Translations under genes and position numbers: made by a program | The notes under the pieces: generated by a model | What the model was told of the DNA's origin: nothing | The model's input: only the letters and a program-made list of their open reading frames with translations | Database searches by the model: none | Part shown: piece after piece, positions 1 through 64,000 of the stretch | Numbering within the stretch: the first letter of the stretch is position 1 | Layout of the letters: the number at the start of each line of letters is the position of its first letter | From: an uncultured Pelagibacteraceae bacterium | Lineage (GTDB): Bacteria; Pseudomonadota; Alphaproteobacteria; Pelagibacterales; Pelagibacteraceae | Length of the DNA stretch: 64,000 bases | Direction of reading: 5' to 3' | NCBI GenBank assembly: GCA_902615045.1 | Contig: CACMNP010000001.1 | Coordinates: 53,705-117,704 of the forward strand

Positions 1-518
1 GCATATTGCCCAAAGTAAGAAAATAACAAAAAACAAACTGCAATAACAACTAATGGGACACCTATTACTCTACGGGTGGCTTCAAGAAGAATTAATATTC
101 CAATAATTCCAAGTATAAGTTCTACTGGAATAGCAAAATCATTGGAAAGATTTATTTTAAGTAATATTCCACCCCTATCAACTAATTGATCATAAAAAAT
201 ATAAATATATAAACAACAAACTGCACCTATTATTGCAATGAATATATCTATAAAATTTACTTTTTTACCCCTTGCATATGGAAATATTAAAAAAGCAAGT
301 AAAAGTGCAAAACCAAGATGAATTGCTCTAGCAGGTAAACCTTTAAACATTCCAAAGTTTAACCAAAATGGAAATGGAGAAGCATACCAAAGCTGAAATA
401 AAGACCAGGTTATTGCAATACCTGCAACTAACTTTAAATGAAAACCTGTTAAATTTCTTGTAGGAGAAAGATCTTCTTTAATCTTATTTTCAATTTTTTT
501 ATCTATGTCTGCTGACAT
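1..518 (-). CDS. TRAP transporter fused permease subunit (N-terminal part, cut by window edge)
   Basis: This is the first 172 codons of a hydrophobic protein starting at the ATG whose complement is at 516-518; the rest lies outside the window, so it is missing from the ORF track. A short charged N-terminus (MSADIDKKIENKIKEDL) is followed by several predicted membrane segments, including a stretch ending LEATRRVIGVPLVVIAV. That motif is typical of fused DctQM-type permeases that work with TAXI-type binding proteins in sodium-driven TRAP uptake across the inner membrane. The TAXI binding-protein gene lies directly upstream on the same strand, which supports the call. The substrate cannot be read from the sequence; TAXI systems are usually linked to carboxylates or amino acids. 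A strong hairpin separates the two genes. Confidence 0.85.
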   Translation of the reverse strand, partial: MSADIDKKIENKIKEDLSPTRNLTGFHLKLVAGIAITWSLFQLWYASPFPFWLNFGMFKGLPARAIHLGFALLLAFLIFPYARGKKVNFIDIFIAIIGAVCCLYIYIFYDQLVDRGGILLKINLSNDFAIPVELILGIIGILILLEATRRVIGVPLVVIAVCFLLFSYFGQY

Positions 519-529
519 TCAGCTTAATA

Positions 530-563
530 TATAAAAAAAAAGGCCCAATAGATATATTGGGCC
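530..563 (-). terminator. Intrinsic terminator-like hairpin between TAXI gene and permease gene
   Basis: On the minus strand GGCCCAATA (complement of 555-563) pairs with TATTGGGCC (complement of 542-550) around a 4-nt loop and is followed by an uninterrupted run of T. It lies 22 bases past the TAXI stop and 12 bases before the permease start. A nine-pair GC-containing stem plus U-tract is a textbook rho-independent terminator. Because the permease gene follows at once, it probably works as a partial terminator that gives more binding protein than permease. Confidence 0.85.
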
Positions 564-585
564 TCAATTTTTTATATAGATTTAA

Positions 586-1593
586 TTACATTAAACCAGC
601 TTCTTTGTAATATTTAACAGCTCCAGGATGAAGCGGTGCTGATAAACCATCAGCTATCATATTTTTTTTCTCTAAAGGAGCAAAAGCTGGATGTTGTTTT
701 CTAAAATCATCAAAATTTTCAAAAACAGCTTTTGTAACTTGATAAACTAAATCTTCAGAAACATCCATGCTTGTTACTACAGTAGCTTTGACACCAAATG
801 TAGTTACATCTTTTTTCTGTTTAGTATAAGTGCCTTTTGGAATTGTTGCAGATGCATAATAATCAGCTCCACTAATAATTCCGTCAATTACATCTCCTGT
901 TAAATTGATTGGCATAGCTTTAGCTGCACATGTTGCTGCTTGTTCCATTGCTCCATTTGGAAAACCTACTGAATATCCAAATGCATCAATTTTTCCATCA
1001 CATAAAGCTTTTACTTGCTCTGAAGATGTTAACTCAGTAACTGATTTAAAGAAACTGTTATCAACGCCCATGGCTTTCATTAATTCTTCCATTGTTCCTC
1101 TTTGACCAGAACCTGGATTTCCAATGTTTACTACTTTTCCTTTAAGACCCATAAAATCTTTAACTTTTGCTTTTTTTCTAGCCCAGATTTGAAATGGCTC
1201 GTTATGTACTGAGAAAACAGCTCTTAAATTTTTGAATTGTTTCCCTTCCCATTTGCTTGATCCATTGTAAGCATGAAATTGCCAGTCAGATTGTGCTACA
1301 CCAAATTGAAACTCGCCATCTTTTATTTGTCCGATGTTATAATTTGATCCTCCAGTTGAAGGAGCGGTACATCTGTAAGCTTTATCTTTCATACCTTTTT
1401 TTCTACCGTGTTCAGCACTAATTGCTGACTTATGTAACATTTTACAAATAGCGTTTCCTGTCTGAAAATAAACTCCAGTTGGTCCTCCTGTACCTATTGT
1501 AAAAAACTCTGCTGATTTTGCTATTGATCCAAATGAAAATATAGCAGCTAAAATAATCAGAGAGCTTGATATTGTTGATAATATTTTTTTCAT
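586..1593 (-). CDS. TAXI family TRAP transporter solute-binding protein
   Basis: A periplasmic substrate-binding protein of 335 residues that would deliver its ligand to the TRAP permease encoded just downstream. Residues 1-28 form a signal peptide with two Lys, a hydrophobic core and a cleavage site near SIAKSA. The mature part begins FFTIGTGGPTGVYFQTG, the characteristic TAXI N-terminus, and later has GNPGSGQRGTMEELM and a region like the TAXI YTS(A)QVKALCDGKIDAF stretch. The length fits the family. GAGAGG lies about 7 bases before the ATG as a ribosome-binding site. Binding proteins of this kind are usually among the most abundant proteins in oligotrophic marine alphaproteobacteria; the ligand is not identifiable here. 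Confidence 0.93.
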   Translation of the reverse strand: MKKILSTISSSLIILAAIFSFGSIAKSAEFFTIGTGGPTGVYFQTGNAICKMLHKSAISAEHGRKKGMKDKAYRCTAPSTGGSNYNIGQIKDGEFQFGVAQSDWQFHAYNGSSKWEGKQFKNLRAVFSVHNEPFQIWARKKAKVKDFMGLKGKVVNIGNPGSGQRGTMEELMKAMGVDNSFFKSVTELTSSEQVKALCDGKIDAFGYSVGFPNGAMEQAATCAAKAMPINLTGDVIDGIISGADYYASATIPKGTYTKQKKDVTTFGVKATVVTSMDVSEDLVYQVTKAVFENFDDFRKQHPAFAPLEKKNMIADGLSAPLHPGAVKYYKEAGLM

Positions 1594-1701
1594 ATACCCT
1601 CTCTTAAGTTTTAAAATTAAATCTAACTATTTATTGCTTCGAGTGTCTAGTAAATTCATTAAATATAAGTGTTGCTAATTAAGGAATTTCTTATGTGATT
1701 A

Positions 1702-2925
1702 TTATTTTTCAACCCAAGATTTTAATTTATTTACTCCTTCTACAACCTTTGGGGCGTACAATTTTATTAACTCGTCATTAATATCGGTTTTTTCATTAAT
1801 ATTTTTCATGAATGTATCTCCATCAAAGTCAGTAAAACTTAAACGAACTATCATCCTTTTTTGATCAAATCCAAAATCACTTCCTGGAAGTAAAGCAATA
1901 TTTAAATCAGTTAAAATTTCATCGCATAAAATTGACGAGCTATCAAATTTTTTATTTAAGAATTCTGGCAATAAATAAAAGCCACCCATTGGTTTGTTCA
2001 TAATAATATTATTAGATGATAAATTTCTATGAACGTATTCCCCAACAGCTTTAAGAATTTTTTTTGATTTTAAAATATAATCTTCGTGATTGGCATTAAA
2101 AGCAGATATTGCAGCAAACTGAATTGGTGAACTTACTGCAGAAAATGTTTCACTTGCTAAAACTTTCATAGATTTAAGTAATTCAATTTTTTTCTTTGGT
2201 ATTACAAAGTATCCAAGTCTCCATCCTCCAGCACCACACCATTTACTAAGACCGTTACTTATTATGACATTATCAGGGCAGTGTTCGAAAATAGAAATAT
2301 AATTCTCATCAAATGTTAATTCAGAATAAATTTCATCTGATAAAACTAGAATATTATATTTTTTTATTATTAAGGAAATTTCTTTTAAATTTTTACATAT
2401 TTGTCCTGATGGGTTATTTGGAGAATTAAGAAATAATAGATATTTTTTATCTGGTTTTTTTAAAATAATTTTTTCTATTTCTTGAGCTTTAGGAAACCAA
2501 TTGTTTTCAGCAGATGTTTGAATCCAATGATATTCATTATTAGCTATAATTGATTGTGGTTTATAAGATACCCAACTTGGAGCTGGTAACAAAACTTCAC
2601 CTTCAAATGCTAAATGCATCAAGAACATTAACTCTTTGGTTCCAGGACCGACAATGACCTGATCTGATTTAAAATTATAATTTTTCTTTTTCGACTCATA
2701 TTTTGCGATTGAGTCTCTTAGTTTATCTAATCCTTGGATAGGTAAATAGCTTTTTTGATGAGCATTTTTTTTTAATTCCTCAACAATAGTAATTGGAACC
2801 GGGAATGGTGATTGTCCAAATCCAAACTTAATAATATTTTTTCCTTCATTTTCAATAACTTTTGATTTTTCATTTATTTTTAGTGTTGCTGATAAACTAA
2901 GGCTTTTAATAGTATTTTTGATCAT
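1702..2925 (-). CDS. PLP-dependent class I/II aminotransferase
   Basis: A cytosolic fold-type I aminotransferase of 407 residues. NSPNNPSG (167-174) is the cofactor/substrate loop, SDEIY (196-200) carries the Asp that contacts the PLP ring nitrogen, and SNGLSKWCGAGGWRLGY contains the Schiff-base Lys (about 228) and the following Arg-containing phosphate loop. The set is typical of aspartate/aromatic-type enzymes of the AAT-I family, but the amino acid substrate cannot be assigned. The start codon overlaps the stop of the upstream acetoacetyl-CoA synthetase gene (TAATG), indicating translational coupling. The shared operon suggests a link between amino-acid nitrogen removal and ketoacid activation, which is an inference. 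Confidence 0.88.
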   Translation of the reverse strand: MIKNTIKSLSLSATLKINEKSKVIENEGKNIIKFGFGQSPFPVPITIVEELKKNAHQKSYLPIQGLDKLRDSIAKYESKKKNYNFKSDQVIVGPGTKELMFLMHLAFEGEVLLPAPSWVSYKPQSIIANNEYHWIQTSAENNWFPKAQEIEKIILKKPDKKYLLFLNSPNNPSGQICKNLKEISLIIKKYNILVLSDEIYSELTFDENYISIFEHCPDNVIISNGLSKWCGAGGWRLGYFVIPKKKIELLKSMKVLASETFSAVSSPIQFAAISAFNANHEDYILKSKKILKAVGEYVHRNLSSNNIIMNKPMGGFYLLPEFLNKKFDSSSILCDEILTDLNIALLPGSDFGFDQKRMIVRLSFTDFDGDTFMKNINEKTDINDELIKLYAPKVVEGVNKLKSWVEK

Positions 2926-4880
2926 TACGATTTTAACTCAATAAGATTTTTATATTCATTTAAGACAGATGGATTGGATAATGCTTCAATATTATTTATT
3001 TTGTTGCCATCTATGACATTTTTAACAGCTACTTCTACAATTTTACCATTCTTAGTTCTTGGAATATCATTAACTGTAATTATTTTAGCAGGTACATGCC
3101 TAGGAGAAGCTTCATGTCTAATTGTTCTTTTTAGTTTCGAAATTAATTTTTCATCTAATTTATTATTTTTTGATAAAACTATAAAAAGTATTATTCTTAC
3201 ATCGTTATCCCAAGATTGACCTACTGCTATAGACTCTTTTATTTCTTTAAATTTTTCTACAACAGAATAAATTTCAGCTGTACCAAGTCGAACACCGCCT
3301 GGGTTTAAAGTTGCATCTGATCTTCCATAAATAATATAAGACCCATTACTCTTTCTCTCAGCATAATCTCCATGATGCCAAATATTTTTAAATTTTGAAA
3401 AGTAAGCTTTTTTATATTTAACTTTTCCAGGATCATTCCAAAATTTTAAAGGCATCGATGGAAATGGGTTTCTGCACACTAATTCTCCTTTTTTATTTAA
3501 AATTGATTTACCTTTTTCAGAAAATACTGCTGTATTCATGCCAAGACCATTGTTTTGTATTTCACCGCTATTTACCTTTGAATAAATGTTTCCATTTACA
3601 AAACAGGAAACAATATCTGTTCCTCCAGAAATAGATGCTAAATGAACATTTTTTTTTATATTTCTATAAACAAATTCAAAACCATCTTTTGATAGCGGAG
3701 ATCCTGTAGAGCAAATTGTTTTTAAAGACTCAAGTTTAATTTTTTCTTTTACTTTAACGTTGTGCTTTATAAGTTGATCAATATACTTTGCACTTATGCC
3801 AAATAGATTAACTTTCTCTTTATTTGCAATTTTTAACAATAGCTCTGGAGATTTATACATAGGAAAGCCATCAAATAACAATATTGATGCTTTAGATGCT
3901 AAGGCTGTAACAAGCCAATTCCACATCATCCATCCACAAGTTGTAAAGTAAAATACATTATCATTCGGTTTTATATTGCAATGTAATTGATGTTCTTTCA
4001 AATGTTGCAATAAAACTCCACCAGAACGATGACAAATACATTTTGGTTTACCTGTTGTGCCACTTGAGTATAAAATTGCAAGTTCGTGGTCAAAATCAAA
4101 TTTTTTTAATTTACTTATACTTATTTCAAGATTTTTAATCCTGGAGAAATAATAAAATTTAATATTTTTTATTTTTTTTAATTTTTTTAATTTTTTTCCA
4201 GGATAATTTAAAATTAATACTGATTTTATACTTTTTATTTTTTTTAATATTGTGGGCAATCTTTCAATAATATTTATTTCCTTTCCATTATAGTAATATT
4301 TATCAGTTATAATTAACAATTTAGGCTTAATTTGGGAAAAACGTTCTATAACTCCAGGTACACCAAAATCGGGTGAACATGAACTCCAGATAGCTCCTAT
4401 AGCGCTAGCGCTTAAAAAACACTCCACTGTTTCTATCTGATTTGGAGTATATGCAGCTATTCTGTCTTTTTCAAAAATATTTATTTTTTTATAAAATGTA
4501 ATTATTTTTTTTACTTCAATATTAAGTTCTTTCCAGGACTTTTGTTCTCTATAGCCATTTTCACTAACAAATGAAATAGCTTTTTGATTTGAATTTTTAA
4601 CTAAAAGATTTTCAGCAAAGTTCAATTTTGAATTAACAAAAAACTTACTATTAATAAGATCTTTTGTTAATTTAAATTTATTAGTTTTTACTCCAATTAT
4701 TTCAAAGTATTTCCAAATAGAATTCCAAAAATCTTTTTGATTTTTTATACTCCAATTTAGTAACTTTTTATAATTTCCAGAAAATGTATATTTATAATTC
4801 TTTGAAAGAAATTTCTCGTAATTAAATAAATTTGAATTTTTAATGAGCGCTTTAGACGGTTCCCAAAGTTTTTTTGGCAT
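2925..4880 (-). CDS. aacS: Acetoacetyl-CoA synthetase (acetoacetate-CoA ligase)
   Basis: An ANL-superfamily adenylate-forming enzyme of about 651 residues that activates acetoacetate with ATP and CoA. The N-terminal ACAS-like extension starts LWEPSKALIKNSNL and is followed by FAENLL, typical of AacS rather than acetate ligases. The adenylation loop is AILYSSGTTGKPKCICH, the hinge/ribose region HGDYAERKSNGSYIIYGRSD, and the C-terminal catalytic Lys lies in PRTKNGKIVEVAVKN. The track start (TTG) gives MMPKKL; the ATG one codon later at 4880 is preferred. The ORF is rich in Lys and Ile in the linker around residues 210-250, probably an AT-bias effect. It overlaps the downstream aminotransferase gene by one base. 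AacS would feed ketone bodies or PHB-type compounds to acetyl-CoA. Confidence 0.92.
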   Translation of the reverse strand: MPKKLWEPSKALIKNSNLFNYEKFLSKNYKYTFSGNYKKLLNWSIKNQKDFWNSIWKYFEIIGVKTNKFKLTKDLINSKFFVNSKLNFAENLLVKNSNQKAISFVSENGYREQKSWKELNIEVKKIITFYKKINIFEKDRIAAYTPNQIETVECFLSASAIGAIWSSCSPDFGVPGVIERFSQIKPKLLIITDKYYYNGKEINIIERLPTILKKIKSIKSVLILNYPGKKLKKLKKIKNIKFYYFSRIKNLEISISKLKKFDFDHELAILYSSGTTGKPKCICHRSGGVLLQHLKEHQLHCNIKPNDNVFYFTTCGWMMWNWLVTALASKASILLFDGFPMYKSPELLLKIANKEKVNLFGISAKYIDQLIKHNVKVKEKIKLESLKTICSTGSPLSKDGFEFVYRNIKKNVHLASISGGTDIVSCFVNGNIYSKVNSGEIQNNGLGMNTAVFSEKGKSILNKKGELVCRNPFPSMPLKFWNDPGKVKYKKAYFSKFKNIWHHGDYAERKSNGSYIIYGRSDATLNPGGVRLGTAEIYSVVEKFKEIKESIAVGQSWDNDVRIILFIVLSKNNKLDEKLISKLKRTIRHEASPRHVPAKIITVNDIPRTKNGKIVEVAVKNVIDGNKINNIEALSNPSVLNEYKNLIELKS

Positions 4881-5042
4881 CAAATATTTATATTTATATT
4901 GTAAAATTTATGCTAACCTTAGACGATATAAATTGAAAATGAGAACTTTTTTCTATCTGATTCGGACTAGTTTTAGTCTATTTTTGTTCTTTTTGAGTAA
5001 CAAAATATAGTAGGCTTAAAAAAGATCATACTAAAGGTTGAT

Positions 5043-7523
5043 ATGTCAAAAAATAAGATTACCGCAGTTCTTGGACCTACAAATACCGGTAAAACTTTTT
5101 TAGCTATAGAAACTATGCTTTCATTCGATTCGGGAATGATAGGGTTTCCTCTTAGACTTTTAGCAAGAGAAGTGTATGACAAGATTATACAAAAGGTAGA
5201 TGTGTCTCAAGTTGCTCTTATTACTGGGGAAGAGAAAATTATACCAATAAATGCAAAGTATTTTTTGTGCACTGTCGAGTCAATGCCTGTAGATAAAGTT
5301 TTAGATTTTGTGGGAATAGATGAAATTCAAATGTGTTCAGATCATGAGAGAGGTCATATTTTTACTGATAGATTATTAAATCTCAGAGGCGAGAAATTAA
5401 CAATGCTAATGGGTTCCAATACTATAAAAAGTATTATTCAAAAACTTGATGATGATATTGAGTTTATAAATAAACAAAGATTGTCAAAACTCTCATTTAG
5501 TGGACACAAAAAAATTTCAAGAATTGAGAGAAAAAGTGCTGTTATCGCTTTTTCTACAGAGGAGGTTTATGCAATTGCTGAACTCATAAGAAGACAGAAA
5601 GGTGGTGCAGCAATAGTTATGGGATCTCTCAGCCCTAAAACTAGAAATGCTCAAGTGAGTTTATATCAATCTGGCGATGTTGATTATCTTGTTGCTACTG
5701 ATGCTATTGGAATGGGAATAAATATGGATCTAGACAATGTTTATTTTTCAAACATAAAAAAATTTGATGGAAAAAAAATTAGAAGATTAAAAATCTCAGA
5801 AATTGGGCAAATTTCAGGGAGAGCTGGTCGATATTTAAATGATGGAAGTTTTGGCATTACTGGGGATTGTGATGAAATTAATCCAGAAGAAATAGAGTTT
5901 TTAGAAAATCATAATTTTCCAGAAATACAAAACATATTCTGGAGAAATTCTAATCTAGATTTTAAAAATAAAGAAACCCTTTTAAAATCTTTAGATGATA
6001 AACCCAATAAAGATTGGTTGAGAAGGGTAGGAGAATGTGAAGATGAAAAAGTTTTAAAATATTTTTTAAAAGAAAATAACAACAGTATAGAAAATAATTC
6101 AAACATTTTGAAAATTCTCTGGGAATGTTGTCAAATACCTGATTTTGTCAAAAAAACTTACGGTCACCATTTGGAAGTTGTAGATAAAGTATTCAATTTT
6201 TTGACAGGTGAAGAAAGCAAAATACCTAATTATTATATGAAAAAACAACTTTCTATGCTTGATAAGCTAGATGGAAATGTAGACTCAATTTCAAATAGAA
6301 TATCGAATGTAAGAACTTGGTCATACGTTGCAAACAAATCTAATTGGGTTGAAAATCAAGATTATTGGGTCGAACGAACTAAAAACTTAGAGGATAAATT
6401 ATCGGATAGACTTCATGATGAATTAACCAAAACTTTTATAGATAAAAGAGCTAGCGTCTTAGCCAAAGGATTAAAACAAGATATTGAGCTAAAAACTGAA
6501 ATTATTGAGGAGGAAAAGGTATTGATTAATGATCAATATATTGGAATTTTAAAAGGTCTAAAACTTCAATTAGATTTAAAAGTGGATGCTCTAGATGCAG
6601 ATATTAAATCATTAAAAAAAGCTGCAAGGCAAAATGTAGGCCCAGAAATAATCAATAGAATACAACAAATAATGGATACTGGACTTATAGAATTGAAAGA
6701 TGACTTTAAGATATATTGGAGAAATGATCCAATAGCAAAACTGACAGCTGGATCCGATTATCTTAATCCAAAAATTGATTTGATCATAGATGAAATGATT
6801 GAGAATAATGAAAGAAATAATTTAAACGACTACCTAAATAAATGGATAATAAAAAAAATTGAAACTGAACTTAATAGTTTAATTGAGTTGAAAAACATTA
6901 AAGAAGATAACCCAGAACTTAGAGCTTTAGCATACAGACTTTATGAAAATAATGGTGTTATAAAAAGATCAAATATCTCTGAATATCTAAAAAAAATAAA
7001 TCAAGATGATAGGAAAAAATTAAGAAAACTAGGTGTTAAGTTTGGAAGATATCATGTCTTTTTATTTAAGTTATTCAAACCAAGTTCGGTTTCTTTAAGA
7101 ATATTATTATGGAAAAGTTATAATAACGAGTTTTTGAATTTATCGCCTCCAACATTCGGACTAAATTTTTTAAATAATATGAAAACTGCAAATAGAGACT
7201 TTATGTTACTTTGTGGTTTTGAAAAATTTGACGATATTTATGTTAGAATTGATATTCTCGAGAGATTATTCTTATTAATATTTAATTCAAAAAAAGACGA
7301 AAAAGAAGAAGTAAAGGTTATGCCTGAAATGTTAAACTTACTTGGTTGTTCAAAAGAAAATTTTAAAAAGCTTTTAAAAAAGATGGATTATAAAATTTTT
7401 GAGAAAGAAAAAGAATTTTTTATAAAATATGTTCCAACAAAAAAGAAAATTTTTAAAAAATATGACAAAAAGGACTATTCTAATAATCCATTCGGTGTAT
7501 TAAACCAATTAAACCTAAAATAA
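5043..7523 (+). CDS. SUV3-like ATP-dependent RNA helicase
   Basis: An 826-residue superfamily 2 helicase of the SUV3 type, the bacterial relatives of the mitochondrial degradosome helicase. The Walker A loop is GPTNTGKT (11-18), the Walker B/DEAD-box position reads DEIQ (93-96) as in SUV3, and the second RecA domain has VATDAIGMGINMDLD and the arginine-finger motif QISGRAGR. The long C-terminal half is predicted mostly helical with charged repeats and ends in a SUV3-like C-terminal region and a basic tail. It would unwind structured RNA, possibly with PNPase, which is encoded at 35904-37976; that partnership is inferred. It heads a plus-strand operon with overlapping start and stop codons (TAATG) into the TerB-like gene. 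Confidence 0.9.
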   Translation: MSKNKITAVLGPTNTGKTFLAIETMLSFDSGMIGFPLRLLAREVYDKIIQKVDVSQVALITGEEKIIPINAKYFLCTVESMPVDKVLDFVGIDEIQMCSDHERGHIFTDRLLNLRGEKLTMLMGSNTIKSIIQKLDDDIEFINKQRLSKLSFSGHKKISRIERKSAVIAFSTEEVYAIAELIRRQKGGAAIVMGSLSPKTRNAQVSLYQSGDVDYLVATDAIGMGINMDLDNVYFSNIKKFDGKKIRRLKISEIGQISGRAGRYLNDGSFGITGDCDEINPEEIEFLENHNFPEIQNIFWRNSNLDFKNKETLLKSLDDKPNKDWLRRVGECEDEKVLKYFLKENNNSIENNSNILKILWECCQIPDFVKKTYGHHLEVVDKVFNFLTGEESKIPNYYMKKQLSMLDKLDGNVDSISNRISNVRTWSYVANKSNWVENQDYWVERTKNLEDKLSDRLHDELTKTFIDKRASVLAKGLKQDIELKTEIIEEEKVLINDQYIGILKGLKLQLDLKVDALDADIKSLKKAARQNVGPEIINRIQQIMDTGLIELKDDFKIYWRNDPIAKLTAGSDYLNPKIDLIIDEMIENNERNNLNDYLNKWIIKKIETELNSLIELKNIKEDNPELRALAYRLYENNGVIKRSNISEYLKKINQDDRKKLRKLGVKFGRYHVFLFKLFKPSSVSLRILLWKSYNNEFLNLSPPTFGLNFLNNMKTANRDFMLLCGFEKFDDIYVRIDILERLFLLIFNSKKDEKEEVKVMPEMLNLLGCSKENFKKLLKKMDYKIFEKEKEFFIKYVPTKKKIFKKYDKKDYSNNPFGVLNQLNLK

Positions 7524-7948
7524 TGTTTAATTTATTTAAAAAAGAAAAAGAGAATAAGAATGACGGAAATCATTTATCTTTAATTAGTGTCGCCGCTCTT
7601 CTAATCCATTCTGCAAAGATAGACGAAAATTTCACAGAAAAAGAGAAAACAATAATTAAAAATGCCTTAATTGAAATGGGTGCCGATGAGAATAATTTAG
7701 ATGAAATAATAATTGATGCTGAATCTAGAGAAAAAGACTCAAATCAGATTTTAGAGTTTACTAAAGAAGTAAAAAATAGAAGTTTAGATGAAAAAAAAAT
7801 AGTTATTGAAGCATTATGGACAATTATTTATTCAGATGAGCAAGCAGATATGTATGAAAGTAACCTAATGAGAAGGTTGTCTGGTTTGTTATATCTTGAT
7901 GCAAAAGTTGTAGGTGACATAAAAGAAAAAGTTAAATTAAATCAATGA
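7523..7948 (+). CDS. TerB-like (TerB/DjlA-N helical domain) protein
   Basis: A 141-residue cytosolic protein whose whole length after a basic N-terminus looks like a tellurite-resistance TerB-type helical bundle: [20 protein letters not shown], then a mirror-like second half with [18 protein letters not shown]. The acidic Asp/Glu positions in both halves ([18 protein letters not shown]) are the usual metal-binding pattern. Its start overlaps the helicase stop and its end overlaps the ferredoxin start (ATGA), so it is translated with them. TerB domains are found in many unrelated contexts, and a tellurite role is not implied. The exact function is unknown. Confidence 0.78.
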
Positions 7949-8271
7949 CATATTTGGTCAATGATAAATGCATAAAATGTAAACACACAACTTGCGTCGA
8001 TGTTTGTCCTGTTGATTGTTTTTATGAGGGCAAAAATATGCTTGTAATTAAACCTGATGAGTGTATAGATTGTGGCGTTTGTGAACCTGAGTGTCCTATT
8101 GATGCTATAGTTTCAGATACAGAACCTGGCAACGAAAAATGGTTAGAGTTAAACAAAAAATATTCGGAAATATGGCCAAATATATCGGAAGCAAAAAAAC
8201 CTATGCCAGACCACGAGAAGTTTAAAAATGAAGAAAATAAGTTTGATAAATACTTTGAAGAAAACGTTTAA
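7945..8271 (+). CDS. fdxA: 7Fe ferredoxin, FdxA type
   Basis: A 108-residue ferredoxin very similar in layout to Azotobacter ferredoxin I. The N-terminus [21 protein letters not shown] binds the [3Fe-4S] cluster and part of the second, and [12 protein letters not shown] supplies the [4Fe-4S] ligands. The C-terminal cap with [15 protein letters not shown] is also family-typical. It would act as a low-potential one-electron carrier in the cytosol. FdxA genes lie next to carD in many alphaproteobacteria, as here; the carD start overlaps its 3-prime end by 44 bases. Confidence 0.95.
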
Positions 8272-9100
8272 ATCTAAAAACTCTGCTAATAAAAAAAAAA
8301 CTATTAAACAAAAGAAAATAAAATCTATTAGTAAAATTAAAAAAGCTAAAGTAGCAGTTAAAGTTAAAAAAGCAAAAACTGTAGCTAAAACAAAAAAATC
8401 GAAGATACAAAAAAAAATAGTTAAATCTGTTACTGGGAAAATTGAGAAAAAAGATACCTCTGAGGCAAGCTCAAGTCTCTTACGTATCCCTAAAAGTAAT
8501 GAACAAAAACCAGAAATTAAAAAAGTTAAAAAACAAGAGACTGAAAAAAAAGAGTATAAAATAAAAGATTATGTTGTGTATCCCAAACATGGCGTTGGTC
8601 AAATCACTGAATTTAAAAAAATGAATATTGGGGGAATTGATATAGAAGCTTATATCTTAAAATTTGAGAAAGATAAGGCTAATGGAATGGTTCCAGTAAA
8701 TAAGCAAACACACCTAAGACCACTAGCTACAGTAAATCAAGTTAACAAATGTATCAGTATTTTAAAAAGTAAACCAAAAATTAAAAGAAGCATGTGGAGT
8801 AGAAGAGCACAAGAGTATGAAGCAAAAATCTCATCTGGTAAAATTTATGAGCTTGCTGAAGTAGTTAGAGATCTTAACAAGGGAGATGATCTTATGGTTG
8901 ATCAATCATATAGTGAAAGACAACTTTTCGAAAAAGCTTATGATAGAATACTTACAGAATTTCAAATAATCTTAAATTTAAGCTTAGAAGACACGCAAAA
9001 AAAACTTGATAAAGCATTAAAAAGAAATCTTGAAAAACAAGCTCAAAAGGTTGAAAATAAACCTCCTGAAGAAGAAATTACTGAGGAAATAGCCAAATAA
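8228..9100 (+). CDS. carD: CarD/CdnL-family transcription regulator with Lys-rich N-terminal extension
   Basis: The C-terminal part from about residue 112 is a complete CarD protein: an RNA-polymerase-interacting domain starting [17 protein letters not shown], then the helical DNA-binding part with [16 protein letters not shown] and [17 protein letters not shown]. CarD/CdnL binds the RNAP beta subunit and stabilises open complexes at rRNA and other promoters. Before it are about 95 residues rich in Lys with KKAK-like repeats, similar to histone-H1-like tails; typical alphaproteobacterial CdnL proteins lack this. No ATG lies between the extension and the CarD domain until inside the domain, so the extension is probably real. 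The ATG at 8228 overlaps fdxA by 44 bases; TTG codons at 8243 and 8255 are alternatives. Confidence 0.9.
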
Positions 9101-9138
9101 AAAAAAACGCTTCTCACGCAAGCGCCATGAGAAGCGTT
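9101..9138 (-). terminator. Strong intrinsic terminator after the 27-residue basic protein gene
   Basis: AACGCTTCTCA (9106-9116) pairs with TGAGAAGCGTT (9128-9138), an 11-pair stem with an 11-nt loop. On the minus strand it is followed by a run of T (complement of the A run 9101-9107), which makes it a strong rho-independent terminator for the small gene at 9161-9244. On the plus strand it sits just behind the carD stop, but only ATTTAATAA follows, so there it would be weaker. Confidence 0.88.
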
Positions 9139-9160
9139 ATTTAATAAAAAGAATACTAAA

Positions 9161-9244
9161 CTATTTTCTTCTTTTCTTTTTAGCTTTTTTCTTAGCTTTT
9201 TTCTTAGTTTTCTTTTTAGCAGCTTTTTTTCTTCTTTTAGCCAT
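9161..9244 (-). CDS. 27-residue Lys/Arg-rich mini-protein
   Basis: Not in the ORF track because of its length. From the ATG complementary to 9242-9244 the frame reads MAKRRKKAAKKK and continues with only Lys, Ala, Arg and one Thr, ending KKKRRK and a TAG stop. About two thirds of residues are Lys and six are Arg, so it is an extremely basic peptide, probably binding nucleic acid. A clear AAGGGAG ribosome site lies 7 bases before the ATG, a TTGACA promoter about 75 bases before it, and an 11-bp-stem terminator 22 bases after the stop. These make a compact gene of its own rather than chance. It resembles the Lys-rich tail of the neighbouring CarD. A non-coding RNA remains possible, but the good Shine-Dalgarno argues for translation. 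Confidence 0.8.
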   Translation of the reverse strand: MAKRRKKAAKKKTKKKAKKKAKKKRRK

Positions 9245-9268
9245 CTTTAGCTCCCTTTTTTTTAATTA

Positions 9269-9285
9269 CGAATCTTTTTGATTCG
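9269..9285 (-). promoter_or_regulatory. Leader hairpin in front of the 27-residue gene
   Basis: CGAATC and GATTCG form a six-pair stem with an AAAAA loop on the minus-strand transcript, flanked by imperfect AATTA/TAATT arms. It falls between the predicted start of transcription (about 9291) and the Shine-Dalgarno at about 9252-9258. It may stabilise the mRNA 5-prime end or adjust ribosome access. It has no T-tract and is not a terminator. Confidence 0.5.
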
Positions 9286-9297
9286 TTTAATTACCTT

Positions 9298-9326
9298 TTT
9301 GTAATTTTTTTGAGTAGTTATGTCAA
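9298..9326 (-). promoter_or_regulatory. Sigma-70 type promoter for the 27-residue gene
   Basis: On the minus strand a perfect TTGACA (complement of 9321-9326) is followed after 17 bases by TACAAA (complement of 9298-9303), 4 of 6 matches to TATAAT. The start of transcription would be near 9291, giving an mRNA of about 190 nt that ends at the 9101-9138 terminator. Confidence 0.6.
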
Positions 9327-9430
9327 TTACATTATTTTTTGTATTTAATTAATTTTTTTTTTTAAAAATTAAAAAATTAATAATTAAAAAAAGTTAAGTA
9401 AAATAGGGATTATTATACAAGTTTTTTAAA

Positions 9431-11140
9431 TTAATTATAAAGATTTTCAAAATTGTTTTTATATTTATTTATAATTTTATATCTTTTTAACTTTAATGTT
9501 GGTGTTAACATTCCATTTTCAATTGAAAATTTTTCTTTTATTAAAAAAAACTTTTTTATATTTTCTATTTTTGAAAGATTATTATTTAAATTATTTAATG
9601 AATTACTAATTTCTTCATTTGTAATATTAATAAATTCATCATTTAAAACTAATAATGCAACTAAATAAGGTTTATTATCTCCATATACAACAGCTTGATC
9701 TATAAATTCTAAATTTATTAATTCATTTTCAATTTTTAGTGGAGAAATATTATCTCCTCCAGGAGTAATGAGAATATCTTTTTTCCTATCAGTAATTTTT
9801 AAAAAATTATTTTCAAATACCCCGATGTCACCTGTGTGAAGCCAACCATCTATTAAGACTTTATCGGTCTCTTCTTTATTATTCCAATAACCAAGCATTA
9901 CATTTTCACCTTTTACTAAAATTTCACCGTCCTCAGCTATTTTAACCAAATTTCCCTTAAACGGTGGACCAACAGTATCTATTCTAATATCATGTATTGG
10001 ATTACAACTCACCACTGGGGAGGTTTCTGTCAAGCCATAGCCTTGTAAAGTTGGCAGACCAATGGCATTTAGGAAATATCCAACTTCTTTATCTAATGCA
10101 CCTCCACCAGAGACAAATGTTTTAAGAGAACCACCAAATTGTGATTTTATTTTTTTTCTAACTAATTTCTCTAACATTCTATCTTGTATTTTTTCAAAAA
10201 AAGTTAAATTTTCTTTTTTTATTTTTTTTAGACCTAATTCTAACATTTTAAAAATTAATTTTTTTTTCAATCCTGTAGCTTTTTTAAAACTTGCATTAAT
10301 TTTTTGATAAAGATTTTGATAAAATCTTGGTACGGCCGTCATTACTTCTGGAGAACAATCACTCATATTCTTAACTAGTTTATCAATGCTTTCTGCATAA
10401 AAAATTCTAGCAGCTACAGTGATTTGTACAAATTGAACAGTGTGCTCGTAAGAGTGTGAAAGCGGAAGCCAAGTAAGGAACCTGGGCTGTTCTTTAGATA
10501 ATAATGGTTTTAGGATATCTATTGCGCCTTCACAATTATTTAATATGCCTCCATGACTTAAAATCACTCCTTTAGGATTTCCTTGCGTACCTGAAGTATA
10601 AATTATACAAGACGGATCTTTTCTTGAGGCTAGAGATTTATGAATTGATAAATTTTTTTTAATGTTGTTTTGGATTAAATCTTCTAAATTAATATAGTCA
10701 ATTTCTACATTCTGTAATTTTTCGAAAGAAAATATTTTTTTTATAAAATTTTTGTCCTTAATAATATTTTTTAATTTATTAAATTGTTCAATGTTTGAAA
10801 CAAAAATTATACTTGGAGTACAGTCATTAAGAATATAATCATAGTCATTTTCTGCATAAGTAGTGTAAGCTGGAACAGTTATTCCATCTGATAACATAAT
10901 AGACAAGTCTGCAATAAACCATTCAGGTCTATTTTCAGAAATTAATAGGCATCTGTCACCTTTTGATATTACTTTTCTTAATTCATTAGAAACTAAATTA
11001 ATAAAATCATAAGTTTCTTGCCAAGAGTAATTTTTTCTTTTTTCACCTAAAGTTGATAATAAAATTTTATTTTTATCAATTTGTTTATTAAATTGATGAA
11101 AAAATAATTCAGTTAAATTATTAATTTGTTTTAAGTTCAT
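9431..11140 (-). CDS. Long-chain fatty-acid-CoA ligase (AMP-forming)
   Basis: An ANL-superfamily acyl-CoA synthetase of about 569 residues (COG1022/FadD15-like group), activating fatty acids with ATP and CoA at the membrane. The adenylation loop reads IIYTSGTQGNPKGVILSHGG, the A5 motif GYGLTETSPV, the hinge GDIGVFENNFLKITDRKKD, followed by ITPGGDNISPLKIEN. The catalytic C-terminal Lys is probably in LKLKRYKI. The track starts at 11158, but that start and the first codons lie inside tRNA-Leu; the ATG at 11140 (MNLKQINNLTELF) is the first one outside it. It begins only 8 bases after the tRNA CCA end, with no visible Shine-Dalgarno. The Lys-rich C-terminus probably reflects AT bias. Confidence 0.88.
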   Translation of the reverse strand: MNLKQINNLTELFFHQFNKQIDKNKILLSTLGEKRKNYSWQETYDFINLVSNELRKVISKGDRCLLISENRPEWFIADLSIMLSDGITVPAYTTYAENDYDYILNDCTPSIIFVSNIEQFNKLKNIIKDKNFIKKIFSFEKLQNVEIDYINLEDLIQNNIKKNLSIHKSLASRKDPSCIIYTSGTQGNPKGVILSHGGILNNCEGAIDILKPLLSKEQPRFLTWLPLSHSYEHTVQFVQITVAARIFYAESIDKLVKNMSDCSPEVMTAVPRFYQNLYQKINASFKKATGLKKKLIFKMLELGLKKIKKENLTFFEKIQDRMLEKLVRKKIKSQFGGSLKTFVSGGGALDKEVGYFLNAIGLPTLQGYGLTETSPVVSCNPIHDIRIDTVGPPFKGNLVKIAEDGEILVKGENVMLGYWNNKEETDKVLIDGWLHTGDIGVFENNFLKITDRKKDILITPGGDNISPLKIENELINLEFIDQAVVYGDNKPYLVALLVLNDEFINITNEEISNSLNNLNNNLSKIENIKKFFLIKEKFSIENGMLTPTLKLKRYKIINKYKNNFENLYN

Positions 11141-11148
11141 ATATTTTT

Positions 11149-11235
11149 TGGTGGGCAAAGAGAGAATCGAACTCTCACAGTATTGCTACTATTGGATTTT
11201 GAGTCCAACGCGTCTACCAGTTCCGCCATTCGCCC
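11149..11235 (-). tRNA. tRNA-Leu (anticodon CAA)
   Basis: The minus strand gives a complete class II tRNA of 87 nt with encoded CCA. The acceptor stem pairs GGGCGAA with TTTGCCC (one G-U), the anticodon stem TTGGA/TCCAA holds loop CTCAAAA with anticodon CAA for UUG codons, a long variable arm (TAGTAGCAATACT region) marks a Leu tRNA, and the T arm GAGAGTTCGATTCTC is canonical. The discriminator base is A, as expected for Leu. Confidence 0.95.
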
Positions 11236-11300
11236 ATTTATTTTTAATTTCATAGAATATAAATAATAGTATTAAAACATTATTTATATTAAAAGAAAAT

Positions 11301-11909
11301 ATGTTTAAGGAACTATTTAATAAAACAATTAAACTTGCGGGACATAGAAATTCTAAAAAAATTTTAGGATTTATTTCTTTTATTGAGAGTTTCATATTTC
11401 CTATTCCACCAGATGTTCTTATTATTCCAATGACTATTGCCGACAGACAAAGATGGATGAAGATAGCAATCATTGCTACGACAGGATCAGTTTTAGGAGC
11501 ATGCTTGGGATATTTCATTGGTTATGTATTTTTTAATGAAATCGGCATCAAAATTTTTGAGCTTTACGGTGTAGATAATACTTCATTTTTAAAAGATAAA
11601 ATTTCATCAGATGGAGGAGTTTTTGCATGGGCAACGCTGCTAGCTATAGCGGGTTTTACACCTATCCCATTTAAATTACTCACAATAACTAGTGGGTTCG
11701 TTCAATTTAATATTGTTTATTTTATAATTGTCTCCTTACTTACGAGGGGATCTAGATTTTTTATTATAGCTTTTTTGGTTGGAAATTTTGGTCCAACTAT
11801 GAAAACAATAATTGAAAAAAAGCTGCTTAAAGTTTCAATTATAATCTCAATTGTATTAATAGTTTTTGCTTTTTTAATTTATAAATTTTTACAAAACTTT
11901 ATGAACTAA
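11301..11909 (+). CDS. YqaA/DedA-like inner membrane protein (VTT domain)
   Basis: A 202-residue polytopic membrane protein. The N-terminal FISFIESFIFPIPPDVLIIPM is the re-entrant-loop motif of the SNARE-associated/VTT family, and GFTPIPFKLLTITSGFVQF is the matching second half. The layout and length fit the YqaA subgroup. Relatives are lipid scramblases or flippases that help carrier-lipid or phospholipid translocation; which lipid applies here is unknown. One base separates its stop from dsbB, suggesting a dedA-dsbB-coq7 operon. Confidence 0.87.
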   Translation: MFKELFNKTIKLAGHRNSKKILGFISFIESFIFPIPPDVLIIPMTIADRQRWMKIAIIATTGSVLGACLGYFIGYVFFNEIGIKIFELYGVDNTSFLKDKISSDGGVFAWATLLAIAGFTPIPFKLLTITSGFVQFNIVYFIIVSLLTRGSRFFIIAFLVGNFGPTMKTIIEKKLLKVSIIISIVLIVFAFLIYKFLQNFMN

Positions 11910-11910
11910 A

Positions 11911-12384
11911 ATGAATTTTATTTTAAAAAGAAAAAATATTTATTTATTAATTTTTACATACTCAATTATTGCTATATTATCAGCAATCTATATTGAAAAA
12001 GTTCTTGGGTATTTGCCGTGTAAATTATGTATTTATCAAAGAATTCCTTTTTTAGTAGCGATCTTCATTTGTTTTTTGGGATATAACTATATTAAATCTG
12101 ATAGAATATTAATTGCTTTAATCATTACATTCACACTGAGCACTGCTCTTGCCGGATATCATTTTGGTATAGAAAATGGCATTTTTGATGAATATGCTGG
12201 TTGCACAAACACAAATATAGATATCACGAATAAAGAAAAAATAATCGAAAGTCTTGGAATGGTTAAAAATTGTAAAGATGTAGAGTTTGTCATTTTAGGC
12301 ATATCTTTATCAGGATTGAATTTTTTAACATCTTTACTAATTGTATTATTTTCGCTAAGAGCTCTTGTTTATGAGAAAGACTAA
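11911..12384 (+). CDS. dsbB: DsbB-like disulfide bond formation protein
   Basis: A 157-residue inner membrane protein with four predicted membrane segments. The first periplasmic loop holds LPCKLCIYQR (Cys37, Cys40), the quinone-linked CxxC of DsbB, and the second loop has Cys98 and Cys121, the shuttle pair. DsbB re-oxidises the periplasmic thiol oxidase DsbA and passes electrons to ubiquinone. No DsbA gene is in the window. It overlaps coq7 by 14 bases, a pairing that makes sense because Coq7 serves quinone synthesis. Confidence 0.92.
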   Translation: MNFILKRKNIYLLIFTYSIIAILSAIYIEKVLGYLPCKLCIYQRIPFLVAIFICFLGYNYIKSDRILIALIITFTLSTALAGYHFGIENGIFDEYAGCTNTNIDITNKEKIIESLGMVKNCKDVEFVILGISLSGLNFLTSLLIVLFSLRALVYEKD

Positions 12385-12904
12385 CAAGAAAAAATTAGAA
12401 GAATTTATTAGGGTTGATCACGCAGGCGAAAGGGGTGCAATTAAAATATATGAAGGTCAACTTTTAGCACTGAAAACATTTAAAAAGGATCCTGAACTAT
12501 TAAAATTAGTAGAAGAAATGAGAGAACATGAGCAAGAACATAGTGATTTTTTTGAAAATGAAATCAGAGAAAGAAATATAAAACCAACTAAATTTTTACC
12601 ACTATGGGATTTATTAGGAGTAGGTTTAGGTTTCGGCTCAACAATATTAGGAAAAAAGGCAGCAATGCTATGTACAGCCTCTGTTGAGGAAGTAATTGAT
12701 AAACATTACCAAAGTCAAATAGATCAATTACAAGATGATGAGAAAAAACTTAGAGAAAAAATTAAAAAATTTAGAGCGGATGAATTAGAACATAAAGATA
12801 TTGCATATGAGCATGGCGCAACAAAAAAAGGATTATATTCAGTAATGGATAAAATTATTAAAACTGGCTCAAGAATTGCTATAAATATCTCTGAAAAAAT
12901 TTAA
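12371..12904 (+). CDS. coq7: Demethoxyubiquinone hydroxylase Coq7/UbiF-type
   Basis: A di-iron hydroxylase of 177 residues that adds the C6 hydroxyl in ubiquinone synthesis. The ligands follow the Coq7 pattern: RVDHAGERGAIKIYEGQ, EEMREHEQEH, SVEEVIDKHY and DELEHKDIAYEHG. The track uses a TTG at 12365; the ATG at 12371 (MRKTNKKKLEEFIRVDHAGE) is preferred. It is the single-domain alphaproteobacterial form. It ends in a 4-base overlap with the convergent HNH gene. Confidence 0.95.
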   Translation: MRKTNKKKLEEFIRVDHAGERGAIKIYEGQLLALKTFKKDPELLKLVEEMREHEQEHSDFFENEIRERNIKPTKFLPLWDLLGVGLGFGSTILGKKAAMLCTASVEEVIDKHYQSQIDQLQDDEKKLREKIKKFRADELEHKDIAYEHGATKKGLYSVMDKIIKTGSRIAINISEKI

Positions 12905-13473
12905 CTAGGATCTAATTCTACATCCCAATATAAATAATCCATCCAACTGCTGTGTAGAAAATTAGGAGGAAAATTCTTCCCATTTCTATGAAGATCTTCT
13001 GTTGTTGGTTGAAAAGGCCATTGATTTAACTTCATTCCAGAATTTTTTAGCAATCTTCCACCTTTTTTTACATTACATGCTGAGCATGCAGTAACAACGT
13101 TTTCCCAATCAGTTTTTCCACCTTTTGATCTTGGAAGAAGATGGTCAAAAGTTAGTTCATCATTACTTCCACAATATTGACAACTAAACTTATCTCGTAG
13201 AAAAACATTAAATCTTGTGAAATTTGGATTTGAACGAGGCTTTATAAAAGATTTTAATGCAATAACACTTGGTAACTGCATAGAGAATGATGGGCTTCTT
13301 ATCATTCTATCATAATGACTTACAATTGAGACTCTATCTAAAAATACAGATTTAATAGCGTCTTGCCATGACCATAATGATAAAGGATAATAACTTAAAG
13401 GTCTATAATCTGCATTAAGAACTAGAGCCGGACATTTTTCAAGTGAAAGGTTTTCATTGATCATCAGAGTCAT
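12901..13473 (-). CDS. HNH endonuclease family protein
   Basis: A 190-residue protein of the widespread chromosomal HNH group that begins LVLNADYRPLSYYPLSLWSWQ. The HNH centre is FSCQYCGSNDELTFDHLLPRSKGGKTDWENVVTACSACN, which contains two CxxC zinc knuckles, the catalytic DH and the Asn. The C-terminal WPFQPTTEDL is also family-typical. This group is conserved in many bacteria with no phage context; its substrate is unknown. The gene is transcribed towards coq7 and overlaps it by 4 bases. M4 (13464) is an alternative start. Confidence 0.9.
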   Translation of the reverse strand: MTLMINENLSLEKCPALVLNADYRPLSYYPLSLWSWQDAIKSVFLDRVSIVSHYDRMIRSPSFSMQLPSVIALKSFIKPRSNPNFTRFNVFLRDKFSCQYCGSNDELTFDHLLPRSKGGKTDWENVVTACSACNVKKGGRLLKNSGMKLNQWPFQPTTEDLHRNGKNFPPNFLHSSWMDYLYWDVELDPS

Positions 13474-13531
13474 AACTGTTTAATATATTATATATTATTA
13501 TTAATCAATGTAACAAAAAAGTTAATTCTCT

Positions 13532-14188
13532 TTAAATATCAAAATTATCTTTGATAAATTTTAATGCATGACTTGAAGCTTCAACTGGTATATGATGGTC
13601 GCAGTCTTTGATCATTGAAGTTTCTATACTAATATTATTGCGTGTAAAAAAATCTTTTGCTTCCAATAAATTGTAAGGTGGAACTATTTCATCTTTTTCA
13701 CCATGAATTAATAAAGTTTTTGTTTTAGAAATTAATCTTAAACTAAGATCATCTTTATCAATAATCTTTCCAGAAAATCCAACAACGCAATTAAAGGGAT
13801 CTTTAGAAGTTAAGCCCAAGTTAATTGACATCATGCAACCCTGACTAAATCCAGATAAACATATCTTTGAATTTTCCAAATTATATTCAGCTTTAACTTC
13901 TTCAATGTATTTTCTTAATTTATCTTCAGCTTTTTTTACTTCATTTAAAATATAATTTTTATCATTTATTTCTAAATCAAACCATTGATAACCAATTGGA
14001 TTAATTTTACATGGTTCATGTCCATTCGGACATAAGAATACTGTGTTGGTTAAAAACCTTTTCCAATTCAGAGTTAACATGCTTATATCTTTTCCATCTC
14101 CACCATATCCATGAAGTAAAATTACTGCATTTTTGATGTCAGACCCATTTTCAGGTTTTATAATTGTTGATTCAAGGCAAAATGTCAT
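13532..14188 (-). CDS. Alpha/beta hydrolase of the phospholipase/carboxylesterase family
   Basis: A 218-residue serine hydrolase (PF02230-type). ILLHGYGGDGKDI forms the oxyanion hole, GFSQGCMMS carries the nucleophile Ser in GxSxG, HGEKDEIVP holds the catalytic Asp, and DHHIPVE the His. Related enzymes are short-chain carboxylesterases and acyl-protein thioesterases; the physiological substrate cannot be told. It is probably monocistronic, divergent from the HIG1 gene with about 50 bases between. Confidence 0.9.
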   Translation of the reverse strand: MTFCLESTIIKPENGSDIKNAVILLHGYGGDGKDISMLTLNWKRFLTNTVFLCPNGHEPCKINPIGYQWFDLEINDKNYILNEVKKAEDKLRKYIEEVKAEYNLENSKICLSGFSQGCMMSINLGLTSKDPFNCVVGFSGKIIDKDDLSLRLISKTKTLLIHGEKDEIVPPYNLLEAKDFFTRNNISIETSMIKDCDHHIPVEASSHALKFIKDNFDI

Positions 14189-14237
14189 AGATAAGTAATT
14201 ATGTTTTTTTATTTTAAAAAGAAACTAAAATCAAAGC

Positions 14238-14438
14238 ATGATTTCTGAAATATTTGTCAAAATTGCAGCGATTGTTTTGCTTGCAGCTGTAGCTGTAGTA
14301 TTAATTCTTGGAATTAGAACTCTTTTTAAAGGAGACGGAGATAAAAAAACATCTAACAAATTAATGCAGCTTAGAGTTTTACTACAATTTGTTGCTATAA
14401 TTGTCCTTGTAGCATTAGCTTACTTTTATAAAAATTAA
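14238..14438 (+). CDS. HIG1-domain twin-transmembrane small protein
   Basis: A 66-residue inner membrane protein with two hydrophobic helices (residues about 8-27 and 45-64) joined by a short polar loop. The loop/second-helix motif NKLMQLRVLLQFVAI is the hypoxia-induced-gene-1 signature. HIG1 proteins bind and tune cytochrome c oxidase in mitochondria and some bacteria, so a respiratory role is likely. It ends in a 4-base overlap with the convergent TlpA-like gene. Confidence 0.8.
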   Translation: MISEIFVKIAAIVLLAAVAVVLILGIRTLFKGDGDKKTSNKLMQLRVLLQFVAIIVLVALAYFYKN

Positions 14439-14965
14439 TTTAATTCATTTAACCAATTTAAAAATTCATCACTGTTAAAATCTATTGATCCAACAATTCT
14501 TGCAAACTCATAACCATCTTTATCAATGAATAGTGTTGTGGGTATTCCTCTTAATTTTAAATTTTTTGCAATTCCAGCACCATCACCAACAAAAACTTGT
14601 AATTCTTCTATGAGCAGTTCATCAAAAAACTTTTTAGATTTACTAATATTTTCTCCACCTATATTTATTGGGATAATCTTTAATTTTTTTTCATCCTTAA
14701 GTTTTTGAAGATTACTTAAAGATGGCATTTCCTCTCTACAAGGCGCACACCATGTTGCCCAAAAATTCAGAATAATTAATTCAGACTCAAAATCTTTCAA
14801 ATTAACTTTATTTCCTGCCTCATTTAAAAAATCAAAAAACTTAATTTTTTGTTTTTTCTCATAAATTATTAGATTTTTTATATTAGGCGCTTCTATTGAA
14901 TATGAATAACTAAGTGATATGAAGTAAAGTAATATTATTTTAATGGATATAAATATAAATTTCAT
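14435..14965 (-). CDS. TlpA/ResA-like membrane-anchored thioredoxin
   Basis: About 176 residues. The N-terminus MKFIFISIKIILLYFISLSYSYS is a signal sequence or anchor that puts the domain in the periplasm. The core has NFWATWCAPCREEMPSL with the CxxC active site and the cis-Pro region LRGIPTTLFIDKDG, as in TlpA/ResA reductases that act in cytochrome c or oxidase maturation. The track start at 15004 would add 13 residues before the signal peptide and run into argH; the ATG at 14965 is preferred. It is divergent from argH with 19 bases between starts. Confidence 0.9.
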   Translation of the reverse strand: MKFIFISIKIILLYFISLSYSYSIEAPNIKNLIIYEKKQKIKFFDFLNEAGNKVNLKDFESELIILNFWATWCAPCREEMPSLSNLQKLKDEKKLKIIPINIGGENISKSKKFFDELLIEELQVFVGDGAGIAKNLKLRGIPTTLFIDKDGYEFARIVGSIDFNSDEFLNWLNELN

Positions 14966-14984
14966 AAATTTGTAATTGAATAAC

Positions 14985-16373
14985 ATGAGTAAAAATAAAA
15001 ACAATAAACCAATTTGGGGTACAAGAATTAAGAAGAATGCGTCAACTTTATTTAAAAAAGTTGGTGGTTCATTGCCAATAGATAAAAGACTATTTAAAGA
15101 AGATATTGAAGGATCAATTGCTCATGTCGAAATGCTTTACAAACAGAAAATTATAAATTTCAGGATAAAAAATAAAATAATTTGGGGATTAAAAAGAATT
15201 AAAAATGAAATTGTAAAAAAGAAATTCAATTTTAATTATGATTTAGAGGATATTCATATGAATATAGAAAACAGATTATTTGAACTTATTGGTGATGATG
15301 CTGGATATGTTCATACTGCTAGATCTAGAAATGATCAGGTAATTACCGACCTTAAATTATGGTTAAAAGAAGCAACAAAAAAAATAATAATTTTATTAGA
15401 TAGTACAAATTTAAATATTCTAAATCTTGCACAAAAAAATATCAGAACAATTATGCCAGGATTTACACATTTAAAAAATGCACAACCACTATCTTTAGCA
15501 CATTATCTACTAGCATATGTTGAAATGTTTAAGAGGGATAAGAAAAAATTTAAGAATAATTTAGAATTTTTAGATGAAAATCCTTTAGGTGTAGGGGCTT
15601 TATCTGGCACCTCTTTTAAAATTGACAGAAATTACACCACAAAAAAACTTAAATTTAAAAAACCAACAAACAATTCTGTAGATACTGTATCTGATAGAGA
15701 TTTTGTTTTAGACTTTTTGTATTCTTCTCTTGCTTGCTCTTTACACATTTCTAGAATTGCTGAAGAACTAATAATTTGGAATTCTGATGCATTTAACTTG
15801 ATAACTTTAAATGATAAGTTAGTAACCGGTTCTTCTATAATGCCACAAAAAAAGAATCCTGATCCATTGGAATATTTGAGAGGTAAAACTGGAATATTTA
15901 TTGGAAATATCAATTCTATGATTTCAATATTAAAGGGCTTACCCTTATCATATTTTAAAGATTTACAGGATGACAAAGAAATTGTTTTTAAAACAAATGA
16001 TCAATTAAAAATATCGCTATCATTATTGAATGATGTATTAAAAAATTTAATAATAAATAAAAAAAGTATGCTATCCCTTGCGGAAAAAGGATTTACTACA
16101 GCTACAGATTTATCTGATTACATTGTAAGAGAACTTGGATATCCATTTAGAAAGGCATACATACAAACTGCAAAAATAATTAATCTAGCTGAAAAAAAAA
16201 ACAAAAAACTTCACGAACTAGAATTGAAAGAAATAAATCAAATTGAGCCAAAACTTACATTAAATGTTTATAAAATACTAAATCTAGAAGATTCAATTAA
16301 TTCAAAAAAATCTTATGGCGGAACTTCTTTTGAGAACGTTAAGAAAATGATAAAAAAAGCAAAAAATGAGTAA
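14985..16373 (+). CDS. argH: Argininosuccinate lyase
   Basis: A fumarase/aspartase-superfamily enzyme of 462 residues that releases arginine and fumarate in the last step of arginine synthesis. It opens with IWGTRIKKNASTLFKKVGGSLPIDKRLFKEDIEGSIAHV-like sequence, has VHTARSRNDQVITDLKLW (substrate site) and the mobile signature loop GSSIMPQKKNPDPLEYLRGK. The track uses an upstream TTG; the ATG at 14985 fits the family start. It overlaps the LptM-like lipoprotein gene by 8 bases and heads an argH-lptM-lysA-plsC operon. Confidence 0.96.
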   Translation: MSKNKNNKPIWGTRIKKNASTLFKKVGGSLPIDKRLFKEDIEGSIAHVEMLYKQKIINFRIKNKIIWGLKRIKNEIVKKKFNFNYDLEDIHMNIENRLFELIGDDAGYVHTARSRNDQVITDLKLWLKEATKKIIILLDSTNLNILNLAQKNIRTIMPGFTHLKNAQPLSLAHYLLAYVEMFKRDKKKFKNNLEFLDENPLGVGALSGTSFKIDRNYTTKKLKFKKPTNNSVDTVSDRDFVLDFLYSSLACSLHISRIAEELIIWNSDAFNLITLNDKLVTGSSIMPQKKNPDPLEYLRGKTGIFIGNINSMISILKGLPLSYFKDLQDDKEIVFKTNDQLKISLSLLNDVLKNLIINKKSMLSLAEKGFTTATDLSDYIVRELGYPFRKAYIQTAKIINLAEKKNKKLHELELKEINQIEPKLTLNVYKILNLEDSINSKKSYGGTSFENVKKMIKKAKNE

Positions 16374-16482
16374 AAAAATTTTAATTATTATACTTTGTTT
16401 ATATTTTGTAGTTGCTTGTGGGCGTAAAGGCGATCCAGAGTATAAATCTGAATTAAGTAAGAATATTCAAAAAATATTATGA
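16366..16482 (+). CDS. LptM-like small lipoprotein
   Basis: A 38-residue lipoprotein missed by the ORF track. MSKKILIIILCLYFVVAC is a type II signal peptide with a lipobox ending in Cys18, followed by GRKGD, like the CGxKGPL start of LptM/YifL lipoproteins. LptM helps the LptD-LptE outer membrane complex mature. It overlaps argH by 8 bases and lysA by 4 (ATGA). A small lipoprotein beside lysA is common in proteobacteria, which supports the call. Confidence 0.8.
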   Translation: MSKKILIIILCLYFVVACGRKGDPEYKSELSKNIQKIL

Positions 16483-17693
16483 GATATATAAACAATAAAT
16501 TTTTTATTGAAGGAAAAAACGTTGAGAGTCTGACAAAAAAATTTAATACACCTCTATACTGCTACTCTTATAAAAATTTAAGAGAAAATGTAGAGAATTT
16601 TAAAAAAGCTTTTGAGGAAATTAAACCTTTAATTTGTTTTTCTGTAAAATCTAATTCAAATATTTCACTATTAAAAGAAATAAAAAAACTTGGCCTTGGG
16701 GCAGATGTAGTTTCAAAGGGTGAATTATATGCATCACTTAAAGCTGGTATTGATAAAAATAAGATAGTTTTCTCTGGAGTTGGTAAAACAAGAGATGAAA
16801 TTGAGTACGCAATTAAGCAAAAAATATTATTAATAAATTCTGAGTCATTGAGTGAAGTTTTGGCGATTGAAGCGGCTGCAAAAAAACTAAATAAAGTTGT
16901 TGATATAGGACTAAGATTAAATCCAGATACAGATGCTGAAACATTGAAACAAATTTCAACTGGTAAAAGTGAAAATAAATTTGGTGTAGATAAAAAGACT
17001 TTTGTAAAAATTATTAATTTGATGAAACAATCAAAATTTATAAACATTAAATGCTTAAGCGTTCATATCGGTAGTCAAATCTTAAACCACAAACCCTACG
17101 AAAAAATGCTAAATGTTCTTGATAAACTTTTAAAAAATTTAGATTATAAATTTGAGATCATTGATTTAGGTGGTGGGATGGGGATAAACTATGATAATAA
17201 AACGAAAAAACTTAATTATACAAAATATAAAAAATCAATAATTAAATTTAAAAATAAATACAATTGTAAAATAATTTTTGAACCTGGAAGATCTATAATT
17301 GGAAATGTTGGTATACTTGCATCTAAAGTAATTTATTTAAAACATAACAAAACAAAAACATTTGTAATATTAGATGCGGCAATGAATGATTTGATAAGAC
17401 CAGCTTTGTATAATGCAAAACATAGGATAATTCCAACCCTAAGAAATATGTCACGATCAAAGAAAATATTAGAATTTGTAGGCCCAGTATGTGAAACAAC
17501 TGATAAATTTTTAACAGAAAGGAAATTTCAGAATATAAAAGAAAATGATATTATGATTATTTGCGATACAGGTGCCTATGGTTATTCATTATCATCTAAT
17601 TATAATCTTAGATTAAGGCCTGCCGAAATTTTGATTAAAGGAAATAAAGTAAAGATTATAAGAAAAAGACAAAAAATAACAGATATTATCTAA
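16479..17693 (+). CDS. lysA: Diaminopimelate decarboxylase
   Basis: A PLP fold-type III decarboxylase of 404 residues that makes lysine from meso-diaminopimelate. SVKSNSN carries the PLP Lys, and CLSVHIGSQI, IIDLGGGMGINY and EPGRSIIGNVG are family blocks. GPVCETTDKF contains the catalytic Cys supplied across the dimer, and DTGAYGYSLSSNYN binds the cofactor phosphate. Length is typical. It starts inside the stop of the lipoprotein gene. Confidence 0.96.
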   Translation: MRYINNKFFIEGKNVESLTKKFNTPLYCYSYKNLRENVENFKKAFEEIKPLICFSVKSNSNISLLKEIKKLGLGADVVSKGELYASLKAGIDKNKIVFSGVGKTRDEIEYAIKQKILLINSESLSEVLAIEAAAKKLNKVVDIGLRLNPDTDAETLKQISTGKSENKFGVDKKTFVKIINLMKQSKFINIKCLSVHIGSQILNHKPYEKMLNVLDKLLKNLDYKFEIIDLGGGMGINYDNKTKKLNYTKYKKSIIKFKNKYNCKIIFEPGRSIIGNVGILASKVIYLKHNKTKTFVILDAAMNDLIRPALYNAKHRIIPTLRNMSRSKKILEFVGPVCETTDKFLTERKFQNIKENDIMIICDTGAYGYSLSSNYNLRLRPAEILIKGNKVKIIRKRQKITDII

Positions 17694-17706
17694 CTTAAAA
17701 CTTATA

Positions 17707-18405
17707 ATGAGAAATATCCTCTTTAAAAGTATATTTTTTTCTGGATTAATTTTAATATGTATTATTTTTCTTCCATCTTTATTACTACCAAAGAAAATCA
17801 CTCTTTTTGGAGGTAAACTTTTTGGATACTGGTCCTCATTCTGTTTAAAAATTTTTTACTCAACCAGCATAGTAATAAAAGGTCAAGATAACATAATTAA
17901 TAACGAAAATTTCTTTATCGCATGCTCTCATCAATCGATGTTTGAAACTTTTTTTTTACAAACAATATTTAATTCACCAATTTTTATTCTTAAAAAAGAA
18001 CTATTAAATATACCGATATTTGGTTGGTATTTAAGAAAGATAGATTCTATTTCTGTGAATAGAAATAAAGTTTCTAAAGAAAACCTTAATTTTACTGAAA
18101 AAATTAAAGAAGTTATGGAAAAAACAAAAAGACCTGTAATAATTTTTCCACAAGCTACTCGAGTTCTACCAGATGAAATTATTCCTTTTAAAAAGGGAGT
18201 TGGAAGAATTTACAGAGAATTAAATGTAAAATGTCAACCCGTTGCTATTGACTCTGGAAGAGTATGGCCAAAATCTGGAAAGATGAAGCCCAATAAAACG
18301 ATTACTATTTCTATTTTAAAACCAATTAATACAGGTATCGAAGAAACAGAATTTGTAAAATTATTGCAAAAAGAAATTTATTCCGAGCTTGGTCTTGCTA
18401 ACTAA
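17707..18405 (+). CDS. plsC: 1-acyl-glycerol-3-phosphate acyltransferase (PlsC family)
   Basis: A membrane-associated acyltransferase of 232 residues with one or two N-terminal membrane helices (IFFSGLILICIIFLPSLLL). The catalytic HX4D box appears as HQSMFE, with Glu in place of Asp, a known variant among alphaproteobacteria. The glycerol-phosphate-binding block reads FPQATRVLP rather than FPEGTR. It would acylate lysophosphatidic acid to phosphatidic acid, or a related lysolipid. It follows lysA by 13 bases and converges with dnaN (4-base overlap). Confidence 0.85.
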   Translation: MRNILFKSIFFSGLILICIIFLPSLLLPKKITLFGGKLFGYWSSFCLKIFYSTSIVIKGQDNIINNENFFIACSHQSMFETFFLQTIFNSPIFILKKELLNIPIFGWYLRKIDSISVNRNKVSKENLNFTEKIKEVMEKTKRPVIIFPQATRVLPDEIIPFKKGVGRIYRELNVKCQPVAIDSGRVWPKSGKMKPNKTITISILKPINTGIEETEFVKLLQKEIYSELGLAN

Positions 18406-19514
18406 CCCTTCATAGGCATTACAACATAAATACTGTCAAAGTCTGCAGGATCTTTTATTAACGCAGGAGATCCAGTATCTTTCAAATATATTTCAATATT
18501 ATCACCATTTAGTTGGGATGCTATATCAAGCAAATATCTAGAGTTAAAACTTATATCTAAATCTGTCTCAAATTTTACAGATAGGCTTTCTTTACCATCA
18601 CCACTGTTAGTGTTATTGACAGATAAATCTAAATTATCTTTAGTCAAATTAAATTTTACACCATCTTTTTTATCTAGAGAAACTGATGCTACTCTATCAA
18701 CGGAATTTAGAAAAGATTTTAGATCTATTTCAAGTTTTTTTTGATTCTCTCTAGGGATAACTTGAATATAGTTAGGGAATTTTCCATCGATTAATTTAGA
18801 TATCAAAATACTATTATTAAGTTCAAATTTAATTTTGGATTTAATATTTGAGACTTTAACCTCGCCATCATAATCTTCTAGAAGAGAACATAATTGAAAT
18901 ATAGTTTTTTTTGGAAGTATTATTGGTTCAAATTCAATTTTGTTTTTTAGTCTTATTTTTGAGATAGACATTCTATGGCTATCTGTTGCGGCTGCAGTTA
19001 AAAAATTCTTATCATCTGTTTGGGTCTGATGGAAAAAAATACCACTAAGATAATGTCTTGTTTCATCATTCGAAATCGAAAATTTACATTTATTTAAAAG
19101 TTTTAATAAATCTTTTGAATTTATAGTAAATTCATTTTCATTGAAATTTTCATCTGTAATTGGAAATTCAGAAGCATTAATTGAATTTAAATTGAATAGA
19201 GATTTATTTGACTCTAATTGTAATTTACTTTCTCCAGTGTTTTCAAAATTTATCTGACTACCAGAGGGTATTTTTCTTACAATATCAAACATAATTGATG
19301 AAGAAGTGGTTGTTTTGCCTTCATCAAAAATTTTAATATTTGAAATTTCATTTACAAATATTAAATCTAAATCTGTTGCTGTAATTTTTAACTTTGAATT
19401 TGCTGCCTCTATCAAAATATTTGAAAGAATAGGTAAAGTGCTTCTTTTTTCTATTACACCCTGACAGTAACCTAAAGATTTTTGCAAATCCTGTTGATTA
19501 ACACTAAATTTCAT
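18402..19514 (-). CDS. dnaN: DNA polymerase III beta sliding clamp
   Basis: A 370-residue ring clamp that tethers the replicative polymerase. The N-terminus KFSVNQQDLQKSLGYCQGVIEKRSTLPILSN is the family start, and the C-terminal VVMPMKG matches the usual MPMRL end. Three structural repeats are expected for this length. The start lies inside the end of dnaA (11-base overlap), so the two are co-transcribed and translationally coupled. Confidence 0.97.
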   Translation of the reverse strand: MKFSVNQQDLQKSLGYCQGVIEKRSTLPILSNILIEAANSKLKITATDLDLIFVNEISNIKIFDEGKTTTSSSIMFDIVRKIPSGSQINFENTGESKLQLESNKSLFNLNSINASEFPITDENFNENEFTINSKDLLKLLNKCKFSISNDETRHYLSGIFFHQTQTDDKNFLTAAATDSHRMSISKIRLKNKIEFEPIILPKKTIFQLCSLLEDYDGEVKVSNIKSKIKFELNNSILISKLIDGKFPNYIQVIPRENQKKLEIDLKSFLNSVDRVASVSLDKKDGVKFNLTKDNLDLSVNNTNSGDGKESLSVKFETDLDISFNSRYLLDIASQLNGDNIEIYLKDTGSPALIKDPADFDSIYVVMPMKG

Positions 19515-20913
19515 TTTCTTGTTTGTATAATATTTTATTCTTTAGGCTATCAATGCTTAAATTCAATTCATTATCTTCTTTTCTTAATTTTTCTATTGTT
19601 TTAACTGAATGAATAACGGTCGTGTGATCTCTATTAGCAAATGATCGACCTATCTCAGGTAAAGATTTAGATGTTAGCATTTTTGCTAAATAAATAGCAG
19701 TTTGTCTTGGCCTTACAAGATATCTTGACCTTCTTGGTGACAACATTTCGTTTTTACTTATTTTAAAATATTTACAAACTATTGTTTGAATATTATCTAT
19801 ATCAACTTTATTTTCGGTTAAATTTAATAGATCTTTTAATATTACTTTTACCTCTGACATTGAAGGTGTTTTTCCATAAATTCTTGAGAATGACACTACT
19901 CTATTAAATGCACCCACAAGCTCCCTAATGCTAGTATTAACTTCAGTACTAATAAATTTTATGATTTCGTCACTGATCTTAATATTATTTGGATCATGAG
20001 TTGCAAGATCTTCATTTTTAGATTTTATTATATTGTATCTTAATTCAAAATCAGCATTTTGGATATCAACTACTAGACCTCCTGAAAATCTAGATTTAAT
20101 TCTTTCTTGTATTCTAGTTAATTTGCTTGGTGGTCTATCTGCTGATACAATAATTTGAGATCCTTTTTCTTGCAAAACATTAAATGTGTGAAAAAACTCT
20201 TCTTGCATAGCTTCTTTTCCATTCATAAATTGAATATCATCAATCAAAAATATGTCAGTATTTCTAAAATACTCTTTAAACTTTACCATTTCATTGGATT
20301 TTATCGATTTTACAAATTGATACATAAATCTTTCAGCTGAGATAAACATTACTTTATTTTTTTCTTTCAAACTTAAACCAATTGCATTTAATAAATGTGT
20401 CTTACCCATTCCAACTCCTCCATAAATATATAGGGGGTTATAGTGAGCTATTTGTTCTGAGACTTTTTTTGCAGCTTCAAAAGCTAGTTTATTACTTTTC
20501 CCTAGCAAGAAATTCTCAAAGTTTTTATTTGGATCAATTCGATTATATTGAAGATATGAATCTTTAATAAATGAAACCTTTTCATTAGCTGATGAATTGT
20601 CTTGTTTTATTTCATTACTATTTTTGTTCTTTATATTTTCATTAATCACAAATTCTATTCTGGAAATATCTTTTTTATATAATTTAATTATTTGTAATAT
20701 TTGATCTAAATATCTTGAAGTTATCCAGTCTCTAATAAATCTTGTCGAAACGGATAACAAAACATAATTTTTAAACTCATCAACTAAATCAATTTTTTTT
20801 AACCAACTATCATAAATCTCAGAACCAAACTTTTTTTTCATTTCATTTTGTAATAATTTCCATTCAATCTTATTAATATTGTCTGATTTAATGTTAGTGA
20901 GATTATTTTTCAT
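19504..20913 (-). CDS. dnaA: Chromosomal replication initiator DnaA
   Basis: A 469-residue AAA+ initiator. Domain I is at the N-terminus (EWKLLQNEMKKKFGSEIYDSWLKKI), followed by a short linker. The AAA+ domain has GGVGMGKTHL, IFLIDDIQFMNGKE and RIKSRFSGG. Domain IV, which binds DnaA boxes, ends with the signature FANRDHTTVIHSVKTIEKL. An AGGAG lies about 15 bases before the ATG with a small GAGT/ACTC inverted repeat between them. I saw no convincing DnaA boxes upstream, so the origin is probably elsewhere. Confidence 0.97.
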   Translation of the reverse strand: MKNNLTNIKSDNINKIEWKLLQNEMKKKFGSEIYDSWLKKIDLVDEFKNYVLLSVSTRFIRDWITSRYLDQILQIIKLYKKDISRIEFVINENIKNKNSNEIKQDNSSANEKVSFIKDSYLQYNRIDPNKNFENFLLGKSNKLAFEAAKKVSEQIAHYNPLYIYGGVGMGKTHLLNAIGLSLKEKNKVMFISAERFMYQFVKSIKSNEMVKFKEYFRNTDIFLIDDIQFMNGKEAMQEEFFHTFNVLQEKGSQIIVSADRPPSKLTRIQERIKSRFSGGLVVDIQNADFELRYNIIKSKNEDLATHDPNNIKISDEIIKFISTEVNTSIRELVGAFNRVVSFSRIYGKTPSMSEVKVILKDLLNLTENKVDIDNIQTIVCKYFKISKNEMLSPRRSRYLVRPRQTAIYLAKMLTSKSLPEIGRSFANRDHTTVIHSVKTIEKLRKEDNELNLSIDSLKNKILYKQENEI

Positions 20914-21157
20914 GAGAGTCTGTTAAACTCCTATTCATAATTCAATGCAATAAATTTATTTTTATTCTCAAAAAAAAATAAAATTTACAATTGTATAAAT
21001 TAATAATTGAATCTCTTTTTAGAGACTTAAAATTAGTAATCTTAAATTTACTTTTTTTATTTTTTTTTTTTCTTGGGGCTAAAAGATTAAAAGATTCTTT
21101 TTTTAATTGAAAAAATAATCTCTAGGGTTGTAATTTCTTTAAGTAAACTAAAAGTTG
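20914..21157. other. Longest gene-free stretch, between rpsT and dnaA
   Basis: Very AT-rich, with T-tracts (around 21050-21075) and a short hairpin on the minus-strand RNA (AAGTCTC/GAGATT, complement of 21010-21028) that would sit in the dnaA leader. There is a direct AAAAGATT repeat near 21083-21100. I see no clear sigma-70 promoter, no strong terminator for rpsT and no DnaA-box cluster. Confidence 0.5.
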
Positions 21158-21418
21158 TTATAAGGAATTTATTTTTTTTGTTATTCTAGAAATATTTCTT
21201 GACGCGTTTTGCTTTTTTATCACCCCTGTCTTTGCTATTTTCATCAATTCAGAGTTTAATTTTGGCAAGAAAGCTAAAGCTTCTTTTTTGTCCTTTTTAT
21301 CGAGAATTAAATTCATTTTTTTTATTGCAGATCTAAACCTGCTTTTTCTAGACTTATTTACCGTTGTTTGACGTGATATACGTCTTATTCGTTTAATAGC
21401 TGATTTAGTGTTTGCCAT
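21158..21418 (-). CDS. rpsT: Small ribosomal subunit protein bS20
   Basis: An 86-residue basic three-helix protein of the 30S subunit that binds 16S rRNA. The sequence MANTKSAIKRIRRISRQT is the standard S20 start; the track extends upstream to 21481, but that extra part overlaps mutM and is not conserved. The C-terminus AKTGVIKKQNASRNISRITKKI is also typical. It lies between mutM and dnaA, as in other alphaproteobacteria. Confidence 0.96.
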   Translation of the reverse strand: MANTKSAIKRIRRISRQTTVNKSRKSRFRSAIKKMNLILDKKDKKEALAFLPKLNSELMKIAKTGVIKKQNASRNISRITKKINSL

Positions 21419-21468
21419 AAGCGCGATTGTATATAACGAGAAATTTATACGGTCAATATAATAATTTT

Positions 21469-22332
21469 TTATTTTTGACAAATATTACAAAAAAATGTTG
21501 ATCTATTAGTGATAAATTTTTTTTTTATTGTCCCTTTACATCCTGGTGAAAGACAACTCTTATTTTCTCTATTGTATACTTTAAAGTTATCTTGAAAAGA
21601 TCCATTTTTACCAACTATATTTTTAAAATCTCTAATACTAGACCCACCTTTTTTTATCGCTAAATTTAAAATTTTTCTTGAATATTTAATAATGTTAATA
21701 CAATCGTTTTCACTTAAAGATTTTGCTTTTTTTTTTGGATTTATTTTAGAAATGAATAAAATTTCACTTGCATAAATATTCCCCAAACCTGAGACAAACT
21801 TTTGATCTAAGAGAAAATTTTTTATATTCTTTTTCTTTTTATAAAAATATTTTTTTAAGTAGTTTAGATTAAATTTTGAAGAAAAAGGCTCAGGGCCATA
21901 GTTACTTATAAAATTTTCTAAATTATTTTTATTTTTAAATAATTTGAAATAACCAAATCTTCTGGGATCATTGTATATAATTTTTATGTTATCAAATTCC
22001 AAAAATACATGGTTATGTTTTTTTGGCAAATAAGGACTATGATAAAAACTTGCATTTGTTTTTTGATTTAAAATATTTTTTCTTAAGAGATGTATAGTGC
22101 CAGACATTCCAAGATGAATTAAGCAAAATTTTTCATCATTTAAAACTAGTATGATATATTTTGAAAACCTTTTAACTTTTTTTATTGATTTTGATTGAAG
22201 ACTTGTTTCAAAACCTTTTTTTATTTTGTACCTTAAATTCCTATTCTTTATACTTACTTTTTTTATTTTTTTTCCTGTTATTGTTCTACTTAGTGACTCT
22301 TTAACAACTTCTACTTCTGGCAATTCTGGCAT
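21469..22332 (-). CDS. mutM: Formamidopyrimidine-DNA glycosylase
   Basis: A bifunctional glycosylase/AP lyase of 287 residues that removes 8-oxoguanine and other damaged purines. PELPEVEVVKESL contains the catalytic N-terminal Pro and Glu. LIHLGMSG and the Lys/Asn DNA-contact region (DPRRFGYFKL) follow. The helix-two-turn-helix reads LLDQKFVSGLGNIYASEIL, and the C-terminal zinc finger has CLSPGCKGTIKKKFITNRST then CNICQK, all four Cys present. It is divergent from ubiE with 32 bases between starts. Confidence 0.96.
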   Translation of the reverse strand: MPELPEVEVVKESLSRTITGKKIKKVSIKNRNLRYKIKKGFETSLQSKSIKKVKRFSKYIILVLNDEKFCLIHLGMSGTIHLLRKNILNQKTNASFYHSPYLPKKHNHVFLEFDNIKIIYNDPRRFGYFKLFKNKNNLENFISNYGPEPFSSKFNLNYLKKYFYKKKKNIKNFLLDQKFVSGLGNIYASEILFISKINPKKKAKSLSENDCINIIKYSRKILNLAIKKGGSSIRDFKNIVGKNGSFQDNFKVYNRENKSCLSPGCKGTIKKKFITNRSTFFCNICQK

Positions 22333-22364
22333 TTATTATTATATTAATTAATATTATTTATTTT

Positions 22365-23072
22365 ATGCAACAATATCTTCAAAATAAAAAAGGTCTAGTC
22401 CAAGGTGTCTTTGATAAAGTTTATGATAAATACGACGTCATGAATGATTTGATGTCACTTGGAGTTCATAGAATCTGGAAAAGAAATTTAATAAATTGGA
22501 TGAACCCAGGTAAAAATAAAATTCTAGTAGATGTTGCATGTGGCACAGGTGATATAGCAAAACTTTTTATCGATAATAGTTCAAATAAAAATATAGAATT
22601 ATTTTGTATTGACCCCAATGAAGGAATGATGAAAAAGGGAAAAAATAGACTATCAAATTACAAAAATATCAAGTGGATTAAGGGGTCGGCAGAGAAATTG
22701 CCTTTAAAATCTAATTCATGTGATTATTACACAATCAGTTTTGGTTTAAGAAATACAAAAAATATTAATAAATCCTTAAGTGAAGCGTACAGAGTTTTAA
22801 AGTCAGGAGGTAGATTTTTTTGTTTAGAATTTTCAAAAATTCAAAATTTAAAATTAGATTTAGTCTATAAAAGATACTCTAAATTAATTCCAGAAATAGG
22901 AAAATTTGTGGTTGGTGAAAAAGAGCCTTATGAATATCTAATAAAAAGTATCCAAGAATTTGTTAATCAAGAGGAATTAAAGGATTTAATGGAGAAAAAT
23001 AATTTTATTAAATGTGAGTATAGGAACTTTTCTGGTGGAATAGTAGCTATTCATTCAGGTTGGAAAATATGA
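22365..23072 (+). CDS. ubiE: Ubiquinone/menaquinone biosynthesis C-methyltransferase
   Basis: An SAM-dependent methyltransferase of 235 residues acting on the quinone ring carbon. VFDKVYDKYDVMNDLMSLGVHRIWK is the Coq5/UbiE start, VDVACGTGDIAKLF is the SAM-binding GxGxG motif, and ISFGLRNTKN and GGRFFCLEFSK are family blocks. It overlaps ubiB by four bases (ATGA) and starts the ubiE-ubiB-coaBC-dut-moeB operon. Confidence 0.96.
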   Translation: MQQYLQNKKGLVQGVFDKVYDKYDVMNDLMSLGVHRIWKRNLINWMNPGKNKILVDVACGTGDIAKLFIDNSSNKNIELFCIDPNEGMMKKGKNRLSNYKNIKWIKGSAEKLPLKSNSCDYYTISFGLRNTKNINKSLSEAYRVLKSGGRFFCLEFSKIQNLKLDLVYKRYSKLIPEIGKFVVGEKEPYEYLIKSIQEFVNQEELKDLMEKNNFIKCEYRNFSGGIVAIHSGWKI

Positions 23073-24637
23073 TTAAAAAATTATACATACTTTTTAAGCT
23101 TGGAAGGAAATTAGCAAAATCTGACGCTTTAAGTATATTCACAAAGTTTCATACTCCACCAATTGGAATAAAAATTTTATTCTATTTGTTGTCTTTATCA
23201 TTTTCAAAAAAAGATAATTCTTTTGTAAATGAAACCGAAGGTGAAAGATTATCAAACTCCTTACAATCTATGGGTACAACATTCATTAAATTAGGTCAAT
23301 TTCTAGCAACTAGACCAGATATAATTGGAGAAAAGTTATCAAAGCAACTAGAGAGTTTACAAGATCGTTTGCCTCCCTTTGAATTATCTAAAGCTAAAGA
23401 AATAATCAAAAAAGATCTAGGTGAAGATAATTTTAATTCAATTATAAATCTATCTGAACCAGTGGCAGCAGCATCTATAGCTCAAGTTCATAAAGCGCAA
23501 ATAAATGATAATGGCACAATTAAAGATGTGGCTATAAAAATTTTACGACCAAATATAAAAAAAATATTCAACGAAGAAATTGATGCTTTGATGCTTTTTG
23601 CTTTTTTAACTGAGTCAATTATCAAAAAGACAAAAAGACTTAAATTAGTTGAGGTTGTTTATTTGCTAAAAGAGATAACCAATTTAGAAATGGATTTAAG
23701 ATTTGAAGCCGCTGCAGCTAATGAGTATTCTGAAAACACTAAGAATGACAGTGGATTTCAAGTTCCTAGAATTTATTGGAATTTTACAAGTGAAAATGTA
23801 ATGACTTTAGACTGGGTTGAAGGTGTCTCTATAAGAGAAACAGAGGAGTTAGAAAAAAGAAATATAGATACCAAAAAAATTGCATCAGATATTATTCAAC
23901 ATTTTCTAAGACATGCTGTTAGAGATGGTTTTTTTCATGCAGATATGCATCAAGGTAACATTTTTATAAACAATAGTGGTCAAATAGTTCCTATCGATTT
24001 TGGTATAATGGGAAGGCTCGACGATTTGAGTAAAAAATTTCTTGCTGAGATTTTATATGGATTTATTAAACGAGATTATAAAAAAGTGGCTGAAGTTCAT
24101 TTGGCTGCAGGGTTAGTTCCAAAAGAAGTGCCTGTTGATGATCTCGCCCAAGCACTAAGATCAATAGGAGAGCCAATATTTGGTCAGTCAATTAAAGATA
24201 TATCTGGCGGTAAACTACTCAAACAACTTTTTGATGTGACAGAAAAATTTAATATGCAAACTCAACCACAGTTGCTCATGCTACAGAAAACCATGGTAGT
24301 AGTTGAAGGTGTTGCAAGAAGATTAAATCCAGAGACAAACATTTGGGAAACATCAAGACCTGTTCTTGAAAAATGGCTTAAAGAAACAAAAGATCCTATA
24401 ACAACATTAAATGAAACTCTAAAAAATTCTGCAGAAGTTATAAAAAGATTACCAGAAATGCCGCAAATAATGGATAAAGCAAACCAAGCATTAACATTTC
24501 TTGCAAGTGGACAAATTCCACAAAATACTAATACGTATAATGATCTAAATACAAAAAAAAATGAAATGGTAGCTTTCAGAAATCAATCAATCATTGGTTT
24601 ATTATTACTTGTAATTTTAGGATTAGTAGTATTTTAA
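23069..24637 (+). CDS. ubiB: Ubiquinone biosynthesis ABC1/ADCK-family protein UbiB
   Basis: An atypical kinase-like ATPase of about 522 residues needed for quinone synthesis. GTTFIKLGQFLATRPDIIG is the KxGQ extension, AAASIAQVHKA is the Ala-rich nucleotide loop, and HADMHQGNIFI and IDFGIMGRL are the catalytic and metal-binding loops. A hydrophobic C-terminal anchor (IIGLLLLVILGLVVF) attaches it to the membrane. The ATG at 23069 overlaps the ubiE stop; the track TTG is 9 bases upstream and less likely. Confidence 0.95.
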   Translation: MIKKLYILFKLGRKLAKSDALSIFTKFHTPPIGIKILFYLLSLSFSKKDNSFVNETEGERLSNSLQSMGTTFIKLGQFLATRPDIIGEKLSKQLESLQDRLPPFELSKAKEIIKKDLGEDNFNSIINLSEPVAAASIAQVHKAQINDNGTIKDVAIKILRPNIKKIFNEEIDALMLFAFLTESIIKKTKRLKLVEVVYLLKEITNLEMDLRFEAAAANEYSENTKNDSGFQVPRIYWNFTSENVMTLDWVEGVSIRETEELEKRNIDTKKIASDIIQHFLRHAVRDGFFHADMHQGNIFINNSGQIVPIDFGIMGRLDDLSKKFLAEILYGFIKRDYKKVAEVHLAAGLVPKEVPVDDLAQALRSIGEPIFGQSIKDISGGKLLKQLFDVTEKFNMQTQPQLLMLQKTMVVVEGVARRLNPETNIWETSRPVLEKWLKETKDPITTLNETLKNSAEVIKRLPEMPQIMDKANQALTFLASGQIPQNTNTYNDLNTKKNEMVAFRNQSIIGLLLLVILGLVVF

Positions 24638-24645
24638 TCTCGACG

Positions 24646-25845
24646 ATGAATTATTTTGAGAATAAAAAAATACTGTTAATTATATGTGGTGGAATTTCTG
24701 CTTACAAAAGTCTTGAGTTAATAAGATTATTTAAGAAAAATGGTGCTTGTGTAAAAACTATATTAACAAAAAATGCAAAAGAATTTGTAACTCCACTATC
24801 TGTTTCGTCTCTTTCCCAAGAAAAAGTTTATGACGATATATTTAGTGCAGAAAACGAAGCTGAGATGGACCATATATCTTTATCGAGATGGGCTGATGCA
24901 GTATTAGTTGCGCCTATTACAGCTAATACCATATCTAAAGTAGCTTCAGGTAATGCAGAAGATTTGGCGTCTACTGTTTTATTAGCTTCTAACAAACAAG
25001 TATTTTTAGTACCAGCAATGAACGTAAGAATGTGGGAGCATCCTTCTACTAAAGAAAACATATTAAAATTAAAAAGCTTTGGATGCAAAATTATAGGGCC
25101 AGAAATAGGAGATATGGCATGTGGTGAATATGGTGAAGGAAAAATGACAGAACCAAGTGAGATAGCCAATACGCTTAAAAATTATTTTTCTAATTTAGAA
25201 AAAAATAAAAAATTAAAAGCTTTAGTTACTGCAGGACCAACTAATGAATATATTGATCCTGTAAGATTTATTACAAATAAATCTAGTGGCAAACAAGGAT
25301 ATGAAATAGCCAAATGTCTTAGAGACAATGGATTTGATACGACACTTATTTCTGGAAAGACAAGTATTAAACCTTTGGACGGCGTTAATTTTGTAAGTGT
25401 TGAAACAGCCGAAGAGATGTTCAAAGAAAGTTTGAATAATCTACCAACAGATGTAGCTATTTTTTCTGCAGCTGTTTCTGATTTTAAAGTGAAAAATTAT
25501 AAAAGTACAAAGATTAAAAAGAATGAAGAATTTAACTTAGAGCTAGAAAAAAATATCGATATTTTAAATCATATATCTAATCATAATTCATTAAGACCAA
25601 AAATAACGATTGGTTTTGCGGCAGAAACAAACAATCTCTCGACTAATGCAAAGGAAAAGTTGAATGAAAAAAATTGCGACTGGGTAATTGCAAATGATGT
25701 CTCAGATCAAACTATAGGATTTGGATCAGATTTTAATAAAATTTCTATATTTTACAAAGATAAACCTGAAGAAAATTTTGAAAAGATGAGTAAATCATTG
25801 GTCGCTGAAGAAATAGTCAAAAGGGTAATTCAACAGATTAACTAA
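24646..25845 (+). CDS. coaBC: Bifunctional phosphopantothenoylcysteine decarboxylase/synthetase
   Basis: A 399-residue CoA-pathway enzyme. The N-terminal flavin domain (CoaC) has CGGISAYKSLELIRLF, the substrate-binding PAMNVRMWEHPS and a mobile-loop Cys in GDMACGEYGEGK. The C-terminal CTP-dependent synthetase (CoaB) starts ALVTAGPTNEYIDPVRFITNKSSGKQG and has FSAAVSDFKV. It sits between ubiB and dut, a common alphaproteobacterial order. Confidence 0.96.
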   Translation: MNYFENKKILLIICGGISAYKSLELIRLFKKNGACVKTILTKNAKEFVTPLSVSSLSQEKVYDDIFSAENEAEMDHISLSRWADAVLVAPITANTISKVASGNAEDLASTVLLASNKQVFLVPAMNVRMWEHPSTKENILKLKSFGCKIIGPEIGDMACGEYGEGKMTEPSEIANTLKNYFSNLEKNKKLKALVTAGPTNEYIDPVRFITNKSSGKQGYEIAKCLRDNGFDTTLISGKTSIKPLDGVNFVSVETAEEMFKESLNNLPTDVAIFSAAVSDFKVKNYKSTKIKKNEEFNLELEKNIDILNHISNHNSLRPKITIGFAAETNNLSTNAKEKLNEKNCDWVIANDVSDQTIGFGSDFNKISIFYKDKPEENFEKMSKSLVAEEIVKRVIQQIN

Positions 25846-25849
25846 CTTA

Positions 25850-26287
25850 ATGGTGAAAGTCTTAATTAAAAAATTAGACAAGAAAGTTAAACTGCCAGAA
25901 TATAAAACAACAGGTTCATCTGGACTAGATTTGACTGCATTCATTGAAAAGAAAATAGTAATTAAACCAGGCGAAAACGCTTTAGTGCCAACAGGTTTAT
26001 CCATTGCAATACCTGAGGATACCGAAGTTCAGATCAGGCCGCGATCAGGTTTGGCAGCTAAAAATAATATAAGTGTATTAAATACTCCTGGAACAATTGA
26101 TAGTGACTATAGAGGAGAGATAAAAGTAATTTTATTTAATCATGGAGATAAAGACTTTACAGTAAATAACGATGATAGGATTGCGCAAATGATACTAATG
26201 CCAATTCTAAAAGTAGATTTTGAAACTGTAGAAACTTTGCCTGAGACAGTTAGAGGTTCGGGTGGATTTGGATCAACGGGTAAGTGA
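25850..26287 (+). CDS. dut: dUTP diphosphatase
   Basis: A trimeric dUTPase of 145 residues that hydrolyses dUTP to dUMP. All five motifs are seen: SSGLDLTA, RPRSGLAAKN, NTPGTIDSDYRGEIKV, DRIAQM and the C-terminal RGSGGFGSTGK that closes the site. Length is standard. It overlaps the next gene by 4 bases at a GTG start. Confidence 0.97.
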   Translation: MVKVLIKKLDKKVKLPEYKTTGSSGLDLTAFIEKKIVIKPGENALVPTGLSIAIPEDTEVQIRPRSGLAAKNNISVLNTPGTIDSDYRGEIKVILFNHGDKDFTVNNDDRIAQMILMPILKVDFETVETLPETVRGSGGFGSTGK

Positions 26288-27036
26288 AAAATTTATTATC
26301 TAAACGAAAGCTTGAGAGATACTCTAGACAAATAATACTTAAGGATATTGGTATATTAGGACAAAAGAAAATAATTAATTCAAAAGTTTTAATTGTAGGA
26401 ATTGGTGGATTAGGTAGTCCAGTTGCAGATTTGTTGGCTAGATGCGGTGTAGGGTATATAGGTGCTATTGATCACGATAAAGTAGACATTTCAAATCTTC
26501 AAAGACAAATTTTGTATACTTCAAAAGATGTTGGAAAATTTAAGGTTGATATCTTTAAAAGAAGAATAAAATTAATTAACAGAGATGTAAAAGTCAAAAT
26601 TTTAAAAGAAAAAGCATCAGAAAAAAATTTAAATAAAATTGTAAAAGATTTCGATATAATTGTAGATGGAACAGATAATTTTAAAACTAAATTTTTAATA
26701 AATAAATTTTCATTAAAATATAAAAGAAAATTAATAGTCGGTGCTATCAGCAAATTTGATGGACACATTTTTTCATTCGATTTTAACAATAAATCAAGTC
26801 CATGTTTAAAGTGCTTTTATCAATCAGAACCAACTGATGAAGTTTTAAATTGTGAAAGTGAAGGAATATTAGGAACTACACCAAATATAATTGGGAGTAT
26901 TCAAGCAAATGAAGTTTTAAAAAACATAATTTCGTCAGATAAAAGTCTTCACTCATCAATTCTGATTGTTAATCTGAAAAAACTTGAATTTAGAAAAATA
27001 AAATTTACTAAAAAAAAAGGTTGTTTATGCAATTAA
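26284..27036 (+). CDS. MoeB/ThiF-family adenylyltransferase
   Basis: An E1-like enzyme of 250 residues that adenylates the C-terminal Gly of a sulfur-carrier protein (MoaD or ThiS). ERYSRQIILKDIGILGQKKI and GIGGLGSPVADLLARCGVG form the nucleotide site; DNFKTKFLINKF follows. The zinc ligands are CLKC in the middle and CLC at the C-terminus, the latter with one residue between Cys where MoeB usually has two. Which carrier it serves is open. The start is a GTG overlapping the dut stop. Confidence 0.9.
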   Translation: MKNLLSKRKLERYSRQIILKDIGILGQKKIINSKVLIVGIGGLGSPVADLLARCGVGYIGAIDHDKVDISNLQRQILYTSKDVGKFKVDIFKRRIKLINRDVKVKILKEKASEKNLNKIVKDFDIIVDGTDNFKTKFLINKFSLKYKRKLIVGAISKFDGHIFSFDFNNKSSPCLKCFYQSEPTDEVLNCESEGILGTTPNIIGSIQANEVLKNIISSDKSLHSSILIVNLKKLEFRKIKFTKKKGCLCN

Positions 27037-27473
27037 TCTTCAAGATTTTAATCATTATATTTTTTACTTCTAATGCCATTTCTGAAAATAATGAAAAATT
27101 TTTAATGCTTAAAAATGATAAGGTAAACGTGAGATATGGTCCAAGTTTTGATTATCCAATAAAGTATATTTACAAGAAAATAAACTTGCCGGTAAAAGTG
27201 ATTGATAAAAAAGAAAATTTTAGAAGAATAATTGACAATAAAAAGAATGGTGGGTGGATACACATTTCTCAATTGAAGCAATCAAAATCCTTTATAACTG
27301 TATCAAATAAAATTCTATTCAATAAACCAACTAAATTTTCTAAACCATTGGCTAAAATAGAAACTGGAAGATTATTGATAGTAAAAAAATGTGAGAGAAA
27401 ATGGTGCTTAGTTGAAACTAAAAGTTTTAAAGGGTGGGTTGACGAAGAAAACCTTTGGGGAAAAATCAACTAA
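27027..27473 (+). CDS. Secreted protein with two bacterial SH3 domains
   Basis: About 148 residues. MQLIFKILIIIFFTSNAIS is a signal peptide. The mature part has SH3 type 3 features twice: VNVRYGPSFDYPIKYIY with GGWIHISQL, and a second repeat ending GWVDEENLWG. Bacterial SH3 domains often bind peptidoglycan or mediate envelope contacts. The ATG at 27027 is preferred to the upstream TTG; it overlaps the preceding gene by 10 bases. A conserved partner of this group in alphaproteobacteria is not known to me. Confidence 0.83.
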   Translation: MQLIFKILIIIFFTSNAISENNEKFLMLKNDKVNVRYGPSFDYPIKYIYKKINLPVKVIDKKENFRRIIDNKKNGGWIHISQLKQSKSFITVSNKILFNKPTKFSKPLAKIETGRLLIVKKCERKWCLVETKSFKGWVDEENLWGKIN

Positions 27474-27499
27474 CCCTTTAAATTATATATATTAACTAA

Positions 27500-27679
27500 T
27501 CATTTTTGTTGGACACAAACGTCTTTGATAACTGGAGCATTCGCACAATCAACACATTTAGTCTTCTGAACTATACATCCATCATCAAGGACTTCAACAT
27601 CAACTATTTTATCACACTTTGAACAAGTTGAAGAAATTGTTAATCCACATTTTTTACAATTATAATTTTCTATTTGCAT
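27500..27679 (-). CDS. 59-residue cysteine-rich (zinc-ribbon-like) mini-protein
   Basis: Missed by the track because it is one residue short of the cut-off. The reading frame from the ATG complementary to 27677-27679 contains eight Cys: CKKC (8-11), CSKC (19-22), Cys35, CVDC (42-45) and Cys55. The first two CxxC knuckles fit one zinc ribbon; the remaining four could form a second metal site. It is soluble, with no signal peptide. The upstream region carries an 18-bp repeat that looks like a metal-regulator target. No known family is recognised with confidence. Confidence 0.75.
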   Translation of the reverse strand: MQIENYNCKKCGLTISSTCSKCDKIVDVEVLDDGCIVQKTKCVDCANAPVIKDVCVQQK

Positions 27680-27723
27680 ATTTTAAAAATTAAATATGAA
27701 AAAATTATTTTCAACAAATATCC

Positions 27724-27771
27724 TTGCGAATAATTATTATTTACGCATTTTTTTTGCGAATAATTATTATT
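27724..27771. repeat. 18-bp direct repeat with 30-bp period, probable operator pair
   Basis: TTGCGAATAATTATTATT occurs exactly at 27724-27741 and 27754-27771, so the repeats are three helical turns apart. Each contains the palindrome AATAATTATT. They lie 45-92 bases upstream of the cysteine-rich gene on its strand. A related GATAATGATTATTATT follows at 27813-27828. The AT-rich inverted-repeat character is like Fur/Mur-type sites. Confidence 0.65.
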
Positions 27772-27812
27772 ACTACAAATTATCCTTATTAAATTTTTCC
27801 TAGATACTTATT

Positions 27813-27828
27813 GATAATGATTATTATT
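27813..27828. promoter_or_regulatory. Fur-box-like sequence
   Basis: GATAATGATTATTATT resembles the start of the Fur consensus GATAATGATAATCATTATC. It overlaps the stop codon of the DUF2061-like gene and lies upstream of the two 18-bp repeats relative to the cysteine-rich gene. In such an AT-rich genome chance similarity is possible. Confidence 0.35.
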
Positions 27829-28066
27829 TACTTTTTGATCTACTTGCCCACCACTTATCTAAAATGAAATACCAAATAGAATTGGCGATTGGTTCTACAA
27901 TTGCATCGGTCAAAGCTATCATAAAAGATACATCAGCAACTAACATCAAAACAGTTATAGCAATTGCAAAATGACCAACCGTATAAACAATTGTTCTTAA
28001 AATAGAGCCTCTGTTATTGGAATAAATCTGACTGGCAGCTTTAAAAATACCGTTGGTAACTTCCAT
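27824..28066 (-). CDS. DUF2061-like small membrane protein
   Basis: An 80-residue protein with two predicted membrane segments: SILRTIVYTVGHFAIAITVLMLVADV and IALTDAIVEPIANSIWYFILDKWW. The pattern of R-x-I-x-Y at the first helix, Glu in the second helix and a W-rich end resembles DUF2061. No function is known for that family. Its start codon overlaps the stop of the upstream hydroxylase gene (TAATG), so it is translated with it. Confidence 0.65.
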   Translation of the reverse strand: MEVTNGIFKAASQIYSNNRGSILRTIVYTVGHFAIAITVLMLVADVSFMIALTDAIVEPIANSIWYFILDKWWASRSKSK

Positions 28067-28662
28067 TATTCTTTAAACGGGCTTTCAAGAACACAAGCAA
28101 CTAAGTGAACTCTAGCCTGTTCTCCTCCATTAAAAAAGTTATGATACTTTGTATTGTTAGTAATCCATACATGTCCATCAGCAGGCAAATGTTTTGCAAC
28201 ATTTTCAATGACCATTGAACAACCTGCATTGGTTACTATCGGAATATGCAATCTACACTCTGGATCTTTGTGCCAGCTTAGTGTTGATCTTGGCTCTTTT
28301 AATAAAAGCCTTACTCTTCCTAGTTTAAATTTTTTACTAAGAATTTCATAAACCTCTTTAAAATAAGTTTTCTCGAACTCTGGTAGCAACTGAGTATATT
28401 TGGATTCATCAATATCAATGTCTCTTGAGACTTCTTTGCCTGTCTCATCTGCAATAGTCCAATATCTACCTCTGATATTGTTCCCTTCTATAGAGTCTTT
28501 GTTATTTGGAATTTGATTTAGAGGAATTGCACCAAAGTGAGTAACACCTGGCGAATTAAATTTCTTTTTCTCTAAAATTAGATTTAAGTCATTTCGCAAT
28601 CTATTTATATCAAACTTAATTTCAGGAACTTTATAAAAGTCTTCGAACGATAGTGATGTCAT
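28066..28662 (-). CDS. Aspartyl/asparaginyl beta-hydroxylase-like 2OG-Fe(II) protein
   Basis: A 198-residue protein with a double-stranded beta-helix oxygenase core. LSWHKDPECRLHIPI supplies the HxD iron ligands and the basic residue, MVIENVAKHLPADGHVWITNN the strand turn, and ARVHLVACV the distal His and 2-oxoglutarate-binding Arg, as in AspH-like enzymes. It is cytosolic. The substrate, protein or small molecule, is unknown. It is 19 bases downstream of katG and overlaps the DUF2061-like gene, so it may share katG control. Confidence 0.83.
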   Translation of the reverse strand: MTSLSFEDFYKVPEIKFDINRLRNDLNLILEKKKFNSPGVTHFGAIPLNQIPNNKDSIEGNNIRGRYWTIADETGKEVSRDIDIDESKYTQLLPEFEKTYFKEVYEILSKKFKLGRVRLLLKEPRSTLSWHKDPECRLHIPIVTNAGCSMVIENVAKHLPADGHVWITNNTKYHNFFNGGEQARVHLVACVLESPFKE

Positions 28663-28681
28663 TTTTCCGCTTTCCTTAATA

Positions 28682-30919
28682 CTAGTTTAATCTTAAATCA
28701 AATCTATCTGCATTCATCACTTTGACCCATGCAGATACAAAGTCTTTAACAAATTTGTCAGATGAGTCTTTGCAGGCATAAACTTCGGCTAATGCTCTTA
28801 ATTGAGAATTTGAACCAAAAATAAGGTCAACTCTTGAACCTTTCCACTTAGTTTTTTTAGACTTTCTATCTTTACCAACAAAATATTGTTCAGATTTGTC
28901 AGTTTCTTTCCAAGTGGTACTCATATCAAGAAGATTTACAAAATAATCTGTTGATAGAGCTCCAGGTTTTTTTGTGAAAACTCCATTTTTAGAACTATCA
29001 TAGTTTGTATCTAAAACTCTCATTCCTCCTACAAGAACTGTCATCTCTGGTGCCGTTAATCCCATTAATTGTGCCTTATCAATTAATTTTTCCTCAGCTG
29101 AAACATTAGATTTACCTTTTTTCATGTAGTTTCTAAAACCATCCGCTTGCGGCTCAAGTAATCCAAATGAATTTACATCTGTTTGGTCTTGTCTTGCATC
29201 TCCTCTTCCTGGAGTAAATGGAACCTGAATTTTATGACCAGCTTTTTTTGCTGCCATTTCTATTCCTACATTTCCACCTAATACTATAAGATCCGCCATT
29301 GAGACTGATTTTTTATTTGTATCAAATTTTTTCTTAATTTTTTGTAAAGCTTTAATAACCTTTGAAAGTTTTTTAGGGTTATTGACTTTCCAACTTCTTT
29401 GAGGCTCAAGCATAATTCTTGCTCCGTTTGCTCCACCTCTTTTGTCAGAACCTCTGTAAGTGGAAGCAGAAGCCCAAGCAGTGGAAACTAAATCAGAAAC
29501 AGAGATTTTTGATTTTGAAAGCTTTGATTTTAAATCTCTTATATCTTTTGATTTAAGTTTATATTTTGGTTTATCTATAGGATCTTGCCAAATTAATTGT
29601 TCTTTTGGTACTTCGCTACCTAAATAACATGCTCTTGGTCCCATGTCCCTATGAGTAAGCTTAAACCAAGCTCTTGCAAATGCATCAGCAAATTCATCTG
29701 GATTTTGATAAAAATGTTTTGAAATTGGTCCGTAACTTTTATCCATTCTCAAAGATAAATCAGTTGTTTGCATCATTGGAGGATGCATTTTACTTTTATC
29801 ATGAGCATCAGGTACCATTTTAATTCTCTGACCATTCTTTTTTGGCGTCCATTGAAATGCTCCAGCAGGTCCTTTTGTCAATTCCCATTCATGGTTAAAT
29901 AAACAATCAAAGTAACCCATATCCCATTGTGTAGGTGTTTGTGTCCATGCTCCTTCAATACCACTACTTATAGCGTGTACACCTTTTCCAGATTTGTAAT
30001 TACTATTCCAACCAGTTGCTTGATCTTGAATTCTTGATGCTTCTGGATCAGGTCCTTTATGTGATTCAGGTGCAGCACCATGAGATTTTCCAAAAGTATG
30101 ACCACCAGCAACTAGTGCAACTGTTTCATAATCATTCATTGCCATTCGTCCAAATGTTTCTCTAATATCGTGAGCTGCTTTCAATGGGTCTGGATTAAAA
30201 TCTGGACCTTGTGGATTTACATAAATTAGTCCCATGTGAGAAGCTCCCAATGGTTGTTCAAGATCTCTTTTTCCGCTGTATCTCTTAACACCTAACATTT
30301 CTTTTTCTGAGCCCCAGTAAATATCATCTTCTGGTTCCCAGATATCAGTTCTTCCCGCTCCAAAACCGAATGTTTTAAAGCCCATTGACTCTAATGCTAC
30401 ATTTCCAACTAATATAAATAAATCTGCCCAAGAAATTCTTTTTCCATATTTTTGTTTTATTGGCCACAAAAGTAATCTAGCTTTATCTAAATTAACATTA
30501 TCAGGCCATGCGTTTAACGGTGCAAACCTTTGATTACCAGTTCCAGCACCTCCTCTACCATCACCAGTTCTATAAGTACCTGCTGCGTGCCACGCTAATC
30601 TAATAAATAAAGGACCATAATGACCGTAATCTGCTGGCCACCAATCTTGTGAGTCTGTCATTAATTTGTTTAAATCTTTTTTGAGTGCTTTGTAGTTCAG
30701 TTTTTTAAATTCTTTAGAATAATTAAATTTTTTCTCCATTGGATTTGATAAATTCGAGTGCTGACTTAAAATTTTCAAATTCAAACTATTTGGCCAAAAA
30801 TCTCTATTTGTTTGTCCTCTTCCAGCGCTAAATTTTGCTGGTGTACCTGCGCCCGTAAAAGGGCACTTACTTAATTCTGCTGATTTAAATGTTTTACTTT
30901 TATGAAATTCCGCACTCAT
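28682..30919 (-). CDS. katG: Catalase-peroxidase
   Basis: A bifunctional haem catalase-peroxidase of 745 residues that removes hydrogen peroxide. [12 protein letters not shown] holds the distal Arg107, Trp110 and His111; LIYVNPQGP and FGRMAMND supply the Tyr and Met of the Met-Tyr-Trp adduct needed for catalase activity; [15 protein letters not shown] holds the proximal His. The second, non-haem domain is present, so the gene is full length. AAAGGAG lies before the ATG. A strong promoter and two operator copies sit directly upstream, next to the irr-like gene. By eye it is somewhat richer in G+C than its neighbours, perhaps due to conservation or transfer. Confidence 0.97.
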
Positions 30920-30940
30920 TATTATTTATCTCCTTTAATA

Positions 30941-30978
30941 TTATAATTATTCTAATTCGTTGTTTATAATTATTCTAA
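30941..30978 (-). promoter_or_regulatory. Two Irr/PerR-type operator copies on the katG promoter
   Basis: TTATAATTATTCTAA is found identically at 30941-30955 and 30964-30978 (TTAGAATAATTATAA on the coding strand). It is an imperfect 7-1-7 inverted repeat matching 14 of 15 positions of the PerR box and resembling the rhizobial iron control element with its TTAGAA/TTCTAA arms. One copy covers the -10 box and the other the start of transcription, so bound repressor would block katG. The centres are 23 bases apart. Confidence 0.72.
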
Positions 30979-30991
30979 AGAAGATTGTCAA
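30963..30991 (-). promoter_or_regulatory. Sigma-70 promoter of katG
   Basis: On the minus strand TTGACA (complement of 30986-30991), a 17-base spacer and TATAAA (complement of 30963-30968) make a near-consensus promoter. Transcription would start about 38 bases before the katG ATG. The distal operator copy overlaps the -10 element. Confidence 0.78.
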
Positions 30992-31024
30992 TAAGTCAGA
31001 GTATTTATGATTTAATTTTGAAAC

Positions 31025-31435
31025 TTAGTCTTCTAATTTTACTAAAACTTCAACTGATTTAATTTTTTTTCCAGGTATAGATTTTTGTATCTCTATAGGT
31101 CCCACATCCTCATTTTTAAGATCAATAAGCTTTTCTTCTTTAACATCAAAGAAATGGTGGTGATCTGTGACATTTGTATCAAAGTAGGTTTGATTAGAAT
31201 TTATTGGAATTTCTTTTAGATATCCTTTTTTATGAAATGCATGAACTGTATTGTAAACTGTTGCTAAAGAAACTTTCTCTCCAGTTTTATCTTTTATCAA
31301 TTTGAATAAGTCGTTTATTGTGAAATGGAAAGTTTTATCTCTATTAAATAAAACCTCGCATATATTTATTCTTTGTTTAGTTGGTCTTAAGCTAGAGTTT
31401 CTTAGTTTTTCAATAAATTCTTGTTTACTAGTCAT
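31025..31435 (-). CDS. irr: Fur-superfamily regulator, Irr type
   Basis: About 136 residues: a winged helix (RPTKQRINICEVLF, SLATVYNTVHAFHKKGYLKEI) followed by a dimerisation domain with FDTNVTDHHHFFDVKEE. The HHH motif and absence of the structural CxxC zinc sites are typical of alphaproteobacterial Irr, which senses haem and iron. The gene is divergent from fabA, and irr-fabA-fabB is a conserved alphaproteobacterial arrangement, which strengthens the call over PerR. The ATG at 31435 (MTSKQEF) is preferred to the track TTG. An operator-like site lies 8 bases before it, suggesting autoregulation; paired sites precede katG. A peroxide sensor of PerR type is the alternative. Confidence 0.85.
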   Translation of the reverse strand: MTSKQEFIEKLRNSSLRPTKQRINICEVLFNRDKTFHFTINDLFKLIKDKTGEKVSLATVYNTVHAFHKKGYLKEIPINSNQTYFDTNVTDHHHFFDVKEEKLIDLKNEDVGPIEIQKSIPGKKIKSVEVLVKLED

Positions 31436-31442
31436 TAGCAAT

Positions 31443-31457
31443 TTAAAACTATTCTAA
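31443..31457 (-). promoter_or_regulatory. Operator-like site upstream of irr
   Basis: On the irr strand TTAGAATAGTTTTAA differs from the katG operator TTAGAATAATTATAA at two of 15 positions. It lies just downstream of a perfect TATAAT (complement of 31469-31474), placing it near the start of transcription and 8 bases before the irr ATG. This suggests autorepression, with possible influence on the divergent fabA. Confidence 0.6.
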
Positions 31458-31468
31458 ACTATTTGTAT

Positions 31469-31476
31469 ATTATAAT
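31469..31476. promoter_or_regulatory. Shared -10 region of irr and fabA
   Basis: ATTATAAT gives TATAAT on the minus strand (complement of 31469-31474) for irr and TATAAT on the plus strand (31471-31476) for fabA. The two divergent promoters thus overlap. No good -35 is visible on either strand at 17 bases. Confidence 0.45.
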
Positions 31477-31508
31477 GTACCTAAATCAAGTAATAAGATT
31501 ACAAAATT

Positions 31509-32009
31509 ATGAAAAAAAGTTCCTTTAATTACAACGAACTAATTGATTGCGCTAATGGTAAGTTATTTGGTCCAGGTAATGCAAAATTACCTTCTCCACC
31601 AATGCTAATGTTTGATAGAATTACAGAAATAACTGAGAGTGAGGGTTTTTATAAAAAAGGATCTATGAAAGCCGAACTTGATATTAAAGATAATTTATGG
31701 TTCTTTGATTGTCATTTTAGAGAAGATCCAGTAATGCCAGGTTGTCTTGGCTTAGATGCTATGTGGCAGCTAGTTGGCTTTTTTCTTGGTTGGCTTGGAA
31801 ATCCAGGAAGAGGTAGAGCATTAGGTGTAAGCACTGTAAAATTCACTGGGGAAGTTCTTAAAAATGTCAAAATGGCAACATATGAAATAGATATGAAAAG
31901 AATTCTTATTAAAGGAGAAACAACCGTAGGTCTTGCAAATGGAATTTTGCTTGCTGATGGAAAAAAGATTTATAGTGCAGAAAATCTTAAAGTAGGATTA
32001 TTTAAATAA
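31509..32009 (+). CDS. fabA: 3-hydroxydecanoyl-ACP dehydratase/isomerase
   Basis: A hot-dog-fold enzyme of 166 residues that dehydrates hydroxyacyl-ACP and isomerises the trans-2 to cis-3-decenoyl product, starting unsaturated fatty acids. PPMLMFDRI and [30 protein letters not shown] carry the catalytic His and Asp of FabA. Length is near that of E. coli FabA. It overlaps fabB (TAATG) and heads fabA-fabB-fabI. Confidence 0.97.
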
Positions 32010-33220
32010 TGAAAAGAGTAGTTGTAACAGGACTTGGTGTAGTTTCATGTTTGGGAAATAATCAAGATGAGGTTTATCAATCATTAGTTAATACAAAATC
32101 AGGAATAACATTTTCTGAGGAATACAAAGAGCATAATTTAAAAAGCCATGTTCATGGTAAACCTAATATCAAATTAGAAGATTATATTGATAGAAAAGTT
32201 ATTAGGTTTATGGGTGCTGGATCAGCATATAATTATGTTGCAATGAGTGAAGCAGTTAAAGATTCTGGATTAGAGGAGAATGAAGTTAGCAACATTTCAA
32301 CTGGGATGGTCATGGGATCTGGAGGACCATCTATTGAAAATGTGATACTAGCATCAGATAAGACAAGAGAAAAAAATCCAAAAAAAATGGGACCATTTAT
32401 AGTTCCAAGAACAATGGCAAGCACCGCTTCTGCGACTCTTGCAGTTCCATTTAAAATAAAAGGCACTAATTACACAATAAGTTCTGCATGCGCAACGAGT
32501 GGTCATTGTATTGGTAATGCTATGGAACTTATTCAATTAGGAAAACAAAATATTATTTTTGCAGGTGGAAGTGATGAGGTTCACTTTGCTATGACTGCAA
32601 TGTTTGACGCAATGACTGCACTATCCTCAAAATATAATGATACCCCTGAAAAAGCTTCTAGACCATATGATAAAACAAGAGATGGTTTTGTGATTGCTGG
32701 TGGAGGTGGAGTTCTTGTTCTAGAAGAATATGAACATGCCAAAGCAAGAGGAGCTAAAATGTATGCTGAATTAACTGGATATGGAGCAACATCAGATGGC
32801 TATGATATGGTTGCACCATCTGGTGAGGGAGCGGTCAGATGTATGAAAATGGCTCTAGCAACTTCTAAAAATAAAATTGACTATATTAATACTCACGGGA
32901 CATCAACACCTGTAGGAGATATTACAGAATTAAAAGCAGTTGGTGAGGCTTTCCCAGACTATAAACCTAAAATAAGTTCAACAAAATCTTTGTCAGGTCA
33001 TTCATTAGGTGCAACTTCAGTTCACGAAGCAATTTACAGTTTGATAATGATGAAAAACAATTTTATTTCAGCGTCAGCAAATATTTCGGAAATGGATGAT
33101 GAAGCAAAAAACTACCCAATTGTTACACGAGTTGAAAAAGACTTAAATTTAAATGCAATTATGTCTAACAGCTTTGGTTTTGGTGGAACTAATGCAACAT
33201 TAGTTTTTGAGAAAGTTTAA
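32009..33220 (+). CDS. fabB: 3-oxoacyl-ACP synthase I
   Basis: A condensing enzyme of 403 residues needed to elongate the cis-3-decenoyl-ACP made by Fab[16 protein letters not shown] is the thiolase-fold start, [16 protein letters not shown] holds the active-site Cys, [12 protein letters not shown] and [17 protein letters not shown] hold the two catalytic His, and [13 protein letters not shown] ends the fold. The Cys-His-His set and coupling to fabA support FabB over FabF. Confidence 0.96.
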
Positions 33221-33224
33221 ATCT

Positions 33225-34016
33225 ATGAGTTTAATGAAGGGAAAAAAAGGTCTTATCATGGGCGTTGCCAATGAGAGATCAATTGCATGGGGTATATCTC
33301 AAAAACTTGCTGAAGCTGGAGCAGAGTTAGCTTTTACATATTTAGGTGATGCTTTAAAAAAAAGAGTTGTTCCACTTGCAGAAAAACTAAATTCAAATGT
33401 AACTTTTAGCTGTGATGTAGAAAAAAAAGAAGAAGTTGTAAAACTATTTGAAGATGTAAAAAGTCAATGGGGAGAAATTGATTTTGTTGTACATGCAATT
33501 GCATTTTCAGATAAATCTGAGTTATCAGGAGAATATTTAAATACAACTAGAGAAAACTTTTTAAGAAGTATGTTAATATCTTGTTTTTCATTTACTGAAG
33601 TTGCTAGAGAAGCATCTAAAATAATGAAGCAAGGTGGTAGTATGATTACTTTGAGTTATGAAGCAAATAAAGCCATACCTAATTATAATGTAATGGGAGT
33701 ATGTAAAGCTGCACTAGAATCTAGTGTTAAATATCTTGCAAGAGATCTAGGAGTAAGGAATATTAGAGTTAATGCAATAAGTGCCGGACCAATTAAAACT
33801 CTAGCAGCTTCTGCAATTGGGGATGCTAAATTTCTTTACAAGTGGAATGCTGATCATTCGTTCTTAAAAAGAAATGTTGATAATCTTGATGTTGGAAATT
33901 CAGCACTATATCTTTTAAGCGATATGGCAGGTGGTGTTACTGGTGAAATTCATTATGTGGATGCTGGTTACAATAAAGTTGGAATGCCAGATCCAAAAAA
34001 CATAAGCGATACTTAA
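33225..34016 (+). CDS. fabI: Enoyl-ACP reductase (NADH)
   Basis: A short-chain dehydrogenase-like protein of about 263 residues for the last reduction of fatty acid elongation. LIMGVANERSIAWGIS is the FabI nucleotide-binding start, FVVHAIAFS the cofactor strand, and the Tyr-x6-Lys pair is in the segment SYEANKAIPNYNVMGVCKAALE. LYLLSDMAGGVTGEIHYVDAG is the usual C-terminal block. The track TTG overlaps fabB; the ATG at 33225 or 33234 is more likely. Confidence 0.95.
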   Translation: MSLMKGKKGLIMGVANERSIAWGISQKLAEAGAELAFTYLGDALKKRVVPLAEKLNSNVTFSCDVEKKEEVVKLFEDVKSQWGEIDFVVHAIAFSDKSELSGEYLNTTRENFLRSMLISCFSFTEVAREASKIMKQGGSMITLSYEANKAIPNYNVMGVCKAALESSVKYLARDLGVRNIRVNAISAGPIKTLAASAIGDAKFLYKWNADHSFLKRNVDNLDVGNSALYLLSDMAGGVTGEIHYVDAGYNKVGMPDPKNISDT

Positions 34017-34027
34017 AATATTAATTA

Positions 34028-34960
34028 GTGATTAAAATCAGAATTATTGCATATTTTTTTTTAATTTTTTGTGTATTTGAAAATGTAAATGCTAAAAGCT
34101 ACAAAATAGGTGACAAAATCTCAGAAGAAATAGAATTTTATAAAAAATACAAATTTGAATTACCTTCAGGAACATGGACAATAGCTGACAGGTTTAGATA
34201 TAGCTATTATGGTGCGACTGCAAAAGGTTACAAACTTTTAAAAATTAAAGGTAATAAAGCTATAGAAGGATTTTCAATTGCTGAACTAGATATCGGAGCA
34301 AGATTTCAAAGCGCTTTCAACGATGTACTACATCTAATTATGTTTAAAAATGAATATGACGGATGTTACGATCGACCTGAATATTATATTTTGGAGTATT
34401 TTACAAAAGGTTCATCTCATAATTGTTTTTGGATTTCTCATGAAGATGTTTATAGAGAATTATTTAATCCTGATGATCCAGAATTGAGGGGTGTGAATGC
34501 TCAATATATAGCATGGCTAAGAGACAACAAAATAGAACTACCAAAAATTGCTATAGGTAGTTCGCATAGTTATTTCTCAAGACTAACAGGAGGAAAATGG
34601 TTTGTAATGACTCACGGTTTCGATCCTGAAGTATTAGGTGCTCCAAAAAGTGAATTTATAGACGAGGATAGGTCAGAATATCATAAATATAATATTAATA
34701 ATTATCCAGATCACAAAAAAATTATGGAGAAAGTAGTATCTTTAGGTGCTAAAAGGCATAAACAGTTTGAGTTAGAAGTGAGAGCAAAAGAGCATCACAA
34801 AATAAATTTAAGTTCATTAATTTCAAATTCTTTAGAAATTGGTAGCGTTGAACAAAATGATGATATTATTACACAAATTAATAGGTTAAGAGATTTATTA
34901 AAATCAGGAATTTTAACAGAGGAAGAATTTAAAAAAGCAAAAGAAAAAATACTTAATTAA
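34028..34960 (+). CDS. Secreted protein of unknown function with C-terminal SHOCT-like motif
   Basis: A 310-residue protein starting at GTG. The first 22 residues (IRIIAYFFLIFCVFENVNA) are a signal peptide. The middle part, with KFELPSGTWTIADRFRYSYYGATAKG and YDGCYDRPEYYILEYFTKG, is not recognised. The C-terminus ITQINRLRDLLKSGILTEEEFKKAKEKIL is a SHOCT-like helical hairpin, a short motif often found at protein ends. It is 11 bases behind fabI and overlaps the next gene (TAATG). Confidence 0.75.
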   Translation: MIKIRIIAYFFLIFCVFENVNAKSYKIGDKISEEIEFYKKYKFELPSGTWTIADRFRYSYYGATAKGYKLLKIKGNKAIEGFSIAELDIGARFQSAFNDVLHLIMFKNEYDGCYDRPEYYILEYFTKGSSHNCFWISHEDVYRELFNPDDPELRGVNAQYIAWLRDNKIELPKIAIGSSHSYFSRLTGGKWFVMTHGFDPEVLGAPKSEFIDEDRSEYHKYNINNYPDHKKIMEKVVSLGAKRHKQFELEVRAKEHHKINLSSLISNSLEIGSVEQNDDIITQINRLRDLLKSGILTEEEFKKAKEKILN

Positions 34961-35349
34961 TGATGCAACAAATTAGTATTTATCTAACCAGTATAATATT
35001 TGGAATTATGCTATTCTTTTCTTTTGTTGTAGCACCCGTTACTTTCACTTCATTAAATGAGAAAAATGCTAGAAAATTTATAAGAAAAATATTTCCTTAT
35101 TACTATACTGTTAATTTAGCTATTAGTGTTTTAGTTTTAATTTTATTTATAATTCTAAAAATTTTTTCCTTAGATTTTTATTTAATTTTGAGTGTTGCAG
35201 TATTATTTGCTGTATCGAATTTTGTACTAATGCCACTAATAAATAAGTTCAGAGATGAAAAGCAGGATAAAAAATTTAAACAATCACACTTTGTTTCTGT
35301 GGTGATAAATTTTGTTCAAATGATTTTGTTGGTAATTGTCTTAATTTAA
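34960..35349 (+). CDS. DUF4149-like integral membrane protein
   Basis: A 129-residue protein with four predicted membrane helices. The first, SIYLTSIIFGIMLFFSFVVAPVTFTSL, ends with a pattern typical of DUF4149/TMEM205-like proteins, and SHFVSVVINFVQMILLVIVLI is the last. Its function is unknown. It overlaps the SHOCT protein by one base and the convergent small gene by 4 bases. Confidence 0.75.
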   Translation: MMQQISIYLTSIIFGIMLFFSFVVAPVTFTSLNEKNARKFIRKIFPYYYTVNLAISVLVLILFIILKIFSLDFYLILSVAVLFAVSNFVLMPLINKFRDEKQDKKFKQSHFVSVVINFVQMILLVIVLI

Positions 35350-35498
35350 AAAGAATTAGTAATACCTAAGCCAACAGCAATAAAAATACCTAACCAAATT
35401 AAACCTTTAATAAAAAAAAATGCAAAACTACCAAACAATAAATACCTTCCATATTTATTTTTCTGTAGTTCTGACTTAAAGTTTTTTAAAAGCTTCAT
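35346..35498 (-). CDS. 50-residue single- or two-pass membrane protein
   Basis: Not in the ORF track. From the ATG complementary to 35496-35498 it reads MKLLKNFKSELQKNKYGRYL and then two hydrophobic stretches around LLFGSFAFFFIKGLIWLGIF and IAVGLGI. A basic amphipathic N-terminus and an internal Lys-Gly between membrane halves resemble small alphaproteobacterial proteins of unknown function. It overlaps the convergent DUF4149-like gene by 4 bases. Coding status is supported by the open frame and packing, not by a family match. Confidence 0.6.
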   Translation of the reverse strand: MKLLKNFKSELQKNKYGRYLLFGSFAFFFIKGLIWLGIFIAVGLGITNSF

Positions 35499-35525
35499 TT
35501 TATTATAATTTATTACAATTATTTT

Positions 35526-35888
35526 CTACTTGATCTTTTCCCACTCTTTCATTCCACCAGTGATATTTTTGACATTTTTAACTCCCATGTCCTTCATAGT
35601 TTTGGTTGCTAATGTTCCTTGTCCACCAACACCACAAAAAACTACATATTCTTTATTAGGATTATTTTTAAACATATCATTTTCTAGAGGACTGCCTTCT
35701 GCTAAATAAAATTCTAATAAACCTCTATCTAAGTGAATTGCATTACCGATTGTTCCTTTTGAAAAGCTTTCTTTGTCCCTAACATCAATAAATTGAACAT
35801 TTGGGTCATTTAGCTTTTCTTTTGCATCGCTAGCGCTTATATTCTCAATCTCATTGCTTACGCCCATTAAATCATCAAATTTTTTCAT
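35526..35888 (-). CDS. Rhodanese-like protein
   Basis: A 120-residue cytosolic single-domain rhodanese. ISASDAKEKLNDPNVQFIDVRDKESF is the N-terminal motif and YVVFCGVGGQGTLAT carries the active-site Cys in a six-residue loop, so it could transfer sulfane sulfur. Loop CGVGGQ differs from the usual CxxGxR/T pattern, so the acceptor is uncertain. It is 15 bases past pnp on the same strand. Confidence 0.87.
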   Translation of the reverse strand: MKKFDDLMGVSNEIENISASDAKEKLNDPNVQFIDVRDKESFSKGTIGNAIHLDRGLLEFYLAEGSPLENDMFKNNPNKEYVVFCGVGGQGTLATKTMKDMGVKNVKNITGGMKEWEKIK

Positions 35889-35903
35889 ATTTCTCCTATA
35901 AAT

Positions 35904-37976
35904 TTATATTGCAGCTTGTTTAATTGATAACTTAACTTTTCCTCTATCAAAGCCAATTACTTTAACTTTAACTTCATCACCTTCTTTTACTACATCAGTT
36001 ACTTTGCCGACTCTTTTATCAGCAAGCTCTGATATATGAACAAGGCCATCTTGTTTTCCTAGGAAATTAACAAACGCACCAAACTCCATAATTTTCATTA
36101 CTTTTCCATTGTAAATTTTATTGAGTTCAGCTTTAGCAGTTAAATCTTTAATCATTTGCATAGCTTTGTTTCTTGATTCTTCATCTGGAGCAGCTACTGT
36201 AACTTCACCTTCGTCATTGATGTCGACTTTGGCACCAGATACCTCGACTATTTCTCTTATAGTTGCTCCACCTTTTCCAATGACTGTAGCAATATCTTTC
36301 TTATCTACAGTAATTTTCTCCATCTTAGGAGTATGTTTTCCAACATTTTCCCTTGATTTAGATAAAGCTTTATTCATTTCACCTAGAATGTGAATTCTTC
36401 CATCTTTTGCTTGTTTTAAGGCTTGCTCCATAATTTCAAATGTTATACCTGTAATTTTAATGTCCATTTGAAGAGATGTTATTCCATCTTTAGTTCCAGC
36501 AACTTTAAAGTCCATATCACCTAAATGATCTTCATCTCCAAGAATATCTGAAAGAACGCTAAATTCTTCTCCCTCTTTAATTAATCCCATTGCAATACCA
36601 GCAACTGGTTCTTTTATTGGCACGCCTGCATCCATCAAAGCTAAAGATGAACCACAAACAGTCGCCATAGAAGAAGAACCGTTTGACTCAGTTATCTCAG
36701 ATACAATCCTAAATGTGTAGGGAAAACTCTCTTTAGAAGGCAAAGAAGAATTTATTGCTCTCCAGGCTAATTTTCCATGACCTATTTCTCTTCTTCCGGT
36801 ACCTATTCTACCAGTTTCTCCAACAGAAAAAGGTGGAAAATTATAATGAAGCATAAACCTTTCTTTTTGTAATCCTTCAAGACTTTCTATTTTTTGCTCA
36901 TCATCAGATGTACCAAGTGTAGTTGTAACTATTGCTTGAGTTTCTCCTCGAGTAAACAAAGCAGAACCATGAACTCTTGGAAGAATTCCAACTTCACACA
37001 TAATTGGCCTCACATCTGCAAGACCTCTACCATCAATTCTATTTTTATTTTTTAGAATATCTGTTCTGACAATTCTTTTTTCTAAATTTTTAAGCTCAGA
37101 ATTTACGTCAAGATCGGTATAATTCTCATCTTCTTCATAAAGCTTTTTTGCTTTATCAGTTATTTCTGAGATTAAATTTGATCTTTCTTGTTTATCTTTT
37201 ATTGAAAATGCTTTTTTAAGTTCCTCGGTAAATTCGCTTTCCAATTTATTTTTTACTTCTGAAAGATCTTTTTTCTCAACTATCCAATCAGGTTTTTTGC
37301 ATTCTTTGGCTAGTTCCTCTATCATTTCAATTACTGGAACAAATCCTTCATGTCCGAACTTAACAGCATTTAACATTTCTTCCTCAGTTAAACCACTTGC
37401 CTCGGACTCAACCATTAAAACTGCATCTTTTGTTCCTGCTACTACAAGATCAAGTTTTGAGTCTTTAAGTTCTGCTTTAGTAGGATTAAGAATGTATTCC
37501 CCTTTAATAAAGCCAACTCTAGACGCACCAACAGGGCCTAAAAATGGCATTCCTGAAATTGCTAATGCAGCTGATGAGGCAATAATTGATAAAATATCTG
37601 CTTCATTCTCTTTATCGTAAGATATTACTGTTGGTAGTACCTGAACTTCGTTTTTAAATTCATCTGGGAAAAGTGGTCTGATAGGTCTGTCAATCAATCT
37701 TGAAATTAAAGTTTCACTATCCGTTGGTCTTGCTTCTCTCTTAAAATATCCACCTGGAATTTTACCAGCTGCGTAATATTTTTCTTGATAATTTACTGAC
37801 AACGGAAAGTAATCCATATCTGGATTAACTTTTTTAGCTCCGACTGCTGTTGCCAAAACAACTGTTTCTCCACATTGTGCTATGATAGCGCCATCTGCTT
37901 GTCTTGCTATTTTACCTGTTTCTAAACTAATCTTTTTTCCTGCTACTTCTATTTCTTTCTTTACAACTTTAAACAT
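35904..37976 (-). CDS. pnp: Polynucleotide phosphorylase
   Basis: A 3-prime exoribonuclease of 690 residues that phosphorolyses RNA. Two RNase PH domains flank a helical linker (first: [21 protein letters not shown]; second: [38 protein letters not shown], with catalytic [19 protein letters not shown]). A KH domain ([16 protein letters not shown]) and an S1 domain ([18 protein letters not shown]) follow. It starts next to the rpsO stop; the rpsO-pnp pair is universal in proteobacteria. Confidence 0.97.
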
Positions 37977-38225
37977 TTACTTCCTTAAATTTAATTTTGA
38001 TATTACTTCTTTATAAGACTCCATTTTATTTTTCTTTAAATAGTCTAATAATTTTTTTCTTCTGTTTACCGCTCTTAAAAGTCCAACAGATGAATGTTTA
38101 TCTTTTTTGAACTGTTTAATATGTTTCGACAAGTTCTCGATTTTTTCTGTTAGTTGAGCAACTTGAACTTCTGAAGAACCAGTGTCCTTGTCATGGATTG
38201 CTAGTTCTTTTGCTTTATTTACCAT
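37977..38225 (-). CDS. rpsO: Small ribosomal subunit protein uS15
   Basis: An 82-residue 30S protein that binds the 16S rRNA three-way junction. HDKDTGSSEVQVAQLTEKI and DKHSSVGLLRAVNRRKKLLDYL are the S15 signature blocks. It is about seven residues shorter at the N-terminus than E. coli S15. The truB gene that usually precedes it is absent; rbfA is 9 bases upstream. Confidence 0.96.
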   Translation of the reverse strand: MVNKAKELAIHDKDTGSSEVQVAQLTEKIENLSKHIKQFKKDKHSSVGLLRAVNRRKKLLDYLKKNKMESYKEVISKLNLRK

Positions 38226-38234
38226 TTTTTTTCC

Positions 38235-38600
38235 TTACTTATTTGTTTGTTTGATTAAATTTTCAATTTTTTCTGCATAATCAAAAGAGTCATCTTTTAC
38301 AAAAAATAGTTTTGGTAAAAACTTCATTACTATTTTTTTTGATAAAACTTTTCTTATTACAAATGAAAATTCTTTTAATTTAGTAACGACCTCTTCAGCG
38401 TCTTTTCCACCCAAAGGCATTACAAAAATTTTTGCTGTTTTTAAATCTGGAGACATTCTAACTTCAGTCACTGTTATTTCTTTTGTAGATAAATTTGGTA
38501 GTTTTGCTTCATCTCTGATAAATAACATTCCTAATGCTTGTTTAATCATTTCGCCAACTCTTAACTGTCTTTGAGTAACGGGTCTTCCTAGATTAGTCAT
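38235..38600 (-). CDS. rbfA: 30S ribosome-binding factor A
   Basis: A 121-residue KH-like cold-shock maturation factor for 16S rRNA. QRQLRVGEMIKQALGMLFIRDEA, ITVTEVRMSPDLKTAKIFVMPLGG and LRKFLPKL-like KFLPKLFFVKDDSFDYAEKIENLI are family-typical. Its start codon overlaps the infB stop by one base. Confidence 0.94.
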   Translation of the reverse strand: MTNLGRPVTQRQLRVGEMIKQALGMLFIRDEAKLPNLSTKEITVTEVRMSPDLKTAKIFVMPLGGKDAEEVVTKLKEFSFVIRKVLSKKIVMKFLPKLFFVKDDSFDYAEKIENLIKQTNK

Positions 38601-40819
38601 TATATTGTTCTCTCTGTAATTGTCGAATTATATACTTCAATTACGTCATTTTTCTGGAAATCAACAAAATCCTTAAGTGTTATTCCACACTCTAAACCAG
38701 CAGACACCTGCTTAGTTTGATTTTTTTCTCTGAATATTGATCCAATTTTTCCATTGAAAATTATAGCTCCATCTCTAATAACCCTTGCACTAGAGTCTTG
38801 AGTAATTTCTCCATCTGTTACTTTGGAACCAGCAACTTTGCCTACTTTTGAAACTTTAAATATTTCCAATATCTCTGCTGTTCCAATTATTTTTTCGTCT
38901 ACTTCTGGAGTTAATAGACCAGACATTTTACTTTTTATGAAATCTAAAACCTCATAAATAATATTAAAGTTGGATATTGAAATCTTTTCTTGTTCAGCTC
39001 TTTTTTTTGCCTCTTTACTAGGTTTTACATTGAAGGCAATAATTACAGCATTAGATGCTTTAGCTAATGTAACATCAGTTTCTGTAACCATACCAATGTC
39101 CGATAAGAGTATTTTTGGCTTTACCTCATCATGTTTAATTTGATTTATTGCATTTTTTATTGCTTCCGAAGATCCGTGAACATCTGATTTTATAATAATA
39201 TTTAGTTCCTCAGATGATGTATCATTAAATGCTGAGTCTTGTGTTACAAATGACAATGGGTTTTTACTATCCTTTGCTTCCTGAATTCTTCCATCACATA
39301 AAGATTTTGCCTCTCTTTCACTTTTCAATACAATAAAATCATCTCCCGATTTTGATGCTCCATTAATACCTAATATTTCAATTGGTGTTGCGGGTTCAGC
39401 TTTTTCAATTTGTTTACCTTGATCATTTATTATAGCTCTCACCTTTCCCCATTTTAAACCACTTACAAAATAATCGCCTTTTTTTAAAGTTCCTGCAGTG
39501 ATAATTACGTTTGCAATTGGCCCTCTTCCAATATCGATTTTAGACTCTAAAACTATGCCTTTTGCATCAGTATCAAAATCAGTTTTCAAGTCGAGTATTT
39601 CAGCTTGTAAAATAATGCTCTCAACTAATTTATTTAAATTTTTTTTTGTTTTTGTTGAAATCTCCACCATCAAAGTATCTCCTGATAAATCTTCGGCAAT
39701 CAACTCATATTCTAAAAGTTGATTTTTAATTTTTTGTGGATCTGCTTCTGGAAGATCACATTTATTTATTGCTACAACAATTGGTACTTTTGCAGCTTTT
39801 GCATGTTTTATTGACTCGATTGTTTGTGGTTTTACACCATCATCAGCTGCAACGACAAGAATAACTATATCCGTTAATTTTGAACCTCTTGCTCTCATTT
39901 CAGTGAATGCTGCGTGGCCTGGAGTATCGATGAATGTTATTTTATTTTTTCCTTGTATGATCTGATATGCACCAATATGTTGAGTAATACCTCCAAATTC
40001 ACCAGAAACAACATTTGCTTTTCTTAACACATCTAAAACTGATGTCTTACCATGATCGACATGACCCATAACTGTTACTATAGGAGCCCTACTCTTTAAA
40101 TTTTGGGACTTTATTTCTTTAATTTTTTCTAAAATTTCTTCTGCTCTTTCTTCTTTAACCGGATTATGTCCAAATTCTTTTACTAAATACTCTGCAGTAT
40201 CTGCATCTATTGTATGATTAATCGTAACTGTAACTCCCATCTCCATCAAATGTTTGATTATACTACTAGATTGTTCAGCCATTCTATTTGCTAATTCCCT
40301 TATAGTTATTACCTCTGGTATATTAATATCTCTCTTAACTGGCTTAAAACTTTCTTTAGTCTCTTCTTTATGTAATAATCTATTTTCCTTTTGCTTCGCT
40401 CTTTTTAGCGAAGCTAAGCTTCTTGATCTTGTTCCGATATCATCTTCGTTTAAAGCGCGTGAAACTGTTAGCTTTAATTCTCTTCTCTTGCCACCTTGTT
40501 TACTAATTTTGTTTTCCTTTTGAGAATTTTCTCCTTTTAATCTTCTCGTTGCTCTTTGTTCTGCTAATTTCCTTTTTTCAAAATCTGAAGTTATGTGAGA
40601 TGGTGTTTTGGAAAAATTGGTTTTTTTTGGTATAAACGTATTTTGTGATTTATTTTCAATTGGTTTAGTGCCCCTCGGAAAATTTGGTTTAGCTCCGTAT
40701 CTTGATGATCTTTTTTCTATTACAACTGTATTCTTAGATTGGGATTTAGCTTGTTCAATACTATTAATTGTCTTCTTGGAGGCTCCAGAAATTGATAACT
40801 TTAATTTTTTCTTTTCCAT
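38600..40819 (-). CDS. infB: Translation initiation factor IF-2
   Basis: A 739-residue GTPase that places initiator tRNA on the ribosome. The N-terminal region is short and basic. The IF2-N element reads VITIRELANRMAEQSSSIIKHLMEMG. The G domain has VTVMGHVDHGKTSVLD (G1), FIDTPGHAAFTEMRARG (G3) and VAINKCDLPEADP (G4). The C-terminal domains 3 and 4 are complete. The start is 10 bases behind nusA; no ylxR/rnpM gene lies between them. Confidence 0.97.
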   Translation of the reverse strand: MEKKKLKLSISGASKKTINSIEQAKSQSKNTVVIEKRSSRYGAKPNFPRGTKPIENKSQNTFIPKKTNFSKTPSHITSDFEKRKLAEQRATRRLKGENSQKENKISKQGGKRRELKLTVSRALNEDDIGTRSRSLASLKRAKQKENRLLHKEETKESFKPVKRDINIPEVITIRELANRMAEQSSSIIKHLMEMGVTVTINHTIDADTAEYLVKEFGHNPVKEERAEEILEKIKEIKSQNLKSRAPIVTVMGHVDHGKTSVLDVLRKANVVSGEFGGITQHIGAYQIIQGKNKITFIDTPGHAAFTEMRARGSKLTDIVILVVAADDGVKPQTIESIKHAKAAKVPIVVAINKCDLPEADPQKIKNQLLEYELIAEDLSGDTLMVEISTKTKKNLNKLVESIILQAEILDLKTDFDTDAKGIVLESKIDIGRGPIANVIITAGTLKKGDYFVSGLKWGKVRAIINDQGKQIEKAEPATPIEILGINGASKSGDDFIVLKSEREAKSLCDGRIQEAKDSKNPLSFVTQDSAFNDTSSEELNIIIKSDVHGSSEAIKNAINQIKHDEVKPKILLSDIGMVTETDVTLAKASNAVIIAFNVKPSKEAKKRAEQEKISISNFNIIYEVLDFIKSKMSGLLTPEVDEKIIGTAEILEIFKVSKVGKVAGSKVTDGEITQDSSARVIRDGAIIFNGKIGSIFREKNQTKQVSAGLECGITLKDFVDFQKNDVIEVYNSTITERTI

Positions 40820-40829
40820 TTTTCATCTC

Positions 40830-42383
40830 TCAATCTTGATATGCGATATCTCTTGCAGACATAATTAAATCATCAGCTTCTTTTTTTGAAAGAGCAAAAT
40901 CTTCTAAATAGCCTTTAATTTTTACCCTTTCTCCTTTAACAACATCATATCCACCTGTTAACTCATCAGATGCCAAATCTGCAAAATCGTTTAGTGTTAA
41001 TATTTTTTGTTCTCCAAGTGTCACAAGCATTCCGGGTGTTAAGCCCTTATGATTAATTAAATCATTCTCTAATCCTAAATCTTTTATTCGTTTTGCTATT
41101 TCCTCTTGGTCTTTTTGATAAAATTCTTTAGCTCTTTCAATTAATTCTTTAGCAGTCTCTTCTTCTATGCCCTCAATTTTTATTAAAGCTTCAGGATCAC
41201 TATCTTTAATATCATCTATTGAGGAAAAACCTTCTGCTACAAGTAGCTGGCCTAATGTTTCATCTAGCTCTAAATTCTTAACAAAATTATCTGTTTTCTC
41301 TTTAAATTCAATTTGTCTTCTTTCAGAATCCTCTTGATCTGTCATAATGTTAATTTCATAATTCATTAACTTTGTTGCTAACCTAACATTTTGTCCTCTT
41401 CTACCAATTGCCTTACTTAAATTTTCCTCAGTTAAAATTACGTCAAGTTTTCTACTCGCCTCATCTACGTTAACTCTTTGAACTTCTGCAGGAGAAAGTG
41501 CATTAGCAACTACAACCGCTGGATCTTCTGACCAATTAACAATATCAATTTTTTCACCTTGAAGTTCGTTTACTACTGCTTGCACTCTGCTTCCTCTCAT
41601 GCCCACACATGCTCCAACTGGATCTAAAGATGTGTCAATTGCTTTTACACATATCTTAGCTCTACTACCTGGGTCTCTTGAAGATGATTTAATCTCAATG
41701 AGTCCATCATAAATTTCTGGAACTTCTTGAATAAAAAGTTTTTCCATAAATTTAGGGTGAGCTCTTGAAAGAAATATTTGTTGTCCTCTAGGTTCTCTTC
41801 TGACATCCAGACAATATGCTTTTATTCTATCTCCTGCTTTTATATTTTCTCTCGGAATCATCTCATTTTTTTGAATTATTGCCTCTGTTCTTCCAAGATC
41901 AACGATTACATTTCCAAATTCTAATCTTTTAACTATTCCACTTAAAATAGTATCAATCTTATCTTTAAAATCGTTATACTGCCTTTCTCTTTCTGCTTCT
42001 CTTACATTGAAACTTATTACTTGTTTAGCAGTTTGTGCAGCTATTCTCCCAAAATCAAAAGAAGGTAATGGTTGAAGCACCTCATCTCCAATTTGTTTTC
42101 CTTGATTATTTTCGTTAAGCTTTATCGCTTCATTAAGAGTTATTTCCAAATTTGAATTTTCTGGTTTTTCAACAATTACTAGTTTTCTAAATATTCCAAT
42201 TTCACCATTTTCCCTGTCAATTTCAACTTTGATTTCGTTTTCAGATCCAAACTTGGATTTGGCTGCTTTTGCAATACCATTTTCCATTGATCCTATGATT
42301 AATTCCTTATCAATAGATTTTTCTAAAGCTACTGCTTCAGCAATTCTTATCAATTCTAATTTATCTGCTCTTCTATTTAACAT
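40830..42383 (-). CDS. nusA: Transcription termination/antitermination protein NusA
   Basis: A 517-residue protein that binds RNA polymerase and regulates pausing, termination and antitermination. The N-terminal RNAP-binding domain is followed by an S1 domain (IDTILSGIVKRLEFGNVIVDL), KH1/KH2 (DPVGACVGMRGSRVQAVVNEL, LSKAIGRRGQNVRLATKL) and two C-terminal helix-hairpin-helix repeats, the form found in alpha- and gammaproteobacteria. An AGGA lies 11 bases before the ATG. A terminator-like hairpin sits immediately upstream; rimP is not in its usual place. Confidence 0.97.
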   Translation of the reverse strand: MLNRRADKLELIRIAEAVALEKSIDKELIIGSMENGIAKAAKSKFGSENEIKVEIDRENGEIGIFRKLVIVEKPENSNLEITLNEAIKLNENNQGKQIGDEVLQPLPSFDFGRIAAQTAKQVISFNVREAERERQYNDFKDKIDTILSGIVKRLEFGNVIVDLGRTEAIIQKNEMIPRENIKAGDRIKAYCLDVRREPRGQQIFLSRAHPKFMEKLFIQEVPEIYDGLIEIKSSSRDPGSRAKICVKAIDTSLDPVGACVGMRGSRVQAVVNELQGEKIDIVNWSEDPAVVVANALSPAEVQRVNVDEASRKLDVILTEENLSKAIGRRGQNVRLATKLMNYEINIMTDQEDSERRQIEFKEKTDNFVKNLELDETLGQLLVAEGFSSIDDIKDSDPEALIKIEGIEEETAKELIERAKEFYQKDQEEIAKRIKDLGLENDLINHKGLTPGMLVTLGEQKILTLNDFADLASDELTGGYDVVKGERVKIKGYLEDFALSKKEADDLIMSARDIAYQD

Positions 42384-42395
42384 AATTATTTATCC

Positions 42396-42421
42396 TAAAA
42401 AAAAATGGGCCGAAGCCCATT
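42396..42421 (-). terminator. TTCG-tetraloop terminator/attenuator in the nusA leader
   Basis: On the minus strand AATGGGC-TTCG-GCCCATT (complement of 42404-42421) is a stable UUCG hairpin followed by nine T. It lies about 57 bases past metK and its T-tract ends only 13 bases before the nusA ATG. There is no room for a promoter between it and nusA, so the nusA operon must be transcribed through it. Confidence 0.9.
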
Positions 42422-42444
42422 TTGAAATTCGATAATTTGATTGG

Positions 42445-42472
42445 AATATATTTATTTTTTTCTAATATTCAA
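42445..42472 (-). promoter_or_regulatory. Possible sigma-70 promoter upstream of the nusA terminator
   Basis: On the minus strand TTGAAT (complement of 42467-42472), a 16-base spacer and TATATT (complement of 42445-42450) precede the hairpin. A start near 42438 would give a leader of about 17 nt before the stem. The match is fair, not strong; transcription could also come from the metK operon. Confidence 0.4.
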
Positions 42473-42478
42473 CTTTAT

Positions 42479-43642
42479 TTAACTGCCAAATACATCTGAT
42501 TTATCTGTCTTTTCCCATGAAAATGAACCCTTATCATCTGGAATTCTTCCGAAGTGTCCATAGGCAGCTGTTTTTTCATATATGGGTTTATTAAGACCTA
42601 ACATTTCTCTTATCCCTCTGGGGCTTAAATCAAAATTTTCTCGTATTAGCTTTTCTACGTGCTTATTTTTTTGTTCGTCATTATCAAACAAATCGACGTA
42701 AATAGATAAAGGTTTCGATACTCCAATTGCATAAGCAAGTTGTATAAGACATTTATCAGCAATTTTAGACGCAACAACATTTTTTGCTAAATATCTAGAT
42801 GCATAGGCAGCAGATCTATCAACTTTTGTCGGGTCTTTACCTGAAAATGCTCCTCCACCATGTGGAGCAGCACCACCATAAGTGTCAACAATAATTTTTC
42901 TTCCAGTTAAACCACTATCTCCATCTGGACCACCAATCACAAAATTTCCTGTAGGGTTTACATAAATTTCTTTTTCATCCAACGAATTTAATAATTCTTT
43001 GGGTATTGATCTTTCAATATAAGGTTTAACTAAATCTCTTACGTCAGCTTGATTTACATCTGCTGAATGTTGAGTAGATATAACTACAGATTTAACTGAT
43101 GATGGTTTGCCGTCTTTGTATTGAATCGTTATTTGGCTTTTTGAATCTGGTTCTATATTTTTTAATTTTCCAGATTTTCTATCTTCCGCCATAAGTCTTA
43201 ATATTTTATGGGAATAATGAATAGGAGCTGGCATCAAAACATCAGTTTCATTACATGCGTAGCCAAACATAATACCTTGGTCACCTGCACCTTCATCTTT
43301 ATTTCCAGATGAGTCTACCCCCATAGCTATATCAGCAGATTGAGCATGTAAATGACTTTCGATTGAGGTTGCTTCTTTCCAAGTAAATCCTTCCTGATCA
43401 TAACCTATATCTTTGATGCAATGTCTTACTTTTTCTATTAAATCCTCTTTTTTAATTTCTGGACCTCTTACTTCACCAGCTAATACAACTTTGTTAGTTG
43501 TTGTTAATGTTTCACAAGCTACTCTCGATTGGGGTTCGGCTGCTAAATAAGTATCTACAACCATATCTGAAATTCTATCACAGACTTTATCTGGATGACC
43601 TTCTGATACCGACTCGCTAGTGAATAAGTAATCTTTTTTCAT
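42479..43642 (-). CDS. metK: S-adenosylmethionine synthetase
   Basis: A 387-residue enzyme that makes SAM from methionine and [23 protein letters not shown] is the N-terminal methionine-binding block, [12 protein letters not shown] the ATP-binding signature, and [19 protein letters not shown] the phosphate-binding block. It overlaps lnt by 4 bases (ATGA), so it belongs to the miaB-phoH-ybeY-lnt-metK operon and has no private leader for a SAM riboswitch. Confidence 0.97.
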
Positions 43643-45159
43643 TTATTCTCCCTAATTTTTAAAATCAAAATGAAAGTAATATAAATTAGAACAAAATAAA
43701 AGAAGATCTTATTGCTGTGTTTAGCAAAGTAAGTTTTATCAACACGTCTGATCTTATTTACATCAAAGTATCCTTTCTCGCTGATTTGTTTAGTAATCTG
43801 GCCTTTGGGATTGACAAAAGCAGATACTCCATTGTTTGTTGACCTAATAACATTTTTTCCTTCTTCAATTGATCTGAATATCGAATGAGATAAATGTTGG
43901 GCAGGCCCAATAGATTTACCAAACCAGCCATCCTCAGAAATATTTAATATGAAATCGTAATATTTTTTATTTGTATTAATTTTTCCTGAATAAATAATTT
44001 CATAACAGATAAGTGGGATAAATTTTAGTTGATCAATGTCGAAAATTTCCCTTTTATTATCAGCTGAAAATGGTTGATATCCATGGGTTACTTTTTTTAA
44101 CCCTACACTTTTGAAGAAATTTTCAAAAGGTAAAAATTCCCCAAACGGCACTAGTTTATTTTTGTTATATTTAAACAATAATTCAGTTTCATTATTTAAT
44201 ACGACTAAGGAATTGTAAATTTTATTTTGTTTAATAGTATTAATACCTAGTATAACTTTATGATTAATACTTAGTTTTTTTTTAAAAATATTTTTAAAAA
44301 ATTCTAGATCTTTAAAGTAAATACTAGTAATTATTCCCTCAGGAAAAATTAGAATTTTTTTTTCATCTTTATTTGGATCACTTAAAGTAATTAATTCATC
44401 AATATTTTTTCCTGTGTCTTGATTTGTTAAAAATCTTTCAATTGGTATATTTGGAGAGACAACTCGAATAATAGAACTTAAGTAATCATATTCTTTTTTT
44501 TCAAAATTTTTAATAATCAGGTTTCCATATAAAAAATTGATTACTACTAAAATTAAACTAAGACTTAAAATTAAAAACTTAGTTAGCCTTTTATATTTAA
44601 AAAAAAATATTACTGGTAATAAAAATATAGTTATTGATAATAAATTTAATGAATATGTGCCTATATAAGATAAAATTTGTAAAGAAGCTAAATTATTTGA
44701 AAGACTGAAAACTAGTAAATTCCAAGGAAAACCACCAAAAATAAAACTTCTTAGAAATTCAATTCCACCAAAAATAATTGAAAATATTAAAATTGATGAA
44801 ATTTTATTTTTTAAATTAAAAAAATTGCATACAAAAGTAACTAATCCATAAAATATTCCCAAAAATAGAGGGATTAATATTAATGCAAATGGAATAATAA
44901 ATTTAAAATTTACATCAAATGTCAAAGAATTTGTAATCCAATAAAGGTTAGAGATAAAATAACCAAATCCAAAGACCCAACCAACAAAAAATGAAATAGT
45001 TTTTTTATCTACATGATTAACTAATATATGAAGCAATACTGGAAGTGTTAAAAAATTAATAAATACTAAATTATAAGGTGGCAAACTAAATGACGTTATT
45101 ATACCTAAAAGTAAGCATATTAAAAATAGGTACACTTTATTTTCTAGAATAGAGTTCAA
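43639..45159 (-). CDS. lnt: Apolipoprotein N-acyltransferase
   Basis: A 506-residue inner membrane protein with about six N-terminal membrane helices and a periplasmic nitrilase-like domain. FPEGIIT carries the catalytic Glu, [15 protein letters not shown] the Lys, and [12 protein letters not shown] the Cys. A last membrane helix closes the protein. Lnt adds the third acyl chain to lipoproteins such as those encoded at 16366 and 56309. It overlaps ybeY and metK by 4 bases each. Confidence 0.95.
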
Positions 45160-45602
45160 TTTATTTTATTCAATTTTTTAAATATTAAATTTTCTTTTTT
45201 CTTCATTAAATAATAGTCTTTATTTTTTTTGTGATCATGTCCTAAGAGATGTAAATAACCATGTATCCACATTTTATCTAATTCATGATCAAAACTAGAT
45301 GATTTTGATCTTCTATTAATTATTTCAAAAGAAATTGCTATATCTCCTAAATATAATTTATTTTTTAATTTAACTTTTAAAGGAAAAGAAAGGACGTCTG
45401 TTGAAACGCTTTTATTTCTAAATTTTGAATTTAAATCTTTCATTTTTTTATTATTGGTAAGCATCAGAGTAAATTCTTGGTTTTTATTTTTAAATGCACT
45501 TAATTTAGATAATTTGTTTAATTTCTTTTTGAAGTAAATCTCTGGTTTTTTTAATTTTTTTTCCCAAATTTTTTTGTCTAGAACTATGTTGGCTTTAATC
45601 AT
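45156..45602 (-). CDS. ybeY: Endoribonuclease YbeY
   Basis: A 148-residue zinc metallo-RNase acting in 16S rRNA maturation and ribosome quality control. IHGYLHLLGHDH is the HGxLHLxGyDH zinc motif, and STDVLSFPL and LGDIAIS are the two other family blocks. It overlaps both neighbours; corC, often found between ybeY and lnt, is absent. Confidence 0.95.
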   Translation of the reverse strand: MIKANIVLDKKIWEKKLKKPEIYFKKKLNKLSKLSAFKNKNQEFTLMLTNNKKMKDLNSKFRNKSVSTDVLSFPLKVKLKNKLYLGDIAISFEIINRRSKSSSFDHELDKMWIHGYLHLLGHDHKKNKDYYLMKKKENLIFKKLNKIN

Positions 45603-46609
45603 TAATCTGAATTTTTATCAGAATAAGCCTTAACTATCTTAGAAACTAGAGGATGTCTTACTACATCAGTATGATCGAAATCTACAACAGATATCTCCTT
45701 TAAGTGACCAAGTAATTTTTTTGATCTATTTAAACCTGACATTGTTTTATTAGGTAAGTCAATTTGGGATGGATCTCCGTTAATGACTATTTTGGAATTT
45801 TCACCAATTCTTGTTAAAAACATTTTTATTTGAGTATCAGTAGCATTTTGTGCTTCATCAAGTATTGCAAAAGAATTTTTTAGGGTTCTTCCTCGCATAA
45901 AAGCTAGGGGTGCGATTTCAATATCTCCAACTTCTATTTTTTTTTGAATTTTTTCAAAATCTAATAGGTCATATAGCGAATCGTAAAGGGGTCTTAGGTA
46001 AGGATCAACTTTTTCTCTCATATCACCTGGTAAGAAACCTAATCTCTCACCTGCCTCTACGGCTGGTCTAGATAAAATTATCCGCTCTATTTTTTTATCC
46101 AGTAACATTGTTAAAGCAACTGCCACAGCTAAAAAAGTTTTACCAGTTCCCGCTGGTCCTGCAGAAATAACAATATCTGACTCTTTTAATGCGCTTATAT
46201 ATTTTTTTTGTTTCTCTGATCTTGGTATTACAGATTTTTTTGGAGTTTTTATTATGTATTCAACATTTCCACTTTTATTTGTAACTTTTTCATCAATCAT
46301 AAACTTGTTTACTGATGACTCTATATCCTTTTTTTCTAATGTTCCATTATTTAAAAATTGATCTACAAGAAATTGAATTGCATTCTTTATTATTTCATTT
46401 TTTTCAGGATTATTTTTTAATAAAATTGAGTTTCCTCTAGAGTAAATGCTGGTATTTGTAATTTTTTCTAATTCTTTTAAGTTATTATTAAATTCTCCTA
46501 AAACACCTAAAAGTAATTCATTGCTTTGAAATACAATACTTAAGGCATTATTTTCTGAATATACGTATTTTAAATCAGGATTAATTTTTGATTTTGCAAA
46601 ATTTTTCAA
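45602..46609 (-). CDS. phoH: PhoH-family ATPase (YbeZ-like)
   Basis: A 335-residue P-loop protein. GPAGTGKTFLAVA is Walker A, and SFAILDEAQNAT Walker B; ERLGFLPGDMREKVDPYLRPLYD is the PhoH signature. YbeZ works with YbeY in rRNA processing, and the one-base coupling of the two genes fits that. miaB lies one base upstream. Confidence 0.95.
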   Translation of the reverse strand: MKNFAKSKINPDLKYVYSENNALSIVFQSNELLLGVLGEFNNNLKELEKITNTSIYSRGNSILLKNNPEKNEIIKNAIQFLVDQFLNNGTLEKKDIESSVNKFMIDEKVTNKSGNVEYIIKTPKKSVIPRSEKQKKYISALKESDIVISAGPAGTGKTFLAVAVALTMLLDKKIERIILSRPAVEAGERLGFLPGDMREKVDPYLRPLYDSLYDLLDFEKIQKKIEVGDIEIAPLAFMRGRTLKNSFAILDEAQNATDTQIKMFLTRIGENSKIVINGDPSQIDLPNKTMSGLNRSKKLLGHLKEISVVDFDHTDVVRHPLVSKIVKAYSDKNSD

Positions 46610-46610
46610 A

Positions 46611-47942
46611 CTATGCTGCTTTCATTTCATCAATTACTTTGCCAAATAAAGAATTTTGATTACTTTTTTCGATATTTACTTTAACTAATTTGCCAATATG
46701 ACTTTCATTACCATCAAAAATTACTGAATTTAAAAATTTATTTCGTCCAAAAAACTTATCTTGATTTTTAAGTTTATTTTCTACAAGTACCTCTAAAGTT
46801 TTGCCTTCTAAGGATTTATTTAATTCTATTTGATTACTAAATAATTTTTCTTGAATAGTTATTAGTCTTTTTTTAAGTTTATCTTTATCAGTAATCTTTA
46901 ATTCTGCAGCCTTTGTTCCTGGTCTTGGACTAAAAATAAAAGAAAATGAATTTATAAATTTAATTTTATTAACTAAGTTTATGGTTTCTTTAAAATCATT
47001 CTCAGTTTCTCCAGGGTATCCAACAATAAAGTCACTAGAAAATTTTATTTCAGGATTAATTTTGATTAACTTTTCATAAATATTTAAATAATAATTTACA
47101 GTATGCTTTCTATTCATCATTTTTAATATTCTGTCAGAACCACTTTGAATTGGTAAATGAACAAATGGCATTAATTTTTTTGAATTTCTGTAACATTCAA
47201 TAAGATCATCTGTCATATCTCTTGGATGAGATGTGGTATATCTAATCCTATTTATTTCTGTATATTTACTAATTGTGTTAATAAGATCTGATAGTCGATA
47301 CTCTCTGGATCCATCTACATAAGAATATGCATTTACGTTTTGACCAAGAAAAGTTATTTCTCTAGATCCATTCTTTATCAATCTCTCAGCTTCATCAATA
47401 ATGCTTTTGAATGGTCTAGAATATTCTGGTCCTCTAGTGTACGGAACAACACAAAAGTGACAGAACTTGTCACAACCCTCTTGAATTGTTAAAAAAGATG
47501 AAACATTGGTATTATTATTTTTAATATTATCGAAGAACCTAAACTTTGAAACTGAGTCAAATTCAGTTTCTTCAACTTTATTTTCTTCTTCAAAACTTTT
47601 TAAAAGATTATTTATTTTTTGATAAGATTGAGGGCCTATAACTAAATCTATATATTTCTCTCTATTAAGCATCTCAGTATTTTCAGCCTGTGCAACACAA
47701 CCTGCAACAACTATGATTGGTTTTTTTTTATCTTTATATAATTTTTTAACTCTTCCAATCTCATGATAAACTTTATCCTTAGCCTTATCTCGAATATGAC
47801 AAGTATTCAAAATATAACAGTCAGCATCATCTTGGTTTTCTGTTTTATTATATCCTATTGCTTTTACAGAATCATATATCCTATTAGAGTCGTATTCATT
47901 CATTTGACAACCAAATGTCTTTATAAAAACCTTTTTATGCAT
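46611..47942 (-). CDS. miaB: tRNA-2-methylthio-N6-dimethylallyladenosine synthase
   Basis: A radical-SAM methylthiotransferase of 443 residues that modifies A37 of tRNAs. The UPF0004 domain has Cys in FGCQMNEYDS, LNTCHIRDKA and VVAGCVAQAE, which bind the auxiliary cluster. CDKFCHFCVVPYTRGPE is the radical-SAM CxxxCxxC motif. A C-terminal TRAM domain follows. The miaB-phoH-ybeY order is widely conserved. Confidence 0.96.
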   Translation of the reverse strand: MHKKVFIKTFGCQMNEYDSNRIYDSVKAIGYNKTENQDDADCYILNTCHIRDKAKDKVYHEIGRVKKLYKDKKKPIIVVAGCVAQAENTEMLNREKYIDLVIGPQSYQKINNLLKSFEEENKVEETEFDSVSKFRFFDNIKNNNTNVSSFLTIQEGCDKFCHFCVVPYTRGPEYSRPFKSIIDEAERLIKNGSREITFLGQNVNAYSYVDGSREYRLSDLINTISKYTEINRIRYTTSHPRDMTDDLIECYRNSKKLMPFVHLPIQSGSDRILKMMNRKHTVNYYLNIYEKLIKINPEIKFSSDFIVGYPGETENDFKETINLVNKIKFINSFSFIFSPRPGTKAAELKITDKDKLKKRLITIQEKLFSNQIELNKSLEGKTLEVLVENKLKNQDKFFGRNKFLNSVIFDGNESHIGKLVKVNIEKSNQNSLFGKVIDEMKAA

Positions 47943-47945
47943 GAA

Positions 47946-48365
47946 TTATTTTTTTTTGATTCCGTACAATTCTAATTTATGATCAACCAGCTTATAACCA
48001 TATTTGTCAGCAATTTTTTTTTGTAACTCTTCAATTTCTTCATCAACAAATTCTATAATTTCTCCTGTTTTAATATCAATTAAATGATTATGATCATCAT
48101 TTAATTCATATCTAGCCTTACCAGACTTAAAATCGTGTTTTGTTAAGATACCTGCTTCTTCAAAAAGTTTAACTGTTCTATATACTGTAGCAATACTAAT
48201 TTTAGAATCTATTTGAGAAACTCTGTTATATAACTCATCTACGTCTGGATGATCAGATTCTCCATATGTTTTTTTCGATTCGGAGATTACTCTTGCTATT
48301 ATTCTTCTTTGATCAGTGAGCTTAACTCCATTTTTTTGGCATTTTTCTTCAATAGTTTCTAACAT
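47946..48365 (-). CDS. fur: Fur-family metalloregulator (alphaproteobacterial Fur/Mur type)
   Basis: A 139-residue regulator. The winged helix includes TDQRRIIARVISES and ISIATVYRTVKLFEEAGIL; the dimer domain has DDHNHLIDIKTGEIIEF and ELQKKIADKYGYKLVDHKLELYG. The lack of C-terminal CxxC zinc sites and the position next to miaB fit the alphaproteobacterial group that includes Mur (manganese) and Fur (iron). The metal cannot be decided from sequence. Confidence 0.92.
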   Translation of the reverse strand: MLETIEEKCQKNGVKLTDQRRIIARVISESKKTYGESDHPDVDELYNRVSQIDSKISIATVYRTVKLFEEAGILTKHDFKSGKARYELNDDHNHLIDIKTGEIIEFVDEEIEELQKKIADKYGYKLVDHKLELYGIKKK

Positions 48366-48382
48366 ACTATATTTTAACTCGA

Positions 48383-48751
48383 CTAAAGGGGTTTAATCAA
48401 ATTAATATTTGTAAAATTTTTCTTATCAATTTTTACTAATTGATCTAAGCTTTTATCGGTCAAATGTTCACTCAAAAATCCATATAAATCAATATTTTTC
48501 CCAAAAGCAATACCTTTAGCAATTGCAATTGAATTTCTGATACTTGAAATTTTGCCAGGACCTTGGTTGACAAATATTTCACTTATTTTATCTAAATTTG
48601 AATTATGTTCTTTAAGAAAATTTAAAATTAATATCATTATTTTGTCAAAATTTTCCCTACTGTTTATATGAGTGGTGGTATAAGATTCTGTGTTAGTTAT
48701 GAGAGAAAATATAATTTTATCATCTGCAGCGTTAATAACTAAAGTATTCAT
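48383..48751 (-). CDS. tsaB: Short TsaB-like protein (t6A synthesis)
   Basis: A 122-residue protein resembling the N-terminal half of TsaB, the partner of TsaD in making t6A37 on tRNA. NTLVINAADDKIIFSLI corresponds to the ASKHA phosphate strand, though degraded, and GPGKISSIRNSIAIAKGIAFG to the conserved GPGSFTGVR block. E. coli TsaB is about 230 residues, so the second half is missing here. The position before fur and miaB is where alphaproteobacterial tsaB-rimI normally sits. The first 53 bases overlap the divergent deacetylase gene. Confidence 0.8.
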   Translation of the reverse strand: MNTLVINAADDKIIFSLITNTESYTTTHINSRENFDKIMILILNFLKEHNSNLDKISEIFVNQGPGKISSIRNSIAIAKGIAFGKNIDLYGFLSEHLTDKSLDQLVKIDKKNFTNINLIKPL

Positions 48752-49751
48752 TTTTTTTATTATTTTTTTAAACGTTAAAGCTGACGTAGTAAATAAAAAA
48801 TATTTTAAAGATGAAAAGGGGATTTTGGCGATTATGTATCATAGATTTGAAGAAAATAAGTACCCATCTACAAATATAAGATTAGATATATTTAAAAAAC
48901 ATATTAATTTAGTAAAAGATAGTAATTTAAATTTTTATAATCCTAGTGAATTTTCAAAAAATTTTAAAGAGGTTAAGAAGCAAAAGAAAATTTTATTAAC
49001 TATTGATGATGCATTTACATCATTTTATGAAAATGCTTGGCCAATCTTAAAAGAAAAAAAAATTCCTTTCATTTTATTTGTCTCAACAGAAGCTGTTGGA
49101 AATAAAGGATATATGAGTTGGAACCAAATAAAAGAAGTGGAAAAAGAGAACTTCGCTTACATTGGCAATCACTCGCATTCTCATGATTATTTAACTAAAT
49201 TTACTTTTCAAAAGTTTGTAGAAGATATTGAAAAATCAATTAAAATTTTTAATGATAAATTAGGTTATAATCCAAGTTTTTTTTCATATCCTTTTGGTGA
49301 GTATAATTTAGAGCAGAAAAATTATATTTCAAAAAATTTTGAATTTGCATTTGGACAACATTCAGGTGTTATTGATTTAAACAAAGATAGATATGAACTA
49401 CCAAGATTCCCCATAAACGAAAAATATGGAGAAATAAAAAGATTTAAAGAGGTAATATCTTATTTGCCACTTCAGTATAGAATTATCAAACCAGAAAACA
49501 AATTTATGAATGATGGAGAAAACCCGCCTAAAATGACAATAGAATTTTTTAAAGATCAAAAAAATTTGGACAACATTAATTGCTTTTCAAATGAAGGTTC
49601 AAAATGGAGAAAAACAGAAATTGTCTTAATTGAAAATATACTAAATATTAATTTTGCAGAAAAATTTGTTGAAAGAAGAGGGAGAATTAACTGTTCTTTA
49701 AAAGATGAAAGTGGGTGGAGATTTTCAGGTTTCCAATTTGTTCAAAATTAA
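48699..49751 (+). CDS. Polysaccharide deacetylase (NodB domain) family protein
   Basis: A protein of about 350 residues with an N-terminal signal peptide or anchor (ITKVFIFFIIFLNVKA). The NodB homology domain has AIMYHRFEENKYPS, LLTIDDAFTSFYENAWPILK (catalytic Asp pair) and GNHSHSHDYL (metal His). SFFSYPFGEYN is the fourth motif. It would remove N- or O-acetyl groups from a cell-surface glycan. The track start GTG is at 48690; the ATG at 48699 is preferred. Both starts lie inside tsaB on the other strand, and no start codon further downstream keeps the signal peptide. Confidence 0.87.
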   Translation: MRENIILSSAALITKVFIFFIIFLNVKADVVNKKYFKDEKGILAIMYHRFEENKYPSTNIRLDIFKKHINLVKDSNLNFYNPSEFSKNFKEVKKQKKILLTIDDAFTSFYENAWPILKEKKIPFILFVSTEAVGNKGYMSWNQIKEVEKENFAYIGNHSHSHDYLTKFTFQKFVEDIEKSIKIFNDKLGYNPSFFSYPFGEYNLEQKNYISKNFEFAFGQHSGVIDLNKDRYELPRFPINEKYGEIKRFKEVISYLPLQYRIIKPENKFMNDGENPPKMTIEFFKDQKNLDNINCFSNEGSKWRKTEIVLIENILNINFAEKFVERRGRINCSLKDESGWRFSGFQFVQN

Positions 49752-50839
49752 ATTAATTTTTTAGTCTTATTACTTGTAGGCATTACATTTACATCATCAA
49801 AATCCGTAAGAGAATTTTGCTTTATAATTTGTTTTAACACATCAATGTATTTTTGCCCTGTCTCAGCATATTTATCTAAGTAATTAACCAACTTTAAACT
49901 GTCTAATTTTTCATCATTGTCTCTTTGAATCGCTCTTTCTTTTCTAAATTCTATATAGCTGCTATGAGTATTTAAATTTCGCTGATATGCTCTTACTGAT
50001 GCTTTAAGAACAGCAAACTTTGCAACTTTATGTTTTGCATCTTTATCTACACCTGCTGGTCTAATTCCTTCACCATTCCAAGTCCATTGTCCAAATAATG
50101 CGTTACCCTCTTGTGCAAATCTAGATGTACCCCATCCAGTTTCTTTAGCGGCTTGAGCAAGTGCTAAAGAGACAGGTATTTCATCCATTCTAACTTTCAG
50201 AGAATAAAAATCTCCATCTTTTAAACCATATTGTTTAAATTTTTCTTTTAACCAATTCTTTTCTTTTTGCGTGTTAATATTCTTAGCCAATATTCTAAAT
50301 AATTCTTTTCTATCAAGTCGAATTTTAGCATTCTCTTCTACTATTAATGGTAAAACTATTTGAATAAATAGTCTCTTTCTCTTTTTTGAACTCTCAATAC
50401 TTTTAATCTCTTTTGGAAGATGGTCAATTTTATTACCTATGTTTACTAACTTGGTCTCTCTAACTTTTTTAAGATTATAATTTGTATCTTTAAACAATTG
50501 CTCAATAGTTCTTGCATCAAATCTTATTGAATTCTGTCCTTCGTCATCTGTGCTGAAAAAATCAATATCAGCAAAGATATTTTTCAGATTCAGTTTATTT
50601 GTTTTAGTTTCCTTTTCTCCATCAAGTATTTTTTTTCTTTTGTCTAGTTCTTGGTCAAAATTTACACCAGCATTTGAGATTACAGATTTTTCAAAATTTA
50701 AATTTTTATCTAAAAAATTGCTTATAGTTGGTAAAGAAAAAAATGATAATATTACAAAAATACTAATTGCAGAAAATCTAAATACATTATTTTTCTTTTG
50801 CTTGAGTTTAATACTTTTATTTTTTGTCCGTCTAACCAT
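49748..50839 (-). CDS. Bax-like peptidoglycan glucosaminidase
   Basis: About 363 residues. A basic N-terminus and one membrane helix (FSAISIFVILSFFSLPTI) anchor it; the region to residue 190 is charged and helical. The C-terminal glucosaminidase domain has SLALAQAAKETGWGTSRFAQEGNALFGQW with the catalytic Glu and ends with NYLDKYAETGQKYIDVLKQII, as in Bax/FlgJ-like proteins. It would cut peptidoglycan glycan strands. The ATG at 50839 is preferred over the track TTG. It overlaps the convergent deacetylase gene by 4 bases; both act on cell-wall glycans. Confidence 0.86.
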   Translation of the reverse strand: MVRRTKNKSIKLKQKKNNVFRFSAISIFVILSFFSLPTISNFLDKNLNFEKSVISNAGVNFDQELDKRKKILDGEKETKTNKLNLKNIFADIDFFSTDDEGQNSIRFDARTIEQLFKDTNYNLKKVRETKLVNIGNKIDHLPKEIKSIESSKKRKRLFIQIVLPLIVEENAKIRLDRKELFRILAKNINTQKEKNWLKEKFKQYGLKDGDFYSLKVRMDEIPVSLALAQAAKETGWGTSRFAQEGNALFGQWTWNGEGIRPAGVDKDAKHKVAKFAVLKASVRAYQRNLNTHSSYIEFRKERAIQRDNDEKLDSLKLVNYLDKYAETGQKYIDVLKQIIKQNSLTDFDDVNVMPTSNKTKKLI

Positions 50840-50867
50840 CAAATTCAATATAATTATTATTAGTTAA

Positions 50868-51410
50868 TTATACAGCTAAAACTTCTTTAACTTCAGGAAT
50901 ATAGTGACAAAGCAAGTTTTCTACACCTTTTTTTAAAGTGAGAGTTGAAGATGGACAGCCTGAACAACTGCCTTTTAACAAAACTTTAACTTTCCCATCC
51001 TTAAATTCTTGGAACTTTATATCTCCTCCATCTCTTGCAACCGCAGGTCTGATTTTAGAATCTAGAATACTTATTATTTTTTTTTCAATCTCTGAATAAT
51101 TTTTGTTCTGATCTTCTTCACTTGTTTTATCTATAATACAAGTATTACCATTTGCATAATGCTCATTTACATAGGATATAACAATATGCTGAATATCATC
51201 CCATTTTTTATTCTCTTCTTTATTTATAGAAAAGAAATCGTCCCCAAAAAATACTCCTGTTACTCCATTTATTTGTAATAAGTTCTTTATCAATAAATTA
51301 TTTGTATCTTCTTGATTTAAAACTTCTAAAGGACCATTATTAGATACCTTTCTGCCAGGTAAGAACTTTAATGAATTCGGGTTTGGTGTATTTTCAGTTT
51401 GTATGAACAT
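50868..51410 (-). CDS. NfuA/NifU-like iron-sulfur cluster scaffold
   Basis: A 180-residue carrier protein. The Nfu N-terminal domain is MFIQTENTPNPNSLKFLPGR and the C-terminal NifU domain has IRPAVARDGGDIKF and GSCSGCPSSTLTLK with the CxxC that binds a [4Fe-4S] cluster. It is the alphaproteobacterial/mitochondrial NFU1 form. The gene lies between the Bax-like gene and trpS. Confidence 0.95.
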   Translation of the reverse strand: MFIQTENTPNPNSLKFLPGRKVSNNGPLEVLNQEDTNNLLIKNLLQINGVTGVFFGDDFFSINKEENKKWDDIQHIVISYVNEHYANGNTCIIDKTSEEDQNKNYSEIEKKIISILDSKIRPAVARDGGDIKFQEFKDGKVKVLLKGSCSGCPSSTLTLKKGVENLLCHYIPEVKEVLAV

Positions 51411-51447
51411 ATGCTTTATATAATGTTTATTTCAAAATATTAAATGA

Positions 51448-52449
51448 TTAAAAACCAACTATTTCTTTTATCTTTTTAACTTTTTTAGATGAAATATCCT
51501 GTGCTTTTGCTGCACCATCTTCTAATATTTGATCTATATATTTTTTATCTGACAACAATTTTTGTATTTCTTTTGATATAGGTGTCAGTTTAGTCACAAT
51601 TATTTCAGATAGTTTATTTTTTAGATCAGAAAAATTTTTTCCTTCAAATTCATTTAATGTATCAGTAATACTTTGATTACTTAAGCTAGAGTAAATACCC
51701 GTCAAATTTTCTGCTTCTGGTCTTCCATTAAGTCCATCTTCATTACCGGGTAAAGCATTATTATCTGTTTTTGCTTTTTTTATTTTGTTAATAATTAGAT
51801 CCTCGGTATCTGTTAAATTGATCCTACTTCCTTCAGCAATATCTGACTTACTCATTTTTTTCGTGCCATCTTTCAAACTCATTATTCTTGAAAAATTTTT
51901 TTGTATGAGGGGCTCAGGAGGTCTTAAGAAATTTGGACATTTATATTCGTTATTAAATTTTTGAGCTATATCTCTACAAAGTTCTAGATGCTGTTTTTGA
52001 TCATCTCCAACTGGAACATGAGTAGCATCATATAAAAGAATATCTGAGGCCATTAGAATGGGATAAATATATAAACCAACACTAGCTTTTTCCTTATCTT
52101 TTCCAGCTTTTTCTTTGAATTGCGTCATTCTATTAAGCCATCCCATTCTGGCTACACATCCTAAAATCCAAGAGCCCTCGGAATGTGCAGGAACTAAAGA
52201 CTGATTAAATATTATACTTTTTTTTGGATCAATGCCACTTGCTATAAATGCTGCTGCTGTTTCTCTAATATTATTTTTCAACTCTATCGGATCTTGCATT
52301 ACGGTGATGGCATGAAGATCAACGACACAAAAAATGCAGCTATTATCTTTATTGTTTTGTAAATCGACAAAATTTTTTATTGCACCTATATAATTGCCAA
52401 GATGTAAATTTCCAGTTGGTTGGACTCCAGAAAAAATTTTTTTAGACAT
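51448..52449 (-). CDS. trpS: Tryptophanyl-tRNA synthetase
   Basis: A class I synthetase of 333 residues. [19 protein letters not shown] contains the HIGH equivalent, and [11 protein letters not shown] the KMSKS loop. [17 protein letters not shown] is the tryptophan site. Length is normal. It is 3 bases behind murJ on the same strand, so the two are co-transcribed. Confidence 0.97.
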
Positions 52450-52452
52450 AAT

Positions 52453-53979
52453 TTAATAGTTTAATTTAATATCAGATATTTTAAAGGCCTTAATGAGTAT
52501 TGAAATCAATAAATAAAAAGCAAAAGTTAAAAGAACTAATAATATAATTGCTAAAAATTTATAACCATTGGAAAATATAAAATAATAACTAAAGTAATTT
52601 ATTAATATTTTAAATAATCCCAAACAAATTAAATTTACAATAAATATTTTAAAAAGTTGTATAAAAAATGAGTTGTTGAAATTAAAATAATTTTTATTTA
52701 GGGCAAATGCCATTAGTAAGAAACCATTCAACCAGGAAGAAATAGTTGTTGCTATAGGAATTATAATGAAACCTATTTTACTAAATAAAGATACACTAAT
52801 AACAATATTCAAAATTACAGAAATCAATGAAAAGTAAAAGGGTGTTTTTGTATCATTTCTGGCAAATATAAAACTTGAAAATATTTTTATCATTGAGAAT
52901 GCAGGTAGGCCTAATGCAAAATAAAATAATGCAAGAGCTGAATTTTTAACACTTTCTTCATTAAAAGATCCATAACCAAAAAGTGCAGAAACAATTTCTT
53001 CAGAAGCAATAATTAATGCTAGGGTAGCTGGAAGACTTAAAAATAAACTCAACTCCAAAGACTTATTTTGTAAAAGTTCCAATTTTACTTTGTTTTTACT
53101 TTTTACATATCTACTTAAATTGGGCAGAATAATTATACCGATTGCAATCCCTGCTATAGCTAAGTTTATCTGGTATATCCTATCTGCATAATATAAATAT
53201 GAAACAGCACTTGCTTGGAAAGAGGCAATTATTGTACCAACTAATATATTAATCTGAGTAACGCCAGACGAAAAAATGCTTGGTAAAAGTTTTCTAAAAA
53301 AAAATTTTATTTTACTATCTATTTGGAAATTGAAGTTAAAATTAGGATAAAAATATTTTCTGGTAAAAATAATTAAAAATATAAATTGTATAATTCCTGC
53401 AAATGTTGCAGCATAACTTAGATAAAAAACTAAATCTGTATCATTTTTTATAAAAAGGAAACATATTATTAATATTATATTTAAAAAAAGAGGAGCAGCG
53501 GCGGCGGCGGCGAATTTATTATGTGAATTTAAAATTGCTGAAAAAAAAGAGGCTAAACTTATAAAAAGTAAGAATGGAAAAGTAATTCTTGTTAAATCAA
53601 CTGCTAACTTGAACTTTTCATCTATATCTGAGAAACCAGGAGCGATCAATTTTATGAAGGTTGGCATAAAAATCTCAATAAGTATTGTTAAACTTAAAAG
53701 TGCTAGGACCAATAAATTAAATACTGAGTTTGCAAACTGTTGTGCTTTTTTTTTACTAGACAAAAGTTCTGATGTGTAAGAGGGAACAAATGCTGCATTA
53801 AAAGTACCTTCTGCAAACAATCTTCTAAAGGTGTTTGGTATTCTAAATGCTACGAAGAATGCATCAGCAATTGGTCCCGAACCAAGATAAATAGCTATAA
53901 AAACGTCTCTAATGTAGCCTAATATTCTGCTTAGTATAACAAACAGACTAAACGTGCCTGTTGACTTAATTAAATTCAT
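52453..53979 (-). CDS. murJ: Lipid II flippase MurJ
   Basis: A 508-residue MOP-superfamily protein with about 13-14 membrane helices that moves lipid II across the inner membrane. FSLFVILSRILGYIRDVFIA and FFVAFRIPNTFRRLFAEGTFNAAFVPSY are the MurJ N-terminal signature; the essential charged residues in these helices are present. KFAAAAAAPLFLN matches the family motif but is encoded by an unusual run of GCC codons. The Arg/Lys-lined cavity segments are present further on. Confidence 0.95.
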   Translation of the reverse strand: MNLIKSTGTFSLFVILSRILGYIRDVFIAIYLGSGPIADAFFVAFRIPNTFRRLFAEGTFNAAFVPSYTSELLSSKKKAQQFANSVFNLLVLALLSLTILIEIFMPTFIKLIAPGFSDIDEKFKLAVDLTRITFPFLLFISLASFFSAILNSHNKFAAAAAAPLFLNIILIICFLFIKNDTDLVFYLSYAATFAGIIQFIFLIIFTRKYFYPNFNFNFQIDSKIKFFFRKLLPSIFSSGVTQINILVGTIIASFQASAVSYLYYADRIYQINLAIAGIAIGIIILPNLSRYVKSKNKVKLELLQNKSLELSLFLSLPATLALIIASEEIVSALFGYGSFNEESVKNSALALFYFALGLPAFSMIKIFSSFIFARNDTKTPFYFSLISVILNIVISVSLFSKIGFIIIPIATTISSWLNGFLLMAFALNKNYFNFNNSFFIQLFKIFIVNLICLGLFKILINYFSYYFIFSNGYKFLAIILLVLLTFAFYLLISILIKAFKISDIKLNY

Positions 53980-54023
53980 AAATCATATTACTAAATTAAT
54001 CCTTTTGTATATCTAAACAAATA

Positions 54024-56312
54024 ATGAAAAAAAACAAAATTGAACATTATTCTGATAAAGAAGCTTTAGATTTTCATACTAATGATAAATCTGGCAAAAT
54101 AGAGATCGTTTCATCTAAGCCTGTAACTACAAAAAGAGATCTAGCCTTAGCATATTCTCCTGGTGTTGCAGCTCCTGTAAAAGCAATAGCTGATAATCCT
54201 GAGTTGGCATACGAATATACTACAAAAGGAAACTTAGTTGCAGTAATTAGTAATGGATCAGCAATATTGGGGCTGGGAAACTTAGGCGCTATAGCATCAA
54301 AACCAGTTATGGAAGGGAAAGCTGTTCTATTTAAAAGATTTGCAGATATTGACTCTATAGATTTAGAAATAGATACAGAAGATACAAAAGAAATAATTAA
54401 TACCATTAAACATATAGCAAAAAGTTTTGGTGGTATAAATCTCGAAGACATTGCGGCTCCAAACTGTTTTATAATTGAGGAAGAATTAAAAAAGATTCTA
54501 GATATTCCTGTATTTCACGACGATCAACATGGTACGGCAATAATAACAACAGCAGCATTAATTAACGCTGTGGATATTGCAAAAAAAAATTTAAAAAAAA
54601 TTAAGGTAGTAATAAATGGTGCAGGTGCTGCAGCTATGGCATGTGCAAAATTATTTAGAAGCACTGGTATTCCAAAAAATAATATCAAAATGTTGGATAC
54701 AAATGGCGTCATAAATAAAAATAGAAAGGATATTAATTCTTGGAAAAAAGAATTTGCGGTAGATACAAAAGATAAAAGTTTAGATGATGCGATGAAAAAT
54801 GCAGATGTATTTTTAGGCTTATCCGCTGCAGGTGTTGTAAAAAAAAGTATGGTTAAAAAAATGGCTAAAAATCCTATTATATTTGCGTGCGCAAATCCAG
54901 ATCCCGAGATTAAACCCGAAGATATAGAAGAAGTGAGAAATGATGCAATTATAGCAACAGGTAGATCCGATTATCCAAACCAAGTAAATAATTTGATTGG
55001 TTTTCCATACATATTTAGAGGAGCATTAGATGTTAGAGCAAAAACTATTAATGAAGAAATGAAAGTTGCAGCAGCTAATGCTATTGCTTCACTTGCAAGG
55101 GAATTTGTGCCTGACGAGGTCGCAGCGGCTATGGGTGGTGAGAGACCTAATTATGGAAAAGAATATATTATTCCATCTACTTTTGACCCTCGGTTAATAA
55201 GCGTGATACCAGTAGCAGTAGCAAGAGCTGCTATAAAATCTGGTGTAGCTAGAAAAAAAATAGAAAATTTTGATCAATATTCAGAACAGCTAAAACAGAG
55301 GCTCGATCCATCTGTAACGATTATGCAGGGAATAAATAACCAAATTAAAAAAACAAATAAAAAAGTTGTATTTGCCGATGGTGAGGATGAAAATACTTTG
55401 AAGGCTGCAATAGCATTTAAAAATAGTGGACTTGGCACGCCTATTTTAGTTGCTAAAGAGAAAGTGGTTAAAGAAAAACTTAGAGAAATTGGTTATGGAG
55501 AAAACTTTGATATTGAGATTGTAAACTCTACTTTGGGAGACAAACGAAAAAAATATGTGAATTACTTATTTAAAAAACTTCAAAGAACAGAGGGATTGCT
55601 TGAAAGAGATTGTGATAAAATGGTTAGAAATGATAGAGTTATATGGGGTTCTTGCATGGTTGCATGTGGAGATGCTGATGCAATGGTAACTGGAAATTCA
55701 AGAAGGTATGGACAATCTCTCGATAAAGTAAAAAAAGTCATAGATGCTAGACCGGGAGAAATTATGTTTGGATTGAACATGATTGTAAATAAGGGCAAAA
55801 CAGTTTTTATTGCAGATACTAGTGTTCATGAATATCCAACATCTGAAGAACTTTCTGAAATAGCTATTTCAGCATCTAGAGTTGCAAAATTATTTGGTTT
55901 TGAACCGAAGGTTGCTTTTCTTTCACACTCAACATTCGGTCAACCAATTACAGCTAGAACTAAACATATAAGAGATGCTGTAGAAATTTTAAAAAATAAA
56001 AATGTTAACTTTAAATTTGATGGAGACATGCAGCCTGATGTAGCTTTAAGTGACGAATATAAAGACCTTTATCCATTCTCTGAGATTGTTGGTAATGCAA
56101 ATATATTAATTATGCCTGGACAACATAGCGCTGCTATAACTTATAAAATAATGAAAACATTAGGTGGCGCTAAAGTTATTGGACCACTATTAATCGGTTT
56201 AGGTCAGGCAATTGAAATTGCACCGCTGAGATCATCGACATCTGACATATTAAATTTAGCATCTGTTGCAGCATATTCGGCAGGTGTAATTAATTATAAA
56301 AAACCAAATTAA
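54024..56312 (+). CDS. maeB: NADP-type malic enzyme with phosphotransacetylase-like domain
   Basis: A 762-residue fusion. The N-terminal malic domain has TTKRDLALAYSPGVAAPV and NLGAIASKPVMEGKAVLF; HDDQHGTAIITTAAL carries the metal-binding residues; VVINGAGAAAMA is the nucleotide-binding motif. From about residue 430 the C-terminal part is phosphate acetyltransferase-like (KVVFADGEDENTLKAAI onward), as in MaeB, and may be a regulatory rather than catalytic domain. It makes pyruvate from malate. Confidence 0.96.
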   Translation: MKKNKIEHYSDKEALDFHTNDKSGKIEIVSSKPVTTKRDLALAYSPGVAAPVKAIADNPELAYEYTTKGNLVAVISNGSAILGLGNLGAIASKPVMEGKAVLFKRFADIDSIDLEIDTEDTKEIINTIKHIAKSFGGINLEDIAAPNCFIIEEELKKILDIPVFHDDQHGTAIITTAALINAVDIAKKNLKKIKVVINGAGAAAMACAKLFRSTGIPKNNIKMLDTNGVINKNRKDINSWKKEFAVDTKDKSLDDAMKNADVFLGLSAAGVVKKSMVKKMAKNPIIFACANPDPEIKPEDIEEVRNDAIIATGRSDYPNQVNNLIGFPYIFRGALDVRAKTINEEMKVAAANAIASLAREFVPDEVAAAMGGERPNYGKEYIIPSTFDPRLISVIPVAVARAAIKSGVARKKIENFDQYSEQLKQRLDPSVTIMQGINNQIKKTNKKVVFADGEDENTLKAAIAFKNSGLGTPILVAKEKVVKEKLREIGYGENFDIEIVNSTLGDKRKKYVNYLFKKLQRTEGLLERDCDKMVRNDRVIWGSCMVACGDADAMVTGNSRRYGQSLDKVKKVIDARPGEIMFGLNMIVNKGKTVFIADTSVHEYPTSEELSEIAISASRVAKLFGFEPKVAFLSHSTFGQPITARTKHIRDAVEILKNKNVNFKFDGDMQPDVALSDEYKDLYPFSEIVGNANILIMPGQHSAAITYKIMKTLGGAKVIGPLLIGLGQAIEIAPLRSSTSDILNLASVAAYSAGVINYKKPN

Positions 56313-56902
56313 TTTTTTATTACTCTAAGGTCTTCTACTAAAAAAATGCTCGTAACAACATCTTCCACATCTAGAACTTGCTTAGCTTCGTTTATAACCT
56401 CGGCTCTTTCTTCCTCATTTTGGGATATCCCATAAACATAAATTATTTTTTTATATGTATCGATATCATAATTTGCAGATTTTATTTTTTTATTAGCTAT
56501 CATAGCAGTTTTTAATTGAGAGGTTATCAACATGTCTTTGGCTGTTTGTTTGAAATTAAATTCTTCTTTAATTTTTAAATCATTTTTGACTGACCTTGCT
56601 CCTTTAATTTCCCAACCCAGTTTTGTGATTTTTATTTTTTCTTCTACTGTGTCCACTTTACCTGTAATAAATATTCTGCCATCTAAAACTTTAGTCTTAA
56701 CTTTTAGTAAGTAGGCACTATCCATTAATATTAATTTTGCTCTCAAATTTTTTTGCATTAAAGAATCATCTATTTGTGTACCAATAGTTCTTGGATCCAT
56801 TGCAACTGAAACTCCTGTGCCCAAAACTCCGGTTGAAGAATAGCCAACGCATCCTGAAATTAAAATGAAAGTCACAATTAATATTAAATTTCTAGATTTC
56901 AT
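56309..56902 (-). CDS. BON-domain lipoprotein (DolP/YraP-like)
   Basis: A 197-residue outer-membrane lipoprotein candidate. LILIVTFILISGCVG is a lipobox with Cys at residue 18. Two BON domains follow (about 40-110 and 115-190), with KVKTKVLDGRIFITGKVDT and AEVINEAKQVLDVEDVV. It is next to rsmI and an LpoA-like gene, as the DolP gene is near them in E. coli, which supports a DolP-like role in envelope integrity. It overlaps maeB by 4 bases and rsmI by 11. Confidence 0.87.
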   Translation of the reverse strand: MKSRNLILIVTFILISGCVGYSSTGVLGTGVSVAMDPRTIGTQIDDSLMQKNLRAKLILMDSAYLLKVKTKVLDGRIFITGKVDTVEEKIKITKLGWEIKGARSVKNDLKIKEEFNFKQTAKDMLITSQLKTAMIANKKIKSANYDIDTYKKIIYVYGISQNEEERAEVINEAKQVLDVEDVVTSIFLVEDLRVIKN

Positions 56903-57749
56903 TTTTTTTCTTTAAACAATAATCATAGATAATTTTTTTTGATATATTATTCTCTTTACTAATTTTAAATGTAACATCTTTAATCGACATTTTTTTTAAA
57001 AGGTTTACAATTTTTTTTTTAACTGATTCTTCAATTACTTGTAACCTATTTTGTATATTTAAATTTTCTGATATTACTACTGTCATTTCCCCTTTTTGAG
57101 ATATTTTAAGATTATCAAGGTTTTTAACCTTTTCTCTAATATATTCCTCATGTAACTTGGTCATTTCTCGGGTGATTAAAATATCTCTATCATTAAAATA
57201 TTTTTGGATTTGGGCTGTTATTTTTTTTATTTTTTTGGGTGAAATAAAAAAAACAATTGAGTAATTTAAATTAGAAATTTTTTGAAAAAGTTTGTCAATT
57301 TGCAATTTTTTATCAGGCAAAAAACCACAAAAAAAGAAATTGTTTGAAAAGCCACTTACAGAAACAGCTGCAGCGAGAGCAGAAGATCCTGGAACTGGAA
57401 ATATATCAAATTTATTTTTTATGCATTCGTTTATTATAATTCCCCCCGGATCTGAAATTGCTGGAGTACCCGCATCTGAAATGATAGAAATTATTTTATT
57501 TTCTTTTAATAAATTTAATACATATTTGACATTTTTTTTTTCATTAAATTTATGATTTGACAATAATTTTGTGTTTATATTGAACTTAGATAATAGTTTC
57601 CTTGAAACTCTTGTGTCTTCTGACAAAATTACATCTGATTTATTAAGTACGTATATGGCTCTAAAAGTAATATCACCTAAATTTCCTATAGGCGTAGAAA
57701 CACAATATAGCCCAGGTTTTAAACTATCATTTAATTCAAAATTATACAT
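56892..57749 (-). CDS. rsmI: 16S rRNA (cytidine-1402 2-prime-O) methyltransferase
   Basis: A 285-residue SAM-dependent enzyme of the tetrapyrrole-methylase fold. GLYCVSTPIGNLGDITFRA is the RsmI start, DVILSEDTRVSRKLL and IISDAGTPAISDPGGIII are its signature blocks, and VPGSSALAAAVSVSGF the SAM site. Length is typical. Its start is 3 bases from the start of the divergent LpoA-like gene. Confidence 0.96.
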   Translation of the reverse strand: MYNFELNDSLKPGLYCVSTPIGNLGDITFRAIYVLNKSDVILSEDTRVSRKLLSKFNINTKLLSNHKFNEKKNVKYVLNLLKENKIISIISDAGTPAISDPGGIIINECIKNKFDIFPVPGSSALAAAVSVSGFSNNFFFCGFLPDKKLQIDKLFQKISNLNYSIVFFISPKKIKKITAQIQKYFNDRDILITREMTKLHEEYIREKVKNLDNLKISQKGEMTVVISENLNIQNRLQVIEESVKKKIVNLLKKMSIKDVTFKISKENNISKKIIYDYCLKKKNEI

Positions 57750-57752
57750 TTA

Positions 57753-58910
57753 ATGACAATGAAAAAATTATATATCATAGTTTTAGAAGTTTTTCTTATA
57801 ATCGTTTTCTCACATCTTAAAGCAATTTCAGATGAGAAAATTAAGATAGGTTTAATTGTACCTTTATCGGGTGAATATTCGTATATTGGTAATTCAATTC
57901 TTAAATCTACAAGAATGGCATTAAATAAAATCAATGATGACAGGATAATAGTAATACCCAAAGATACCAAAGCAAACCCGATAGATGCATTAAAAGTATC
58001 AAATGAGCTCTACAATAATGGTGTAAAAATAATTATTGGACCAGTATTTAATGAGAGTAATAAGTATTTAGATGAATTAAATGAAGTAATATTCTTATCT
58101 TTTACTAACAAAATTAGAAATAATCCAAAAAATGTAATTTCTGCAGGTGTAAATGCAATATCACAAATAAATACAATTAAAAAATATTTAAGTGAAAGTA
58201 ATTTAAACAATACAATATTTTTAATTCCTGAAACAGAGTATAAAAGAGAAATTGAAGAAGCTATTAATAAATCTAATTTAATATTAAAAGAAAAATTTAT
58301 TTATAGCAAAGACCCAACTTTACTAACAAAGCAAATAGAGGATTTAACAAGATATCAACAAAGAAAACAAAATTTAGAAAACGAAATTAAAAGAATAGAA
58401 AATTCAAACACTTTCAATAAAAAGAAAAAGATAGATGAATTAAAAAAAAAAGATACTTTAGGTTTTATTAACTTTGATTCAGTAATAATAGCTGATTTTA
58501 GTGAAAGTTTAAAAAGTGTTGCCACGTCATTATTATATACCGATGTATCTTCAGAAAGAATAAAATACATTACATTGAATCAATGGTTTGATGAAAGTCT
58601 TTTAAAGGAAACTTCATTACATCCAATATATTTTCCATCAATAAATAAAGATAATTTTGAAATTTTTCAAAATGAATACATTCAAAACTTTAAGGATACA
58701 CCAAATCAAATTTCTTTTCTAAGTTATGATCTAATAGGACTAGTATATTACTTGTTAATAAACAATGATTTTAAAACTAATGAAAATTTATTTATCAAGA
58801 AAAACAAATTCAAAGGAAAAATTGGCATCTTTGAAATAAATAAAAAAATAGTCACTCACCAATTAAACTTTTACGAAATACAAGATAAAAAATTTAAAGA
58901 AATTTTTTGA
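57753..58910 (+). CDS. LpoA-like periplasmic-binding-fold protein (penicillin-binding protein activator type)
   Basis: A 385-residue secreted protein with a signal sequence (LYIIVLEVFLIIVFSHLKA) and a type I periplasmic binding fold like LivJ: IKIGLIVPLSGEYSYIGNSIL, NDDRIIVIPKDTKANP, and GVKIIIGPVFNESN. A helical Lys-rich insertion lies about residues 200-235. LpoA activates PBP1A in gammaproteobacteria, and its gene is next to rsmI there too; an amino-acid-binding role is the alternative. No lipobox Cys is seen, unlike LpoA. The 3-prime end overlaps the convergent rdgB by 17 bases. Confidence 0.77.
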   Translation: MTMKKLYIIVLEVFLIIVFSHLKAISDEKIKIGLIVPLSGEYSYIGNSILKSTRMALNKINDDRIIVIPKDTKANPIDALKVSNELYNNGVKIIIGPVFNESNKYLDELNEVIFLSFTNKIRNNPKNVISAGVNAISQINTIKKYLSESNLNNTIFLIPETEYKREIEEAINKSNLILKEKFIYSKDPTLLTKQIEDLTRYQQRKQNLENEIKRIENSNTFNKKKKIDELKKKDTLGFINFDSVIIADFSESLKSVATSLLYTDVSSERIKYITLNQWFDESLLKETSLHPIYFPSINKDNFEIFQNEYIQNFKDTPNQISFLSYDLIGLVYYLLINNDFKTNENLFIKKNKFKGKIGIFEINKKIVTHQLNFYEIQDKKFKEIF

Positions 58911-59495
58911 TTTTTTTAAAAGCTTGAGCTCGGTGATCATTTTTAAATTTTAACTTTTGACTCATTTGACCAAATGTTAATTTTTTATTTTCAGGAATAA
59001 AAATCGGATCATAACCAAAACCTTTATTTCCAATTTTCTTTTCAGAAATTCTACCATTAATAATCCCTAAAGATTGAATAGGGTATTTTTTTAATCCATA
59101 AACAGTTAATGCACAAATAAATCTTGCTTTTACTTTTTTGGACTTCCATTTTTTATCCACCCTAAATAGCTTTTGATATACTTTTGATATTGCTAAATTA
59201 AAATCACCCTTTTTTCCACCCCATCTTGCAGAATAAATGCCTGGTTGATTATTCAGCAGGTCAATTTCAAGCCCAGAATCATCGGCTATACAAATTTTTT
59301 TGTTTTTTTCGAAAAATACTTCGCTTTTATTAAAGAATTTTTTAGAAAAGTATCTCCATTTTCCTTAGGGCTTTTGAGATCATAATCTTTTGGTGAGGTA
59401 ATAATATAGTATCTGGGCAGTAAATCTTTTATTTCTTTAATTTTTCCGTCGTTATTTGACCCTATTACAATTTCTATATTTTTTTTTTTTAACAT
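58894..59495 (-). pseudogene. rdgB: rdgB (XTP/dITP diphosphatase), interrupted by a frameshift
   Basis: The 5-prime part (59286-59495) encodes IEIVIGSNNDGKIKEIKDLL and NGDTFLKNSLIKAKYF, the substrate-binding start. The frame then runs into TAG right after a C-flanked A7 tract (complement of 59295-59301), while the -1 frame continues with IADDSGLEIDLLNNQPGIYSARWGG, and GFGYDPIF to the end at 58894, giving a complete Ham1 protein. So all family motifs exist but in two frames. One extra A in either of two neighbouring A7 runs, or a -1 slip, would restore it. It may be a pseudogene, be rescued by slippage, or be a sequencing or assembly error. Family function is removal of inosine and xanthosine triphosphates. 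Confidence 0.88.
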
Positions 59496-59531
59496 CTAGA
59501 ATTTCATAAATTTCTTACCATATAGACTGTA

Positions 59532-60170
59532 ATGGAAAAAGAAGAAACACAAAATAATGAAGGTCAAAATTTAGATGATGAAAATTTAGAGCTTGATACA
59601 GATAAACAGGCTTTAGACGAGACTGAAAAAAAAGAGGTAGAGGAACAACTTTCACCTGAAGATGAAATTGTAAAACTTAAAGATAAAGTTGCTAGAACAT
59701 TCGCAGAAATGGAAAATCAGAGAAGAAGATTTGAAAAAGAGAAAGATGAAGCTTTTGAATATGGTGGATTTTCATTTGCAAGAGAAACACTAAATCTTCT
59801 AGATAATTTAGAGAGATCAAAACAAACTTTGGAGAACGATGAAACTATAAAAGATAAAGATACACTTAAAAAATTAATAGACCATATTGATATTATTAAT
59901 AAGGATATGATTTCAATTTTCAAAAAAAATAATATCGAGCCAATTAAAGCAATTAACGAAAAATTAGATCCAAATTTGCATCAGGCTATGATGGAAGTAG
60001 AAGATGATACCAAGGATCAAGGAACAATAGTACAAGAAATTCAAAAAGGTTTTATGATGAAGGACAGGTTACTAAGACCTTCATTAGTTGCTGTATCTAA
60101 AAAAAAAGTTCAAGAGAAACAGGATAGCCAAAAAAACCAAGAAAATGAGGAAAAAGAGGTAAAAAATTAA
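59532..60170 (+). CDS. grpE: Co-chaperone GrpE (nucleotide exchange factor)
   Basis: A 212-residue protein that releases ADP from DnaK. An acidic N-terminus (residues 1-45) is followed by a long coiled coil, with RTFAEMENQRRRFEKEKDEA, then the beta domain with NLHQAMMEVEDDTKDQGTIVQEIQKGF and LLRPSLVAV. It heads grpE-dnaK-dnaJ. hrcA, which usually precedes grpE, is absent; rdgB is only 36 bases away on the other strand. Confidence 0.96.
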   Translation: MEKEETQNNEGQNLDDENLELDTDKQALDETEKKEVEEQLSPEDEIVKLKDKVARTFAEMENQRRRFEKEKDEAFEYGGFSFARETLNLLDNLERSKQTLENDETIKDKDTLKKLIDHIDIINKDMISIFKKNNIEPIKAINEKLDPNLHQAMMEVEDDTKDQGTIVQEIQKGFMMKDRLLRPSLVAVSKKKVQEKQDSQKNQENEEKEVKN

Positions 60171-60231
60171 TTATTTATTATGGTTGTAGTTGTAAAATTA
60201 GCACTTATATGAGCATCAAACAGGATAAATT

Positions 60232-62154
60232 ATGAGTAAAGTTATAGGAATAGATTTAGGGACAACAAATTCTTGTGTAGCCGTCATGGAGGGAACACAA
60301 GCAAAGGTATTAGAAAATGCAGAGGGAGCAAGAACAACACCTTCTGTTGTTGCATTTACAGATGAAGGTGAAAAATTAATAGGTCAACCAGCAAAGAGAC
60401 AAGCTGTTACGAACCCAGAGAACACAATATTTGCAGTTAAAAGATTAATTGGAAGAAATTTTGATGATCCAACAGTTAAAAAAGATGTAGAGACTGCACC
60501 TTTTAAAATAGTTAATTCTGATAAAGGCGACGCATGGATTGAGGCAAAAGGCCAAAAATATTCACCATCTCAAATATCAGCCTTCACACTTCAAAAAATG
60601 AAAGAAACAGCAGAAAAATATTTGGGTTCTGAAGTGAAACAAGCAGTGATTACTGTTCCAGCATATTTTAATGATGCTCAGAGACAAGCTACTAAAGATG
60701 CAGGTAAAATAGCTGGTCTTGAAGTTTTAAGAATTATAAATGAGCCAACAGCAGCATCTTTAGCTTATGGTTTAGATAAAAAAGCAAATAAGAAAATAGC
60801 AGTCTATGATTTAGGTGGAGGGACATTTGATGTTTCAATTCTCGAATTAGGAGACGGCGTTTTTGAAGTTAAATCAACTAATGGTGATACTTTTTTAGGT
60901 GGAGAGGATTTTGACAATGCAATAGTTGATTATCTTTTATCAGAATTCAAAAAAGAAAATGGTATTGATTTAAAATCTGATAAATTAGCATTACAAAGAC
61001 TTAAGGAAGCTGCTGAAAAAGCAAAAATAGAATTATCTTCAGCAACTCAAACTGAAATAAATTTACCATTTATTACTGCTGATAAAACTGGTCCAAAACA
61101 TATTAATTTAAAAATGACTAGAGCAAAATTAGAAGCATTAGTTGAAGATTTAATTTCAAGAACTATTCCACCATGTAAAACTGCTTTAAAAGATGCAGGT
61201 TTATCAGCAAGCGAAGTAGATGAAATAGTACTAGTTGGTGGTATGACCAGGATGCCAAAAGTTATAGAAGAAGTAAAAAATTTCTTTGGGAAAGATCCTA
61301 ACAAATCTGTAAATCCTGATGAGGTTGTTGCTATGGGCGCTGCGATACAAGCAGGAGTGTTACAAGGTGATGTAAAAGATGTATTACTTTTGGATGTAAC
61401 TCCTTTATCTTTGGGGATAGAAACATTAGGTGGTGTATCTACAAAATTAATAGATAAAAATACAACAATACCAACCAAAAAAAGCCAAGTATTTTCTACT
61501 GCAGAAGATAATCAACCAGCAGTATCAATTAGAGTTCTTCAGGGTGAAAGGGAGATGGCCTCAGATAATAAAGTATTAGGAAACTTTGAATTAGTTGGAA
61601 TAGCTCCTGCACCAAGAGGAGTTCCACAAATTGAAGTGACATTTGATATAGATGCAAATGGTATCGTCAATGTCTCAGCTAAAGACAAAGGAACTGGTAA
61701 AGAACAAAAAATTCAAATTCAAGCATCTGGAGGATTAAGCGATGATGAAATTAATCAAATGGTAAAAGATGCGGAGTCAAATAAAGAGGAAGATAAAAAG
61801 AAAAGAGAAGCTGTTGATGCAAGAAATCAAGCTGATACATTGATTCACTCAACTGAAAAAAATTTGAAAGAACACGGAAGTAAAGTTTCAGACGCAGATA
61901 AAAAAGCTATTGAGGATGCATCGGCAAACCTGAGAAATGCTCTTAAAGGAACTGATGTTGAGGAAATAAAGAAGAAAACGCAAGATTTGGTTCAGGCATC
62001 TATGAAATTGGGTGAAGCAATTTATAAATCTCAACAAGGTGCAAAACCTGAAGATGCTCCGAAAGACGCAAAGAAAGAAGATACCAAAGACGATAATGTT
62101 GTTGATGCAGATTTTGAAGAAGTAAAAGACGAGAATAAAGAAAAAAGCGCCTAA
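60232..62154 (+). CDS. dnaK: Molecular chaperone DnaK (Hsp70)
   Basis: A 640-residue Hsp70. [33 protein letters not shown] and [14 protein letters not shown] form the ATP site, and [18 protein letters not shown] starts the peptide-binding domain. The C-terminal lid ends in an acidic [10 protein letters not shown]-type tail. AGGA lies 8 bases before the ATG. The 61-base gap to grpE may carry a separate promoter, though none is clear. Confidence 0.98.
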
Positions 62155-62182
62155 CAAAACAACTGTTTGTCTATAACATGTT

Positions 62183-63307
62183 ATGGCAAAAAGAGATTAT
62201 TACGAAGTTTTGGGTGTAAATAAAAGCGCTTCTGCAGACCAAATTAAATCAGCTTATAGAAAACTCGCAGTTAAATATCATCCAGATAAAAATAAAGGTG
62301 ATAAAGGTGCTGAAGAAAAGTTTAAAGAAGCATCTGAAGCTTATCATGTACTTTCCAATTCAGAGAGAAAACAAAATTATGATAATTTTGGTCACGCAGC
62401 TTTTGAAAATGGAGGTGGAGGAAGAGGCGGATTTGGTAACTTCGATTTTTCAAATCACTTTTCTGACATTTTTGAAGACTTTTTTGGAGAAGGCTTTGGT
62501 GGGAGTCGGAGATCAAGAAGGTCAAATAATAGGGGATCTGATCTAAGATATGATTTATCTATATCTTTAGAGGAGGCCTTTTCTGGAAAGAAACAAGATA
62601 TTAAATTTTCGACATCTGAAAAATGTGATACTTGCAGCGGATCAGGTTCAAAACCTGGTCACCAATCTGGAGCATGCTCAATGTGTGGTGGTCACGGGCA
62701 AGTAAGATCAAGCCAAGGTTTCTTCACAGTCCAACAAACATGTCCCCAATGTGCTGGTGCGGGAGAAGAAATCACTCATCCTTGCTCAAGTTGTAATGGA
62801 CAAGGTAAAAAACAGGCATCAAAAAGATTATCTGTTACAATTCCAAAAGGTGTAGATGATGGAACCAGAATAAGACTTTCAGGAAAAGGTGAGGCTGGGT
62901 CAAGAGGTGGTGGTAATGGTGATTTATACTTATTCATTAATGTTCACTCTCACGATTTATTCAAAAGGTCTGATGAAAACTTGTTTTTCGAATGTCCGGT
63001 TTCAATTGCTGATGCTGCTTTAGGTACTTCAATTGAAATTCCAACTATTGACGGTGGTAAAGCTAAAATAAAAATTCCCGCAGGAACCCAAAGCGGCAAA
63101 CAATTTAGACTGAGAGGAAAAGGTATGCCTTACATGAGGGGTAACGATTATGGTGACCTCTATGTTCAAGTAAACACCGAAGTACCAATATCTCTAAATA
63201 AAGAGCAGAAAGAATTACTAGAAAAATTTAGAGAAATTGAAAATGAAAAATCTAATCCAAGTATTAAAAAATTCTTTCAAAAAGCTAAAAGTTTCTGGAA
63301 AAACTAG
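62183..63307 (+). CDS. dnaJ: Chaperone DnaJ (Hsp40)
   Basis: A 374-residue class I J protein. [15 protein letters not shown] with the HPD loop (KYHPDKNKG) is the J domain; a Gly/Phe-rich region follows. The zinc-binding domain has four CxxCxGxG repeats ([32 protein letters not shown]), all intact. It stimulates DnaK ATPase activity. It is 28 bases downstream of dnaK. Confidence 0.98.
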
Positions 63308-63334
63308 CCAATAGTGCTAATCTAAATCATTATA

Positions 63335-64000
63335 ATGGGTAAAATTAATCTAGCCATAACAGGATGTATGGGAAGAATGGGCCAACAGCTCATTAAATCC
63401 ACTAAAAAAGATAAGTCTACTAGGTTAGTTGCTCTAACAGAAAATAGATTAATTAATAAAAAGATAAGTGGAATTAATCCTGAATTAAATACTGAAAAAG
63501 CACTAGGTAAAGCAAATGTGATAATAGATTTCACTATACCAAAATGTACATTTGAGGTTTTAAAAATAGCTACAAAACTTAAAAAGAAAGTGGTTATAGG
63601 TACAACAGGTTTTACAAAGAAAGAGGAAGAATTAATAAAGAAATTTTCTAAAAAAATTCCAATTTTAAAAGCGGGTAATATGAGCCTTGGAATTAATCTA
63701 CTCATGTATCTTACGGAGATCGCATCAGCATCTCTTGGTGATAACTATCTAAGTAAAATTTTTGAAGTACATCACAGATATAAAAAAGATCACCCATCTG
63801 GAACAGCTTTAATGCTTGGAAAAGGGATAGCTACAGGAAAAAATAAAGACTTTTATAAAATGATGGGAAAAAAATATTTAAACAAAAAAAATTTTCCTTA
63901 TGGGAAAAAAATTAATTTCAATTCAATCAGAAAAGGTGAGATTATTGGTGAACATGAAGTCACTTTTTCAAGTGGAAAAGAAATAATTACTCTAAACCAC
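63335..64000 (+). CDS. dapB: 4-hydroxy-tetrahydrodipicolinate reductase (cut by window edge)
   Basis: The first 222 codons are present with no stop before the window ends, so it is missing from the ORF track. KINLAITGCMGRMGQQL is the nucleotide-binding start, VVIGTTGF and AGNMSLGINLL follow, and FEVHHRYKKDHPSGTALML is the catalytic DapB motif. It makes tetrahydrodipicolinate for lysine and peptidoglycan, upstream of LysA in the same pathway. It is 27 bases behind dnaJ. Confidence 0.95.
   Translation, partial: MGKINLAITGCMGRMGQQLIKSTKKDKSTRLVALTENRLINKKISGINPELNTEKALGKANVIIDFTIPKCTFEVLKIATKLKKKVVIGTTGFTKKEEELIKKFSKKIPILKAGNMSLGINLLMYLTEIASASLGDNYLSKIFEVHHRYKKDHPSGTALMLGKGIATGKNKDFYKMMGKKYLNKKNFPYGKKINFNSIRKGEIIGEHEVTFSSGKEIITLNH

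Follow-up and report, generated by a model that had tools for sequence, protein, structure and literature searches.

A conserved gene for a Lys/Arg-rich mini-protein beside carD in Pelagibacterales, with an invariant CcrM/GcrA-type site at its predicted transcription start

Results and Discussion

The minus strand of the 64-kb window analysed here (the whole stretch of 64,000 nucleotides from an uncultured Pelagibacteraceae bacterium) carries a frame of 27 codons, which, as judged by sequence comparison, is a real mini-protein gene conserved order-wide in Pelagibacterales. An earlier note on this DNA had listed the frame, the AAGGGAG ahead of it, the hexamers TTGACA and TACAAA, a leader hairpin and a terminator, and each of these elements was found at the position given there. 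What is added to that description is an invariant CcrM/GcrA-type site at the predicted transcription start and the range of product length, from 21 to 99 aa. As the best explanation, which we regard as fairly probable, the product would be a disordered nucleic-acid-binding polycation similar to histone H1 tails and encoded in a conserved unit, the promoter of which is probably tuned by CcrM/GcrA. The features are as follows.

8228..9100, plus strand: gene of a CarD/CdnL-family RNA polymerase-binding regulator (Pfam CarD_C, CarD_TRCF_RID), convergent neighbour and syntenic anchor
9106..9138, minus strand: predicted intrinsic terminator of the mini-gene, stem AACGCTTCTCA/TGAGAAGCGTT, T-tract 9107-9099, beginning 22 bases past the stop
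9161..9244, minus strand: mini-protein ORF (ATG 9244-9242, TAG 9163-9161), 27 codons and stop, product MAKRRKKAAKKKTKKKAKKKAKKKRRK
9251..9257, minus strand: Shine-Dalgarno sequence AAGGGAG (AGGGAGCTAAAGATG is almost invariant within the genus)
9268..9286, minus strand: leader stem-loop ACGAATC-AAAAA-GATTCGT, 7 bp, near the predicted RNA 5' end
9270-9274, minus strand: second GANTC (GATTC), a sequence match in the 3' arm of the leader stem
9279..9285, minus strand: CGAATCA (reverse complement TGATTCG), CcrM GANTC site with the extended GcrA motif, invariant by leader comparison
9298..9303, minus strand: weak -10 TACAAA (4/6), 17-base spacer to the -35
9321..9326, minus strand: -35 TTGACA
9431..11158, minus strand: AMP-binding gene (acyl-CoA synthetase type, Pfam PF00501), upstream neighbour on the same strand
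11149-11235, minus strand: tRNA-Leu(CAA), the single tRNA gene in the window

Mini-gene and its distribution

The predicted peptide MAKRRKKAAKKKTKKKAKKKAKKKRRK contains 16 Lys, 4 Arg, 5 Ala and 1 Thr with no acidic residues, which gives a net charge of about +20. Its ORF is the sole one in the window that has at least 20 aa and at least 65% of Lys plus Arg, and none of this kind appeared in simulated DNA (Markov models of orders 1, 2 and 4, with 20 sequences of 64 kb per order). The terminator hairpin, if read on the plus strand, sits directly 3' of carD and is also kept by relatives; two terminator-like sites were registered in the 700-bp region against a shuffle mean of 0.1. CarD of the window itself starts with a Lys-rich low-complexity extension of about 105 residues preceding the CarD domain (8228-8545, plus strand), which is H1-tail-like, and open frames of CarD differ in length among Pelagibacterales.

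Direct search with the 27-aa peptide gave matches in 24 of 101 genomes of the same genus, a low yield conditioned by the shortness and low complexity of the query. The distribution was therefore re-estimated by anchoring on the adjacent CarD gene and inspecting the region beyond it. At all 96 CarD-anchored loci of Pelagibacterales, representing ten genera and two families, an orthologous Lys/Arg/Ala-rich ORF was found convergent with carD. Codon-level conservation, proposed in the earlier note as a check, was confirmed: the frame is kept in relatives. A frameshift was seen at only one of the 96 loci (L040); it falls in a homopolymeric stretch of A and may be due to faulty assembly. A sequence scan matched at least 120 stretches, with the K/R gene in 117 of 120 of those, and among the 80 matches listed all except one belonged to SAR11 (Pelagibacteraceae/Pelagibacterales). 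In 40 other alphaproteobacterial genomes no comparable gene was detected at the position beyond carD. Scanning of Alphaproteobacteria with the leader pattern produced matches resembling a real element only in Pelagibacterales, while the others look like scattered chance. The same type of scan in IMG/VR returned 120 stretches with loose matches and the K/R gene in none of them, and phage records contained no match to the peptide. Over the genomes compared, the mini-gene therefore belongs to the core of Pelagibacterales, in its position next to carD.

Selection on the reading frame

In one family the orthologs have 21–50 aa. Those of the second family have 40–99 aa, begin with MEELKVIFAKA and contain KAAPKKK repeats; all these changes in length are in frame. 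Residues are almost exclusively K, R, A, T and P, and orthologs of up to 50 aa consist of 57% K, 19% R and 18% A. Between nearest relatives of the same length, 50 of 81 single-base codon differences (62%) proved to be synonymous, while mutation alone would give 23% (p ~6e-14, a value that is only indicative because the compared pairs share ancestry). Lys<->Arg exchanges account for 25 of the 31 replacement differences. AAG makes up 28% of the Lys codons of the orthologs, while its share in the long ORFs of the window is 13%. Their longest A-run has a mean length of 7.1 instead of the expected 9.9. Slippery runs of A thus seem to be avoided, a sign in favour of the frame being translated. With AAG twice as frequent as in genes of the genome and A-runs broken up, selection of the mini-gene as a protein can be assumed. 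In our reading, the length of the chain and the order of its K, A and R residues are loosely constrained and the charge strongly.

Frame conservation, in-frame length variation, the synonymous bias and the conserved promoter, Shine-Dalgarno sequence and terminator together bear out the earlier description of a self-contained gene and strongly support the suggestion that its product was missed by annotation. Products of 21–30 residues are at or below the usual length limits of gene callers, and trypsin would cut such a Lys/Arg-rich chain into fragments of few residues; because of both, standard annotation and proteomics would overlook it.

Promoter and leader

The element TTGAC is present in all 107 leaders that are long enough to show it. 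The best -10 match does not exceed 4/6 in 106 of these 107, while shuffles of the same bases give 5/6 or better in 19%. As to the high expression supposed in the earlier note, the -10 of the promoter is thus weak throughout. Since in a consensus scan the promoter hexamers alone did not rise above chance, it is conservation on which the promoter call rests. Of 110 leaders, 109 contain CGAATC (a contig end cuts the remaining one) and 108 contain CGAATCA, these counts not being independent as the leaders are related by descent. The distance from the start of TTGAC to the start of CGAATC is 38–42 nt, and both elements are invariant in 15/15 divergent leaders with a mean pairwise identity of 61%.

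The 3' arm of the leader repeat is more variable. It reads GATTCGT in the genus of the window and GATTTGT, with a G-U pair, in other genera of the family; in further first-family genera it is TATGTGAT or TTTAAGTGA, whose partners are the bases that follow CGA, and in the second family TGATTC or GTGATTC. The second GANTC is missing in several genera. Retention of the stem through different pairings supports an RNA hairpin near the 5' end of the transcript. In genera represented by loci L089-L095, CGA falls outside the main stem and is still invariant, so sequence, not pairing alone, appears to be selected. A regulon sharing the TTGAC-N-CGAATC geometry was considered and ruled out, as the mini-gene is the only match in most genomes. 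Similarly, the leader palindrome was confined to the mini-gene in seven of eight genomes, that of the window included, and the eighth has one extra match elsewhere; being found almost solely here, it is not a regulon element.

Relation of the leader site to CcrM and GcrA

The genome of the window encodes GcrA (E 4.5e-33) and a CcrM-type N6-methyltransferase (E 5.5e-69) adjoining RNase HII. Among ten genomes GcrA was found in nine and the CcrM-type methylase in all ten, in line with the CcrM homolog reported for SAR11 (PMC3973325). In the cultured Pelagibacter NP1, 99.86% of GANTC sites are fully methylated; the same study reports that these sites are enriched between genes and that some regulatory regions hold unmethylated ones (PMC9516812). 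The window contains 89 GANTC versus approximately 180 expected from first-order composition, which is about 2-fold depletion. The heptamer CGAATCA/TGATTCG occurs in these 64 kb twice, in the leader of the mini-gene and at position 4958 of the plus strand. The latter copy, located 85 bp upstream of a helicase-like ORF at 5043, is another candidate CcrM/GcrA-type site.

For activation by GcrA in Caulobacter an extended motif has been proposed, TGATTCG or more broadly YGAKTCK, and in Brevundimonas no such extended motif was found (PMC7987155). The mini-gene thus shares with GcrA/CcrM promoters of Caulobacter a GANTC in this extended context near the promoter and differs in its placement. In Caulobacter, GANTC between the -35 and -10 elements marks one clear activation class (PMC4287350), while the leader site is not in this interval and maps to about +6 of the predicted start if TTGACA is the -35. 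Given this dissimilarity, methylation of the site might repress transcription, activate it or be irrelevant.

The ccrM-type gene of SAR11 (L388-L397) has one to three GANTC within 110 bp upstream, in most genomes examined as a pair just after TTGAC, and this arrangement at the methylase gene makes methylation-controlled promoters plausible in the clade. A structured-RNA survey placed in the gap between rnhB and the methylase gene an RNA motif whose first stem is invariant (Meyer 2009, PMC2704228), and this stem may instead reflect GANTC sites; the mini-gene locus is not described in the passages of the survey that were consulted.

There is a real possibility, though short of an even chance, that CGAATC is conserved solely as part of a 5' stem-loop of the mRNA, which would serve stability or autoregulation by the peptide, and has nothing to do with DNA methylation. 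Nearly every lineage has the hairpin at the predicted 5' end, the change to GATTTG keeps a G-U pair and breaks the DNA palindrome, the loop of 3–6 nt argues against a DNA palindrome bound by a dimer, and confinement of the palindrome to the mini-gene in seven genomes of eight fits as well. However, pairing would not account for the invariant CGA outside the main stem in L089-L095, and the invariant heptamer coincides with the published GcrA motif in genomes that encode both CcrM and GcrA. As a concrete and conserved target, the site lends itself to testing of methylation-dependent control; the SAR11 literature found describes only genome-wide GANTC methylation patterns.

Possible function of the product

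According to the preferred explanation, transcription of a one-gene unit of about 190 nt would start few bases before the invariant CGAATCA, from a promoter of the sigma70 type whose -35 is ideal and whose -10 is persistently poor. Its 5' stem-loop, overlapping or edging CGAATCA, probably stabilises or regulates the mRNA, while the methylation state of CGAATCA, probably via GcrA, likely tunes expression in step with replication. The product would be a free-standing disordered polycation of the histone H1-tail type, the Lys and Arg side chains of which may neutralise and bridge phosphates of nucleic acid, most likely DNA, and in this way help to compact the nucleoid. That the product binds nucleic acid and prefers DNA, that methylation controls the gene, how strongly it is expressed and when in the cell cycle are all inferred from the features described. 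The resemblance to H1 tails and nucleic acid binding, already suggested in the earlier note, are plausible in view of the composition and of the longer KAAPKKK orthologs. Against this explanation, CGAATC could be kept as an initially transcribed RNA sequence, and such a polycation could equally bind rRNA or mRNA or serve mainly as a counter-ion.

Only tentatively can one suppose that synthesis of a histone-tail-like polycation is timed to replication by the CcrM state of the invariant GANTC. If true, bacteria would here have an equivalent of histone production coupled to S phase, and this in free-living cells that rank with the most abundant and have some of the most reduced genomes. SAR11 bacteria are among the most abundant cell types of the ocean and have few regulators. 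Condensation of the nucleoid by the mini-protein, if it takes place, would bear on DNA packaging in their very small cells.

The peptide had no match at E≤1 in Pfam, NCBIfam and PHROGs, where low complexity weakens such searches. With bacterial histone H1-like proteins it shares a Lys/Ala(/Pro)-rich low-complexity tail and strong positive charge. The C-terminal tails of Pseudomonas AlgP and PhaF are likewise disordered, H1-like, Lys/Ala/Pro-rich and built of tandem repeats, and they are reported to bind DNA (PMC9239181). These proteins exceed 300 aa and carry the tail behind an N-terminal domain predicted to be helical, whereas in SAR11 the tail makes up nearly the whole protein. Chlamydial Hc1 and Hc2 are also Lys-rich and vary in size with the number of repeats (165–237 aa for Hc2, PMC2848022), but they are much longer, belong to a different phylum and developmental context, and the SAR11 protein has no Pfam match.

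Tiny and very basic ribosomal proteins, such as eL41, bTHX and mycobacterial bL37, are easily missed by annotation and have fixed length and specific residues. It seems unlikely that the mini-protein is an RNA- or ribosome-associated protein of the eL41 or bTHX sort rather than a nucleoid one, although it resembles them in size, in its MAK start and in being so basic. The only PDB match of a longer, 85-aa ortholog was ribosomal L29, with an insignificant E of 0.52, and the 27-mer had none. A ribosomal protein whose contacts are fixed would not usually spread over 21–99 aa with mainly composition conserved, and the K/A/P repeats of the second family resemble H1 tails.

Association with polyphosphate granules, as in the case of AlgP, whose H1-like K/A/P tail accompanies these granules (PMC9239181), is very improbable: of 12 Pelagibacterales genomes only 3 gave a match to PPK1 (PF02503), which is absent from 8 of 11 near-complete ones, a patchiness that makes a general polyphosphate role unlikely given the peptide gene at every locus examined, and the N-terminal domain of AlgP is lacking. 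A conserved regulatory or structural RNA with an incidental ORF, for which the stem-loop kept and re-formed across genera could speak, is hardly credible, since the synonymous bias, K<->R replacements, in-frame length changes, Shine-Dalgarno–ATG conservation and A-run avoidance are marks of reading-frame selection and the Rfam scan gave no match at the gathering threshold except a tRNA.

Leaders of the second family (L101-L114) are longer, and a segment conserved in them, ACCTCTAACTAAACCC...GGGGGGAG, is able to form pairs across the Shine-Dalgarno sequence; CTCC...GGAG occurs in leaders of some first-family genera. Such potential pairing suggests translational control.
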